From: a virus | Virus record (IMG/VR): IMGVR_UViG_3300042922_000744 | Span: 1 to 46,938 of that record | DNA length: 46,938 bases | Strand: one strand, 5' to 3' | Shown here: piece after piece, positions 1-46,938 of the stretch | How the letters are laid out: each line of letters begins with the position of its first letter | How positions within the stretch are numbered: position 1 is the stretch's first letter | Translations under genes and position numbers: made by a program | The notes under the pieces: model-generated | What the model saw: only the letters and a program-made list of their open reading frames with translations | The model's database searches: none | Told to the model about the DNA's origin: nothing

Positions 1-127
1 TCCCGCACGCGGGCGCGCACAACCTCTGAGGAGGCGTCGGTGGCTGGATACCTCGTCGGCGCACGGTTCCTTTCCGGAGAGATGGTGATCCGCAAGCTCG
101 CACCCATCTCGTGCGGCGTCGAGCTGA
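1..127. repeat. Direct terminal repeat, copy 1 (circular-contig overlap)
   Basis: The first 127 bases are identical to the last 127 bases. An exact overlap of 127 is the size of a commonly used assembly k-mer, so it most likely marks a closed circular contig and not a biological terminal repeat. It covers the last codons of the holin gene and the start of the Gp37-like tail gene. Confidence 0.95.
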
Positions 128-1245
128 CGCTGAACGCCCCGGAGACGATCCGCGCGCAGCTCGCGCTGCCGCAGGTCGATCCAGCCACCGACACCGACCT
201 CGACATCCCGAACAAGCTGCTGCCGCAGCGGGACGCGATCGGCTGGGTCGAGAACGGCGTACTGATGGCCGCCGGTCAGATCCAGGGCGACCCGTTCGCG
301 TTCCCCTACTCGTCGACACTGAACGCGACCGGAGCGTGGGAGTACTTCGCGAAGCGGTTCGTTCTCCCGTTGCTCGTGGGCGGGCAGCTCCCGTCTGCCG
401 TCACCTCGAAGTGGACGAATCTGTCGCTCCGCACGATCGCGAAGCGCCTCGTGCAGCAGGCGACCTCATGGCCTGCCGCGGGCCTGCCGATCGACTTCGA
501 GCCCGACTTCCCCGGCACGAACGAACGGGAGTACCCCGGCGTCGACATGATGCGCGTCGCCGAGGCGCTGACGAACCTCACCGAAGTCGAGAACGGTCCG
601 GACATCACGTTCCGCCCGAAGCTCGTCGGCACCCGCCACATCCGCTGGGACCTGCTGACCGGCGACCCTGACCTGACGCAGGCGGGGGAGGACCACTACT
701 GGGACGTGTCCGCCCCCGGACCGTTCGCGTCGATCACCGACCTCGACCGCGACGGCCGCGACCTCGCCACGCACGCCTACGGCATCGGCGCCACCAACGA
801 CGAGACGCAGACCCGCCTCGAGGCGAAGGCATCATCGTCGTCGCTCATCGACGCCGGCTTCCCGATGATGGAGACCGTCGAGAACCGCAACAGCGTGCTC
901 CGCGCCGACACGCTCCAGGCTTACGTCGATGAGGCGGTCGTCCGGTACTCGGCTTTCACCGAGACGTTCACGATCAAGGTGAAGCGCGACCAGGATCCGA
1001 AGCTCGGCACGTACTGGCCGGGCGACTGGGCCAAGATCAAGGTCGCCAAGACCGCGCGCGTCCCGGCCGGCACCTACCGCGTGCGCATCGTCCGCATCTC
1101 CTTCGACGCCGAGGGCGACGTCACTCTCAACTGCGCACCCGAGCGCGTGGCTGGCGGATACCCCGTGCCCGCGAGCGACCGCCGATGGCTTACCGACCAG
1201 CTCCGCGGCCTCCAAAGCCGCATCGACGAAACGAACAGGGGGTAG
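40..1245 (+). CDS. Minor tail protein, Siphovirus Gp37-like (401 aa)
   Basis: This is probably a structural protein of the tail tip or baseplate. The GTG start follows a GAGGAGG ribosome site at 28-34, and on the circle the gene lies 10 bp after the r1t-type holin. The protein is soluble, with no membrane segment, and ends in a polar coil (LQSRIDETNRG). Its overall style, with an early LVGARFLSGEMV-type opening and alternating beta-rich stretches, matches the Gp37-like proteins that follow the distal tail protein in many actinophages. Here the lysis genes lie between it and that protein. The family call is by pattern recognition; the tail role is strengthened by the baseplate and tailspike genes directly downstream. 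Confidence 0.7.
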   Translation: MAGYLVGARFLSGEMVIRKLAPISCGVELTLNAPETIRAQLALPQVDPATDTDLDIPNKLLPQRDAIGWVENGVLMAAGQIQGDPFAFPYSSTLNATGAWEYFAKRFVLPLLVGGQLPSAVTSKWTNLSLRTIAKRLVQQATSWPAAGLPIDFEPDFPGTNEREYPGVDMMRVAEALTNLTEVENGPDITFRPKLVGTRHIRWDLLTGDPDLTQAGEDHYWDVSAPGPFASITDLDRDGRDLATHAYGIGATNDETQTRLEAKASSSSLIDAGFPMMETVENRNSVLRADTLQAYVDEAVVRYSAFTETFTIKVKRDQDPKLGTYWPGDWAKIKVAKTARVPAGTYRVRIVRISFDAEGDVTLNCAPERVAGGYPVPASDRRWLTDQLRGLQSRIDETNRG

Positions 1246-1250
1246 GCCTC

Positions 1251-1682
1251 ATGCCTACGATCACAGGTCCGATCCTCGACTCCGCCGCTCGTCCGGCGAA
1301 TGGGCAGCTCCGCGTACGCGCGTCGCGCCCCTTCGATATCGGCGCGGGTCACGTCACGCAGGCGGTCGGATGGGTCACCGTCCGGGATGGCGTCCCGTAC
1401 CTCCCGTCCGGGGCGTGGAGCCTTCCGGCCACGCCGGACGGTGTGACGCTCACGCTTGAGCAGGATCTCGACGGTGAGCAGAGCGTCGCGTTCTCCGTCA
1501 CCGTGCCCGACGTGCAGACGCTGTCCTACAGCGAGCTCCTGTTCAACCGCGGTGGTGGCGAGGGCGGCGCGAATCCCTACTGGTGGGATCTCACCGGCGG
1601 GCTCGATTTTCCTCCCGCGGCTGTCGACGGCGACTTCGGGTACGACACGGAAACCGGCAACTATTGGAGGTACGAACGATGA
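1251..1682 (+). CDS. Small baseplate/tail protein (143 aa)
   Basis: The ATG at 1251 follows an AGGGGG site and starts 5 bp after the Gp37-like gene. The protein is beta-rich and has no membrane segment. It ends in a DGDFGYDTETGNYWRYE stretch of the kind often found at the C-terminus of phage tail-fibre and baseplate proteins that attach to collagen-like or fibre domains. Its last codon overlaps the ATG of the tailspike gene (ATGA), so the two are translationally coupled. A function as an adaptor between baseplate and spike is inferred from position only. Confidence 0.6.
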   Translation: MPTITGPILDSAARPANGQLRVRASRPFDIGAGHVTQAVGWVTVRDGVPYLPSGAWSLPATPDGVTLTLEQDLDGEQSVAFSVTVPDVQTLSYSELLFNRGGGEGGANPYWWDLTGGLDFPPAAVDGDFGYDTETGNYWRYER

Positions 1683-4111
1683 CCAAGATTCTCCTCGGAA
1701 ACCTGAAAGGGCCGAAGGGCGACAAGGGCGACAGCGTCAAGGGCGACCCCGGTCCAGCGGGCCCGAACACGATCCCGGCAGCCGACTTCATCGGGTCCGA
1801 GATCTCTCGCTCAGGCTCCCCCGCGAAGCAGGCGCTCCTCACCGAGTTCGTGACTCAGCTGACAGCTGCGGGCGGCGGTGTGAACGACGCTCCCCGAATC
1901 AACGCACTCACTCAGGACTCGGCGTTCGGTATCCCGAAGACCGTCGTCCTATCTGGCGAGTTCGACCTCGCGAGCACGATGCGGGTCGGGAGTAACGTCA
2001 CGCTCGATTGCCGTCAGGCGAAGTTCAAGGGTCGCGCTGGCTGGTCGGGGTACATGCTCGAGACGCACGCGATGTCCCGCATGGTGAAGTCCCCGTGGAT
2101 GCAGTCGCTCGTCGCTGCAGCGGGCGGGACGCTCGCAGCTGGGACGTACGCCTACCAGGTGTCTGCGGTCACGGCGACGGGTGAGACGATGGCCGGCGCG
2201 CGCCGCACGGTGACGCTCGCGACTCCGGGGTCGGCCGTGCTGACGTGGACCAAGCCCACAATCCCTGCGGGCGCCGCCGACGTCACGTCATACCGCATCT
2301 GGGGACGCTCGGCCGCGAATGGTGTCGAGCGCACGCTGCTCGCCACGGTCCCCGCCGGGACGCTCACGTGGACGGACAACGGCTCGGTCACCCCGCAGGT
2401 GGGCGCGTACCCGCCCGCGACGAACACGACGTTCGGCCGCACCCACGACGTCACGATCCTCGGCGGCGAATGGGACGGCAATGGCCCGAACCGTCCGGGC
2501 GCGGACTACGAGTGGCCGTCGGGAACCTGGGCCGGGCACATCTTCAACCTGTTCAAGGTCGACCGACTCACGATCCGCGACCCGCTCATGCGGAACGCGA
2601 TCAAGTGGGCCATCGCGATCGCCGACTTCACCGACCTCCGCACCGACAACCTTCAGTTCCTCACCACCTCCGACGGCATCCACGTCGTCGGTCCCGGCAA
2701 GGGATGGCAGGGCGACGGCTTCACCGGGACGGTCGGTGACGACCTCATCGGCATGTCGCTGGTCGAGTGGCCGACCTATGCCGTGTCCGAGGGTGACCTC
2801 GAAGACATCACGGTGAAGAACATCCACTCCACGGCCAACAGCCCGTCCGCAGTCCGGATGCTGCACGGCACCCGCCGCGCGTTCAGGAACATCACCATCG
2901 ACGGCGTCACGGGGGAGTACACGAAGTACCGCGACGCGGCGACCGGTGAGTACACCGTGCCCGCCGTGGGCATCGTGTTCTGCGACGCCGGCCAGGCGGA
3001 CGAGACCCGCGGCAAGATCGGCGGCGTAGGCGGCTCCGCGAAGAACATCACCATCCGCGGTGTTCTTCCGGGCGCGCAGCAGGGTTCGACGATCCGACTC
3101 GCGGGCGCGCTTGACCAGGTGACGATCGACGACGTGAACGCCGTCGGGTTCCTCGCGGTCGACGTGACGAACATGCAGGGTGACAGCCTCACGGTCCGCA
3201 ACCCGCGGGCAACGGAAGCGCACGCCGTGCAGTTCTACAACAGCGTCATCGACCGCGTCACGGTCAACTCCCCGAAGGTAAAGACGGCCACTCCGCTCGA
3301 CAAATCCGGTGTGTACGTTCTCGATGGAAACATCGGGTTCATCGGGGTCACCGACCCTGTGATCGAGGCAGCTCTCACGTCGGTGTACGCCTACTCGGGC
3401 ACGGTCGGCCGCATCTCCGTGTCGGGTGGGCACCTCTCGGCGGGGCAGGCGATCGTGAAGACTCGCATCGCGACGAGCATCTCGGTGCGCAACGTGGACG
3501 CTCCCGCCCTGAGCGCTGGCGCGGTGGGCGTTTACACCGCGGGCGCCGCGACCGTCGCTCTCGAGCACTCCGGGCTCGCGCTCGGCACGAAGCCGGTCGT
3601 GTTCAAGGACGGGTCGCAGCTCGTCACGTTTCGACAGCCGGGCGTGACCGAACTGTTCGTGCCTGCTGCGGCGTTCGCGACCATGGCCGGTACCCCTGCG
3701 ATGGATCACGGGGCGGTCGCTGCATGGCTGGCGTTCGACCAGGCGACGCAGGAACAGGCGATCGCCTGGGTTCAGACCCCGGCCGGATGGGACGCTGCGA
3801 CCGTACGCGCAGAGCTCCTGTGGCTCTCGCCGTCCGCTTCGACGGGCGACGTCGTCTGGCGAGTGCAGATCCGGCAGAACACGATCGGTGCTGACGCTGC
3901 GGTAGAGGCGGCGATCAGCGACGTCACCGCCGGAGCGGCTGTGGCTGGTACCGATCAGCTGAAGCTGAAGGCCACCACCTACGGGCCGGCGGTCGCGATC
4001 GCCGGGGGCAAGATGCTGGGCATCAACGTCTTCCGGAACGCGTCCAGCGGGTCCGACACCCTTCCCGCAGACGCGGGCCTCGTCGGGGTCAGGCTGACGA
4101 GGGTGCTGTAA
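1679..4111 (+). CDS. Tailspike / receptor-binding protein with collagen-like and beta-helix regions (810 aa)
   Basis: This probably binds, and may depolymerise, a host surface glycan. Residues about 8-29 are collagen-like Gly-X-Y repeats (GPKGDKGD, GDPGPAGP), a trimerisation feature of fibres. A fibronectin-like segment follows around residues 145-230 (GTYAYQVSAV, SYRIWGRS). The long middle part has repeated short strands such as NITIRGV, QVTIDDVNA and DSLTVRNPR, typical of a right-handed parallel beta-helix of the pectate-lyase type. The C-terminal part is a separate beta domain. The start is the ATG in an ATGA overlap with GGAGG upstream. Its 3' end overlaps the convergent glycosyltransferase by 23 bp. 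The substrate cannot be read from the sequence. Confidence 0.8.
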   Translation: MTKILLGNLKGPKGDKGDSVKGDPGPAGPNTIPAADFIGSEISRSGSPAKQALLTEFVTQLTAAGGGVNDAPRINALTQDSAFGIPKTVVLSGEFDLASTMRVGSNVTLDCRQAKFKGRAGWSGYMLETHAMSRMVKSPWMQSLVAAAGGTLAAGTYAYQVSAVTATGETMAGARRTVTLATPGSAVLTWTKPTIPAGAADVTSYRIWGRSAANGVERTLLATVPAGTLTWTDNGSVTPQVGAYPPATNTTFGRTHDVTILGGEWDGNGPNRPGADYEWPSGTWAGHIFNLFKVDRLTIRDPLMRNAIKWAIAIADFTDLRTDNLQFLTTSDGIHVVGPGKGWQGDGFTGTVGDDLIGMSLVEWPTYAVSEGDLEDITVKNIHSTANSPSAVRMLHGTRRAFRNITIDGVTGEYTKYRDAATGEYTVPAVGIVFCDAGQADETRGKIGGVGGSAKNITIRGVLPGAQQGSTIRLAGALDQVTIDDVNAVGFLAVDVTNMQGDSLTVRNPRATEAHAVQFYNSVIDRVTVNSPKVKTATPLDKSGVYVLDGNIGFIGVTDPVIEAALTSVYAYSGTVGRISVSGGHLSAGQAIVKTRIATSISVRNVDAPALSAGAVGVYTAGAATVALEHSGLALGTKPVVFKDGSQLVTFRQPGVTELFVPAAAFATMAGTPAMDHGAVAAWLAFDQATQEQAIAWVQTPAGWDAATVRAELLWLSPSASTGDVVWRVQIRQNTIGADAAVEAAISDVTAGAAVAGTDQLKLKATTYGPAVAIAGGKMLGINVFRNASSGSDTLPADAGLVGVRLTRVL

Positions 4112-5177
4112 ACGATGCCGGCGAGTGGATCGCTGCTCGGTGTGCACGAGCCCACGCTTCGAGCGTGTGTGCCTGTGCCCATTCGAGCGCGACCGCTCGC
4201 CGGCTTTCGTCGTTTGCGGCGTCCCGCAGCGCTCGAACCCATTCGGTCAGCGGCGCGTCGCGCGGCACGGTGTAACCGCCCGCGGTCTGGACGATCGATT
4301 CGAGTCCGTTGCCGCCGTTCGCGACCGTGACGAGACCCGAAGCTGCGGCTTCGAGGATGACGGTCGGCAGTCCTTCACCGTGGCCGGTCGACGTGAACAG
4401 GAAGACGTCAGCAGCCTGGTAGAGCATCGTCGGGTCACCCTGCGAGAACACCCGCAGGTCCGTGCCGTCGACGAGACGGCCGATGCGCTCGAACTCTGAG
4501 CCCTGCCCCATCATGAGGACCGGCCCCGGCCAGACGGTCGCTACCGCCGCGGCGAGGTCCGGAAGCTTCGACGGGTCCATGCGCCCCACCCACAGCACAA
4601 CGCTGGCGCTCTCGGGTATCCCGTGAACGCGACGCGCGATCCGGCGCTCCTCCTCGGACGCCGGGTGGAAACGGTCAGTGTCCGCCGGGTTCTCGATGAC
4701 GACGAGCTTCGACGCGTCGTGGACCAGGGGCTCGATGCTCTGGGCAACGGCGTCCGAGACGCAGATGATCCGCTCTGCGTGCTTAGACGCAGCCCTGTAT
4801 GCGGGCCCGATCAGCGCGCGGATCTTGCCGTCGAACCGTCCGTGCTCGGTCCAGACGACGGGCGCACGCTTCGCGAGCATCCGGGTGAAGCCGACCTGCT
4901 CGCGCTTGAACTGCACGTGGAATGCATCGAAGGTGGTGTCTTTGATGGACGCATGGAGTGCGCGTCGTTCCGCCGGTAGCCGCAGCAACGACGACAGGAG
5001 CGTCCGCGTGCGCCACTTCGGCCCCAGAGCCACAGGGATCGTCTCGCCGCGCCAATCAGGAATGCCTCCGACGAGCGTAAGGCGGTCGCCCTGGCCAGTG
5101 AATTCTCGATCGAGCCGTCGCAGATACTCTTCGGCTCCACCAGAGCCGTCGGTGGCGCACACAACACCCACATGCAT
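4089..5177 (-). CDS. Glycosyltransferase, GT4-type (362 aa)
   Basis: Predicted retaining sugar-nucleotide glycosyltransferase with the GT-B fold. The N-terminal domain opens with MHVGVVCATDGSGGAEEYLRR, the usual GT4 start with a glycine-rich acceptor loop. The donor domain has LWVGRMDPSK near residue 195 and an E-x7-E pair at E268 and E276 in the HGEGLPTVILEAAASG motif. No membrane segment or signal is seen, so it is cytoplasmic. It lies leftward, opposite to the tail genes, and overlaps the tailspike 3' end by 23 bp. One 60-base line counted by hand is 65% GC, close to the genome. As a gene silent to virion assembly beside the receptor-binding protein, it could alter host wall glycans in lysogens, or glycosylate a virion part; both are inferences. 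Confidence 0.88.
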   Translation of the reverse strand: MHVGVVCATDGSGGAEEYLRRLDREFTGQGDRLTLVGGIPDWRGETIPVALGPKWRTRTLLSSLLRLPAERRALHASIKDTTFDAFHVQFKREQVGFTRMLAKRAPVVWTEHGRFDGKIRALIGPAYRAASKHAERIICVSDAVAQSIEPLVHDASKLVVIENPADTDRFHPASEEERRIARRVHGIPESASVVLWVGRMDPSKLPDLAAAVATVWPGPVLMMGQGSEFERIGRLVDGTDLRVFSQGDPTMLYQAADVFLFTSTGHGEGLPTVILEAAASGLVTVANGGNGLESIVQTAGGYTVPRDAPLTEWVRALRDAANDESRRAVALEWAQAHTLEAWARAHRAAIHSPASFTAPSSA

Positions 5178-5238
5178 GCTGCGGATCGTATCACCAGCTC
5201 CTCACGCCTCCGCGAGATCGGGCAGCCGGGACTTCCCG

Positions 5239-6090
5239 TCAGAAGTACTCGTAGTTGTCCCGCGCTCCGCCGTTGCTGGTTTCCCGTATTGCTGAGCGTT
5301 TCCAGATGCGACCGAGATCGGACTTCTCCGTGATTCTTCCGGAATAGATGCCGAACAGCTCCCAGTGTTCGTCCAAACCGAACTTCGCGCCAGTGGTGCG
5401 GGTCGTTCTGGCTCGATCCGGCGTCCAATAGCCGATGACCGGAGACCCGGATTGTCCCTCTCGTCCTCGCGCGTCGACCAAGAAACAGGGCAAATCGTCG
5501 AAGTCGAGCGCCGGTTCAGAGGCGACCGTCCCGCGTGTCCAGACCGCTGTCGTCGTACGGTCTCGGACATCATCCGGGAAGCCGACGATGCTGACATCCG
5601 AAGTCGGAGAAAGGACGGTCGGGTCAGAGGGCTCTGCAATGTCGTACGGGACAAGCCGAATCCCGTCGGGCAATTGCATCGGAGGTAGGGAGAGTGCCAC
5701 AACGTCCACCCGTCTGCCGTGTGTCGGATGGATGCGCCACAGCGAGCGTCCTTCGGAGTCATACAGCGGGACTGAGAGCAGGCTGGATATCATCGTGCCG
5801 CTGGAATGGATCGCCCAAAATGACACGTCGACACGATCCGGCAGTGCTGCGCTTCCCTTCGGTTCGTCGGTGAGCGGGTCTCTGCCGGTGAGCACATGCC
5901 AATTGGTGATCAGATCGAAACCGTCGCCGGCCCGGACTAGGAAGCCAGAGCCAAACCCCAAAGTCTTTAGGGATGACCCGTCATAGAGCGGACGAGCAGT
6001 TGCTAAGAAAGCCGTCATTGCGGACGGCTGCGACAGTCTGATCACGAGACCCATCTTGCACGGCTTCAAATGCGGCCCATAGCTGTTCAC
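5239..6090 (-). CDS. Trypsin-like serine protease (283 aa), low-GC moron
   Basis: Predicted chymotrypsin-fold protease of the Trypsin_2 type. The catalytic triad is visible: H65 in LITNWHV, D129 in VDVVALSL and S214 in GQSGSPVIGY, with an upstream GFGSGFLV strand. There is no signal peptide or anchor, so it would act in the cytoplasm, unlike secreted trypsins. It ends in an Arg/Lys-rich WKRSAI-type tail seen in stand-alone bacterial proteases of unknown target. The start is uncertain: a GTG at 6090 with a weak GAGAAG site, or ATG at residues 13 or 25. Three 60-base lines counted by hand give 53, 53 and 55% GC against about 70% in a replication gene line, which suggests recent transfer. The role may be defence or exclusion; no target is known. 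Confidence 0.85.
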   Translation of the reverse strand: MNSYGPHLKPCKMGLVIRLSQPSAMTAFLATARPLYDGSSLKTLGFGSGFLVRAGDGFDLITNWHVLTGRDPLTDEPKGSAALPDRVDVSFWAIHSSGTMISSLLSVPLYDSEGRSLWRIHPTHGRRVDVVALSLPPMQLPDGIRLVPYDIAEPSDPTVLSPTSDVSIVGFPDDVRDRTTTAVWTRGTVASEPALDFDDLPCFLVDARGREGQSGSPVIGYWTPDRARTTRTTGAKFGLDEHWELFGIYSGRITEKSDLGRIWKRSAIRETSNGGARDNYEYF

Positions 6091-6181
6091 GACTTCTCAA
6101 TCGGACGCGCGGCGATTCGTTCGACGCAGTCGTCCGCAGCCTGAGAGGGTGCCCGTCCACCAGGCCGCTCACCAAGTTGGC

Positions 6182-6478
6182 TCAGGAGCGCTTCTCGTAG
6201 GTGCCGTGGGGCGGCTTCCCTCGACGCTGCTGTCCCTCGGCGATGTACGGCATTGCGCCGGGGAACGCGGCGAGCAACGCGGACGTGAGGATCTGGTTCT
6301 CGTCGATCGCGTGGTAGCCGATCCAGCGTCCGACTTCGGGGAGCAGGATGTCGGGACGACCACCGCCGAGCTGCCGCAATTCGTCGATGACGGGCTGCGG
6401 CTCGCGCGTGTACTGATCACGGCCCATCGCGGCGCTGAGCGCGATGCTCAGCATCACGTCGGGATGCAGGACGCTCAT
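6182..6478 (-). CDS. Hypothetical protein (98 aa)
   Basis: I do not recognise this family. The ATG at 6478 overlaps the stop of the preceding leftward gene (ATGA), which fixes the start. The protein is soluble and mixed helical, with a hydrophobic N-terminal helix (VMLSIALSAAMG), a Gly-rich turn before LLPEVGRWIGYHAIDENQ, and a basic tail (QQRRGKPPHGTYEKR). It belongs to the leftward cluster that ends with the protease and glycosyltransferase genes, and is separated from the protease by 91 bp that may hold a separate promoter. Confidence 0.65.
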   Translation of the reverse strand: MSVLHPDVMLSIALSAAMGRDQYTREPQPVIDELRQLGGGRPDILLPEVGRWIGYHAIDENQILTSALLAAFPGAMPYIAEGQQRRGKPPHGTYEKRS

Positions 6479-6774
6479 ACGCGGCGGATGCTGAGCAGCT
6501 CGTACCCCTCGGGCACCTTCGCTCGCAGCGCGTCCGTGTCGCCGGCTTCGATCTCGGTGAGCCCGTCTCGGCGGGCGAACTTCCCTACGGCGCGGAACTC
6601 GGTCGTCCCCTTCTGCGGCTCGGGGTGCATCTCGGTCAGTTCCCATCCGGGAGGGGCTTCGAGCTGCGCGCGGAGGGCGTCGATGCCTTCACCGATGACC
6701 TCTCGCTCGCGGGTCTCGACGGGGCGGATCATTCCGATGAGCATGCGTTCGATCGTAGATCGGTCAGCGGACAC
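6475..6774 (-). CDS. Hypothetical protein (99 aa; ATG start would give 89 aa)
   Basis: Unrecognised small cytoplasmic protein. It contains two similar halves, each with an APPGWELTEM or VPEGYELLSI pattern of about 10 residues, so it may be an internal duplication of a beta-alpha unit. The GTG at 6774 lies 9 bp after the stop of the preceding gene; an in-frame ATG at 6744 is an alternative, and neither has a convincing ribosome site. Its stop overlaps the start of the next leftward gene by 4 bp, implying translational coupling. Confidence 0.6.
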   Translation of the reverse strand: MSADRSTIERMLIGMIRPVETREREVIGEGIDALRAQLEAPPGWELTEMHPEPQKGTTEFRAVGKFARRDGLTEIEAGDTDALRAKVPEGYELLSIRRV

Positions 6775-6783
6775 CGCCCGGCA

Positions 6784-6921
6784 TCATCTCTCGATGCGGG
6801 TGCCATCCGCGAGCATCAGCACGCCGCATCCGCCGCACTCATACCCGCGCGGGTCATCGCGCAGCACGGTCCCGCAACCGGGGCAGTGCGGCTGCGCGCC
6901 TGCGTCGAGCGGGTCGGTCAT
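6784..6921 (-). CDS. Small zinc-ribbon protein (45 aa)
   Basis: A very short protein with two CxxC pairs (CPGCG and CGGCG) spaced about 15 residues apart, the minimal layout of a zinc ribbon. Such proteins often bind nucleic acid or another protein; nothing here shows which. It is the first gene of the leftward cluster. The 47 bp between its ATG and the rightward gene at 6969 must hold the promoter for the cluster, but I see no clear -10/-35 pair there. Confidence 0.6.
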   Translation of the reverse strand: MTDPLDAGAQPHCPGCGTVLRDDPRGYECGGCGVLMLADGTRIER

Positions 6922-6968
6922 CCCGGCACGATAGTCCGAATGTCGGAGGTGCACGGAAGCCTGTCCAC

Positions 6969-7163
6969 ATGGCTGACGACCTTCTCGCGCGAGCACACGA
7001 ACTCGGCGCCGACCATGCAGAGCTGAACCACCGCGGGAGACTCCATCACCGGATGCACAGCGGCCGCGAGATCGCTCGCGCGCTGGGCGCCCCGGACCTC
7101 GAGGGCGAACAGGTCCTCGCGATCCGCGATTCGTACAACTTCGGGTGGAGCAGCTGGGCTTGA
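6969..7163 (+). CDS. Hypothetical protein (64 aa)
   Basis: Unrecognised small protein rich in His and Arg in its first half (LNHRGRLHHRMHSGRE), ending in IRDSYNFGWSSWA. The ATG has a GGAAG site about 9 bp upstream. Third codon positions are about 80% G or C by hand count, which supports coding on this strand over the leftward frame that overlaps it. Its stop overlaps the TTG start of the next gene, forming a two-gene rightward unit just before attP. Confidence 0.5.
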   Translation: MADDLLARAHELGADHAELNHRGRLHHRMHSGREIARALGAPDLEGEQVLAIRDSYNFGWSSWA

Positions 7164-7396
7164 TCCCGACTGCTGATCTTCTCGCCTTCGAGCGCGCCCA
7201 CCCACGGAACACCGGCTGGAAAGAAGAAGCGATTCGCGCTCGTTTCAAGGTGCCGCCGGCGCGGTACTTCCAGCTACTCGGGCGCGCGATCGACACGCTC
7301 GAGGCTGAGGCGCTGGACCCGATGCTGGTGCACAGGCTGCGCCGGATCCGTGATGACCGTCGGGCGATGCGAGCTCGCCGGACGAGCGCCGCGTGA
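7160..7396 (+). CDS. DUF3263 family protein (78 aa)
   Basis: The pattern LLAFERAH...GWKEEAIRARFKVPPARYFQLL...DPMLVHRLRRIRDDRR matches DUF3263, an actinobacterial family with a helix-turn-helix-like fold, so DNA binding is plausible. The TTG at 7160 is chosen because it overlaps the previous stop (TTGA) and has GGTGGAG 9 bp upstream; a GTG at 7145 is the alternative. It is the last gene before attP, so in a prophage it would lie at the attachment junction. It may regulate the adjacent genes; that is inference. Confidence 0.82.
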   Translation: MIPTADLLAFERAHPRNTGWKEEAIRARFKVPPARYFQLLGRAIDTLEAEALDPMLVHRLRRIRDDRRAMRARRTSAA

Positions 7397-7400
7397 TCCG

Positions 7401-7517
7401 CCACTTACTCGCCGTTTTGAGCGGAATCTGGCGGTATCTCGCAACCACTCACTACGCATCGACGACCCCGCGCGCCGCGTGAAATCAACGCGGCGTCGCT
7501 TCGCCACCACTCAGTAC
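7401..7517 (+). repeat. Three direct repeats, candidate integrase arm sites
   Basis: Near-identical motifs occur at 7401-7410 (CCACTTACTC), 7445-7455 (CCACTCACTAC) and 7507-7517 (CCACTCAGTAC), all in the same orientation. Their placement on one side of the tRNA core fits arm-type binding sites for the N-terminal domain of a tyrosine integrase. Binding is inferred. Confidence 0.55.
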
Positions 7518-7519
7518 TA

Positions 7520-7569
7520 TTAGGACTCGCTAACGCTTCAGTCTGGGTTCGAGTCCCAGTGGGGGCACC
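7520..7569 (+). other. tRNA 3'-end segment, probable attP core (tRNA-Leu-like)
   Basis: A T-stem CTGGG / loop TTCGAGT / stem CCCAG lies at 7543-7559, followed by TGGGGGC as the 3' acceptor strand, the discriminator A and CC. Upstream, TTAGGA followed by CTCGC could be the anticodon loop (UAG) and stem, and a 12-nt variable region fits a class II tRNA such as Leu. No 5' half is present, so this is a tRNA fragment carried to restore the host gene on integration. The amino-acid identity is tentative. Confidence 0.75.
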
Positions 7570-7595
7570 TAATATCCCCGGAATGCCAGTCATCT

Positions 7596-7627
7596 AGGCC
7601 CTCATCGACTTCGGTCGGTGGGGGCCT
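7596..7627. terminator. Hairpin terminator with TTCG loop
   Basis: A 14-bp stem (two G-T pairs) runs from AGGCCC at 7596 to GGGCCT at 7627 with a TTCG tetraloop at 7610-7613. It lies 9 bp beyond the integrase stop and just after the tRNA fragment, so it can end both the leftward integrase operon and, after integration, the host tRNA transcript. T-runs are weak on both sides. Confidence 0.75.
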
Positions 7628-7635
7628 TTCGCTAT

Positions 7636-8799
7636 TTACTCGCTGTTTTCGCCGAAGGCGTCGAGCGCTGAAGTCGCGTCGGGCCCGACGGCGAGGCGCT
7701 GCGTGTAGTGCTTCCGGGTGACGGTGCTGCCCGACGCGTGGCCGAGCTGCTCGCCAGCTACCTCGATGCCGAGCTCGTCGCGGATCCGGGTGGCTACCGC
7801 CTTCCGCAGCGAGCGCGGCGAGACCTCGGCGTAAGGCGTGCCCGCGAGGGCTTCGCGCCAGTTGCGTCGGAGGTTGTGTGGCCACCGCAGCGTGCCGACG
7901 GCGGACGGGAACACCCATTCGCAGTACGAGTGGATGCGCCGGCGAGTGAGCACGTCGGCGACGTACTGCGGCAGCTTCAGGACCCGACGGGATGAGTCGG
8001 TCTTCGGGTGCTCCTGGACGAACACCTTGCCGTCAGCGTCGAGGGTGACCGTGCCGTGAATGCTGATCGTCGGGCGGGGGAGTGCGTCGAGGTCGACGTC
8101 GTCCCAGCGCAGGGCGAGGATCTCCGCGGTGCGTGCGCCGGTCCCGCTGAACACGTCGAACAGGTCGCCGAGATCCGCGACGCGCTGGTTGCCGCGCTTG
8201 TCGGGCGTCGTGTCGTAGGCGCGCATGAGCGCAGCCATCTCGCGGATCGAGTGGGCGTCGGGAGCGACGACCGGTTTCCGTGGCTGAACGATGCGGCCGG
8301 CGTCGCGGACGGGGTTGCTGCGGATGGCGCCGTGGCGCACCGCGAGCGCGAAGACGTGCTGTAGCAGGGTCCGCGCTGTCTTCGCCGTCGACGGGCCGTT
8401 CTCTGTCGTGACGCTCTTGAGGAACCGGTCGACGCGGGGGACGGTCGCTTCGCCGAGGCGGACCCCGCCGAACCCGTTCTTCACGATCGTGCCGAGGATG
8501 TCGGTGTACCGGCGCACCGTGGCGATCGCGAGCTCCGATCGTTCTGGCTCGGCCAGCCACTTCTCTGCCGCTTGCTTCACCGTGGTGTCCGCGGTGAGGT
8601 CCTCGCCGGCGGGCGCGAGGCGCGCCTTCATGGCGCGGATCAGGTTGCGTTCGGCCTCGGCGCCGGTCTTGCCCTGCCGCTGCATCTTCCGGGTCTTGCC
8701 GTCGGAGTCGCGGTAGTACGCGACTGCGGCGTGCTTCCCGTCGACGACGATGCGGCGGATCTTGCCCCAGGTTTCGAGCTCGAGCGGCGGCCGCGGCAT
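7636..8799 (-). CDS. int: Tyrosine integrase (387 aa)
   Basis: Site-specific recombinase for integration at attP. The layout is an N-terminal arm-binding region (residues 1-65), a core-binding SAM-like domain (about 73-155) and a catalytic domain (180-375). Visible catalytic residues are R223 (GTGARTAEIL), K266 (HPKTDSSRR), R332, H354 (QLGHAS) and Y365 (KHYTQR). The box-II position that is normally His in HxxR is R329 (SPRSLR), an unusual substitution. The ATG shares one base with the stop of the upstream gene, so the integrase is read as the last gene of the repressor operon. attP and a terminator follow directly. Confidence 0.95.
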   Translation of the reverse strand: MPRPPLELETWGKIRRIVVDGKHAAVAYYRDSDGKTRKMQRQGKTGAEAERNLIRAMKARLAPAGEDLTADTTVKQAAEKWLAEPERSELAIATVRRYTDILGTIVKNGFGGVRLGEATVPRVDRFLKSVTTENGPSTAKTARTLLQHVFALAVRHGAIRSNPVRDAGRIVQPRKPVVAPDAHSIREMAALMRAYDTTPDKRGNQRVADLGDLFDVFSGTGARTAEILALRWDDVDLDALPRPTISIHGTVTLDADGKVFVQEHPKTDSSRRVLKLPQYVADVLTRRRIHSYCEWVFPSAVGTLRWPHNLRRNWREALAGTPYAEVSPRSLRKAVATRIRDELGIEVAGEQLGHASGSTVTRKHYTQRLAVGPDATSALDAFGENSE

Positions 8800-9110
8800 T
8801 AGCTCCGCCCCTTCTCCGCGCGCTTCGCTGCGGCTGCCAGCTGGCGAGGCGTGGCGAGCGCGTGCACGGCCGATAGCGCGCCACGGTACTTCGTGCCGAA
8901 CCCGACGACGATCCCACGCGGCCCGTCGCTGACCTCGAGGACGACGCGATCGCCGAGCTCGGGCGCTTTGGCGAGCGACCAGGTGTACGCGTATCCGCGG
9001 TCCAGATCGCTCGGGTCCCAGGCGGGTGCGGGCTCATGGAACTCGCGATAGGCGATGCGCACGACGGGCGGTTTCGGAGCCGGTTTCGTCGATCGCTTGC
9101 GACCGAACAT
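8799..9110 (-). CDS. Hypothetical protein of the lysogeny operon (103 aa)
   Basis: Unrecognised basic protein. It opens with a short Lys/Arg/Pro-rich stretch (MFGRKRSTKPAPKPP), then has a beta-rich middle (RVVLEVSDGPRGIVVGFGTKYRG) and ends in an Ala/Lys-rich helix. It overlaps by single bases both the ImmA-type gene upstream and the integrase downstream, so it is co-translated with them. A nucleic-acid role is possible from its charge, but nothing identifies it. Confidence 0.7.
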   Translation of the reverse strand: MFGRKRSTKPAPKPPVVRIAYREFHEPAPAWDPSDLDRGYAYTWSLAKAPELGDRVVLEVSDGPRGIVVGFGTKYRGALSAVHALATPRQLAAAAKRAEKGRS

Positions 9111-9571
9111 CAGGCCACGTCCTCGCGGTGCAGCCAGTTGCCGGCACCCATCTTCGGGGCGACGTAAACAGTGTCGCCGAGCCGCGTCAGCAGCCCCTGA
9201 AACGCGACGAGGATGCTCTTCATGACGCCGAGCTCGAGCGCCATGGCGCCCGGGTGGCCGGCGTGGATCTCTTCGACGTGCCGGTAGTCGCCGGGTGAGA
9301 TGAGTCGCAGTGCCGCCCACTCCTCAGCCATGCGTTCCTGCTTCGCGTGCACCGGTCCGAAGCGTGACGGGGTGTGGCCGAATGCCGCGTGCGCCAGCTC
9401 GTGAGCGAGCACGCAGCGGTGGAGCCGTGCGTTCATCCCAGGGCGAAGCCGGATGAGCTTCAGCTCGTGGTGATACTCCCCGTCGCGGCCGTGCCGGAGG
9501 TGGGAGTACTCGATGCGCACGCCGGCCTGGCGGGCAAGGTCCTCGAGGTACTCGTCGATCGGTGTCGTCAT
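9110..9571 (-). CDS. ImmA/IrrE-family metallopeptidase (153 aa)
   Basis: Zinc metallopeptidase with HELAH at residues 57-61 followed by FGH at 64-66, the ImmA/IrrE signature. In the family, ImmA cleaves a partner repressor after DNA damage and so triggers induction. The partner here is very likely the adjacent repressor, whose stop codon overlaps this start (ATGA). The protein has the usual length for a single-domain ImmA and no membrane segment. It is transcribed leftward between the repressor and the integrase. Confidence 0.88.
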   Translation of the reverse strand: MTTPIDEYLEDLARQAGVRIEYSHLRHGRDGEYHHELKLIRLRPGMNARLHRCVLAHELAHAAFGHTPSRFGPVHAKQERMAEEWAALRLISPGDYRHVEEIHAGHPGAMALELGVMKSILVAFQGLLTRLGDTVYVAPKMGAGNWLHREDVA

Positions 9572-10026
9572 TGCTCGTCGGTGGGCTCCGGGTCGGTGGT
9601 GCGGGCTACGGCGTCCAGCTCATCTTCCGCTGGGGGTGTGACACGGCTGGCCGGGAAGGGTGTCACATTCGACGGTGCGAGCAGTTCGTCCGAGATCGCC
9701 CGCACGGCGCCGTCGACGGCACGGGACCGACGCTCGATCGGCACGGCCTCGATCAGAGTGCCGAGCATGCTGAGCCAGATCTCCGTTTGGTCCTCGAATC
9801 GGACCGGCTCGATGTCTACGCCGAGCACCTGGTAAATGCGCTGGAGGACCTTTGCCTGGGGAGTGGTGTTGCCGTTCTCGATATCGCTGAGCGTCTGCCG
9901 CGAGACATTCGCGTTCTCCGCGAGTTCTTCCTGCTTCATGCCCTGGTCAAGTCGAAGTGACTTGACCCTCTGTGCCAACGAAGCACGGGCGTCAGCGGAG
10001 AGCTTTCCGGAAAAGTTTCTTGACAT
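9568..10026 (-). CDS. Phage repressor, XRE/Cro-CI type HTH (152 aa)
   Basis: Probable lysogeny repressor. An XRE-type helix-turn-helix lies at about residues 18-72 (LRLDQGMKQEELAENANVSR, TLSDIENGNTTPQ). The C-terminal half is not a LexA-type S24 protease; it is a short Glu/Pro-rich domain, consistent with inactivation by the adjacent ImmA-type peptidase. The ATG has no ribosome site and lies 7 bp after a TACGTT -10 element, so the mRNA is probably leaderless. It is first in the leftward operon repressor-ImmA-103 aa protein-integrase and diverges from the Cro-like gene across an operator-bearing gap. Confidence 0.9.
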   Translation of the reverse strand: MSRNFSGKLSADARASLAQRVKSLRLDQGMKQEELAENANVSRQTLSDIENGNTTPQAKVLQRIYQVLGVDIEPVRFEDQTEIWLSMLGTLIEAVPIERRSRAVDGAVRAISDELLAPSNVTPFPASRVTPPAEDELDAVARTTDPEPTDEQ

Positions 10027-10033
10027 GAACAGG

Positions 10034-10063
10034 AACGTATCATGCCTAGAAATCGCGGCACAA
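10034..10063 (-). promoter_or_regulatory. Putative repressor promoter (leaderless)
   Basis: On the minus strand, TTGTGC (complement of 10058-10063) and TACGTT (complement of 10034-10039) are separated by 18 bp. The -10 lies 7 bp before the repressor ATG, with no room for a ribosome site. The match to consensus is moderate. Confidence 0.5.
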
Positions 10064-10109
10064 GTGGGCAGTTCTTTGACATGAGGTCCAGAACCTGAGT
10101 TCAGGGGGC

Positions 10110-10139
10110 TTGCTTCTGTGTCCAGAACGTGTCTAAAGT
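10110..10139 (+). promoter_or_regulatory. Putative early rightward promoter (leaderless)
   Basis: TTGCTT at 10110-10115 and TAAAGT at 10134-10139 are separated by 18 bp, and the ATG of the Cro-like gene follows 7 bp later. No purine-rich ribosome site lies before that ATG. The -10 lies inside the GTCCAG/CTGGAC inverted repeat, so repressor binding would block it. Confidence 0.5.
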
Positions 10140-10146
10140 CCTGGAC

Positions 10147-10371
10147 ATGAACCAGCAACGACCCGCCGGTGAAGCGCTCCGGACATTGCGCCGCATCGCA
10201 GGCCTCACTCTCGAGCGAACCGCCGAGCTCGCGGACACCGCGCCTGCCTACCTGTCCAAGGTCGAGACGGGCCGCCTCGTCCCTACCGTGGGCTACGTCG
10301 CAAACGTGACGTCGGCAATCGCTTCGCATATGCAGCAGACCGGCGAGCTCACGAACAAGGTGGCGGGCTGA
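10147..10371 (+). CDS. Cro-like HTH protein (74 aa)
   Basis: Small XRE-type DNA-binding protein covering essentially one helix-turn-helix domain (LRRIAGLTLERTAELADTAPAYLSKVETGRLVP). As first gene of the rightward operon, opposite the repressor, it fits a Cro or early regulator. The ATG at 10147 is preferred to an in-frame GTG at 10129 because it sits at the expected start of a leaderless transcript and the GTG lies inside the operator. Its stop shares a base with the next ATG. Confidence 0.82.
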   Translation: MNQQRPAGEALRTLRRIAGLTLERTAELADTAPAYLSKVETGRLVPTVGYVANVTSAIASHMQQTGELTNKVAG

Positions 10372-10613
10372 TGAGTGCCGACGCGATCACCACCCCGATC
10401 CGCGCCTTGGCCGGCGAAGACCGGCAGTTGCGGTGGCTCACCGAGCAGCAGGTGTCCGATCACACCGGTATCCCGGTGCAGACGCTTCGGTCGTGGCGAC
10501 GTGATGGCGCGGTCCGTGTGCTGCCGTTCCACAAGCTCGGACGCCTCGTCCGGTACGAGTTGGGTGAGGTCGACGCGGCCCTGATCGCAGCAGTTGTCGA
10601 GGTGTCGAAGTGA
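10371..10613 (+). CDS. MerR/excisionase-type HTH protein, candidate directionality factor (80 aa)
   Basis: The central segment LTEQQVSDHTGIPVQTLRSWRRDGAVRVLPFHKLGRLVRY is a winged helix-turn-helix of the excisionase/HTH_17 type. Such proteins bend DNA and serve as recombination directionality factors, so this is the best Xis candidate for the integrase, though it lies in the early operon and not beside int. Start and stop overlap both neighbours by 1-4 bp. A transcription-factor role is the alternative. Confidence 0.72.
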   Translation: MSADAITTPIRALAGEDRQLRWLTEQQVSDHTGIPVQTLRSWRRDGAVRVLPFHKLGRLVRYELGEVDAALIAAVVEVSK

Positions 10614-10921
10614 GCGCCCGCCGCTTCATCGCCGCCGCGACGGTCGTCATCGTCGCCGTACTCTGCGCGCCGGCCGCCTTCGTGCCGGTCCTGAACACTG
10701 CCGACTTCGTCGTCGGCCTCGCGCCTCTCGTGCTCGTCCTCGTCGTCGGTGCACATCGTCGCCCCAAGACTCCCGCCGGGGGCCAGGTCCCCAGCCAGCG
10801 CACCCCCAGCGCAGCGCCCCCGGCGGGTCATCTCGACCAACTCGCGGCGATCGATCCCGATCTCGCCGCACACGAGCTGCGCATGGCCGCGTGGGCCACG
10901 CGGACGGGATCACGCCTCTGA
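10610..10921 (+). CDS. Small membrane protein (103 aa)
   Basis: Two hydrophobic segments near residues 7-25 (FIAAATVVIVAVLCAPAAFV) and 32-48 (DFVVGLAPLVLVLVVG) are followed by a basic, Pro-rich cytoplasmic tail. The GTG start overlaps the previous stop by 4 bp. A membrane protein this early in the lytic operon could act in exclusion or host takeover, but no family is recognised. Confidence 0.65.
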   Translation: MSARRFIAAATVVIVAVLCAPAAFVPVLNTADFVVGLAPLVLVLVVGAHRRPKTPAGGQVPSQRTPSAAPPAGHLDQLAAIDPDLAAHELRMAAWATRTGSRL

Positions 10922-10996
10922 CGCCGGCCGCCGGTCGCCGCGCGACCCCCTGACTCCAAGTCCCACTTCTTTCACCACACCCATTCGAGGAACACC

Positions 10997-11083
10997 GTGC
11001 AGCAGCAGCCCGAGGTCACCGACCTCCAGAATCCGCCCTTCCCGCCCATGCCCGCATCCCAGCACGTGGGGTCGGCCCGATGA
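10997..11083 (+). CDS. Micro-ORF (28 aa), coupled to rusA
   Basis: A GTG with a strong GAGGAA site 7 bp upstream opens a 28-codon frame that ends in an ATGA overlap with the RusA start. The Pro-rich peptide (NPPFPPMP) has no known function. Its ribosome site and coupling suggest it is translated, perhaps mainly to bring ribosomes to rusA. The 75 bp before it show nothing recognisable. Confidence 0.45.
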   Translation: MQQQPEVTDLQNPPFPPMPASQHVGSAR

Positions 11084-11550
11084 ACACCTTCTTCGTTCCC
11101 GGCATCCCCGTCCCGCAGGGGTCCAAGAAGGGCTTCTCACCTCGAGGCTCGACGCTCGTCCAGATCGTCGATGACAACAAGGCCGTGCTGAACCCGTGGC
11201 GCGAGCAGATCGCCCGTGTCGCGTTCGGCACCTGGGCGTACTCGCAGCCGATCGACGGGCCCTGCCGCATCGACGCGGCGTTCGTTCTGCCCCGCAAGCC
11301 GTCCGTGAAGCGCGCGCTGCCGTCGGTTCCGCCGGATCTCGACAAGCTCCTGCGCGCACTGCTCGACGGCATCACGCAGGCAGGGAACGTCTGGGCCGAC
11401 GACTCGCGCGTCGTCGAGGTCCACACCACGAAGGTCTACGGCGCCCAGCCCGGCGTGCACGTGACCATCACCCAGATTTCGGCAGTCGCGACCGTCGTGG
11501 CGCCGTCAGAGAAGGCGGCCGCGGCCGTCGGAGGAGGAATCGCATCATGA
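11080..11550 (+). CDS. rusA: RusA-like Holliday-junction resolvase (156 aa)
   Basis: Endonuclease that resolves branched DNA before packaging. The family signature is clear: N-terminal FFVPGIPVPQGSKKG, then PDLDKLLRALLDGI with D86, D88 and K89, and VWADDSRVV with D107 and D108 as metal ligands. A 30-residue Ala/Val-rich tail extends beyond the usual end. It heads the recombination block of YqaJ and RecT, and so likely handles the junctions they make. The ATG overlaps the micro-ORF stop. Confidence 0.92.
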   Translation: MNTFFVPGIPVPQGSKKGFSPRGSTLVQIVDDNKAVLNPWREQIARVAFGTWAYSQPIDGPCRIDAAFVLPRKPSVKRALPSVPPDLDKLLRALLDGITQAGNVWADDSRVVEVHTTKVYGAQPGVHVTITQISAVATVVAPSEKAAAAVGGGIAS

Positions 11551-11855
11551 CCGAGATCAAGCCCACCGCGTTCCAGCGCGGCGTCCCCGCCGAGCAGGCG
11601 AATGGCCTCTACGGCGTGGAGGAGCAGCTCATCGCCATGGCGCCCGGCGACCAGATCGTGTGCATCAGCACCTACTCCGTCGAGGAGGTCATGGAGAAGC
11701 GCCGCGCTGGCCAGGAGTGGCCGGTCGTCGCGATGAAGCACCTCGAGCCGCTGTGGGACGAGAAGGCCGCGGCGTCGGCGCTGAAGCTCCGCGACATGGC
11801 CTACAAGGCGCGCACCGGCCAGGACGCGCTCGACATCCCGGAGGGTGACGACTGA
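11547..11855 (+). CDS. Hypothetical protein (102 aa)
   Basis: Unrecognised acidic soluble protein. The ATG follows GGAGGAGG and overlaps the RusA stop (ATGA). It has a mixed N-terminal part (GDQIVCISTYSVEEVMEKR) and a helical C-terminal part (AAASALKLRDMAYKAR). Its place between the resolvase and the YqaJ nuclease suggests an accessory recombination role, without direct evidence. Confidence 0.72.
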   Translation: MTEIKPTAFQRGVPAEQANGLYGVEEQLIAMAPGDQIVCISTYSVEEVMEKRRAGQEWPVVAMKHLEPLWDEKAAASALKLRDMAYKARTGQDALDIPEGDD

Positions 11856-12112
11856 TGGGCGAGCTGAAGGTGTCGCTCTCCATCGGGGGCAGTCAGTACA
11901 CGTCGACCGGGCGTGGAGGGAACGCATTCTCCATCCCGAACGCGTCGAGTGGCGAGTCGGACCCGACGGTGGTGAAGGTCGCGCTGCCGATCGACGACAG
12001 CTACACGACCGGCGCGATCGTGGACGTCATCGCTGCGGTCGGTTCGGCTGTCTCCGCGATGGTCGTCACGACGCGTGAGTCGGTCGCCGAAGATGTGCGG
12101 GCCGAATCGTGA
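11855..12112 (+). CDS. Hypothetical protein (85 aa)
   Basis: Unrecognised beta-rich protein with a Gly/Ser-rich first half (LSIGGSQYTSTGRGGNAFS) and an Ala/Val-rich helix (GAIVDVIAAVGSAVSAMVV). It starts on the last base of the previous stop, and its own stop overlaps the GTG of the YqaJ gene. The tight coupling implies it is made along with the recombination proteins. Confidence 0.7.
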   Translation: MGELKVSLSIGGSQYTSTGRGGNAFSIPNASSGESDPTVVKVALPIDDSYTTGAIVDVIAAVGSAVSAMVVTTRESVAEDVRAES

Positions 12113-13050
12113 GCGCCGCGATCTTCCTCCCTCCCGCCCTCGCGGATCTGATGGCGCGCGCTGGCGCGTCCGACACGGACCGTCCGGCGTGGCTCGCCGA
12201 ACGTCGCGGCGGAATCACCGCCACCGAGGTCCGCGACCTCTACATCCGCGCGAAATCGACCGCGAAGCTCATCGCCATCAAGCTCGAGCAGGAGGCAGAG
12301 CGCGATCTCGGGGCGTACATCCCTCGCGTCCGCTACGGCAAGGACCGCGAGCCGATCATCGCTCAGCAACTCCGGGGCGAAGGGTTCGAGCCCGAGTCCC
12401 GCGTGTTCCAACACCCGGAGAACAGTCGTCACCTCGCATCCCCGGATGGCGTGCGCGTCAACTTCGACGGCGAGCTGGAGATCTCCGAGATCAAGACCGA
12501 CGAGCACGGCATCGAGCCGGGCGCGGAGACGTGGGACGCCACCGGATATGCGATTCAGGCCCTGTGGGGCCTGTACGTGACCGGAGCGCGTCGCTGCCGC
12601 TTCGCGATCGAGGAGTGCATCCGCACGGCCGACGGCTTCGAGCCCGGCGAGGTTCGCCGCTTCTGGATCGAGCGGGATGACGAACTGATCGCCGAGCTCG
12701 TCGAACTGGCAGACACGTTCCTCACCGCGATGGACGACATGCGCGAGAACGGCATCGACCCGATCGCCGTGTCGCTCCTGGAGGACGCGATCGCGGCTAA
12801 CGAGGCGCAGAAGGTCGCCCGGGACGCGCTCGAGGCGTACTGCGCTTCGACCGGTGTCTCGTCGCTGCGGATCCCCGAGGGGTCGCTGTCGTACTCCACG
12901 CCAGCGCCCCGGAAATCGTTCCAGCAGACCGCTTTCAAGGAAGCGCACCCGGACATGTACGCGGAGTTCGTCGAGGCGAGTGCGGCGACCAAACCGACGC
13001 TGCGCATCACCCCTGCGCGCAAGAAAGAAGAGACGGAGGTGGCGGCATGA
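12109..13050 (+). CDS. YqaJ-like viral exonuclease (313 aa)
   Basis: PD-(D/E)XK exonuclease that would resect double-stranded ends to feed RecT. The YqaJ features are WLAERRGGITATEVRDL near residue 30, then ASPDGVRV and the catalytic ISEIKT motif near residue 128. The C-terminal third is a helical extension with a basic end (TPARKKEETE). It begins with GTG in a GTGA overlap and directly precedes recT, forming a lambda-Red-like pair. Confidence 0.9.
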   Translation: MSAAIFLPPALADLMARAGASDTDRPAWLAERRGGITATEVRDLYIRAKSTAKLIAIKLEQEAERDLGAYIPRVRYGKDREPIIAQQLRGEGFEPESRVFQHPENSRHLASPDGVRVNFDGELEISEIKTDEHGIEPGAETWDATGYAIQALWGLYVTGARRCRFAIEECIRTADGFEPGEVRRFWIERDDELIAELVELADTFLTAMDDMRENGIDPIAVSLLEDAIAANEAQKVARDALEAYCASTGVSSLRIPEGSLSYSTPAPRKSFQQTAFKEAHPDMYAEFVEASAATKPTLRITPARKKEETEVAA

Positions 13051-13985
13051 CCGCCCTCGCAACCCTGCCCAAGAGCAGCGATGCCGATACCTGGAGCCCC
13101 GAAGAGAAGGCGCTCGTGGAGGCGGCGGGTCTCGTGCACGTGGACACGCAGACGAACACAAAGACGCTCGCTGAGCGACCCGTCGTCGCCGCGTTCCTTC
13201 AGCACTGCGCCCGCACGGGGCTCGACCCGATCGCGCGGCAGATCTACTCCATCGCACGGAAGTCGCGCGGTCAGCTCAAGTGGCAGATCCAGATCAGCAT
13301 CGACGGTGCTCGTCTCGTCGCAGAGCGCTCGGGGCAGTACGAGGGCCAGACGACGCCCGAGTTCACCGCCGACGGCATGACGTGGACGCAGGTGTGGCTG
13401 GCCGCCGAGCCGCCGAAGGCCGCCCGAGTGGGTGTGTACCGCCGCGGCTTCCGCGACGCGCTCTACGCGGTCGCGCTCTGGGACGCCTACGTGCAGAAGA
13501 CGTACAACGGCGACACCACCGAGATGTGGAAGAAGATGGGCCCGCTGATGCTGGCGAAGTGCGCCGAGATGCTCGCACTCCGCAAGGCGTTCCCGCAGGA
13601 CCTCTCCGGCCTGTACTCGTCGGAGGAGATGGCGCAGGCCGACAAGCCGGCGCCGATCGAGCAGCAGAGCCAGGCTCAGCCCTCGACGCCCGCTGCCGTG
13701 GTGCCCGACCCTGCTCCCTCCGAGGTGCGCGTGCCGTCGAAGGATTGGCTCGCGCTGGCGAACGCAGCGAAGTCTCGTGACGATCTGCGCCCGATCTACG
13801 CGGAGGCGGAAGCTGCCGGTGACCTGAACATCGGGATCGCTGACGGTCGTCCGCTGGGTGCGTACCTCTGGGAGCTGCGCGAGAAGTTGCCCGAGCACAC
13901 CGAAGACGTCGTGGACGCCGAGATCGTCGATGAGTCCGCGGGGGAGCCGGTGCACGACTGGCCCACCGCCGAGGTGAAGCCGTGA
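13047..13985 (+). CDS. recT: RecT/Bet single-strand annealing protein (312 aa)
   Basis: Recombinase of the RecT family that anneals single strands made by the upstream nuclease. The core spans residues 20-195, with ARTGLDPIARQIYSIARKSRG, IQISIDGARLVAERSGQYEG and KMGPLMLAKCAEMLALRKAFP, all family hallmarks. The tail after residue 200 is Pro/Ala-rich, then forms a small helical domain and an acidic end. The ATG overlaps the nuclease stop (ATGA). Confidence 0.93.
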   Translation: MTALATLPKSSDADTWSPEEKALVEAAGLVHVDTQTNTKTLAERPVVAAFLQHCARTGLDPIARQIYSIARKSRGQLKWQIQISIDGARLVAERSGQYEGQTTPEFTADGMTWTQVWLAAEPPKAARVGVYRRGFRDALYAVALWDAYVQKTYNGDTTEMWKKMGPLMLAKCAEMLALRKAFPQDLSGLYSSEEMAQADKPAPIEQQSQAQPSTPAAVVPDPAPSEVRVPSKDWLALANAAKSRDDLRPIYAEAEAAGDLNIGIADGRPLGAYLWELREKLPEHTEDVVDAEIVDESAGEPVHDWPTAEVKP

Positions 13986-14290
13986 CGCTCGTCGGCACGC
14001 CCCTCGTGCGCACGGAGGACGGCTCGATCCTCGGACCGGACTACCGCCGCATCCCCGGCTTCGCCCGCCCCGAGACGAACGTGCCCGGTGTCGTCGCCGC
14101 ATCCTTCGTGATGCCTGGCGACACCGTGCGCCTCGCCGGCCAGGATCTGCTCGTCGTCACGACCCGCGAGCACGGCCGTCCCGACACCGTCTACATCGGC
14201 ATCCGCAACCAGCACGGCGCGGAGATCGTGCACGAGTTCCGCTCGACCGAGCGTGTACACGTCACGGCAGTGGGGGCGTTCGACCGATGA
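13982..14290 (+). CDS. Hypothetical protein (102 aa)
   Basis: Unrecognised beta-rich protein starting with GTG in a GTGA overlap with recT. Strand-like segments such as GDTVRLAGQDLLVVTTRE and TVYIGIRNQHGAEIVHEF suggest a compact beta-barrel. It has no membrane segment or metal motif. Its role in the recombination-replication block is unknown. Confidence 0.7.
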   Translation: MTLVGTPLVRTEDGSILGPDYRRIPGFARPETNVPGVVAASFVMPGDTVRLAGQDLLVVTTREHGRPDTVYIGIRNQHGAEIVHEFRSTERVHVTAVGAFDR

Positions 14291-14769
14291 ACGACATTCA
14301 CCCCGCGGTGCAGGCGACCCTGCGGAGCATCATCGGCCTCGAGGCGGATCCGGCTGACGAGCTGCACCAGAAGCTCGCCGCGACGATCAAGGACCTCGGG
14401 CCGGGCGCGACCTACGGGCAGCGGATCGTGGCGCTCCGGTTCGACTTCGTCTGGGAGCTGCGCGAGGCCGGGAAGGTGTTCGCGACGTCGAAGGCGGACT
14501 ACGAGAACGCGATCGCCACGAAGGTCCCGGAGATCGTCGAGCGTGCGGCGCTCGAGGGGAAGAAGGTCGCTCTTGGCCTCGCGCAGGCGATGGCAGAGCG
14601 GGACGCGTACGAGCTGAAGCTCACCTACCTGGTCGCGGAGAAGCGCGAGCAGGCGATGCGGAAGTTCCTCGACGCGCTGGATGCGGCGCTGGAGAACCAC
14701 CGCACCGACCGTGCCGACGCTCGCGCTGGCGACCGGGCGCACTCGCAGGGCTTCGGCGGGGGTGCCTGA
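14287..14769 (+). CDS. Hypothetical helical protein (160 aa)
   Basis: Mainly alpha-helical, with a long charged stretch at residues 75-140 (VERAALEGKKVALGLAQAM, AEKREQAMRKFLDALDAAL) that looks like a coiled coil. No family is recognised. The ATG overlaps the previous stop and its stop shares a base with the HNH gene. Many actinophages carry a helical protein at this place between RecT and the replication genes. Confidence 0.7.
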   Translation: MNDIHPAVQATLRSIIGLEADPADELHQKLAATIKDLGPGATYGQRIVALRFDFVWELREAGKVFATSKADYENAIATKVPEIVERAALEGKKVALGLAQAMAERDAYELKLTYLVAEKREQAMRKFLDALDAALENHRTDRADARAGDRAHSQGFGGGA

Positions 14770-15179
14770 TGGGCGCCGGCGACTTCACGACCGCCACGGT
14801 GCAGCTCGTGTTTTTCGAGCGCGATGGGGGTGCGTGCTTCCTGTGCGGTCGCTCCCTCCGCTTCGAGGACCGCGGGCGCGGCTGGTCGATGCACCACCGG
14901 AAGCCGCGAGGCACCGGAGGGGTGCGCGGCGAGGCGGCCGTGGCGATCGCGTCGCCGGCGAACGCACTGACGCTCTGCGGATCCGGGACGACCGGATGCC
15001 ACGGGTGGGCGGAGCACAACAGGACGAAGGCGATCGAGATGGGCGTGCTCATCTCGCGCCACGCGGTGGGTCCGGCTTTCGAGCCGACGGCCGTGCTGGT
15101 GATGCGGAACGACGGAACGAAATGGCTGCTGGGTGACAGCGGCGAAGCACGGAAAGTGGGGAGCAAGTCATGGGAGTGA
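14769..15179 (+). CDS. HNH-type endonuclease (136 aa)
   Basis: Small nuclease with a zinc-stabilised beta-beta-alpha metal fold. It has CFLCG near residue 24, MHHRKPRG with the HNH first histidines near residue 42, then NALTLCG and GCHGWAEHN completing the motif. The C-terminal part is a short beta segment. No intein or intron is nearby, so it is free-standing; its use may be in replication or packaging. Its 3' end overlaps the initiator start by 10 bp. Confidence 0.85.
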   Translation: MGAGDFTTATVQLVFFERDGGACFLCGRSLRFEDRGRGWSMHHRKPRGTGGVRGEAAVAIASPANALTLCGSGTTGCHGWAEHNRTKAIEMGVLISRHAVGPAFEPTAVLVMRNDGTKWLLGDSGEARKVGSKSWE

Positions 15180-15949
15180 GGCGCACTCACCTCGAGTTCG
15201 AGGGGCAGTTCACGCAGGTCCCGAATAAGTGGGCTCGCGATGAGCGGCTGTCGCGGAAGGCGCGCGGCCTGCTGGTCGAGATCATGTCGCACCGGGTCGG
15301 CTGGCACGTGTCCGTGTCGGGCCTCCAGGATGCGGGCACGGAGGGCCGCGACGCGATCAAGTCGGCGCTCGTCGAGCTGAAGGAACTCGGCTACCTCGTC
15401 GTGTCACAGAGCCGCGGCGATCGCGGTCGGTTCGGCGAAGTCGAGTACGAGCTGCACGACCCTGCGACCGGTGACGGATTTTCCGCCCACGGTGCGACCG
15501 CTGACGGATTGTCCGCTGACGGGTCAACCGCGGGCGGATCAACCGCTGGCGGAAAATCCGCACCCTATAAGAACACCAGTCCTATAGAAGACCATCTGGT
15601 AGAAGACCAGTCTGAAGAATCAGCGGTTGAGCTGCGCGCGGCGACGTCGTTCGAGGACTTCTGGGCGGTGTGGCCGAAGAAGGTCGCGAAGCCCGATGCG
15701 AAGCGCGCGTGGGACAAGGTCACCGTCGTCGTCGAGGGCGAACGCATCATCGCGGCGGCTATCGCGTACCGGGACAACCCTGGCATCCCCGATCGTCAGT
15801 TCATCCCGTACCCGGCGACGTGGCTGAACCGCGCCGGTTGGGACGACGAGCTTCCGGCGCCTCGTGGCGAACGCATGACGACGATCGACTCCGGTCGTGC
15901 TGCTGACACGATCCTCGCCCAGCAGGAGCGCCAGGCGGTGTCGGCATGA
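15170..15949 (+). CDS. Replication initiator, winged-helix type, with iterons in its own gene (259 aa)
   Basis: Probable origin-binding protein. The N-terminal 90 residues form a winged helix (VPNKWARDERLSRKARGLL, DAIKSALVELKELGYLV) as in phage and plasmid initiators. Residues about 102-131 are five-residue repeats (ADGLS, ADGST, AGGST) encoded by 15-bp DNA iterons, so this stretch is likely shaped by DNA function. The C-terminal part (FEDFWAVWPKKVAKPDAKRAW) is a domain common in phage replication proteins. It precedes a possible loader, DnaB and SSB, so the order resembles lambda O-P. Confidence 0.82.
   Translation: MGVRRTHLEFEGQFTQVPNKWARDERLSRKARGLLVEIMSHRVGWHVSVSGLQDAGTEGRDAIKSALVELKELGYLVVSQSRGDRGRFGEVEYELHDPATGDGFSAHGATADGLSADGSTAGGSTAGGKSAPYKNTSPIEDHLVEDQSEESAVELRAATSFEDFWAVWPKKVAKPDAKRAWDKVTVVVEGERIIAAAIAYRDNPGIPDRQFIPYPATWLNRAGWDDELPAPRGERMTTIDSGRAADTILAQQERQAVSA
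15473..15561 (+). repeat. Iterons, 15-bp period
   Basis: Five clear 14-bp units start at 15473, 15503, 15518, 15533 and 15548, with a degenerate unit at 15488, so the spacing is exactly 15 bp. Units read GACGGATTTTCCGC, GACGGATTGTCCGC, GACGGGTCAACCGC, GGCGGATCAACCGC and GGCGGAAAATCCGC. Each is partly palindromic (GCGGA/TCCGC), as expected for dimer binding. Confidence 0.85.
15473..15640. other. Putative replication origin
   Basis: The iterons are followed at 15562-15640 by an AT-richer stretch that holds two exact TAGAAGACCA copies 15 bp apart (15585-15594 and 15600-15609). Iterons plus an easily melted region inside the initiator gene is the arrangement of lambda ori in gene O. Origin activity is inferred. 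Confidence 0.65.
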
Positions 15950-16308
15950 CCCTCGGCGACATGAAAGTGCGCCGCGTCCCGACGGAGCACGGCAGCATCA
16001 TCGAGCCTGAGCTGGACCCGACCTGGTCGGAGCTGGCCCAGCTCCGGTGGGCGGCCGCTGTGGAGAACCTCGATTCGTCCACGACGATCCGCGTGAGCTC
16101 CGGCATCTCCAGCACCAACGGCGTCTCCCGGTGGGAATACTGCGTCAACGTCGGCGCAACAGGATTCTCTTCGTCGCCCTTCAGCGCGGCGTGGACGCTC
16201 ATCGTGGGGATCGGTGCCGGCGCTCGTGAAGCTGCGCGGGCCGCGCGGATCGCAGAGCGCGCGCCGATATTCGACCGGTTGCTCGGAGATCTCGAGGCGA
16301 CGTCATGA
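15946..16308 (+). CDS. Hypothetical protein (120 aa)
   Basis: Unrecognised soluble protein with an acidic, helical N-terminal half (DPTWSELAQLRWAAAVENL) and an Ala-rich helix near the end (GAREAARAARIAER). Both ends overlap neighbouring genes by 4 bp (ATGA), placing it between the initiator and the possible helicase loader. A role in replication is inferred only from position. Confidence 0.7.
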   Translation: MTLGDMKVRRVPTEHGSIIEPELDPTWSELAQLRWAAAVENLDSSTTIRVSSGISSTNGVSRWEYCVNVGATGFSSSPFSAAWTLIVGIGAGAREAARAARIAERAPIFDRLLGDLEATS

Positions 16309-16670
16309 CGCCGCGCGAGGCGAACGTGCTGCTTACCCGCGCCGCGCTGCTCGACGGTCGGCTGCGCCGTGAGCCGGGCGAGCTCGCGCAGATGGCGACG
16401 GCGTGGGCCGGTGTGCTCGTCGACGTGCCGATCGATCTCGCGGTGGCCGCGCTGGCGCTGCACTACCGCGAGCAGACGCGCGCCGTGATGCCGGCGGACA
16501 TCATCGCACTGCTCGACGACGTCACCCCGGCCGACATAGAGCCGGAGCAGGACACCGCGTCGTGGCTGGCGGCCCGCGGCATCGACTCGGATGCGTTCGC
16601 GGCGCGGCTCGCTGCGGGGGAGCGTCCAACGCGCGCCCTCCGCGAGCTCGGTGCGGAGGTGTCCTCGTGA
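16305..16670 (+). CDS. Possible helicase loader/regulator, G39P-like (121 aa)
   Basis: Helical protein whose N-terminal part (MTPREANVLLTRAALLDGRL, WAGVLVDVPIDLAVAALALHY) resembles the small N-terminal domain of phage helicase loaders such as G39P. The C-terminal half is acidic and probably flexible. Its stop overlaps the GTG of dnaB, the usual place for a loader. The family link is a pattern impression, so this stays tentative. Confidence 0.6.
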   Translation: MTPREANVLLTRAALLDGRLRREPGELAQMATAWAGVLVDVPIDLAVAALALHYREQTRAVMPADIIALLDDVTPADIEPEQDTASWLAARGIDSDAFAARLAAGERPTRALRELGAEVSS

Positions 16671-18010
16671 ACGAGACACAGATGCCCTACGACCGGACCG
16701 CGGAGCAGTCGGTGCTCGGCGCCGCGATGCTCTCCGTCGCCGTGCTCGATGACGTGCTGTCGATCGTCGAACCGGGCGACATGTACGACCCGAAGCACGA
16801 GACGATCCTCGGTGCGGTCCGCAGCCTGCACGACCGGAGCCTGCCGACCGACGTGGTCGCTGTCGGCGATGCTCTCGCTGCAGCGGGCGAGTTCAAGGGT
16901 GGGACGCTCGACGCGGCCTACCTCCACGAGCTGACCTCCACCGTGCCCACCGCGGCGAACGGCAGCTACTACGCGACCATCGTGCACGAGCACGCCATCC
17001 GACGCCGCCTCCTGGATGCCGGCACGTCGATCGTGCAGCTCGCGTCGAACACCGGTGTCGGCGCGCTGGACGCCGTGGAGATGTCGCGAGAGCGCGTCGA
17101 TCAGGTCGGAGCGAACACCGCGCCCTCCATCGAGCAGTTCGGCGGCGCGGCATTCGATTCGTTCGTGCGGGGCCTGGAGCACAAGCCGAAGTACGTGCCG
17201 ACTCCGTGGTGGGACATCAACAACCACCTCGGCGGTCTCCGCGCTGGCGGGCTCTACGTCGTCGGCGCCCGGCCCGGGCAGGGTAAGTCGATCGTCGGGC
17301 TGCAGGTCGCGCTGCGGCTCGCGAAGGAAGGGCCAGTCGCGTTCTGTTCGCTGGAGATGTCGCGCGACGACCTGATGGCTCGGCTCGTGTCGCAGCTCGC
17401 CGGCGTCGGGTTGCATTCGCTCGTGAATCACGAGGTCACGGATGCGAGCTGGCAGAACATCGCGATGGTGCGGTCACAGATCCAGAAGATGCCGCTGTTC
17501 GTCTCGACGTCCGATGAGGTCTCGACGATCACGCAGGTGCGCGCGTTCGCCCGGTCCGTTGCTCGCCGGGCGCCGAAGGGCCAGCATCTGGCCGGCGTCG
17601 TCGTGGACTACCTCCAGCTCCTCACGTCGGGCGAGCGCGTCGAGTCCCGGCAGGTCGAGGTCGCGGGATTCTCGCGGTCCCTGAAGCTCCTGGCGCAGTC
17701 GCTCGGCGTGCCGGTCATCGCCCTCTCGCAGCTCAACCGTGGCTCGACGACGCGCCGATCGAACCGCCCGACCCTCGCGGATCTCCGCGAGTCCGGCGCG
17801 ATCGAGCAGGACGCGGACGCAGTGATGCTGCTGCACCGCGACGAGAAGAACTCCCCGAACCGGCTCGACGTGGACATCGCGAAGAACCGTCAGGGGCAGA
17901 ACGGGCGCGTGACGCTCCAGTGGGAAGGCACCTTCTCCCGGGTCGTGTCGCGCGCATGGTCACCGTCGGCGCTGATCGACGACAACGAAGGGAACCAGAC
18001 ATGGCAGTGA
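16667..18010 (+). CDS. dnaB: Replicative DNA helicase, DnaB-type (447 aa)
   Basis: Hexameric helicase for the phage fork. The N-terminal DnaB domain covers residues 5-115 (EQSVLGAAMLS, HETILGAVRSLHDR). The RecA-like core has Walker A GARPGQGKS at 200-208, a Walker B-type VVVDYLQLL, ALSQLNRG and LADLRESGAIEQDADAV, all diagnostic of DnaB. The length is normal for the family and no intein is present. The GTG start overlaps the loader-like gene by 4 bp, and the 3' end overlaps ssb by 10 bp. Confidence 0.96.
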   Translation: MNETQMPYDRTAEQSVLGAAMLSVAVLDDVLSIVEPGDMYDPKHETILGAVRSLHDRSLPTDVVAVGDALAAAGEFKGGTLDAAYLHELTSTVPTAANGSYYATIVHEHAIRRRLLDAGTSIVQLASNTGVGALDAVEMSRERVDQVGANTAPSIEQFGGAAFDSFVRGLEHKPKYVPTPWWDINNHLGGLRAGGLYVVGARPGQGKSIVGLQVALRLAKEGPVAFCSLEMSRDDLMARLVSQLAGVGLHSLVNHEVTDASWQNIAMVRSQIQKMPLFVSTSDEVSTITQVRAFARSVARRAPKGQHLAGVVVDYLQLLTSGERVESRQVEVAGFSRSLKLLAQSLGVPVIALSQLNRGSTTRRSNRPTLADLRESGAIEQDADAVMLLHRDEKNSPNRLDVDIAKNRQGQNGRVTLQWEGTFSRVVSRAWSPSALIDDNEGNQTWQ

Positions 18011-18387
18011 AGACGATCACCGGGCGCCTCGGGAACGTGCCGGAGGCGCGTGCGGTCAACGACAAGCACGTCGCGACGTTCAGCGTCGCGGAGACGAAGC
18101 GCCGCTTCAACCGCGAGGCGAATAAGTGGGAGGACGAGTTCACGATCTGGCACGACGTCGAGTCGTGGCAGGCAGCCGACGCTCTGGCGCAGCTCCCGAA
18201 GGGGACGCTCGTCATCGTCGAGGGCGAGGAGCGTGACGCCTCGTACGAGAACCGCGAGGGGCAGAAGGTCCGGAAGATCGTCGTCCGTGCGAAGACCGTC
18301 GGCACCGTCGTGCGAGAGGTCCGGGCGGAGCAGCCGACTGGCGGCAGCTCGTGGGCGACGCCGTCGAACTCCGGGGAGGTCTTCTGA
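18001..18387 (+). CDS. ssb: Single-stranded DNA-binding protein (128 aa)
   Basis: OB-fold protein that coats single strands during replication and annealing. Family features are ITGRLGNVPEARAV at the start, ATFSVAETKR, IWHDVESWQAADALAQLPKG and GTLVIVEGEE. The tail after residue 105 is short and ends GEVF, not the acidic DDDIPF tip of host SSBs, so it may not recruit host partners the same way. The ATG lies within the last codons of dnaB. Confidence 0.9.
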   Translation: MAVKTITGRLGNVPEARAVNDKHVATFSVAETKRRFNREANKWEDEFTIWHDVESWQAADALAQLPKGTLVIVEGEERDASYENREGQKVRKIVVRAKTVGTVVREVRAEQPTGGSSWATPSNSGEVF

Positions 18388-18644
18388 TGGCCGCCACGAA
18401 GCCGCAGAGCGGATCGGGCGGCCGGCGCACTCAGGTGGACGCGATCGACGCCCTCACGGCGGAGATCCGGACATCGAACCTGCTCGCCGTGCTCGCGATG
18501 GGCGTGACCGCTCTGGAGCACGACGAGGGGAAGCGGGCGACGACGGACATCGCCCGAGCGCGGACTGCGCAACGGAACGAGCTCCGCGCCGCGGTGCGCG
18601 CAGGGCTGGGCATCGGGGAGGTGCGAGATGGCGATCGAAGCTGA
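18387..18644 (+). CDS. Hypothetical protein (85 aa)
   Basis: Unrecognised, mostly helical protein with a basic Gly-rich N-terminus (KPQSGSGGRRTQ) and a long Ala/Arg-rich helix (DIARARTAQRNELRAAVRAG). It starts one base inside the ssb stop with GGGGAGG upstream and overlaps the next gene by 17 bp. Confidence 0.65.
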   Translation: MAATKPQSGSGGRRTQVDAIDALTAEIRTSNLLAVLAMGVTALEHDEGKRATTDIARARTAQRNELRAAVRAGLGIGEVRDGDRS

Positions 18645-18984
18645 GATTCCGGTCACGCTGGCGCGGGTCGATTGGACCGACGACCACATGGTGACGCTGA
18701 AGCAGCGTCGACGGAAGGTGGCATTCACGCCGCTGGAGGCACGCCAGCTCGCTGACGAGCTGCGGACGGCTGCGGATGAGGCGGACGACGCCCTACGCGC
18801 GGAGGCGGCCGCACACAACTCGCAGGAGCGCGCCCTGGCGGCGCACGGGTTCGACGCAGACGGCCCGATTCATCCGGAGTGCCGGGACGGGAAGTGCCGG
18901 AACTGCGACGGGCGCACCCTGAACGGCCGCGACGACATGGTCCCGTGCGTGCACGAGTGCCATCGCGAAGGAGCATCAGCATGA
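18628..18984 (+). CDS. Cys/His-rich hypothetical protein (118 aa)
   Basis: The N-terminal half looks like a small beta sheet plus helix (TPLEARQLADELRTAADEAD). The C-terminal part carries several possible zinc ligands in CRDGKCRNCDGRTL and CVHECH, arranged like a degenerate DnaJ-type zinc repeat. This is notable because the next gene has a J-domain-like HPD segment. The zinc assignment is visible; the link to chaperone function is inference. Confidence 0.68.
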   Translation: MAIEAEIPVTLARVDWTDDHMVTLKQRRRKVAFTPLEARQLADELRTAADEADDALRAEAAAHNSQERALAAHGFDADGPIHPECRDGKCRNCDGRTLNGRDDMVPCVHECHREGASA

Positions 18985-19610
18985 GCGATTGGCCTCAGGG
19001 ATTCGTCGTCGCGCCGATGCGCGAATGGCCCGGCACCATGACCGCACGTCGCCGGCGATCGCAGTTCGACTCGTCGCACTCTGCGACGCTCGCTCTGCTC
19101 ACCCGTGAGCTGCGCGAGCTGGGTGCGAAGAACCCGACGCTGCTTATCGCGCTGCGTCCGGAGGACTTCCGCCGCGACGGCCTTCCGCGCGCCGGCCGCG
19201 TGGCTGCGCACCCGGGGATCGTGCTCAGCTTCGATTCGAAGCACGGGGCGCTCTCGTACCCGTGCGACACGTTCGATCGCTGGGAGGACAACCTCCGCGC
19301 GATCGCGCTCGCCCTTGAGGCGCTGCGCAAGGTCGACCGTTACGGAGTCACCGCGCACGGCGAGCAGTACCGCGGTTTCCTCGCGCTCGAGGCGACCGCG
19401 GCGCCCGCCGGGTTCGGCACTCCCGAGGAGGCGTTGCACTTCCTCGGGATTCTCGCTCACGCCGAACCGAAGATGCACGACACTCGCGCCGTGCGCTCGG
19501 TGGTACGGGCAGCCCAGCGCGCAGCGCACCCCGATGCAGGCGGCGACTCGACGTCGTTCCAGCGCGTCTCGCTCGCCGAGGCGAAGCTGCGAGAGGCGGG
19601 TGTCCTGTGA
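18981..19610 (+). CDS. J-domain-like protein (209 aa)
   Basis: Residues about 165-205 read as the central and last helices of a J domain, with HPDAGGD in the loop and SFQRVSLAEAKLREAG after it. The first J helix is replaced by an upstream helical segment (TPEEALHFLGIL). The remaining 150 residues are unrecognised. J-like segments of this sort recur in phage replication regions and may recruit the host DnaK to the helicase complex. The ATG follows GAAGGAG and overlaps the previous stop. Confidence 0.7.
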   Translation: MSDWPQGFVVAPMREWPGTMTARRRRSQFDSSHSATLALLTRELRELGAKNPTLLIALRPEDFRRDGLPRAGRVAAHPGIVLSFDSKHGALSYPCDTFDRWEDNLRAIALALEALRKVDRYGVTAHGEQYRGFLALEATAAPAGFGTPEEALHFLGILAHAEPKMHDTRAVRSVVRAAQRAAHPDAGGDSTSFQRVSLAEAKLREAGVL

Positions 19611-19876
19611 GTGACGTCATCGTCTGGACGAAGCCCTCGTGCCAGCAGTGCCGGATGGTGAAGTTCCGGCTCGAGGCGGCGAAGGTGTCGTTCGTCGAGC
19701 GGGACATCACCGCTCCCGAGAATGCGAAGGACCTGGAGTACTTCCGCGGGCTCGGTTACTCGTCGGCGCCGATCACCGAGTTCGGCGACATCGCCGTCCC
19801 CGGGTTCATGCCGACGGATATCGATCGGGTCATCGAAGCCTGGCGCGCGAAGCACCCGGCGGAGGCGGCCTCGTGA
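19607..19876 (+). CDS. Glutaredoxin-like protein, NrdH-type (89 aa)
   Basis: Thioredoxin-fold redox protein. The active site is CQQC in WTKPSCQQCRMVKFRLE, and SSAPITEFGD gives the cis-Pro region. NrdH in the family reduces class Ib ribonucleotide reductase, so this could raise dNTP supply during replication using the host reductase, since no reductase gene is present here. ATGA and GTGA overlaps link it to both neighbours. Confidence 0.85.
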   Translation: MSDVIVWTKPSCQQCRMVKFRLEAAKVSFVERDITAPENAKDLEYFRGLGYSSAPITEFGDIAVPGFMPTDIDRVIEAWRAKHPAEAAS

Positions 19877-22482
19877 GCGCGCTGCTGACCCTGAACACAG
19901 GCAACGACGGGTCGCTGGACTACGATGCGTTCCTGCGCGAGAAGGTCGCGTTCGACCGATCCTTCGGTTTTCCGGTGCCGATGGAGGCGTTCTCGCCGAT
20001 CTTCCAGCCGGGACACCCCGACTTCAAGCCGCACCAGCGCGACGTCGTCGGCTGGGCGGTCGCCGGCGGGCGCCGCGCGATCTTCGCCCGGTACGGTCTC
20101 GGGAAGTCCGTCATGCAGCTGGAGACGCTGCGGCTGATCATCGAGCTCGCGCCCATCGACGTGGCCGTGAAGCGTGGCCTGATCGTCGCGCCGCTCGGCG
20201 TCCGGTTCGACATCGTCCGCGACGGCCGCGACCTGCTCGACGTCGAGGTCCGGTTCGTGCGCACCACGGCGGAAGTCGACCCCGACTGGTCCGGGCTCTA
20301 CGTCACGAACTACGAGTCCGTGCGCGACGGGAAGCTCGACGTCGACCTGTTCACCGCGGTGTCGCTCGACGAGGCGGCCGTGCTGCGCTCGTTCGGATCC
20401 GAGACCTACCAGCGGTTCCTGCCGCTCTTCGCCAACGTGCCGTACCGGTTCGTCGCCACTGCGACGCCGTCGCCGAACCGGCACAAGGAGCTGATTCACT
20501 ACGCCGGCTTCCTGGGCATCATGGACACGGGCGCGGCGCTCACCCGCTTCTTCCAGCGCGACTCCGGGAAGGCCGGCAACCTCACTCTCTACCCGCACAA
20601 GCGGCGTGAGTTCTGGCTGTGGCTCAACACCTGGGCGTGCTTCCTTCAGCGGCCGTCCGACCTCGGTTACTCCGACGCCGGCTACGCGCTGCCCGCGCTG
20701 CGCGTGCACTGGGACGAAGTTCAGGTCGGGATCCTCTCCGACCAGGTAGACCGCGATGGTCAGGGCGTGCTCGTCCGCGGGGGCGCGATGTCCCTCGTGG
20801 ACGCTGCGCGCGAGAAGCGTCGCACCCTCGACGCCCGGGTGGCTCGCGCGATGGAGATCGTCACCGAGCACGACGCTCTGGGGGCGGGAAATCAGATCCT
20901 CCTGTGGTGCGACCTGAACGACGAGCAGGAGGCGCTGGAACGAGCGCTCACAGCTCGCGGCATGACCTTCTCGTCGGTCCACGGCGGACTCTCGGACGAC
21001 CAGATCGAGCAGCAGCTCGGAGCGTGGCTCGCGGGGGAGACGTACGCGCTCGTCGGCAAGCCGGTGCAGCTCGGCCGCGGCCTGAACCTGCAGCAGTGCA
21101 GCACCGCCGTGTTCGTCGGCATCACGCACAAGTACGAGCAGGTCGTGCAGGCCGTGCACCGCATCCACCGCTTCGGCCAGACCCGCGAGTGCGACGTGCA
21201 CCTCGTGTACGCCGAGACGGAATCCGAGGTCCGGTCGGCGCTTCAGACGAAGTGGGCGGAGGACGACCGCCTCACCGACACCATGTCCGACGTCCTCCGC
21301 GAGTTCGGGCTCTCCGCCACGGCGATCTCCGCCGAGCTGACCCGCGCGATGGGCGTCGAGCGTGAAGCGCACGAGGGGAAGGCGTGGACGATCGCGCTGA
21401 ACGACTCGGTCGTGGAGGCGCGTGACCACCTCGAGGCGGACTCCGTCGGCCTGATGGTCACGAGCATCCCGTTCGGGAACCACTACGAGTACTCGCCGAA
21501 CTACGCCGACTTCGGTCACACCGACGACAACGCGCACTTCTGGTGGCAGATGGACTACCTGACGCCGTCGCTCTACCGCGCGCTGATGCCGGGCCGGATC
21601 CTCGCCGTGCACGTGAAGGACCGGCAGCTCTTCGGCTCCGTCACGGGCCGCGGCGTCTACACGGTCAGCGAGCTGCACGCCGAAGCGATCGCGCACTACC
21701 GGCAGCACGGGTTCGACTACTACGGCGCCATCACTGTCACGACCGACGTCGTGCGCGAGAACAACCAGACGTACCGGCTCTCGTACACGAAGATGCTGCG
21801 CGACCACACGCCGATGGGTGTCGGCTCGCCGGAGTACGTGCTGCTGTTCCACAAGCCGCAGTCGGACCGGTCGAAGGGCTGGGCTGACGAGCGGGTCGTG
21901 AAGGAGCGCGAGGCGTACTCGGTCGGCCGGTGGCAGATCAACGCGGCCGCGGATTGGCGCGTCGGCGGCGACCGCCTGCTGTCGATCGACGAGCTCGCAG
22001 TACTCGACCCGGGCGCGCGCTCGAAGCTGTTCACCCAGCAGTCGCTGACGTCGGTCTACGACTACGAGCAGCACGTCGCCCTCGCCGAGCGCCTCGCTGC
22101 CACCAACGCGCTCCCGGGAACGTTCGCGTCGCTCGTGCCGGGCTCGTGGGCGCCGAACGTCTGGCACGACGTCCTGCGCATCGAGACGCTGAACAGCGAG
22201 CAGAAGCGCCGCGCCGTCGAGAACCACATCTGCCCGTTCCCGCTGGAGATCCCGCGCCGCCTGATCGCGGCGTACTCGAACCCCGGCGACCTCGTCTACG
22301 ACCCGTTCAGCGGGCTCGGCTCGACCGTCCTCGAAGCGGTGCGCCAGGGCCGCCGCGGCTACGGCTCTGAGCTGAACCCGGCATCCGTCGCGGACTCGCT
22401 CGTGTACCTCGAGCGCCACGACCGCGAGCAGGGCATCCCCACCCTGTTCGACCTTCTCGACACCGAATGGACAGCAGCATGA
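19873..22482 (+). CDS. SNF2-type helicase fused to a DNA methyltransferase (869 aa)
   Basis: Two-domain enzyme. The N-terminal SF2 part has a Walker A remnant GLGKS at 75-79, a DEAA box at 166-169, ATATPSP at 195-201 and QAVHRIHRFGQ at 426-436, the SNF2 motif VI. The C-terminal part is a DNA methyltransferase: the catalytic tetrad is SIPF at 531-534 in place of the usual (D/N/S)PP(Y/F), and the SAM motif YDPFSGLGST begins at 809. The motif order is that of a beta-class enzyme. It probably translocates on and methylates DNA, either to protect phage DNA or for regulation. The GTG start has a GTGA overlap. Confidence 0.88.
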   Translation: MSALLTLNTGNDGSLDYDAFLREKVAFDRSFGFPVPMEAFSPIFQPGHPDFKPHQRDVVGWAVAGGRRAIFARYGLGKSVMQLETLRLIIELAPIDVAVKRGLIVAPLGVRFDIVRDGRDLLDVEVRFVRTTAEVDPDWSGLYVTNYESVRDGKLDVDLFTAVSLDEAAVLRSFGSETYQRFLPLFANVPYRFVATATPSPNRHKELIHYAGFLGIMDTGAALTRFFQRDSGKAGNLTLYPHKRREFWLWLNTWACFLQRPSDLGYSDAGYALPALRVHWDEVQVGILSDQVDRDGQGVLVRGGAMSLVDAAREKRRTLDARVARAMEIVTEHDALGAGNQILLWCDLNDEQEALERALTARGMTFSSVHGGLSDDQIEQQLGAWLAGETYALVGKPVQLGRGLNLQQCSTAVFVGITHKYEQVVQAVHRIHRFGQTRECDVHLVYAETESEVRSALQTKWAEDDRLTDTMSDVLREFGLSATAISAELTRAMGVEREAHEGKAWTIALNDSVVEARDHLEADSVGLMVTSIPFGNHYEYSPNYADFGHTDDNAHFWWQMDYLTPSLYRALMPGRILAVHVKDRQLFGSVTGRGVYTVSELHAEAIAHYRQHGFDYYGAITVTTDVVRENNQTYRLSYTKMLRDHTPMGVGSPEYVLLFHKPQSDRSKGWADERVVKEREAYSVGRWQINAAADWRVGGDRLLSIDELAVLDPGARSKLFTQQSLTSVYDYEQHVALAERLAATNALPGTFASLVPGSWAPNVWHDVLRIETLNSEQKRRAVENHICPFPLEIPRRLIAAYSNPGDLVYDPFSGLGSTVLEAVRQGRRGYGSELNPASVADSLVYLERHDREQGIPTLFDLLDTEWTAA

Positions 22483-23015
22483 GGATCCTCACCGTTCGCC
22501 AGCCGTGGGCGTGGGCGATCATTCACGGCGGGAAGGACGTCGAGAATCGCGGGCGCTCCCTCGGGCCCTACCGCGGCCCGGTCGCCATTCACGCGGGCAA
22601 GAGCGACGACCTCGCTGCTTTCGAGACGGTGGCGCAGCTCATCGGAGACAGGTTCGCCGAGTTCACCCCCGACCGCGGATCGATCATCGGTGTTGTCGAC
22701 CTCGTGGACGTGCATCGCTCGGGCCCGTTCGAAGGCGAGTGCTACCGCGAGCGGGGCGTGACCGATTGGTGCTCGCAGTGGGCGCAGATGGGCGCGCACC
22801 ACCTGCAGCTCGCGAACCCGCGGGCTCTCGATGAGCCTCTGCCCTGGAAGGGCGGTCTTGGGCTTCGGAAGTCCCCGCTCGACATCGCTGGCGGATGGCT
22901 CGTGCAGGACACCGGAGTGTGCACCTGTGGCCCAGGTCCGGTGGTCGGCGCCGTGTACGGGCACGAGTCGGGATGCGGATATGAGCCGGTGGCTCGGCTG
23001 GGGGATGCCACGTGA
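22479..23015 (+). CDS. ASCH/PUA-like domain protein (178 aa)
   Basis: RNA- or nucleotide-binding fold of the ASCH superfamily, recognised by RILTVRQPWAWAIIHGGKDVENRG at the N-terminus, GPVAIHAGK and IIGVVDLVDVH. The C-terminal 45 residues contain a CTCGPGP segment and look disordered. Some ASCH proteins act on modified nucleosides, but no substrate can be assigned. It starts in an ATGA overlap with the methyltransferase fusion. Confidence 0.82.
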   Translation: MRILTVRQPWAWAIIHGGKDVENRGRSLGPYRGPVAIHAGKSDDLAAFETVAQLIGDRFAEFTPDRGSIIGVVDLVDVHRSGPFEGECYRERGVTDWCSQWAQMGAHHLQLANPRALDEPLPWKGGLGLRKSPLDIAGGWLVQDTGVCTCGPGPVVGAVYGHESGCGYEPVARLGDAT

Positions 23016-23617
23016 CCATTCCCCTCGACGCGATCGACCCGGACGCCGGCTACCGGCGCTGGACGGAGAGATACCTCTGGCACATCGATCAGCTCCCGCT
23101 CATCGTCCAGACGACGGGCGTGCTCGTGATGCCACACCTCCGAGCGGTGAAGATCCAGGAGCGCGTCTCCGGAGGCGGCTACATCGACAACATCCCCGTG
23201 GTGGACGGGCCCGGTACGCGTGATGCGGTGGCAGCGTGGGCAGCTCTCCGCGCCTACCTGGACTGCGCCGCAGTACACCTCGACGTGGAGCGACTGTCGA
23301 TCCCGTTCGAGCTGCCCGAGGATGTCGACTCGGCCCGATGGTGGGCGCACGAGGCTCGCGCATGGCTCGCGCGCGTCGTAGACCGGATCCGCGCGTGGCC
23401 CGACCTCGTCGAGCTGGAGGAAACGCTGTTCGCGCTCATCCGGCGCGTCTCGGGTCGTCAGCCGGACGTGCAGGATCCGGCGCCGACCGTGATGGACCTG
23501 TGCGAGGTGTGCGGGCAGGAGGCGGTCCTCGTCGACTGGATCGAGGGCCCCGACGGGACGTCGATGCTCGCGAAGGCCTGCACGGTGTGCGGCACGAAGT
23601 ACGCGGGTGGGCCGTGA
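23012..23617 (+). CDS. Hypothetical protein with C-terminal zinc ribbon (201 aa)
   Basis: Mostly helical protein with a conserved-looking WWAHEARAWLARVVDRIRAW segment, ending in a zinc ribbon with CEVCG and CTVCG pairs about 30 residues apart. The family is unknown to me. Similar helical-plus-ribbon proteins are common in the early regions of actinophages. Start (GTG) and stop both overlap neighbours by 4 bp. Confidence 0.72.
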   Translation: MTIPLDAIDPDAGYRRWTERYLWHIDQLPLIVQTTGVLVMPHLRAVKIQERVSGGGYIDNIPVVDGPGTRDAVAAWAALRAYLDCAAVHLDVERLSIPFELPEDVDSARWWAHEARAWLARVVDRIRAWPDLVELEETLFALIRRVSGRQPDVQDPAPTVMDLCEVCGQEAVLVDWIEGPDGTSMLAKACTVCGTKYAGGP

Positions 23618-23832
23618 GCGAGGGGCCGATCAAGCGCGAGCGGGATGCGTGGAAGCCTCCCGCCGTCTCGACGCCCGACACGCAGCGGAGGTGCGCTGAC
23701 GGAGCGCAGCCGGGCCGCGGGTATTGCGGCCGGAAGGCGAAGAGCACGGAGAAGAACTGGCCGGTCGTGTCATGTGCGGATTGTCACGCGGCACGCCGGG
23801 CAGACATGGCAGCAGGGGAGAAGAATCGATGA
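23614..23832 (+). CDS. Small Cys-containing protein (72 aa)
   Basis: Unrecognised basic protein with single Cys residues in RRCADG, GYCGRK and a CADCH motif, a layout compatible with one zinc site. It starts with GTG in a GTGA overlap and its stop overlaps the WhiB start. A nucleic-acid-binding role is possible from charge and Cys pattern. Confidence 0.65.
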   Translation: MSEGPIKRERDAWKPPAVSTPDTQRRCADGAQPGRGYCGRKAKSTEKNWPVVSCADCHAARRADMAAGEKNR

Positions 23833-24176
23833 GCGCTCAGCACAACACCGGATCGAATGCGCAGGGCATCGTCGTCGCGCGCGGCGTGAACGCGCCGACG
23901 GCATGGACGGATGCGCCCGCGCTGATCCGCCCGGAGCCGTGGATGCAGGACGGCGCCTGCGCCGAGGTAGACCCTGAGTCGTTCTTCCCGGAAAAGGGCG
24001 GTTCGACTCGGGATGCAAAGAGCATCTGTCGCGGGTGCGAGGTCCTTGACGACTGCCTCGCGTACGCCCTGCGCAACGACGAGCGCTTCGGAATCTGGGG
24101 TGGGAAGTCCGAGCGCGAGCGCGCGGCGATGAAACGGAATCGAGCTGCCGGGCCGACCGGGGAGGAGAACCGATGA
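23829..24176 (+). CDS. WhiB-family transcription regulator (115 aa)
   Basis: Iron-sulphur regulator limited to actinobacteria and their phages. Four cluster ligands are C44, C67, C70 and C76 (DGACAEVDPESFFP, ICRGC, DDC), followed by GIWGG at 88-92 and a basic end (KSERERAAMKRNR). The N-terminal 40 residues extend beyond the domain. WhiB proteins act through the primary sigma factor, so it could shift host or late-gene transcription. In the family, phage copies can also inhibit host WhiB. Confidence 0.93.
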   Translation: MSAQHNTGSNAQGIVVARGVNAPTAWTDAPALIRPEPWMQDGACAEVDPESFFPEKGGSTRDAKSICRGCEVLDDCLAYALRNDERFGIWGGKSERERAAMKRNRAAGPTGEENR

Positions 24177-24448
24177 GCGTCGAACAGCGTGTCCGGATCT
24201 CGTGCGACAACTTCGAGTGCACGGCGACCATCTCGAGCGGCGTCGGCCTCACCACGGCTCGCACGATCACCAGCGAGGCTGGGTGGGTCGGCACGGTGCA
24301 CTACGTCGGCCCAAAGCGCACGGCGGTGTACCAGGACTTCTGCCCAGATCACCGCGAGCAGGCGTTCGACTGGCAGACCTGGCGCGAGCGAGAACGCGAA
24401 CGTCTCGCAGCGTCATCCTCCGGTTCGACCGATCCGGGGGAGCGATGA
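24173..24448 (+). CDS. Hypothetical Cys-rich protein (91 aa)
   Basis: Small beta-rich protein with CDNFEC near the start and CPDHRE near residue 57, a possible zinc site. The C-terminal third is charged and helical (WQTWRERERERLAAS). No family is recognised. It is coupled by ATGA overlaps to WhiB and to the next gene. Confidence 0.65.
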   Translation: MSVEQRVRISCDNFECTATISSGVGLTTARTITSEAGWVGTVHYVGPKRTAVYQDFCPDHREQAFDWQTWRERERERLAASSSGSTDPGER

Positions 24449-24600
24449 GAGGGGCCTCGATCGCCTACGCCGAGGTTGACGGCATCCGGGTCTGCATCAC
24501 CGAGGACGGCACGTGGTGTGAACGCGAGCACGGACACTCGGGACCGCACGTCATCGCGCCGTACGTGCCGCCACCCGATTGGGAACGATGCCGACCCTGA
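24445..24600 (+). CDS. Small protein (51 aa)
   Basis: A 51-residue protein with a Cys/His-containing centre (VCITEDGTWCEREHGHSGPH). It starts in an ATGA overlap with GGGGGAG upstream and overlaps the HTH gene by 13 bp. Short CEREHGHSGPH-type proteins recur in actinophages; the function is unknown. Confidence 0.6.
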   Translation: MRGASIAYAEVDGIRVCITEDGTWCEREHGHSGPHVIAPYVPPPDWERCRP

Positions 24601-24917
24601 CCTACCGTGAGGCCGCGAAACTCACCGGGCGCGCCGTCAACACGATCCGTCACTGGCGGCGCAGCGGCATGGTCATGGGCTGGGAAGAGCGCAACGGCCA
24701 GCATGTGCGCGTCGTCGAGCTGTCCGTGCTCCAGGCGTACTTCCGTGAGCGGCTCGGGAACTGGCCGACGCACCGCTACCGCATGCGTGCCCTACGCGCC
24801 GCGCAGGCGAGCGCTCACGACGCGACACGCCGTGTTTCTGCACCTCTGCCACCCGGAGTACTTGACACCCCTAACTTGAGAGTTAGCAAGGTGTCGGACA
24901 GGGACACCAACCGCTGA
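24588..24917 (+). CDS. MerR/excisionase-type HTH protein (109 aa)
   Basis: The N-terminal half is a helix-turn-helix (LTYREAAKLTGRAVNTIRHWRRSGMVMGWEERNGQHVRVV) similar in type to the protein at 10371-10613. The tail is basic. It is the last gene of the early operon, with inverted repeats near its 3' end and a terminator directly after. It may control the switch to late transcription, or be an alternative directionality factor. The ATG at 24588 is used, with GGGAACG upstream. Confidence 0.72.
   Translation: MPTLTYREAAKLTGRAVNTIRHWRRSGMVMGWEERNGQHVRVVELSVLQAYFRERLGNWPTHRYRMRALRAAQASAHDATRRVSAPLPPGVLDTPNLRVSKVSDRDTNR
24862..24895 (+). promoter_or_regulatory. Nested inverted repeats with a consensus -35
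   Basis: TTGACA (24862-24867) overlaps two nested palindromes: GACACC/GGTGTC (24864-24869 and 24890-24895) around CTAACT-TGAG-AGTTAG (24871-24886). A TAGCAA at 24884-24889 is a weak -10 at 16 bp. The site lies in the 3' end of the HTH gene and may be an operator or an attenuator. Confidence 0.5.
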
Positions 24918-24918
24918 G

Positions 24919-24949
24919 GGCCCCGAAGAGCACACGATGCTCCGGGGCC
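24919..24949 (+). terminator. Early-operon terminator hairpin
   Basis: GGCCCCG (24919-24925) pairs with CGGGGCC (24943-24949), with an inner AGCA/TGCT stem. The hairpin begins 2 bp after the stop of the last early gene. The tail TTCGG is not T-rich, as is common in actinobacteria. Confidence 0.75.
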
Positions 24950-24972
24950 TTCGGCGTCACTAGACCTAGACG

Positions 24973-25004
24973 ACCCCGGCAGGCGCGCCAACGCCGACCG
25001 GGGT
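24973..25004. terminator. Second hairpin after the early operon
   Basis: ACCCCGG (24973-24979) pairs with CCGGGGT (24998-25004). With the hairpin 24 bp upstream it forms a tandem pair before the next gene, which would give strong termination. It could also end stray transcripts from the other side. Confidence 0.5.
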
Positions 25005-25042
25005 CTAACCCACCATCGACGTGACTCGATCGGAGGGCTGCC

Positions 25043-25387
25043 GTGGAGCCTACCCACGGGCCCGGACACGCCACCTTCTACGCGACGAACCGGCGGAACA
25101 TCGACCGGCTCCGCGAGCAGCGGGACCGTGCCGGCCTCATTCAAACCGCTGACGTGCTCGACACGTCCCGCCACTTCGACGCTCGCCGTCTCGCCGACGA
25201 GGCTCGCTCCGCGGCCGAGTGGATCGACGAGACAACACCGCGCACCTACGACGTCGGCGAGGCCGACGGCATCCGGGTGGGCGACATGCTCCGGTACTCG
25301 CGCGGCGGCTACGCCCGCGAAGGCGTCGTCATCGACACCGACGGCCGCACGGCCACCACGAACCACGGCGACGTCGTCGCCCTCTAG
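25043..25387 (+). CDS. Hypothetical protein (114 aa)
   Basis: Unrecognised soluble protein. The GTG follows GGAGGG at 25032-25037. The first half is charged and helical (NRRNIDRLREQRDRAGLI), the second beta-rich (GIRVGDMLRYSRGGYAREGVVIDTDGR), similar to small barrel domains that bind nucleic acid or partner proteins. It is the first gene after the early terminators. Confidence 0.65.
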   Translation: MEPTHGPGHATFYATNRRNIDRLREQRDRAGLIQTADVLDTSRHFDARRLADEARSAAEWIDETTPRTYDVGEADGIRVGDMLRYSRGGYAREGVVIDTDGRTATTNHGDVVAL

Positions 25388-25390
25388 ATC

Positions 25391-25466
25391 CCTCGGTCGG
25401 GAGTTCTGAGTCGATAGAGCAGGGCGCGCAGGGATGTCGCGCCCTCCCTACTCCTCCCGACCGAGG
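25391..25466 (+). other. Strongly folded non-coding element
   Basis: A perfect 13-bp stem, CCTCGGTCGGGAG (25391-25403) with CTCCCGACCGAGG (25454-25466), encloses a perfect 8-bp hairpin, AGGGCGCG (25421-25428) with CGCGCCCT (25438-25445), around a 9-nt loop. Internal loops are 17 and 8 nt. It lies in the 229-bp gap between two genes. It could be a structured RNA, an elaborate terminator, or a packaging or protein-binding site. The rest of the gap shows nothing recognisable. Confidence 0.6.
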
Positions 25467-25616
25467 TCAGACCGGTGTCAACGCGGAGCTGCCTGCCGCG
25501 AAGGACCCTCACGATGCTCACGATTCCTCGGAGCTAGGGGTACCTGCACCACCACAGCGGGGCGCCCAACCGACCCACGGCGACGGCGCCCCGCTCACCA
25601 CTCGAGCGGGGGAACG

Positions 25617-25958
25617 ATGGCGGAGACCCTGGGCCCCGGCGTCGTGCAGGCGAGGCAGAACAGCCGGCGCATGCACCAACTGCGCACCGACTTCTACGAG
25701 GACGGGAAGCGCCTCGACGCTGAGGGCGACCCGGACGCGAACTGTCACATCTGCCACGGGCGGATCGACTACGACGCGAAGCCCGGCACGACACCCGACT
25801 CCCACAACCTCGACCACTACTACCCGGTGTCCACGCATCCCGAGCTGCAAGAGGACTGGGACAACTTCCGCCACGCGCACACGCTCTGCAACCAGCAGCG
25901 AGGCGCCGGGGCGATCAACTCGGGCGGGCTCGGCGATCTCGTCCCCGACTGGTGGTGA
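25617..25958 (+). CDS. HNH endonuclease (113 aa)
   Basis: Nuclease with CHICHGRIDY, LDHYYPVS and NFRHAHTLCNQQRG, a full HNH motif with the zinc pair. Small HNH proteins near the terminase are common in phages with cohesive ends and can be needed for terminase cleavage. The position upstream of the packaging genes fits that role. The ATG has GGGGGAA upstream. Confidence 0.88.
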   Translation: MAETLGPGVVQARQNSRRMHQLRTDFYEDGKRLDAEGDPDANCHICHGRIDYDAKPGTTPDSHNLDHYYPVSTHPELQEDWDNFRHAHTLCNQQRGAGAINSGGLGDLVPDWW

Positions 25959-25961
25959 GGA

Positions 25962-26162
25962 TCAGCGGTCGTAGTCGCGGCGGCGGACTTCGACGCCGTC
26001 GTAGTGCCCGCTGATGACCTTCTCTGCCATCTCGCGCGCCGTCGCCTTCTTCTCGTATCCCTGGCCGCCGTCAGTAGCGATGATGTCGCTGCCGTTGTCG
26101 CCGTACAGCGACCATCCCCACTTGCCGTCCTTGCGCTCGATGAGCACCAACTTCGCTGCCAC
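25962..26162 (-). CDS. DUF1508/YegP-like protein (66 aa)
   Basis: Single leftward gene among rightward ones. LVLIERKDGKWGWSLYGDNGSDIIATDGGQGY resembles the DUF1508 fold of small YegP-type proteins. The GTG has GAGGGAGA 5 bp upstream, a good ribosome site. A 6-bp hairpin (GTCGCC/GGCGAC, 26182-26197) lies just before it. Being opposite to the lytic direction, it may be expressed in the lysogen. Confidence 0.72.
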   Translation of the reverse strand: MAAKLVLIERKDGKWGWSLYGDNGSDIIATDGGQGYEKKATAREMAEKVISGHYDGVEVRRRDYDR

Positions 26163-26247
26163 AACGTCTCCCTCTGTCCGGGTCGCCGCATGGCGACTGG
26201 GTCAAGCCTAGGGACGGGCTCCGACATCCCACCGGAGAGGAACGCAG

Positions 26248-26361
26248 ATGGCCCCCGACTTCGAGCACGACGCCCTGCCTCACCAGTGGGTGCATCCGGA
26301 GTCGCAGGTGCGGATCAACTGCGAGGACATGCCCGCCGAGCTGCTGCCAGCGGAGATGTGA
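26248..26361 (+). CDS. Very small acidic protein (37 aa)
   Basis: An ATG with GGAGAGG 7 bp upstream opens a 37-codon frame rich in Asp, Glu, His and Pro (MAPDFEHDALPHQWVHPES). It contains one Cys and no recognised motif. The ribosome site and third-position GC suggest it is real. The next gene on the other strand ends 4 bp later. Confidence 0.5.
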   Translation: MAPDFEHDALPHQWVHPESQVRINCEDMPAELLPAEM

Positions 26362-26364
26362 TGA

Positions 26365-26619
26365 TCAGCCGCCCGCGATGAAGAGCGCGACGACGGCTGC
26401 CACGGTCGCGATCACGGACAAGATCGTGCCGACGATGCTGACGACGAACGCAGCGCGGGCGAGCTTCTGAGACTCCTTCGCCGCACGCTCACGCTCGCGT
26501 CGCTCGATCTCGTCCAGGTAGTAGTTGATCCCGACTGACGTGTTCCGTGCGAGCGCATCGTGTGTGGCGATCAGCTCTGCGTCGGACATGGCTCGGAGCT
26601 GCGCGATAGAGAACGACAT
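26365..26619 (-). CDS. Small membrane protein (84 aa)
   Basis: A leftward gene. The N-terminal 55 residues form amphipathic helices (LRAMSDAELIATHDALARNT, YYLDEIERRERERAAKES), followed by one strong membrane segment at about 58-82 (AAFVVSIVGTILSVIATVAAVVALFIA). This pattern, with SDAELIATHDA and YYLDEI, recurs in actinobacteria and their phages near packaging genes. Exclusion in the lysogen is a possible role; it is not shown. Confidence 0.75.
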   Translation of the reverse strand: MSFSIAQLRAMSDAELIATHDALARNTSVGINYYLDEIERRERERAAKESQKLARAAFVVSIVGTILSVIATVAAVVALFIAGG

Positions 26620-26653
26620 CCCGTCACCGTATGGCAACCGGAGGGAGCGTGTC

Positions 26654-27004
26654 ATGAACCGATACGCGGCGCTCGGCATCAGCAAGGACGCAGAGCAGGG
26701 GAAGCGAGTGATCGTCATCACCGTGCTCGGCATCGAGTCACGGTGCGCGCTCGACGAGATCGCAGCGCAAGCGACCGCCGACATCACCGTCCGGAGAGCG
26801 AACGGGCGAGAGCAGATCGACTACCCCAACGGGGGAAGAGTGACCGTCCGAACCCACCGCCAGCACCTCGGCCTCAGAGGCCACAACGCCGACGTCCTCT
26901 ACCTCGACGTAGGGGTAGACGCCCTGATCCACGACACGGCCGTGTGGGACTCCCTATGGGCCTGCACCGCCACCTCACCCCACCGCGAACTCATCCGCGC
27001 CTAA
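26654..27004 (+). CDS. Hypothetical protein (116 aa), resembles a terminase ATPase fragment
   Basis: The ATG follows GGAGGGAG. The segment NGGRVTVRTHRQHLGLRGHNADVLYLDVG resembles the strand leading to Walker B in phage large terminases, where LRG..ADVLYLDE is typical; the catalytic Glu is absent here and there is no Walker A. It could be a degraded ATPase relic or a convergent pattern. The first 40 residues suggest a small alpha/beta domain. Confidence 0.6.
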   Translation: MNRYAALGISKDAEQGKRVIVITVLGIESRCALDEIAAQATADITVRRANGREQIDYPNGGRVTVRTHRQHLGLRGHNADVLYLDVGVDALIHDTAVWDSLWACTATSPHRELIRA

Positions 27005-27146
27005 CCCCACAGGGTCCCCCCACAAAAATCCAGCCCTCGCCCAACCCACGGACCACTCCCGGAGGCTGTGTTCCTCTCTCCCCGGGTGATTTGGGTACCC
27101 CCATCGCGCACGCGCACGCGCACGAGACTCGAAGGACGGTGATCTG
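27005..27146. other. Non-coding gap before the packaging genes
   Basis: This 142-bp stretch has no supportable gene. It contains a C-rich run (GGTCCCCCCAC), CTCTCCCCGGG, and a tandem CGCACG repeat at about 27111-27124. Its place upstream of the terminases makes it one of the possible cos sites. Confidence 0.35.
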
Positions 27147-28451
27147 GTGGACGAATCGACCCTTCGCCGTCTGGAAGTCGTCCGGTTCGCTGTCGAGGAT
27201 CTGTCGCTGTTCCACCGGAACCCGCGGCGCGGCGATGTGCGTGCGATCGCGGAGTCGCTGACGGCGCATGGGCAGTATCGGCCGCTCGTGGTGAACGTCG
27301 GGACGCTGACCGGTCGGCCGAACGAGATCCTCGCGGGGAACCACACGTACCTGGCGGCGTGCTCGCTGGGGTGGGACTCGGTGCAGGCGACGACGGTCGA
27401 TGTCGACGACGCCACGGCGACGCGCATCGTGCTCGCGGACAACCGTCTCGCGGACCTCGGCTCGTATGACGACGCCGACCTGGTGGCTGCGCTCGCGGCC
27501 GCAGGTGACCTCGATGGCACCGGCTACACGCAGGGCGACCTCGACATGCTCATCGCGGAGCTGTCCACGCCCGTGTCGCTCACCGATCCGGACGATGTGC
27601 CCGACCGCCCGGATGCGGCGGATGCCGTGTCGCGCGTGGGCGACGTGTGGCAGCTCGGCGAGCACCGGCTGCTCGTCGGTTCGTCCGGCGACCTCGATGC
27701 GGTGCGCGCGGCCGCCGACGGCATCGCGTTCGACTGCTGCTGGACCGACCCGCCCTACGGCGTCGAGTACGTCGGGGGCACGGGCCTCCGCATCCAGAAC
27801 GACGGAGCGGATGCGGCGATCGCCGTGTCGGTCGCGTTCCTCGAAGTCGCGGCCGCCGTGTGCCGTCCCGGCGCTCCGATCTACGTCGCTCACTCCGACG
27901 TGCTGCGCGTGCCGCTGCAGCGCGCGATGGAACGGCTCGGCATCCGGTACCGGCAGACGCTGATGTGGGTGAAGGACCGGTTCGTCCTGTCCCGCGCCGA
28001 CTACCACTACCAGTCGGAGCCCATCATCGAGGGCGTCATCGACGAGGCCGGTCGCGAGTTCGAGCCGATCGCGTACGGCTTCACCGCAGGCGGCGAGGGC
28101 CGCCTCGGCCGCGGCGGAGAGCACTGGCACGGCGACAACCGCTCGTCCACCGTGTTCGATGTCGCTCGCCCGTCGAAGTCTGCTGTGCACCCGACGATGA
28201 AGCCTGTCGAGCTGGTCGAGGCGATGCTCGTGAACTCGTGCGCTCCGGGTGCCTGGGTGATCGACGGCTTCGCAGGATCCGGCTCGACGCTCATTGCTGC
28301 GCACCGCCTCGCTCGGAGGGCTTTCCTCGTCGAGCTGGACCCGACGTACGCCGACGTCATCTGCCGGCGTTTCCAGGAGCACACCGGCATCGTGCCGACG
28401 CGTGGGGGAGTGCCGGTCGACTTCACGGGGAATGCCGATGGCGACGCCTGA
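27147..28451 (+). CDS. ParB-like domain fused to a DNA adenine/cytosine-N4 methyltransferase (434 aa)
   Basis: Residues 15-135 are a ParB/sulfiredoxin-like domain (LFHRNPRRGDVRAIAESL, GQYRPLVVN, LAGNHTYLAA). Residues 165-425 form a beta-class methyltransferase with DPPY at 201-204, then HPTMKPVEL and the SAM motif DGFAGSGSTLIAA. Such fusions are common in phages and may protect DNA or mark it for packaging; it lies directly before the terminase. GTG start. Its end overlaps the small terminase by 14 bp. Confidence 0.9.
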   Translation: MDESTLRRLEVVRFAVEDLSLFHRNPRRGDVRAIAESLTAHGQYRPLVVNVGTLTGRPNEILAGNHTYLAACSLGWDSVQATTVDVDDATATRIVLADNRLADLGSYDDADLVAALAAAGDLDGTGYTQGDLDMLIAELSTPVSLTDPDDVPDRPDAADAVSRVGDVWQLGEHRLLVGSSGDLDAVRAAADGIAFDCCWTDPPYGVEYVGGTGLRIQNDGADAAIAVSVAFLEVAAAVCRPGAPIYVAHSDVLRVPLQRAMERLGIRYRQTLMWVKDRFVLSRADYHYQSEPIIEGVIDEAGREFEPIAYGFTAGGEGRLGRGGEHWHGDNRSSTVFDVARPSKSAVHPTMKPVELVEAMLVNSCAPGAWVIDGFAGSGSTLIAAHRLARRAFLVELDPTYADVICRRFQEHTGIVPTRGGVPVDFTGNADGDA

Positions 28452-29070
28452 CCGCAAGAAGGCGTTCGCGCTCTTCCGTGCGGCCGTGTCGTACGAGCAG
28501 ATCGCCGTGCAGCTCGGGTGCACCGTCGCTCAGGTGAAGACCGCCGTGCGCAAGGCCATCGAGGAATCGACGGTCGCGCTCGATCAGACCGCGGCGCGCA
28601 TTGTGGACCTCGAGCGGATCGACGCGCTGCACCGTGCGCACTGGCAGAAGGCGATCAACGGCGACGCGGCCGCCACCGACCGCGTCGTGAAGCTCATGCA
28701 GGAGCGGCAACGTCTGCTCGGCGAGCCCACGCGCGTGAAGGACGCCATCACCGACGCGTTCGAGAAGACGCTCGCGGAGATCACAACGACGGCCGCTGAC
28801 GAGGCGCTCATCGCGTCGTGTCGGCAGGTCGCTCGCCAGATCGATCATGCGGTCGCGAACGGGACCTCGCTCGAGGCGACCAAGGCGATGTACCTCCTGC
28901 CGCATCTGTGGAACGGTCTCCGCGAGCTCGGCGCCACGCCTGCCGCCCGCGCTGCGCTCAACGCCTCGATGCCCGCGCCGAGCCCTGACGCTCCGGCTGA
29001 GCCTCCGAAGGAGGGGAACCCGGTTGACCTCGACGACTTCAAGAACCGCCGTCGTGGAGGAGCCGTCTGA
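28438..29070 (+). CDS. Terminase small subunit (210 aa)
   Basis: DNA-recognition subunit of the packaging motor. An N-terminal helix-turn-helix (YEQIAVQLGCTVAQVKTAVRKAIEE) is followed by a helical oligomerisation region and a Pro-rich tail. The ATG at 28438 is used because GGGGA lies 6-7 bp upstream; an ATG at 28432 would be too close. The call rests on the HTH and on position directly before the large subunit. Its 3' end overlaps that gene. Confidence 0.75.
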   Translation: MATPDRKKAFALFRAAVSYEQIAVQLGCTVAQVKTAVRKAIEESTVALDQTAARIVDLERIDALHRAHWQKAINGDAAATDRVVKLMQERQRLLGEPTRVKDAITDAFEKTLAEITTTAADEALIASCRQVARQIDHAVANGTSLEATKAMYLLPHLWNGLRELGATPAARAALNASMPAPSPDAPAEPPKEGNPVDLDDFKNRRRGGAV

Positions 29071-30685
29071 CTATGACGACCTGAAGGGCTCGGAAGAGCC
29101 CCGGCTGTGGACGCGGCCGCTGCGCCCGCTGACCCCGGAGACGACACTCGGCTTCGAGGTCATCGAGTTCGCGCTGCTGTTCCTGGGCGTCGACCTCTAC
29201 CCCTGGCAGAAGTGGTTGCTGATCCACGCGCTCGAGCTGAACCCCGACGGGACGTTCCGCTTCCGCCGCGTGATCGTGCTCGTCGCGCGCCAGAACGGCA
29301 AGTCGATGCTCGCCGCAGTACTCGCCGCCTGGTGGCTGTTCGTGGACGCGGACCGGTTCGAGGATCGGCTGCCGCCGTTCCGCTTCAAGGTGCTCGGCAC
29401 CGCCCAGAACCTCGACACCGCCCAGGACGTCTGGAACCTCACCGGCCGCTGGTGCGACGTCGAGAACGAGGGCCACGTGCCGTCGCTCGCGAAGGCCGTG
29501 CAGAAGCTGCAGCGGAAGAACGGGCAGCCGGGTATCTACCTCCGCAACGGTGCGCACTACGAGGTCCGCGCGGCATCCCGAAAGGGCGGCCGCGGGAAGT
29601 CGGCAGCGCGTGTCCTGATGGACGAGATGCGCGAACAGCAGACGTGGGAAGCCTGGGACTCGGTTGCGCAGACCACGAAGGCCGTCTTCAACTCCCAGCT
29701 CTGGGGCATCTCGAACGCCGGCGACGTGCGCTCGGTCGTGCTCCGCAAGCAGCGCGAGACGCGCATCGCCGAGATCGAGGATTGGCTCGCGCGCGGCGTG
29801 GACGAGCTGGAGGCCTACGCCAACGGCGAGCTGGTCGCACCCACGGCCGCTCTGTTCGAGTGGTCGGCGCCTGACGGCTGTGCGCTCGACGACATCGCCG
29901 GGATCCTCCAGGCGAACCCGAGCATCGGCTACGGCGAAATCACCGTCGAGATGTGCCTCCAGGACGCCCGAGACATGCTCGAAGCGTCCTACCGCACCGA
30001 GGTGCTGTGCCAGTGGGTGACCTCGCAGGTGAAGTCGTTCATCTCGCCACGTGACTGGCGGCCGCGCAGGGTCGCGCCGTCGGAGATCGTGATCCCACGC
30101 GGAGGCCGCACGGTGTGGGCCGTCGACACCAGCGAGGACGACATGACCTGGCTGGCGGCCGCGGTGCTCACCACAGATGGCCGCCCGTTCGTGACGGCGC
30201 GCGTGAAGCGCACCGGAATGCTGTGGGTGCCGAAGTTCATGGCCGACCTCGCGGAGACGTCCGGACACCGCGAGGTGGTCGTGCAGAGCCGCGGATGCCG
30301 CGCCGCGGAGTTCGTGCCGCTGTTCGAGGACGCGGGTCTGATCGTGCACGCGCTCGACGGCGGGAACTTCGCCCACGCGACCGCTCGCATGCGTGACCGT
30401 GTCCGCGACCAGCAGTTGCTCATCGTCGAACAGCCCGACATTGACACCGCGATCGAGGGCGGCGTGGTCACCGACTACGCCGACAACAAGGCGTGGTCGC
30501 GGCGCAAGTCGAAGCCGGTGGACATCTCCGGGCTCATCGCCATGAGCGAAGCGCTCTACGGGCTCGAAGTGCTGTCGCCTCCGGCGCCGGCAGAGGAGAC
30601 GCCGCCACCGCCGGCTGCGCAGATCCTCACCCGCGACGACGTCGAGGACAGCCGCGAGGTGAATCTCGCCTTCGCCCGATTCTGA
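29024..30685 (+). CDS. terL: Terminase large subunit (553 aa)
   Basis: Packaging ATPase and nuclease. From the TTG start, the Walker A-like ARQNGKS is at 88-94 and Walker B VLMDE at 197-201; the nuclease half has AVDTSEDDMTWLAAA near residue 367 and acidic residues later. The TTG at 29024 is chosen because GGAGGGG lies 7 bp upstream, inside the small-subunit gene; a GTG at 29054 lacks any site. The gene overlaps the small subunit by 47 bp. The ATPase type is the one found in HK97-like siphoviruses. Confidence 0.93.
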   Translation: MTSTTSRTAVVEEPSDYDDLKGSEEPRLWTRPLRPLTPETTLGFEVIEFALLFLGVDLYPWQKWLLIHALELNPDGTFRFRRVIVLVARQNGKSMLAAVLAAWWLFVDADRFEDRLPPFRFKVLGTAQNLDTAQDVWNLTGRWCDVENEGHVPSLAKAVQKLQRKNGQPGIYLRNGAHYEVRAASRKGGRGKSAARVLMDEMREQQTWEAWDSVAQTTKAVFNSQLWGISNAGDVRSVVLRKQRETRIAEIEDWLARGVDELEAYANGELVAPTAALFEWSAPDGCALDDIAGILQANPSIGYGEITVEMCLQDARDMLEASYRTEVLCQWVTSQVKSFISPRDWRPRRVAPSEIVIPRGGRTVWAVDTSEDDMTWLAAAVLTTDGRPFVTARVKRTGMLWVPKFMADLAETSGHREVVVQSRGCRAAEFVPLFEDAGLIVHALDGGNFAHATARMRDRVRDQQLLIVEQPDIDTAIEGGVVTDYADNKAWSRRKSKPVDISGLIAMSEALYGLEVLSPPAPAEETPPPPAAQILTRDDVEDSREVNLAFARF

Positions 30686-30698
30686 CAGGAGGCCCGCG

Positions 30699-32033
30699 TT
30701 GGCAGAGATCGGATACCAGACCGCCCCCCTGCAGGGATGGGCGGGCATGCTCGCCGAAGTCGTCAACGAGACGAACCCCGAAGTGCAGTGGCCGCAGTCG
30801 AACGTCGTCTACGACCGGATGCGCCGCGAGGACCCGCAGGTGATGTCCGTGCTCCGCGCGGTCACGCTGCCGATCCAGGAGACGGAGTGGCAGCTCGACG
30901 ATGCTGGCGTTCGCCCCGAGGTCGCCCAGCACATCGCGGATGACCTCGGTCTCGCGATCAAGGGCAAGCCCCGGACAGCGCCGCTGCGCACCAAGGGCCG
31001 CTTCTCCTGGGACGAGTTCCTCCGCCTCGCGCTGCTCGAGCTGGTGTTCGGACACTCCGTGTTCGAGCAGGTCTACTCGATCGACGCGTTCGGCCTCGCC
31101 CACCTCAAGAAGCTCGCCTGGCGTCCGCCTCGCACGATCGAGAGCTTCGACGTAGCTGCCGACGGTGGCCTCGTCGCAGTCCGACAGCACGGCGTCGCAT
31201 TCGCGCCGTCGCCCGGCCGCTCGAACTTCATCGGCGCCCACCTCGACGGCGTCCGCATCCCCGTCGACCGCCTGGTCGTGTACGTCAACGAGCGCGAGGG
31301 ACCGAACTGGATCGGCGTCTCGCTGCTGCGCGCCGCGTACAAGATGTGGCTCCTGAAGGACCGCACCCTCCGCGTCCAGGCACTCGCCGCCGAACGCAAC
31401 GGGCTCGGTTTGCCGAGCTACACCAGCGCCCCGCCCCCGGACAACGCCAGCTACGAGCAGAAGAAGCAGTGGCTGGACGAAGAGATCGCTCGCGGTCTCT
31501 CGATCGCCAAGGGGGCGCGAGCGGGTGACGCTGCCGGCGCATCGTTCCCACACGGCGCGACGTTCCGGTTCGAGGGCGTCACCGGCAAGGTGCCCGACCT
31601 CGACAAGCAGATCCGGTACTACGACGAGCAGATCGCGCGCGCAGTACTCGCGAACTTCCTGAACCTCGGCGGCGACAACTCGACCGGCTCGTACGCGCTG
31701 GGCGACACGTTCGCCAACTTCTTCACGAACTCGCTCAACGCGCTCGCGCGGCACATCGCGACGACCACGCAGCAGCACGTGATCGAAGACCTCGTGGACG
31801 CGAACTGGGGACCGAACGAGCCCGCCCCGCGGCTCGTCCCGCCGAAGATCGGCGCCGAGCACCCCGCCACCGCCGAAGCGATCCGCGCGCTGCTCGACTC
31901 CGGCGCAATCAAGTGGGACCGCGCGCTCGAGGCGCATCTCCGGGGCCTGTACGGGCTCCCCGTCCGGGACGACACGGATCCTGCACCCGCGGCCGATCCC
32001 GAGCCCACCGAAGAGCCTGAGGAGGCCGCATGA
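30699..32033 (+). CDS. Portal protein (444 aa)
   Basis: Dodecameric portal at the packaging vertex. RREDPQVMSVLRAVTLPIQETEWQ near residue 42 and VFGHSVFEQVYSID near residue 120 are typical of the DUF935-like portal group. A basic loop and a Pro/Glu-rich tail end the protein. The TTG start has AGGAGG 8 bp upstream. Its stop overlaps the protease gene (ATGA). Confidence 0.9.
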   Translation: MAEIGYQTAPLQGWAGMLAEVVNETNPEVQWPQSNVVYDRMRREDPQVMSVLRAVTLPIQETEWQLDDAGVRPEVAQHIADDLGLAIKGKPRTAPLRTKGRFSWDEFLRLALLELVFGHSVFEQVYSIDAFGLAHLKKLAWRPPRTIESFDVAADGGLVAVRQHGVAFAPSPGRSNFIGAHLDGVRIPVDRLVVYVNEREGPNWIGVSLLRAAYKMWLLKDRTLRVQALAAERNGLGLPSYTSAPPPDNASYEQKKQWLDEEIARGLSIAKGARAGDAAGASFPHGATFRFEGVTGKVPDLDKQIRYYDEQIARAVLANFLNLGGDNSTGSYALGDTFANFFTNSLNALARHIATTTQQHVIEDLVDANWGPNEPAPRLVPPKIGAEHPATAEAIRALLDSGAIKWDRALEAHLRGLYGLPVRDDTDPAPAADPEPTEEPEEAA

Positions 32034-33358
32034 ACACCATCCGATCGGCCGCACCCGGCCGCGCCCGTCCGACGTCGGGACCGACCCAGGGCGACGAGCG
32101 GCAGGCGCGCCGGTACTGGGGGTCCGTCGAGCCGCCCAAGGCGAAGACGGAGTTCTTCAGCGCGGTCACCGCGCCGACGGCCACCGGCGACGCGACCGTC
32201 GCGACGATCCGCATGTACGGACCGATCGACTCGTGGGGCGGCTGGTGGGGCATCTCCACGGAAGACGTCGGCCGTGTCCTCGACGCGCTGCCCGAGTCCG
32301 TCGAGGAGATCGTGCTCCGCATCAACTCGCCCGGCGGGGAGGTGTGGGAGGCGATGGCGATCCTGAACATGCTCGGCGCGCATCGCGCGAGCGTGACCGC
32401 GGTCGTGGACGGCCTCGCGGCGTCGGCGGCTTCGTTCATCGCGGCGAGCTGCGACAAGACGTTCATGAGCCCCGGCAGTCAGATGATGATCCACTCGCCG
32501 TCGGCGATCGCCTGGGGCAACGCCAAGGAGATGCGGAAGAACGCTGACTTCCTGGACAAGCTCGAAGAGTCGATGGTCGAGGTCTACACGGCGAAGGCCG
32601 GCGCGAAGGACTGGGCGACGCTGCTCGCGAATGAGACGTGGCTGACGGCCGCAGACACCGTTGAGCTGGGGCTCGCTGACGAGGTCACCGTCGTCGCCGA
32701 CGCCGGCACCGCCACCACGGTCGGGACCGAGGACGACGAACTCGACGTGGTCGTCCTGCCCGTCGAATCCGACGACGACGCGGACGCCGAAGCGCGATCC
32801 ACGCGCGTCCGTGCCGCCGCCGCATCCGCGCGCGCTGCGGCTCCCAAGCCCCCGAGCTCGTCCGAGCCGGGAGAACCCAACACGAAGGAGGCGCTCACGA
32901 TGAGCGACACCATCAAGGCGGGCCTCGTCCAGCGGCTCGGCGTGCGCGCCGAGGCAACCGACGACGAGATCCTCGCCGCAGTCGATGAGGCGCTCGAAGA
33001 GCGCGCCGACCCGACTCCCGCCCCCGCCCCGGCCGCCGCCGCTGCGCTCCCCGAAGGGCTCGTCGCGGTCGACGCCACGGTCCTCGCGCAGCTCCAGGCG
33101 AACTCCACTCGAGGAGCCGAGGCTGCCGCCCGTCAGGACAGCGAGCGCCGTGACGCGATCATCGCGACCGCGCTGCAGACGGGCCGGATCACCTCCGAGT
33201 CGAAGGACACCTGGCGTGCCCGTCTCGACAAGGACGAGAAGGAGTTCGCGGGCGTGCTCGCGGCGCTCCCGGAGAACACGGCCCTCCCCACGACCGAGCT
33301 GGGACACGCCGCCGGCGAGCCCCAGGACAACGCCTACCCCGCGCACTGGAAGCGCTGA
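32030..33358 (+). CDS. Capsid maturation protease, ClpP-type, with C-terminal scaffold domain (442 aa)
   Basis: Residues 55-225 form a ClpP-like serine protease: INSPGG at 98-103, catalytic S132 in DGLAASAAS and H155 in MMIHSP. Residues 226-289 are an acidic to Ala-rich linker. The rest is a helical scaffold-type domain (MSDTIKAGLVQRLG...ITSESKDTWRARLDKDEKE) like the C-terminal part of Mu-type prohead proteins. The protease is expected to cut the scaffold during capsid maturation. A second start for the scaffold alone lies at 32900. Confidence 0.9.
   Translation: MNTIRSAAPGRARPTSGPTQGDERQARRYWGSVEPPKAKTEFFSAVTAPTATGDATVATIRMYGPIDSWGGWWGISTEDVGRVLDALPESVEEIVLRINSPGGEVWEAMAILNMLGAHRASVTAVVDGLAASAASFIAASCDKTFMSPGSQMMIHSPSAIAWGNAKEMRKNADFLDKLEESMVEVYTAKAGAKDWATLLANETWLTAADTVELGLADEVTVVADAGTATTVGTEDDELDVVVLPVESDDDADAEARSTRVRAAAASARAAAPKPPSSSEPGEPNTKEALTMSDTIKAGLVQRLGVRAEATDDEILAAVDEALEERADPTPAPAPAAAAALPEGLVAVDATVLAQLQANSTRGAEAAARQDSERRDAIIATALQTGRITSESKDTWRARLDKDEKEFAGVLAALPENTALPTTELGHAAGEPQDNAYPAHWKR
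32900..33358 (+). CDS. Nested scaffold protein (152 aa), internal start in the protease gene
   Basis: An in-frame ATG at 32900 follows GAAGGAGG at 32884-32891 with an 8-bp gap, as good as any ribosome site in the window. It opens exactly at the border between linker and scaffold domain. The product would be the scaffold alone, as with lambda C/Nu3 and Mu I/Z. Separate expression is inferred from the site. Confidence 0.72.
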   Translation: MSDTIKAGLVQRLGVRAEATDDEILAAVDEALEERADPTPAPAPAAAAALPEGLVAVDATVLAQLQANSTRGAEAAARQDSERRDAIIATALQTGRITSESKDTWRARLDKDEKEFAGVLAALPENTALPTTELGHAAGEPQDNAYPAHWKR

Positions 33359-33373
33359 GAGGAGCACTGAACC

Positions 33374-33760
33374 ATGACCAACGAGAGCATCCCGGCATAC
33401 CGCCCGGGCGCCGATCTCACCGCAACGGCTGCCGCCGGCGGTGTCATCGGTAAGACGTTCGTGGACATCACGGCCGCGCTGAACGTCGCGACCGGCACGC
33501 CGATCACGGTCGGCCCCGCCACCGCTGCCGGACTGTCCGTGGGCGTCGCCTCGCGTGACACCGCGGCCACCGCCAAGCTGCACGTCCTCCGCGGCGTCGG
33601 TTCCGTCGTCCCCGTCACGGCAGGCGGCAACATCTCCGTCGGCGCCGAGGTCGAGGTCGGCGCCAACGGACGAGCCGTCACGCTCGCAGCAGGCAAGGCC
33701 CGCGGCCGCGCCTGGTCGGCCGGAACCGCCGGTAACGACGTCTTCATCGAGCTCTACTGA
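33374..33760 (+). CDS. Head decoration protein, DUF2190-like (128 aa)
   Basis: Gly/Ala/Val-rich beta protein that probably stabilises the capsid. TAAAGGVIGKTFVDITAAL, GLSVGVASRDTAATAKLHVLRG and ISVGAEVEVGANGRAV have the DUF2190 style. The ATG follows GAGAGGAGC. It is placed between the scaffold and capsid genes, the usual place for this family. Confidence 0.82.
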   Translation: MTNESIPAYRPGADLTATAAAGGVIGKTFVDITAALNVATGTPITVGPATAAGLSVGVASRDTAATAKLHVLRGVGSVVPVTAGGNISVGAEVEVGANGRAVTLAAGKARGRAWSAGTAGNDVFIELY

Positions 33761-33777
33761 GAAAGGAGAGCAAAATC

Positions 33778-34683
33778 ATGGCCAACGCCAACGCCACCGC
33801 GTACCCCTTCGCGGCGCCGACCGTCAACGGCTCCACCATCACCGTGGAGCAGATGCTCAACCAGCCGACTCGCATCACCCGATACCTGTCGGACATCACT
33901 CTGCGGAACTACATCAGCCCGCTGTTCTTCTCGACCCCGGGCGGCGTCTCCGGCGGAGCGGTCATCTACGACCAGCTCACGCTGAACGACCTCTTCCCGA
34001 CTCGGGACGTGCAGGAGGTCGCGCCCGGCGCGGAGTTCCCGAACCTCACGTCCGAGGACGGCGAGCCGAAGGTCGCTGCTGTCGAGAAGCACGGTGGCAA
34101 GTTCTTCGTCACCGACGAGGCACGCGACCGCAACGACAGCGGGAAGATCCAGCGTGAGGGTCGCAAGATCATGAACGCCATGGTCCGCCGTCAGGACGCT
34201 CGCGGCATCGCGATCGTCGACCAGGCGCTCGCGGCGTTCCCGTCGCAGGTCGTCGTCGGCACGAACTGGAACAGCGTCGTCACCGGCGGCGCCGGCCAGA
34301 CCAACGCTGCCCTGTGGCCGGCGTCCGATATCGCGCGCGTGCAGGGCCTCGCCGACAAGCAGGAGCTGGGCGTCGAAATCGACACCCTGATCCTGAACCC
34401 GGATCAGGCGCTGCAGCTCCGCATCGTCTACGGCGACGACCTCACCGACCTGCTGGAGTCGTACGGCATCGAGACCCTCCGGGCCTCGAACCGTGTCGCC
34501 GCCGGCACCGCCTACGCCCTCGCGGCGGGGCAGCCCGGTGAGATGCGGCCCGAGAAGGCGCTCGGCACCGAGACGTGGCGTGAGCCGGGCTCGCAGCGCA
34601 CGTGGGTGCAGACCGACGCGCGCTTCGTCTCTTACATCACGGACCCGTTCTCGGTGTTCAAGCTGACCGGGCTGGCCGGCTGA
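33778..34683 (+). CDS. Major capsid protein (301 aa)
   Basis: HK97-fold shell subunit. It has no long N-terminal delta domain, consistent with the separate scaffold. EQMLNQPTRITRYLSDITLRNYISPLFFS near the start, GKFFVTDEARDRND, and the C-terminal RTWVQTDARFVSYITDPFSVFKLTG are typical of actinophage capsid proteins. The ATG has GAAAGGAGAG upstream, one of the strongest sites in the window, as expected for the most abundant protein. Confidence 0.92.
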   Translation: MANANATAYPFAAPTVNGSTITVEQMLNQPTRITRYLSDITLRNYISPLFFSTPGGVSGGAVIYDQLTLNDLFPTRDVQEVAPGAEFPNLTSEDGEPKVAAVEKHGGKFFVTDEARDRNDSGKIQREGRKIMNAMVRRQDARGIAIVDQALAAFPSQVVVGTNWNSVVTGGAGQTNAALWPASDIARVQGLADKQELGVEIDTLILNPDQALQLRIVYGDDLTDLLESYGIETLRASNRVAAGTAYALAAGQPGEMRPEKALGTETWREPGSQRTWVQTDARFVSYITDPFSVFKLTGLAG

Positions 34684-35027
34684 TGGCCGAGCGCACGGTA
34701 CGCGCCGGATTCATCGTCTACACGGACGCCTCGGGGCGCCCCGTGACCGGCTACCTCGGCGACGAGGTGGACGTGCACGAGGACGACCTCGAGCGCTTCG
34801 ACCGACTGAACCCGGAAGAGCCCGCCCGTGAGGACGTCGTGCCCGACGAGTTCGACGAGGACGACGAGGAAGAGCCCTACGAGGGCGTGAAGGTCGCCGA
34901 CCTGAAGTCGGAGATCGAGAAGCGCAACGAGGATCGCGAGGACGCGGACAAGATCAGCCCCGCCGAGCCGGGCAACCGGCCGGAGCTGGTCGCCGCGCTC
35001 GTGGCCGACGACAAGAAGCAGTCCTGA
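34683..35027 (+). CDS. Acidic head protein after the capsid gene (114 aa)
   Basis: A short beta N-terminus (RTVRAGFIVYTDASGRPVTG) is followed by a strongly acidic run (EFDEDDEEEPYEGVKV) and a SAP-like or Rho-N-like helix pair (VADLKSEIEKRN, RPELVAALVADD). It starts on the last base of the capsid stop. Proteins of this type lie between capsid and connector genes in many actinophages; the exact role is not known. Confidence 0.7.
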   Translation: MAERTVRAGFIVYTDASGRPVTGYLGDEVDVHEDDLERFDRLNPEEPAREDVVPDEFDEDDEEEPYEGVKVADLKSEIEKRNEDREDADKISPAEPGNRPELVAALVADDKKQS

Positions 35028-35039
35028 CAGAAGGGGGCG

Positions 35040-35405
35040 ATGATGCCGATCACACATGAGCACCTCGGAGTCGATCCGGACCTGGGTCGCCGGATCCTCG
35101 TGTTGGCTCGGATCATCGCCCCCTGCATCGAAGCGCTGCCCGACGACAGCCCGCTGCGCGAGGACGCGATCGCCATCCTCCGTGGCGTGGCTGACGAGGC
35201 GCAGCAGCTCCCGCCGCGCTCGCTCGCGTCAACGGGCGTCGGTCCGATGCGCGAGACGTATCGCGACATCGGCTCGTGCTTCACAGAGGACGACAGGACT
35301 TCCCTGCGCTCGCTGTGCGGCCTCACGTCCGCTCCGGGGCTCCCGCTGGGTTCCTTCCCGGATGCGGGCCTCATCGGGCGCATGTGGCCGGAGACGCACT
35401 CGTGA
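35040..35405 (+). CDS. Head-tail connector, gp6-like (121 aa)
   Basis: Helical protein with GVDPDLGRRILVLARIIAPCIEALPDDSP at the start and LCGLTSAPGLPLGSFPDAGLIGRMWPETHS at the end. Its position as first gene of the neck block fits the adaptor that binds below the portal. Two ATGs (35040 and 35043) are possible after AAGGGGG. The assignment is mainly by order. Confidence 0.7.
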   Translation: MMPITHEHLGVDPDLGRRILVLARIIAPCIEALPDDSPLREDAIAILRGVADEAQQLPPRSLASTGVGPMRETYRDIGSCFTEDDRTSLRSLCGLTSAPGLPLGSFPDAGLIGRMWPETHS

Positions 35406-35734
35406 TCCGTGGCGAGACGGTCATCGTCGAGCGGCCGACGAAGGTCGGCGAGAACTCGCGCCACGAGCCGCGGTTCGAGTGGGCTGACGAGCCCGTGCAC
35501 AACGTGCTCGTGTTCCCGGGCCCGCTCGCGGACGTCCCTGACGCCGCCCGCCCGTCTGGGGTGCGCGTCGAGTGGTCCCTCTACTGGCCGAAGGCCTACA
35601 CGAAGAGCCTCGCCGGATGCCGCGTGCGGATCCGCGGCGGAGCGGCTCTGAACATCATCGGCGACCCGCACGAGTACGTGCAGGCGCCCACGCGCTGGAA
35701 CCGGCCGAGCGAAGCAGGCCGCACCGACGGATAG
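35402..35734 (+). CDS. Head-tail stopper-like protein (110 aa)
   Basis: Beta-rich protein (GETVIVERPTKVGENSR, VHNVLVFPGPLADVP, VRVEWSLYWPKAYTKSLAGCRVRIRG) resembling the small stopper proteins that follow the adaptor. The GTG overlaps the adaptor stop by 4 bp. It would close the channel after packaging. Confidence 0.72.
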   Translation: MIRGETVIVERPTKVGENSRHEPRFEWADEPVHNVLVFPGPLADVPDAARPSGVRVEWSLYWPKAYTKSLAGCRVRIRGGAALNIIGDPHEYVQAPTRWNRPSEAGRTDG

Positions 35735-35742
35735 GGGACACC

Positions 35743-35988
35743 GTGGCCGAGGACATCAAGCTCAACCTCGCCGCGCTGAACCAGATCATGGCATCGCCCG
35801 AGATGCAGACGATCGTCGACTCGGTCGGCCGAGAGGTCGCAGCGAACGCAGGCGATGGCTTCGAGTACGTGCGGCGCCCGCACCGGTGGACCGCCCGCGG
35901 GTACGTGCAGGCGACGACCGCTCGCGCGATGCGCCGGCAGGCTCGTGACGCCGTGCTGGAGCGTGCCGTCGGGTCGGTGCGTCGATGA
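35743..35988 (+). CDS. Neck/tail component, HK97 gp10-like (81 aa)
   Basis: Short helical protein (LNQIMASPEMQTIVDSVGREVAANAG, HRWTARGYVQATTARAMRRQARDAVLERA) of the gp10-type tail-completion group, shorter than the usual 120-150 residues. The GTG follows AGGGGA. Its position between the stopper and the tail terminator supports the call. Confidence 0.72.
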   Translation: MAEDIKLNLAALNQIMASPEMQTIVDSVGREVAANAGDGFEYVRRPHRWTARGYVQATTARAMRRQARDAVLERAVGSVRR

Positions 35989-36377
35989 AGTTCGCCGACG
36001 TCGAGGCCCAAGCGATCGACTTCCTCATCGTCCAGTTCGGGCTGCCCGCGTCCCTTCGCGTCCCTTCGCCGCGGCCGCCGAGGTTCTACCGCGTGTACGG
36101 CACCGGCGGCGACACCGTCAGCCGCGTGCTGGATGCCCCGCAGATCACCGTCGACTCCTGGGACGAGGACGACGACGAGGGCGCGCGCGTCATGTCCGAC
36201 GACGCCCGCATGGCGTTCCTCGACAGCCGAGGCGCCCTGCCCCTCTGGCGTCGCATCACCGTGACCTCGCCCTACTTCGTGCCTGATCCGGAGACAGAGA
36301 TCCCGGTCTACCGATTCACCGTGCGGCCGCGCGTTCGCGCGACCCGTCGAACCCCTCCCGCGCCCGCGGGGGACTAA
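35985..36377 (+). CDS. Tail terminator-like protein (130 aa)
   Basis: Alpha/beta protein with KFADVEAQAIDFLIVQFGLP and RRITVTSPYFVPDPETEIPVYRFTVRPRVRA, in the position of the tail-completion protein that caps the tube. The ATG overlaps the previous stop. It has an acidic central loop (DEDDDEGAR) and a Pro-rich end. The call is from order and general shape. Confidence 0.72.
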   Translation: MKFADVEAQAIDFLIVQFGLPASLRVPSPRPPRFYRVYGTGGDTVSRVLDAPQITVDSWDEDDDEGARVMSDDARMAFLDSRGALPLWRRITVTSPYFVPDPETEIPVYRFTVRPRVRATRRTPPAPAGD

Positions 36378-36417
36378 CCGCCGGTCATGCCCGGCTCCAC
36401 ACGAAAGAGAGACACAC

Positions 36418-36984
36418 ATGACCGTGAACGCTGAGCTCGCCCGAATCTTCGGGTCGGACTTCGACGCGATCAACCTCGCCCCGTTCGGCACCACCCTGCC
36501 GACGACCCTCACCGGGCCGCTCGATCCCGCCTTCGAGGACGTCGGCTGGCTGCACTCCGACGGCGTCACCGAGAGCCTCACCGGCTCGGTGAACAAGATC
36601 CGCGGCCACCAGGGCCAGGCGGTCGTCCGCACCCGCGTGACGGAGTCCGGCACCACCTACGCCTTCCACGCGCTGGAGACGAAGAAGCAGACCCAGGCCC
36701 TGCGCTACCACGAGAAGCAGGCGGCATCCGCCGCCGGCGTCCGCACCGTCACCCGCGGCCCCGGCCAGCGAGTCGCCGTCCGCTCGGCCGTCATCGACTT
36801 CTTCGACGCCGACGACGATGACGTGCAGGAGCGTCTGATCATTCCGCGCTTCGAGATCGTGCAGAACGGCGACCGCGTGTACGGCGGCACCGACATCGCC
36901 GGGTTCCCCTTCATCGGCGAGATCATCGGCGACTACACGCACCTCATGACCGACCTCGAGGCGGCGGAAGAGGGCGGCGCCTGA
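36418..36984 (+). CDS. Major tail (tube) protein (188 aa)
   Basis: Tube subunit. FEDVGWLHSDGVTESLTGSVNKIRGHQGQAVVRTRVTESGTTYAF is a typical actinophage tube-protein pattern, followed by VIDFFDADDDDVQERLIIPRFEI and GTDIAGFPFIGEIIGDYTHL. The ATG follows GAAAGAGAG, with a 40-bp gap before it. Its length is normal for the family. Confidence 0.9.
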   Translation: MTVNAELARIFGSDFDAINLAPFGTTLPTTLTGPLDPAFEDVGWLHSDGVTESLTGSVNKIRGHQGQAVVRTRVTESGTTYAFHALETKKQTQALRYHEKQAASAAGVRTVTRGPGQRVAVRSAVIDFFDADDDDVQERLIIPRFEIVQNGDRVYGGTDIAGFPFIGEIIGDYTHLMTDLEAAEEGGA

Positions 36985-37256
36985 TGGCTATCCCCGACCG
37001 TCACGACGACATCGCTCCCGGGCAGCCGTACCGGCTGGACCGCTTCGGCTACCGGCATGCGCTGGCCGCGAAGACGGAGTCGGGCGTTGTCGAGCTGCCC
37101 TTCGGGACGCCGACGGCGGACTGGACGATCAAGCAGCTCGACGCGTTCGCCGGACGCAAAGGCATCGACGTGAGTCGCGCCAAGAACAAGACCGAGCGCC
37201 TGGCGGCGATCGCGCAGCACAGCGAGGCCACGGCGCCCGCTCTGCCGCCCGAGTAA
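36984..37256 (+). CDS. Small protein with a SAP-like helix pair (90 aa)
   Basis: Basic protein with WTIKQLDAFAGRKGIDVSRAKNKTERLAAIAQH, a helix-extended loop-helix similar to SAP or Rho-N motifs. It starts on the last base of the tube-protein stop. A similar motif ends the protein at 34683-35027, so the two may be related. Its role in tail assembly is unknown. Confidence 0.65.
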   Translation: MAIPDRHDDIAPGQPYRLDRFGYRHALAAKTESGVVELPFGTPTADWTIKQLDAFAGRKGIDVSRAKNKTERLAAIAQHSEATAPALPPE

Positions 37257-37271
37257 CCCAGGCCCCAAGAC

Positions 37272-37308
37272 CGGTGGGCGGAGTTTCCTCCGACGGCTCC
37301 GCCCACCG
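37272..37308 (+). terminator. Hairpin between tube and chaperone genes
   Basis: CGGTGGGCGGAG (37272-37283) pairs perfectly with CTCCGCCCACCG (37297-37308), a 12-bp stem with a 13-nt loop. It is followed by CCCCATTTCG. It may end or reduce transcription after the highly expressed capsid and tube genes, giving less chaperone. Confidence 0.6.
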
Positions 37309-37349
37309 CCCCATTTCGCACGTCGGAGATCAGTCGGAGGAGAACCGAA

Positions 37350-37760
37350 ATGCCCACCAAGCCCGCAGGCGCGCGAGCGCCCCAGGATCACCAGTCGAAG
37401 GCCGTCACGCCGAAGGTCGAGACCGTCGAGATCGAGTTGCCCGATGGCCTCGACGACGACGGGAAGCCCAAGACCCGAACCGTCCCCGGTCGTCGCGTCA
37501 CGATGCCGGTCACTCTCGGAACGAGCATCGATGTCGACGTCGCGGACGAAGCGCTCGACGACTTCGAGGTCCTCGACGACATCCGCGCCGTCCAGGACCA
37601 GAACGACGCATCCCGCCTCCCGTCGCTGCTGCGCCGCCTCGTCGGCGATCAGTACCGGACCGTGCTCGACGTTCTCCGCGGCGCCAACGGCCGCGTGACC
37701 ACGGAGGCGGGCTCGCAGTTCGTCATGGACCTGTTCCAGGCGCTCAACCCAAACTCCTGA
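37350..37760 (+). CDS. Tail assembly chaperone, upstream product (gpG-like, 136 aa)
   Basis: Chaperone that coats the tape measure during tail assembly. The N-terminus is polar, then VEIELPDGLDDDGKPKTRTV and a helical part (RLPSLLRRLVGDQYRTVLDVLRG, SQFVMDLFQALNPNS). The ATG follows GGAGGAG. Near its end a CCCAAAC heptamer at 37748-37754 lets ribosomes slip to the longer product. Confidence 0.85.
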   Translation: MPTKPAGARAPQDHQSKAVTPKVETVEIELPDGLDDDGKPKTRTVPGRRVTMPVTLGTSIDVDVADEALDDFEVLDDIRAVQDQNDASRLPSLLRRLVGDQYRTVLDVLRGANGRVTTEAGSQFVMDLFQALNPNS

Positions 37761-38149
37761 CGCTCGCGGGCGCCCTCGACGAACATGAGGGCGCCCTGCG
37801 GGCATCGCTCCAGAGCGAGTACGGCCTACGGCTGATGCGTGGCGGTCGCACGATCCCCGAACGCACCCCGACCGAGCTCGCCGACTACGTCGGGAACCTG
37901 CCGCACGGCTGCGCCCTCTGGCGCGCGACCGGCGGAGGGATCGCGCTCACCGACGAGGCGCATCTGCTGCGCGAGGCGATCTACCGGCTCGAGGTCCTCG
38001 ATTGGCACAACGGCCAGTCGAAGGGTCCGCAGCCGAAGCGCATCGACCTGCCACGACCCGCGCACGAGGTTCGTGCGGAAGAGGCGAAGCAGAACGCGAA
38101 GGCCGAGCAGTGGGCGGCCCGGGAAGCACGGCGGTCCGCCGGCACGTAG
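37350..38149 (+). CDS. Tail assembly chaperone, -1 frameshift product (gpGT-like, 266 aa)
   Basis: Reading frame 0 is used to 37754; after slipping at CCCAAAC, reading resumes at 37754 in the -1 frame and continues to 38149. The heptamer has the canonical X XXY YYZ form with respect to frame 0 (C CCA AAC). The downstream part has no good start of its own and encodes a helical, Arg/Lys-rich domain (ALRASLQSEYGLRLM, AEEAKQNAKAEQWAAREARR). It is the G-T arrangement placed just before the tape measure, as in lambda. Confidence 0.88.
37748..37754 (+). other. Programmed -1 frameshift site CCCAAAC
   Basis: The heptamer fits X XXY YYZ and lies two codons before the frame-0 stop. The -1 frame downstream is open for 131 codons. 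Confidence 0.85.
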
Positions 38150-38161
38150 ACGGAGGTGCTC

Positions 38162-41100
38162 ATGGCGACTGGCGTGGAAATCGCGAACGCGTACGTCGCT
38201 CTGCAGGTCCGGATGCCCAACGCGTCCCGGGACATCGCCGTCGAGCTGGGCAAGGCCGAGTCCTCGACAGCCGGCATCGGGCAGCGAATCGGTGGAGGCC
38301 TGCTGTCCGGCATCGGCACAGTGCTGAAGGGCGGCGCCGCAGTCGTCGGCGGAACGATCGCCGCCGCGGTCGGCACCTCGCTCGTCAAGGGCTTCGCCCG
38401 CCTCGACGCGATCGACACCGCCCGCGCCAAGCTCACCGGTCTCGGAAACGACGCCGGCACCGTCGCCACGGTGATGGAGAACGCCCTCGGTGCCGTCCGT
38501 GGCACCGCGTTCGGGCTCGGAGACGCCGCAACGGTCGCCGCTCAGCTCGTCGCCGCACAGATCAAGCCGGGGGAGCAGCTCTCGGGTGTCCTGAAGTCGG
38601 TCACGAACAGCGCGGCGGCCGCGGGCGTCGGTATGGGCGAGATGGGCTCGATCTACGCCAAGGTCGCGTCCGTCGGCAAGGCGCAGAACGACTCCCTGCA
38701 GCAGGTCGCCCAGCGCGGCATCCCGATCTACCAGACCCTCGCGACTCAGCTCGGAGTCTCCACGGACGAGATCTTCTCGATGGCCACCCGCGGGGAGATT
38801 GACTTCGAGCGATTCTCGTCCGCGATGACCGCGGCCGCTGGCACCGTCGCGGACGAGGTCGGCGGCACCGTCAAGGGCACGTGGGCGAACTTCATCTCGT
38901 CGCTCGGCCGCGTCGGCGCAGGACTCATGTCCGGGCTGTACCCGAAGATCGCTCCCTTCCTGAAGGCGCTTACGACCGCGCTCGGCCCGCTCGAGGAGAT
39001 CGCCGCGCGCGCTGGTGCGTCCCTCGCCACCTGGATCGGTCCCTGGATCGACAGCCTCACCGCGTGGGTCGCGGCCATCGACTTCAACAAGGTCGTGGAC
39101 GGGCTCGTGCAGGTGTGGCAGGCCGGTGTCGACGTCAAGGATCTGCTGACCACCGGCTTCACCGAGAACGAGGCCAGCGGCCTGCTGTCGCCCGAGGTCG
39201 TGAAGGGCCTCCAGATCACGCACGACATCTTCGCCAGCATCGGCGGCGCCGTGAAGGAGATGTTCTCGGCGTTCACCGGCAGCAGCGACATGGAGGGTGC
39301 GACCGCCCAGTTCGGCAGCATCGGCACCTCGGTGTCGACGCTGAAGCCCGCTCTGTCCGCTTTCGCCGCCGAGCTGCCGAAGATCGGCGAGGCTACCGCG
39401 ACGCTCGCGGCCGGCGGTCTCGACATCCTCACGAACGTGCTGTCGTTCCTCGCCGACCACGTCGACACGATCATCCAGTTCATGCCGCTGATCGTGGCCG
39501 GCTTCATCGCCTGGCGGGTCGCGTCCACGGCCGTCGCGAACGCCACTCTGGCCCTGCGCGCGGGCGAGCTGGCGGCGACGCCGGTCTACCTCGCGAACAA
39601 CATCATGCGCAACAACTCGGCGCGAATCGAGGCAGCCAACACGGCCGCGAAGATCGCATCGACCGGGGCGACGAACGCCCACGCCGCGGCGACGTCCCGC
39701 GGCACCATCGCCACGATCGCGTCGAGTACTGCGGCGCGCGTGGCCGCCGCGGGTCAGTGGCTGCTGAACGCTGCACTCTCGGCGAACCCGATCGGCATCG
39801 TCATCGTGGCGATCACCGCTCTCGTGGGCGCGCTCGTGTGGTTCTTCACGCAGACCGAACTCGGCCAGGAGATCTGGTCGGCGTTCATGACCGGGCTCGG
39901 CGTCGTCGCGACGTGGCTGTGGGAGAACGTGCTGCGCCCCGTGTTCACCGCGATCGGCGCCATCTTCCAGTGGCTGTGGGACACGATCATCCTGCCGATC
40001 GGCACCCTGATCGTGAACTATTACCGGTTCTGGGGCGCCGTGGCCGTGTGGCTGTGGCAGAACGTCCTCGAACCGACATTCGCGGCCATCGGGCAGGTCT
40101 TCACCTGGATCTGGGAGAACGTCATCAGCCCGATCGTCGGCCTGATCGTCGGCTACTTCCGGTTCTGGGGCGCCGTCGTCGTCTGGCTCTGGGAGAACGT
40201 CGTGTCGCCCGTGTTCGCGGCGATCGGCCAGGTGTTCTCCTGGATCTGGACGACCATCATCGAGCCGATCGTCGGCTTCATCGGCCTGGCGCTGCAGGCC
40301 CTCGGCGCGATCTTCCAGTGGCTGTACGCGAACGTGATCAAGCCCGTCTGGGACGGTATCTCGACCACGATCTCGACGGTGTGGACCTGGATCGACCAGA
40401 ACGTCTTCACCCCGTTCAAGCTCGGCATCGAGCTGATCGGGCAGACGTTCGACAACGTCGCCCGCGGCATCGCGGTCGCGTGGGAGGGGATCAAGGCAGC
40501 AGCAGCCGCCCCGATCAACTTCGTCCTCGACACGGTCTGGAACAACGGTCTCCGCTCCTTCTGGAACGACCTCGTCGGGGAGCTCGGCCTCAGCGACATG
40601 AAGCTGCCGAAGGCAGACCTCGTGAAGTTCGCATCCGGTGGCGTGCTGCCCGGCTACACGCCCGGTCGCGACGTGCACCAGTTCTGGTCACCGACCGCAG
40701 GCGGGCTCGCGCTCTCCGGCGGCGAGGCGATCATGCGTCCCGAGTTCACCCGTGCTGTCGGCGGGGCGGCAGGCGTCGATGCGCTGAACAAGGCCGCGCG
40801 CGAGGGTCGAGCCTTCGCCAATGGTGGAGTGCTCGACTTCGCCGGCGACGTCTGGAACAACATCCAGAACGCCGCCGGCGTCGCGTGGGAGTTTCTGTCC
40901 GACCCGGGCGGAGCGATCCAGAAGCACGTCATCGACGGCATAATCCGTCCGTTGCTCGGGGACCAGAACATCTTCGGACAGACCGTCGGCGCGCTCGCCA
41001 CGAACACCGTGAAGAGCATGGCCGGCCTGTTCGCAGACGCCGCACCCGCCGTCTCCGGTGGGAAGGGCATGGGCTGGGAGGCGATGTGGAACACGGTGCA

Positions 41101-41581
41101 CGCGCGGTTCCCGGACGTGAACCTCAACTCGGCATACCGGCCTGGCAGCCCCGGCTACCACGGCAAGGGTCGAGCGGTCGACCTCACCCCTCGGATGGAC
41201 GTCTTCAACTGGTTGAAGGCATCGTTCCCCGGCAGCAGTGAGCTGATCTACTCCCCAGCGGGTAGCCGGCAACTGCAGAACGGGCGCGAGCACTACTGGC
41301 CCGAGCCTGTCCGGTCGGCCCACTTCAACCACGTCCACTGGGCGATGGCAAACGGCGGCGTGGTCCCGAAGCTCTACGACCAGGGCGGATGGATTCCCCA
41401 CGGCGGCATGGCAGTGAACCTGTCCGGCCGCCCCGAGGCGGTGCTCACCCCCGACCAGTCCGCGGCATACGTCGCAGGGCGCGGCGGTGGTGACACCCAC
41501 ATCACGGTGCAGGCGCTCCCGGGTATGACTCCGCAGGAGCAGGCCGAGCTGGTCGCGAGGGAGTTCCGATGGACGCGCTGA
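38162..41581 (+). CDS. Tape measure protein with embedded M15-like peptidase (1139 aa)
   Basis: Sets tail length and helps DNA entry. The first 400 residues are the usual tape-measure domain (VQRGIPIYQTLATQLGVS, TRGEIDFERFSSAM). Residues 540-565 are hydrophobic (NPIGIVIVAITALVGALVWFF). Residues about 583-743 are Trp-rich repeats of WLWENV...PVFAAIGQVF type. Near residue 1000, YHGKGRAVDL and later HFNHVHWA give the zinc-ligand pattern of a D,D-carboxypeptidase-type (M15) peptidase, expected to cut peptidoglycan during DNA injection. The ATG at 38162 follows GGAGG; its 3' end overlaps the next gene by 13 bp. Confidence 0.93.
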   Translation: MATGVEIANAYVALQVRMPNASRDIAVELGKAESSTAGIGQRIGGGLLSGIGTVLKGGAAVVGGTIAAAVGTSLVKGFARLDAIDTARAKLTGLGNDAGTVATVMENALGAVRGTAFGLGDAATVAAQLVAAQIKPGEQLSGVLKSVTNSAAAAGVGMGEMGSIYAKVASVGKAQNDSLQQVAQRGIPIYQTLATQLGVSTDEIFSMATRGEIDFERFSSAMTAAAGTVADEVGGTVKGTWANFISSLGRVGAGLMSGLYPKIAPFLKALTTALGPLEEIAARAGASLATWIGPWIDSLTAWVAAIDFNKVVDGLVQVWQAGVDVKDLLTTGFTENEASGLLSPEVVKGLQITHDIFASIGGAVKEMFSAFTGSSDMEGATAQFGSIGTSVSTLKPALSAFAAELPKIGEATATLAAGGLDILTNVLSFLADHVDTIIQFMPLIVAGFIAWRVASTAVANATLALRAGELAATPVYLANNIMRNNSARIEAANTAAKIASTGATNAHAAATSRGTIATIASSTAARVAAAGQWLLNAALSANPIGIVIVAITALVGALVWFFTQTELGQEIWSAFMTGLGVVATWLWENVLRPVFTAIGAIFQWLWDTIILPIGTLIVNYYRFWGAVAVWLWQNVLEPTFAAIGQVFTWIWENVISPIVGLIVGYFRFWGAVVVWLWENVVSPVFAAIGQVFSWIWTTIIEPIVGFIGLALQALGAIFQWLYANVIKPVWDGISTTISTVWTWIDQNVFTPFKLGIELIGQTFDNVARGIAVAWEGIKAAAAAPINFVLDTVWNNGLRSFWNDLVGELGLSDMKLPKADLVKFASGGVLPGYTPGRDVHQFWSPTAGGLALSGGEAIMRPEFTRAVGGAAGVDALNKAAREGRAFANGGVLDFAGDVWNNIQNAAGVAWEFLSDPGGAIQKHVIDGIIRPLLGDQNIFGQTVGALATNTVKSMAGLFADAAPAVSGGKGMGWEAMWNTVHARFPDVNLNSAYRPGSPGYHGKGRAVDLTPRMDVFNWLKASFPGSSELIYSPAGSRQLQNGREHYWPEPVRSAHFNHVHWAMANGGVVPKLYDQGGWIPHGGMAVNLSGRPEAVLTPDQSAAYVAGRGGGDTHITVQALPGMTPQEQAELVAREFRWTR

Positions 41582-42426
41582 TGATCGAGATCGACGGCCG
41601 CCGGCTCTACACCGAACCCGGTGCGGGGCTGTGGTGGCTGCAAGAGATCGAGGGGCTGTACGACTCCCCGGAGACGCGGTTCGATGAGAACCTCGTCCCC
41701 GGGGAGGACGGCGCCTTCGATCCGGACGAGGTGCTGGTCGGGCCTCGCCGTCTCGTGGTCCGCGGCACGTGCGAGTCGTCCTCGCCCGGGTGGGCCGATC
41801 GGGTGGCACGGCCGTGGCTCGCGTCGCTGGCCAAGAAGCGTGACCTCAACTTCCGCGCCTTCGTCGGCGGCCAGTGGCTTTCGCTCCGGCGCGCGAAGAT
41901 CCGCGGCCAGGTGAAGGTCCGCGACATCGACGAGACGTTCACCGAGTTCGAGATCCCGCTCTGGACTCACGACTCTCGGAAGTACGGCCCGCATCGACGA
42001 ATCGAGATGGATGCGGCGATCGAGCCCTCGGGTGGCCTCCGCTTCCCGATGGTCGACGGCGCGGTGTCGTTCGGTACCTCGGGCGGCGTGCTGTTCCCCG
42101 GCGTGTTCGTTATCCACAACCCGGGCACGGCGGATCTCTTCCCCGAGAAGTTCACCGTGCGCGGTCCGGTCCCGCGCTTCACGATCACGTCCGAGACGAA
42201 CGTCATCGAGTACGACGCTCCCGTCGGACGCGGCCAGGACCTGACCATCACCCCCTTCGCTGGGGGTCGCGCGAACCTCAACGGCGCCGACGTCTCGCCG
42301 AACCTCATCCGTGCCGACTGGGTGCCGATCGGCCCGGGTGAGACCCGCGGATACCTGTTCAGCCCCGAAGACCCGCAGCCCGGCTCGCAGCTCGCGGTCG
42401 ACTACTCGGAAGGAGCGTGGCTCTGA
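41569..42426 (+). CDS. Distal tail protein, Dit-like (285 aa)
   Basis: Hub of the tail tip. The N-terminal half has LWWLQEIEGLYDSPETRFDENLVPGEDGAFDPDEVLVGPRRLVVRG, a standard actinophage Dit-type pattern, and an RSYTDL-like sheet later (KKRDLNFRAFVGGQWLSLRRAKI). The C-terminal half is a galectin-like beta domain (FVIHNPGTADLFPEKFTVRG). The ATG lies in the 3' end of the tape-measure gene. Confidence 0.87.
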   Translation: MDALMIEIDGRRLYTEPGAGLWWLQEIEGLYDSPETRFDENLVPGEDGAFDPDEVLVGPRRLVVRGTCESSSPGWADRVARPWLASLAKKRDLNFRAFVGGQWLSLRRAKIRGQVKVRDIDETFTEFEIPLWTHDSRKYGPHRRIEMDAAIEPSGGLRFPMVDGAVSFGTSGGVLFPGVFVIHNPGTADLFPEKFTVRGPVPRFTITSETNVIEYDAPVGRGQDLTITPFAGGRANLNGADVSPNLIRADWVPIGPGETRGYLFSPEDPQPGSQLAVDYSEGAWL

Positions 42427-43103
42427 TGGTGACCGTAACCGCCGGCCTCGCGATCGATCTCAACGACGACGACGAGGGGACGACCAGCGTCGGCTTCCGC
42501 CGCGCGCTGGCCGTACTTCTCAAGCAGTCGTCGCCCGGGGTGGCGACGCCCGGACGCATGGGCTCCGATCACTTCATGGTCAGCGGCGCCCCCGCGGCGA
42601 TGGAGTACTCGGTCAGCGGCGGCGGTCTCGTCATCGTCCGCACCGCATCCGGCGGCGCCTACATCATCGGCATGCCCTCGAGCGTGACGTGCGAGACGGC
42701 CCCCGCGGATGGTGTGAACCCGCGCATCGACCGGATCTACGCCAAGCAGCCGGATCCGCCGCTGGATGGCTCCGCGGTGGACACCGAGTTCATCATTGAC
42801 GTCGTCTCCGGGGCGCCGGCCGCGTCACCGCTCCCGCCGGATCTGCCCACGGGCGGGATCGAGCTCGCGCGCAAGGAGATCGCCGCGGGAGCGACGAACA
42901 CGCAGGCGGGGAAGGCGTTCACGAACATCCTCGGCCTGTCCGGGCTGAACGTGGGCGTCATCACCGTCGCCCAGGGCGGCACCGGCGCGACGAACCCCGC
43001 CGACGCTCGTGCCGCGCTCGGGCTGCCGACCATCTATAGCGGATCCGGCGCACCCGCGAACACGCTCGGCCGGGACGGCGACGTGTACTTCCAGCCGATC
43101 TGA
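42426..43103 (+). CDS. Minor tail / tail-fibre-like protein (225 aa)
   Basis: The segment VAQGGTGATNPADARAALGLP near residue 185 is the fibre motif (GGTGATN...ARAALGL) found before the tips of many tail fibres. The N-terminal part is a beta domain that may bind the baseplate. It ends GRDGDVYFQPI. The ATG at 42426 is preferred over a GTG at 42417 because GGAAGGAG sits 11 bp before the ATG and almost touches the GTG. Confidence 0.8.
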   Translation: MVTVTAGLAIDLNDDDEGTTSVGFRRALAVLLKQSSPGVATPGRMGSDHFMVSGAPAAMEYSVSGGGLVIVRTASGGAYIIGMPSSVTCETAPADGVNPRIDRIYAKQPDPPLDGSAVDTEFIIDVVSGAPAASPLPPDLPTGGIELARKEIAAGATNTQAGKAFTNILGLSGLNVGVITVAQGGTGATNPADARAALGLPTIYSGSGAPANTLGRDGDVYFQPI

Positions 43104-43116
43104 GTAGGGGGTTCCC

Positions 43117-43935
43117 GTGGGTACCGTACGCATCGGGGTCGCGAAGTCGGGCCCGTCGACCGAGTTCTTCATGGAGGCCGACTGGGTCCGCCAGGACTGG
43201 GCAGGGAACTACTCGGTCCTCGGTGTGTGGCTTCGCGCTCGCAACACCGGCAACTCGTCGTCGTTCCTGAACAACTACGGCGAGCAGGTCACATGGTGGG
43301 GCGGCGGGGAGCTCGGCCGTCATGCCGGGCAGCCGTTCCTGCCGGGCGGGTATGCGAACGGCGCGACCCGCTGGCACGACTACTGGGAGCACCGGTTCTA
43401 CCACGACGGAAACGGGTTCCTCGGCGGCGTCGACTTCGGCATGCGCCTCACGTACGGCAACTTCAACGAGTCGCACTACGGCAACATCGGCGCCCCTGGT
43501 CGCATCCCGAAGCCGCCCACCGCACCTCGCAACCTGCAGGTCGCGGACGTCACCCCGATCAGCGCTGGCGTCTCCTACGCCGGACCCGCTGACTGGCGAG
43601 GCTCCACGCCCGCCGGCTACATCGCGGACTGGTACGAGATCAACGGATCGAGCAACCCGCGGATCTGGAGCGACCTCAACTCGAACGGGTACACCAACCC
43701 CGCGGGGCCCGGCATCGAACTGAAGCCCGGGACCACGTACCACGTGTACATCTACGCGCGCAGCAACGTCGGGAACAGCCCGGCCGCGCAGATCGCGCTC
43801 ACGACGGACGCAGGCGGCCGGATCAAGTTCGGCGGCCAGTGGCGCAACGCGAGCCCGTGGATCAAGGTCAACGGCGTCTGGCGCCGCTCGCGCCCATCTC
43901 TCAAGCAGAACGGTGCCTTCCGCACCGTCCGCTGA
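43117..43935 (+). CDS. Minor tail protein with fibronectin-III domain (272 aa)
   Basis: N-terminal 120 residues are aromatic-rich (WVRQDWAGNYSVLGVWLRARN, TRWHDYWEHRFYHDGNG). An FN3 domain spans about 130-230 (PPTAPRNLQVADVT, GTTYHVYIYARSNVGNS). The C-terminal FGGQWRNASPWIKVNGVWRR repeat-like end recurs in actinophage minor tail proteins. GTG start with AGGGGG upstream. A terminator hairpin follows. Confidence 0.82.
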   Translation: MGTVRIGVAKSGPSTEFFMEADWVRQDWAGNYSVLGVWLRARNTGNSSSFLNNYGEQVTWWGGGELGRHAGQPFLPGGYANGATRWHDYWEHRFYHDGNGFLGGVDFGMRLTYGNFNESHYGNIGAPGRIPKPPTAPRNLQVADVTPISAGVSYAGPADWRGSTPAGYIADWYEINGSSNPRIWSDLNSNGYTNPAGPGIELKPGTTYHVYIYARSNVGNSPAAQIALTTDAGGRIKFGGQWRNASPWIKVNGVWRRSRPSLKQNGAFRTVR

Positions 43936-43952
43936 CCTCTCCCAGCCCCCTC

Positions 43953-43976
43953 AGCCCTCGGCACCCGCCGGGGGCT
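43953..43976 (+). terminator. Hairpin terminator after the tail genes
   Basis: AGCCCTCGG (43953-43961) pairs with CCGGGGGCT (43968-43976), with one G-T pair and a 6-nt loop, followed by TCGTC. It marks a boundary between tail and lysis genes. Confidence 0.65.
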
Positions 43977-44008
43977 TCGTCATGCACCCCCCAGGAAGGA
44001 CACCCGCC

Positions 44009-44143
44009 ATGAGCGATCCGAACACCACCCCGGAGATTCCGGAAGAGGTCGACCCGACCGACTCCGCATGGGACCTCGAGGGCGACGACAGCGTCGGTGA
44101 CGCCGACGACCCGCACCGCAACGACCAGGAGGTCCAGCCGTGA
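44009..44143 (+). CDS. Small acidic protein (44 aa)
   Basis: A 44-residue, highly acidic protein (MSDPNTTPEIPEEVDPTDSAW, GDDSVGDADDP) without Cys or membrane segment. The ATG follows GGAAGGA. Its stop overlaps the endolysin GTG, so it may serve as a leader or small partner of lysis. No family is recognised. Confidence 0.6.
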   Translation: MSDPNTTPEIPEEVDPTDSAWDLEGDDSVGDADDPHRNDQEVQP

Positions 44144-45045
44144 GCACCATCGCAGGCTTCTACACGCAGGGTGCTCGCTCGGCCGGCGGGCACTTCGGCG
44201 CCGACCGCGGCAACGGGCGCAAGCACCGCGGCCAGGACTTCTCGCACTCCCGCAATCCCGGCACGATCGGTGTCCCGGCACTGCTCGGTGGCACGATCAT
44301 CTCCAAGACCGCCCCCAGCAAGTCCCACGGCTTCGGCTACGGCGTCACCGAGCGCGCGTCGTTCGAGGGCGAGGAGTACGACATTTCGTACTCGCACGGC
44401 CCGTGGGCGTCGCAGAACAGCGGCGCCGTCTCCCAGGGTGCGATCCTTCTGCACGAGGGCAACTCGGGTGCGACGTCGGGCTCGTGCGTGCATGTCGAGG
44501 TGTTCCGTCGCCGCACCGGCACCTTCATCGATCCGTGGCCGTTCATCCAGCGCGTGCTCGCGTCGGTCGGGCGCGGATCCGCTCCGGCAGCGAACCAGGT
44601 GACGAAGGATCGCCAGAACTGGCTCAACGTCGTGCGCGGCGAGAAGCTTGCGGTCGACGGTATCGAGGGTCCCGCGACCCGCGACGCGTACCGCCGGTAC
44701 CAGGCGTTCCTCGGCATCGGTCAGGACGGCAAGTGGGGTCCGATCACCCAGGCCGCGCACCAGCGGTACGCGGATGCGCGCAGCCAGCAGATCGCGGTCG
44801 ACGGATCCTGGGGTGCCGCGACGACCAAGGCCCTGCAGCGGACGCTCGGCGTCGCGCAGGACGGCGTTCTCGGCCCGCAGACGTACCGGGCGCTCCAGTC
44901 GCGCATCGGCACGACCGCTGACGGCGCGTGGGGTCCGAACTCGAAGCGCGCCCTGCAGCGTCACCTCGGTGTCGCACAGGACGGCGTCGTCGGTCCCGCC
45001 ACCGTGCGAGCGCTCCAGCAGCGCTTGAACGCCGGGAACTTCTGA
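44140..45045 (+). CDS. Endolysin: M23-type peptidase plus peptidoglycan-binding repeats (301 aa)
   Basis: Cell-wall hydrolase for lysis. The M23 (LytM-type) domain, residues 15-140, has KHRGQDFSH for the first zinc ligands, ISYSHGP and CVHVEVF for the HxH motif. After a linker, residues 165-300 hold peptidoglycan-binding type 1 units (VDGIEGPATRDAYRRYQ, VDGSWGAATTKALQRTLGV, ADGAWGPNSKRALQRHLGV). There is no signal peptide, so holin-dependent release is expected. GTG start in a GTGA overlap. Confidence 0.92.
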   Translation: MSTIAGFYTQGARSAGGHFGADRGNGRKHRGQDFSHSRNPGTIGVPALLGGTIISKTAPSKSHGFGYGVTERASFEGEEYDISYSHGPWASQNSGAVSQGAILLHEGNSGATSGSCVHVEVFRRRTGTFIDPWPFIQRVLASVGRGSAPAANQVTKDRQNWLNVVRGEKLAVDGIEGPATRDAYRRYQAFLGIGQDGKWGPITQAAHQRYADARSQQIAVDGSWGAATTKALQRTLGVAQDGVLGPQTYRALQSRIGTTADGAWGPNSKRALQRHLGVAQDGVVGPATVRALQQRLNAGNF

Positions 45046-45188
45046 TGAAGCAGGGGCCGCGTCACGCGGGGCCGCGATCGCGCTCGTGGTGGCGCGGCCC
45101 CTGGCCACCCAGCATCTTGCTCGTCGTGTTCGGGGGAGCCCTCCTGTGGGAGCTCTCCTGGGCGGTACCGCTGCTGACAGGAGGGTGA
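45045..45188 (+). CDS. Very small membrane protein (47 aa)
   Basis: A basic N-terminus (KQGPRHAGPRSRSWWR) is followed by one membrane segment (SILLVVFGGALLWELSWAVPLL). It starts one base inside the endolysin stop. A single-pass protein of this size in a lysis block could be a pinholin or a holin regulator. Confidence 0.6.
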   Translation: MKQGPRHAGPRSRSWWRGPWPPSILLVVFGGALLWELSWAVPLLTGG

Positions 45189-45189
45189 T

Positions 45190-45762
45190 GTGCGGAAGTT
45201 CCATGCTCTCGTGAGTTCTGTGCGCCTGCGTGCGCGCCTATTCCTGGCGTGGGCGGTGCTCACCCCCCGGCGCGTTCTCGACGCTTTCAAGAGGCTCAAC
45301 GGCGTTGACGTTGCTCATCTCCACGCGAAAGCCGCCGGTGCAGTCTGGGCGGTCGCGCTGTTCGCGCTCACCCCGTCGGTCGTCGCGGCGTCCCTCGGGT
45401 CCGTGCTCGTGTGGATCATGACCGCGTTCGTGCTGTTCGGGGCTGTCGTGTCATCGACGGGCCTGATCATCGCGGCGCGGAATCCGGAGTCCGACCCGGT
45501 GCAGCTTCGGTCTGATCTGCGGCGGTCGCTCTACGGACTCGGCATCGAGCTGGTCGGGATCGTGCTGATGCTCGTCGGCATCGCGCTCTACTGCGTCACT
45601 CAGGCGGTCCTCGCGGCATCCCTGCCGAACGGCATCGACCGGGTCGCGCTGACCGCGTTCGCGTACTTCACCGGCGCGCAGCTCGGCGCACGTCTGGCGG
45701 GCGTCGTCCACCGTCGCCGCAAGGAGGCGCATCTGGCCGGATCCATCGGAGGAACCACGTGA
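45190..45762 (+). CDS. Multi-pass membrane protein of the lysis block (190 aa)
   Basis: Four likely membrane segments, near residues 52-66, 68-92, 113-140 and 150-170 (AVWAVALFALTPSVVAASLG, VLVWIMTAFVLFGAVVSSTGL, GIELVGIVLMLVGIALYCVT). Both ends are basic. The GTG has AGGAGG upstream. Membrane proteins beside an endolysin usually take part in lysis, but its family is not recognised. Confidence 0.75.
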   Translation: MRKFHALVSSVRLRARLFLAWAVLTPRRVLDAFKRLNGVDVAHLHAKAAGAVWAVALFALTPSVVAASLGSVLVWIMTAFVLFGAVVSSTGLIIAARNPESDPVQLRSDLRRSLYGLGIELVGIVLMLVGIALYCVTQAVLAASLPNGIDRVALTAFAYFTGAQLGARLAGVVHRRRKEAHLAGSIGGTT

Positions 45763-46265
45763 CCCCTGAGGTGCAGGCCACGCTGCAGACGGTCCTCGCC
45801 GTGCTGGCCCTTCTCGGCGGCATCATCGCCGGACTCTTCTCTTGGCGGGTCGCCCGCGAGAACCGAGAGGCGCGGAAGGACCGGACGCCGGCCGACGCGA
45901 ACGAGGCGAACAAGATCGCGAACGATCTGATCCTGCGTCTCCTCGACCGCGCGAACGACGACGTCGCCCGCTACCAGACGCTGCTCGACACCGTGTCCGC
46001 GGAGGCCGAGACGTACAAGGGCCTGGCGAAGCTCGTGCCCGGACTGCGCTCGGACCTGAGCCGCGCGGTGCTCGAACGCGATCGCCTTCGCAAGGCCATC
46101 CACTACCTCGAGGCGAAGGCACGAGTCACCGGATCGATCTCGTACTCCGAGGTCGTCGAGTGGGCGCAGATCGCGCTCGACCCCGGCGCCGACTCCGCGC
46201 TGTTCGAGGTCAACATCACCGACGTATTGCCCGACGGGCTCGAAGACACCGTCACCACCTACTGA
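45759..46265 (+). CDS. Single-pass membrane protein with coiled coil (168 aa)
   Basis: One N-terminal membrane segment (LQTVLAVLALLGGIIAGLFSW) is followed by a long charged coiled coil (ARENREARKDRTPADANEANKIANDLILRLL, RDRLRKAIHYLEAKAR) and a short acidic beta end. This shape recalls spanin-like or holin-associated proteins of actinophages. The GTG is in a GTGA overlap with the previous gene. Confidence 0.75.
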   Translation: MTPEVQATLQTVLAVLALLGGIIAGLFSWRVARENREARKDRTPADANEANKIANDLILRLLDRANDDVARYQTLLDTVSAEAETYKGLAKLVPGLRSDLSRAVLERDRLRKAIHYLEAKARVTGSISYSEVVEWAQIALDPGADSALFEVNITDVLPDGLEDTVTTY

Positions 46266-46279
46266 CCCGGGAGGTCATC

Positions 46280-46840
46280 ATGAAGATCAAGCTCAGCGCG
46301 CAGCTCGCGCTCTCGAACCTGGCCAACGGCCTCTGGTGGAAGGACGCCGCGCTGCGCGGCCTCTACACCGCCCTCGCGATCGCGCTGCCCTACCTCGGCG
46401 CGGCGCTCGTCGCCGACGTCCCGTGGATCACGATCGCGCTCACGGCGTCGCTCGGGTTCGTCGCATCGCTCGTCACGAGCATCGCCGGGCTGCCCGAAGT
46501 CGAGGGAGTCGAGCTGCCGTGGTGGCTCGCCGCGGTCGAGCGTGTCGTCAAGACGTTCGCGCAGTCGCTGGCAGCCGGGTTCATCGGCGCGACGCTCATC
46601 ACCGACGTCGACTGGGGCTTCGTCCTCCAGGCTGCGTTCCTCGCCGCCCTGACGTCGCTCGTCCGTCTGATCCTCGCCACCCTCCCGGCCGATCCCACCC
46701 GCATCCCGATCGACGCCGGCGAAGCAACGCCCGGCACGGTCGTGAACATCACCACGGTGCAGGATCCGCAGGCGATCGCCGCCGCACTCGACCCGCACAA
46801 CCCGCGCAACTTCCCGCACGCGGGCGCGCACAACCTCTGA
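46280..46840 (+). CDS. Holin, r1t-type (186 aa)
   Basis: Pore-forming protein. Two strong membrane regions, GLYTALAIALPYLGAALVADVPWITIALTASLGFVASLVTSIAGL and FIGATLITDVDWGFVLQAAFLAALTSLVRLILATL, flank a loop that reads WWLAAVERVVKTFAQSLAAG, the r1t-holin pattern. The tail is soluble. The ATG follows GGGAGG. On the circle its stop lies 10 bp before the Gp37-like tail gene, which continues at position 40. Confidence 0.85.
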   Translation: MKIKLSAQLALSNLANGLWWKDAALRGLYTALAIALPYLGAALVADVPWITIALTASLGFVASLVTSIAGLPEVEGVELPWWLAAVERVVKTFAQSLAAGFIGATLITDVDWGFVLQAAFLAALTSLVRLILATLPADPTRIPIDAGEATPGTVVNITTVQDPQAIAAALDPHNPRNFPHAGAHNL

Positions 46841-46938
46841 GGAGGCGTCGGTGGCTGGATACCTCGTCGGCGCACGGTTCCTTTCCGGAGAGATGGTGAT
46901 CCGCAAGCTCGCACCCATCTCGTGCGGCGTCGAGCTGA
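46812..46938. repeat. Direct terminal repeat, copy 2 (circular-contig overlap)
   Basis: Identical to bases 1-127. It shows that the sequence closes on itself and that the last 127 bases should be removed to give the unique 46811-bp circle. Confidence 0.95.
46851..46938 (+). CDS. Partial copy of the Gp37-like tail gene start
   Basis: The GTG at 46851 is the same start as at position 40; only 29 codons are present before the contig end. It is a result of the circular overlap, not a second gene. Confidence 0.9.
   Translation, partial: MAGYLVGARFLSGEMVIRKLAPISCGVEL

Follow-up and report, generated by a model that had tools for sequence, protein, structure and literature searches.

A putative lysogenic-conversion slot between the tail spike gene and attP of an actinobacterial phage, with a candidate defense protease as additional cargo

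We analyzed a phage genome of 46,938 nt (the whole stretch of DNA, hereafter the window) and found that the region between its tail spike gene and its attachment site is probably a lysogenic-conversion slot. According to this reading, to which we assign a probability of about 0.62, a GT4-type glycosyltransferase (GT) that acts on a polysaccharide repeat unit is exchanged together with the spike, and a neighboring protease of the PDC-S45 family was acquired separately. An earlier note on this DNA had interpreted the two genes as one paired system. Alteration of the receptor, a surface glycan, is the reading of the GT best supported by sequence comparison, and a defense role of the protease is plausible, but the GT-protease pair as a conserved system is largely refuted.

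Results

The ends of the window carry an exact 127-bp direct terminal repeat, and it thus represents a complete circular temperate phage, the host of which is an actinobacterium. The rightward late genes encode terminase, portal, the phage's own ClpP-like prohead protease (32030-33358), capsid, tape measure, and minor tail proteins. The final rightward gene ahead of the slot encodes a tail spike or fibre (1583-4111, plus strand) composed of a collagen-like N-terminal part and a variable receptor-binding part. It is followed by two leftward genes, one for the GT (4089-5177, minus strand), the 3' end of which overlaps convergently with that of the spike gene by 23 bp, and one for the protease (5239-6090, minus strand), which lies on the same strand after a gap of 61 bp. 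The open reading frames, together with the families assigned by Pfam and PHROG, confirmed the earlier placement of two leftward enzyme genes between the tail spike and attP.

Beyond the protease gene lie three small leftward open reading frames and a DUF3263 gene that runs rightward; attP follows, and then the integrase gene. The first of the small genes (6182-6478, minus strand) is conserved and lies where the variable slot ends on its 3' side, with a homolog of 46% identity in the sister phage L130. It overlaps by 4 bp with an open reading frame (6475-6774, minus strand) that belongs to no Pfam or PHROG family. The third gene (6784-6921, minus strand) encodes a zinc-ribbon-like small protein that is kept in the sister phage L129 at 74% identity, and the fourth (7145-7396, plus strand) a DUF3263/NapA-like small protein (PF11662, 3e-22; 81% DNA identity to L129). 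The attP core (7537-7569, plus strand) corresponds to the 3' end of tRNA-Leu(TAA), as judged by its match to actinobacterial tRNA-Leu genes, and adjoins a tyrosine integrase gene (7636-8799, minus strand; PF00589, 3e-10; PHROG 1, 4e-46). Copies of the core with one or two mismatches terminate tRNA-Leu genes in 10 of the 395 Actinomycetes genomes; all eight of the matching genes that were fetched were called tRNA-Leu(TAA) by ARAGORN. Because attP lies at tRNA-Leu(TAA), the cargo slot would be located at the end of the prophage, adjoining host DNA, as the earlier note had proposed. The description of the pair as lying beside the attachment site needs some correction, as attP is real and the slot is near it, but the four small genes intervene and thus place the start of the protease gene about 1.45 kb from the att core. 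A scan for sigma-70 promoters, the model of which is ill-suited to a G+C-rich host, found none.

Two further regions of the window deserve mention. At 9110-10329, a gene for an IrrE-like metallopeptidase (M78) adjoins a helix-turn-helix repressor gene, which may represent a proteolytic induction switch. The helicase/DNA methylase gene at 19639-22482 matches mycobacteriophages at 73-78% DNA identity over short segments and Pseudomonas phages at about 87% over a segment of about 120 bp; elsewhere in the half that was searched, there was almost no DNA match.

Sister phages provide one part of the case for a conversion slot. Searching with the minor tail protein identified L129 (88% identity) and L130 (83%) as relatives, and a search with the integrase added a third, L131/G003 (86%); all three come from one metagenome, and alignment of the minor tail protein revealed no further close relatives. 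The DNA homology between the window and its sisters runs through the minor tail gene into the spike gene and stops at 1731 in L129 and at 1770 in L130, so that the N-terminal part of the spike is conserved up to about 1731-1770 and the sequence downstream is variable. In L129, DNA homology returns at the zinc-ribbon (6808-6904) and DUF3263 genes, and in L130, the same border is marked at the protein level by the homolog of the 6182-6478 gene.

The content of the slot differs between these phages. L129 carries a hydrolase and a protein with 11 TM segments, one loop of which spans about 97 residues; this protein is Wzy-like by topology only and has no profile match. L130 carries a hydrolase, a Wzx-like flippase (12 TM; NF041503, 1e-10, below the curated cut-off and hence a moderate call), and an O-acetyltransferase, for which the call is strong (PF01757, 9e-31; PHROG 6705 "O-antigen acetylase", 9e-40). 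The third relative, G003, both ends of which lie in the same tRNA-Leu 3' sequence, carries different fibre genes along with an SGNH-like protein and has no recognizable glycan gene in its slot. The cargo is therefore interchangeable, with three different cargoes in three phages and a fourth phage without glycan cargo, and in three of the four phages, both the spike tip and the glycan-altering gene next to it differ. In three prophages that are more distant but share related minor tail proteins, the open reading frame lists contained no conversion cargo. In all three phages that carry it, the slot cargo runs wholly or partly leftward, that is, against the late genes and in the same direction as the small genes on the attP side, and most cargo genes have a lower GC3 than the core genes.

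The phages seem to exchange spike specificity and cargo jointly, a pattern seen in three phages, a sample too small to show statistical linkage. Joint exchange is likely because the break points are shared, with one inside the spike gene and the other at the small genes before attP. Sequence comparison thereby gives strong support to the slot between spike and attP as a putative site of surface-glycan lysogenic conversion.

The spike itself yielded little further information. Its receptor-binding part shows a weak similarity to GH28 (PF00295, 0.0065, below cut-off), and a structure model built from the single sequence (pLDDT 39) was too poor and was discarded. A sequence search of the PDB with the spike, the Wzy-like, and the Wzx-like proteins gave no match. 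As a separate observation, the hydrolase of L130 (5242-6138), which has an alpha/beta fold, is encoded 2 bp behind the spike gene and matches the C-terminal end of the virion structural family PHROG 10356 (6e-20); it might act as an esterase of the virion and form a pair with the O-acetyltransferase encoded in the same slot.

The GT of the window is a soluble GT4-type enzyme, as it contains both N- and C-terminal GT4 domains of the GT-B type within residues 13-328 (PF13439, 1.3e-18, and PF13692, 1.5e-12, both far over the cut-off; PF00534 also over cut-off), an EX7E motif in the C-terminal domain (residues 268-276, E268-E276), and no transmembrane segment by hydropathy. It also matches PHROG 2170 (4e-9), a family of the moron class. 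Peptide patterns retrieved no close relatives of either the GT or the protease from the viral and genome collections, and the relatives described here were obtained by alignment-based searches. Among 395 Actinomycetes genomes, there were only two GT homologs at E <= 1e-20, one with 41% identity over residues 2-355 and the other with 35% over residues 1-350. Both reside in gene clusters together with an initiating sugar transferase (PF02397), other GTs, and a Wzy_C protein; one cluster also contains a flippase (PF01943), in the place of which the other has a multi-TM protein without a Pfam match. Because both homologs sit in polysaccharide clusters, the GT is most like the enzymes that build lipid-linked Wzx/Wzy repeat units. 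The earlier proposal that the GT modifies a surface glycan thus gains comparative support from two sides, the glycan genes in the sister slots and the Wzx/Wzy clusters of the homologs. Alternatively, the GT might be a metabolic or self-protective moron that has no effect on adsorption and acts, for example, on teichoic acid, a glycolipid, phage DNA, or a virion protein. The GT4 superfamily is broad, weak profile matches of the enzyme include PimB-like and MshA-like proteins, and a soluble GT4 could act on something other than surface polysaccharide. Nevertheless, the location of the closest full-length homologs found in Wzx/Wzy clusters and the flippase/acetylase-type genes in the slot of a sister phage make such a moron unlikely.

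The second cargo gene encodes a stand-alone trypsin-like serine protease with an HtrA fold. It matches PF13365 (Trypsin_2, 5e-9) and PHROG 7688 (2.7e-25), and its triad of His65, Asp129, and Ser214 is invariant in 62 homologs. The AlphaFold2 model (mean pLDDT 91) matches the protease domains of DegS and HtrA (Foldseek 1.7e-8). Since neither a PDZ domain (Pfam) nor a TM segment (hydropathy) was present, the kinship to HtrA/DegS is one of fold only, and the enzyme may fairly be placed in the cytoplasm given the lack of a TM segment. Thus, the triad and the chymotrypsin/HtrA fold bear out its earlier description as a trypsin-like protease, with the cytoplasmic location as a fair inference from hydropathy. 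PDC-S45, a single-gene defense candidate of PADLOC, was matched by 62 of 62 aligned family members, and by the window protease at 3e-13 over its C-terminal half only (residues 151-252). The earlier idea of the protease as an intracellular barrier may be kept as a hypothesis for a family that already counts as candidate defense, and we regard a defense role as plausible on these sequence matches.

The base composition sets the two genes apart. The protease gene has a G+C content of 59.7% and a GC3 of 0.69, as compared to 66.9% and 0.78 for the GT gene, while the phage as a whole has 68.3% G+C and its core genes a GC3 of 0.89-0.93. Since the protease gene differs from both the GT gene and the phage, it was probably acquired separately. 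It is also missing from all three sister phages, and in 127 other loci, none of the seven GT queries matched a GT at a distance of up to 3 kb from the protease. The search for the same pair in related prophages that the earlier note had suggested thus showed that the pair is not conserved, and these findings speak against a paired system. The two genes might still form one coupled system, in which glycan alteration acts outside and proteolysis inside the cell, or in which the protease processes the GT or its pathway; they share a strand, are separated by just 61 bp, and could be transcribed as one unit. Given the 127 loci, the sister phages, the unlike base composition, and the PDC-S45 members that stand alone on plasmids and chromosomes, we consider such coupling very improbable. 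The absence of a GT from those loci and of the protease from the sisters led us to treat the protease as a second, independent moron.

The PDC-S45 family is scattered over bacteria, archaea, plasmids, and prophages. Homologs were found in 107 plasmid records, in 38 viral contigs, and in species genomes of many phyla and one archaeon (110 confirmed matches, of which 80 were kept); 5 of 395 Actinomycetes genomes, with the seed genome among the five, contained one. The protease usually stands alone, on plasmids and chromosomes. Genes in its vicinity include SIR2, AbiEii, and type I and ISP restriction enzymes, and integrases are present in several loci. Among the PADLOC models listed, the 140 nearest neighbors matched AriA/Old/GajA-like ATPases, mad3, type I restriction enzyme, and others, while the 57 far controls gave only reverse transcriptase and cysteine-desulfurase-type matches. 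There were more kinds of defense genes near the protease than far from it among these models, in sets of unequal size (140 versus 57) and with neighbor counts that mean "at least". The protease might instead be a counter-defense or a plasmid/prophage maintenance factor, as could be expected from its frequency on plasmids and prophages; its additional presence at chromosomal loci beside known defense genes, among the PADLOC models listed, argues against this reading, which we judge quite improbable.

Two positions of the protease gene recur in phages, one near the integrase and the other between the lysis genes and the terminase. In about fifteen phage loci, a homolog on the late strand neighbors lysis genes, terminase genes, or both, which would fit a late-expressed phage function, such as lysis, virion maturation, or host shut-off, rather than a defense expressed in the lysogen. 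The earlier note had held that a location of the genes only in a virion assembly block would speak against its interpretation, and for the protease, this is half the case. In enterobacterial and related phages, the gene does lie between lysis genes and terminase, but it is accessory there. An E. coli prophage has an intact homolog between Rz and HNH/terminase, while in Shigella phage SfII (L002/L048, about 4462-6624), the gene is interrupted by IS911; thus, SfII does without the protease. Together with this interruption, the orientation of the window protease opposite to the late genes, the phage's own prohead protease, the sister phages that lack the gene, and the many homologs outside phages render a late function unlikely.

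We also looked for a common operon partner of the protease by clustering the flanking genes of 128 loci. The idea was rejected, as the clusters that recurred consisted mainly of lysis, HNH, and terminase genes, in a synteny shared among phages, and of genes common to mobile elements in general. Partners known from Gasdermin/CARD-NLR or Lamassu systems (NLR, gasdermin, LmuB) were not recurrent beside the protease in the 128 loci, and LmuA profiles were matched by 4 of the 62 members, at the protein level only. Other arrangements were seen at single loci. In L010 (5869-7664) and L066 (3135-4935, Kitasatospora), two PDC-S45-type genes lie in tandem and could represent a duplicated effector or a sensor-effector pair. 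In L188 (G344, 6680-8408), a PDC-S45 homolog is located near the end of an apparent prophage, by a Val-Cys-Gly tRNA cluster.

Discussion

Our analysis suggests that the region from the spike gene to attP serves as a lysogenic-conversion (serotype) slot with the GT4 enzyme as its main cargo. In a lysogen, the GT would act on the lipid-linked repeat unit of a Wzx/Wzy-type surface polysaccharide of the host, adding or changing a sugar, and phages with a spike for the unmodified glycan would then adsorb poorly. The receptor-binding part of the spike and the glycan gene would be exchanged together among sister phages, which would hold the glycan bound by the virion and the glycan altered by the prophage in register. 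The protease would most likely stay inactive until superinfection brings in a trigger or substrate from the second phage, and would then cleave a target. This Lit-like mode, with the trigger coming from the invader, is a guess by analogy that we make because the protease stands alone. Expression in lysogens, the acceptor glycan of the GT, and the lowered adsorption are what we infer, as are, by analogy, the trigger and the target of the protease.

More broadly, a spike tip and one part of a Wzx/Wzy pathway (a GT, a flippase with an acetylase, or a Wzy-like protein) might form a single exchangeable unit for host range and lysogen resistance, to which one member adds PDC-S45 defense; we put this forward tentatively, at somewhat less than an even chance. 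Should the spike and the glycan gene truly travel as a pair, the cargo gene would indicate which polysaccharide each phage uses as its receptor. Receptors of actinobacterial phages are poorly known, and conversion by spike-linked glycan genes is textbook knowledge for enterobacterial phages. A limited search of the literature, with subscription journals outside its scope, found no spike-linked conversion module in actinobacterial phages.

The protease is a widespread single-gene defense candidate, found here in a small phage whose host tRNA site is defined, and it matches both PDC-S45 and PHROG 7688. We know of no experimental study of PDC-S45, and the literature searched yielded no experiment on its function. 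A term search of the main text of the DefensePredictor and CARD-NLR papers did not find this stand-alone protease family. Lit of prophage e14 is a prophage-borne, single-gene, cytoplasmic metalloprotease. The window protease would resemble it in being encoded by a single prophage gene, in its cytoplasmic location, and in its proposed action upon superinfection, but the analogy concerns the mechanism only, since the serine protease of the window has no sequence relation to the metalloprotease. PDC-S45 has been listed in Sinorhizobium phiLM21-like prophages (PMC12429752).

The layout of the window, as read from its sequence, resembles the gtrABC and oac loci of P22, epsilon34, Sf6, and SfIV, which are located between tail genes and int-attP and where the cargo lies at the prophage end with attP in a tRNA gene (PMC3851460, PMC2629481, PMC10883804), adjoins a glycan-binding spike, and is exchanged among relatives. 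In converting phages of S. flexneri, the location of conversion genes next to int-attP is the rule (PMC3851460). In P22, the prophage produces GtrABC, which modifies the O-antigen and thereby keeps phages that rely on this antigen from adsorbing (PMC10883804), and a likeness of the window to P22 and the S. flexneri phages in effect would follow by analogy. The likeness to Sf6 extends to an acetyltransferase, present here in the sister L130. In contrast to these systems, the window comes from an actinobacterial phage, and the cargo of its sisters includes flippase and Wzy-like genes. GtrA (PF04138) was detected neither in the window nor in its three sisters, while 7 of 14 control genomes were positive. 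Moreover, the type-specific GT of GtrABC is a membrane protein with 9-11 TM segments that acts outside, whereas the window GT is a soluble GT4 without a TM segment, which should modify the repeat unit prior to its export. Pseudomonas phage D3 carries a polymerase (Wzy-beta) that changes polymerisation. Its conversion also involves an O-acetylase and an inhibitor (in part PMC12373910), and D3 resembles the phages described here in having prophage genes that alter polymerisation and acetylation of a Wzy-type polysaccharide. Here, however, different sister phages carry these functions, and a GT is present in the window.
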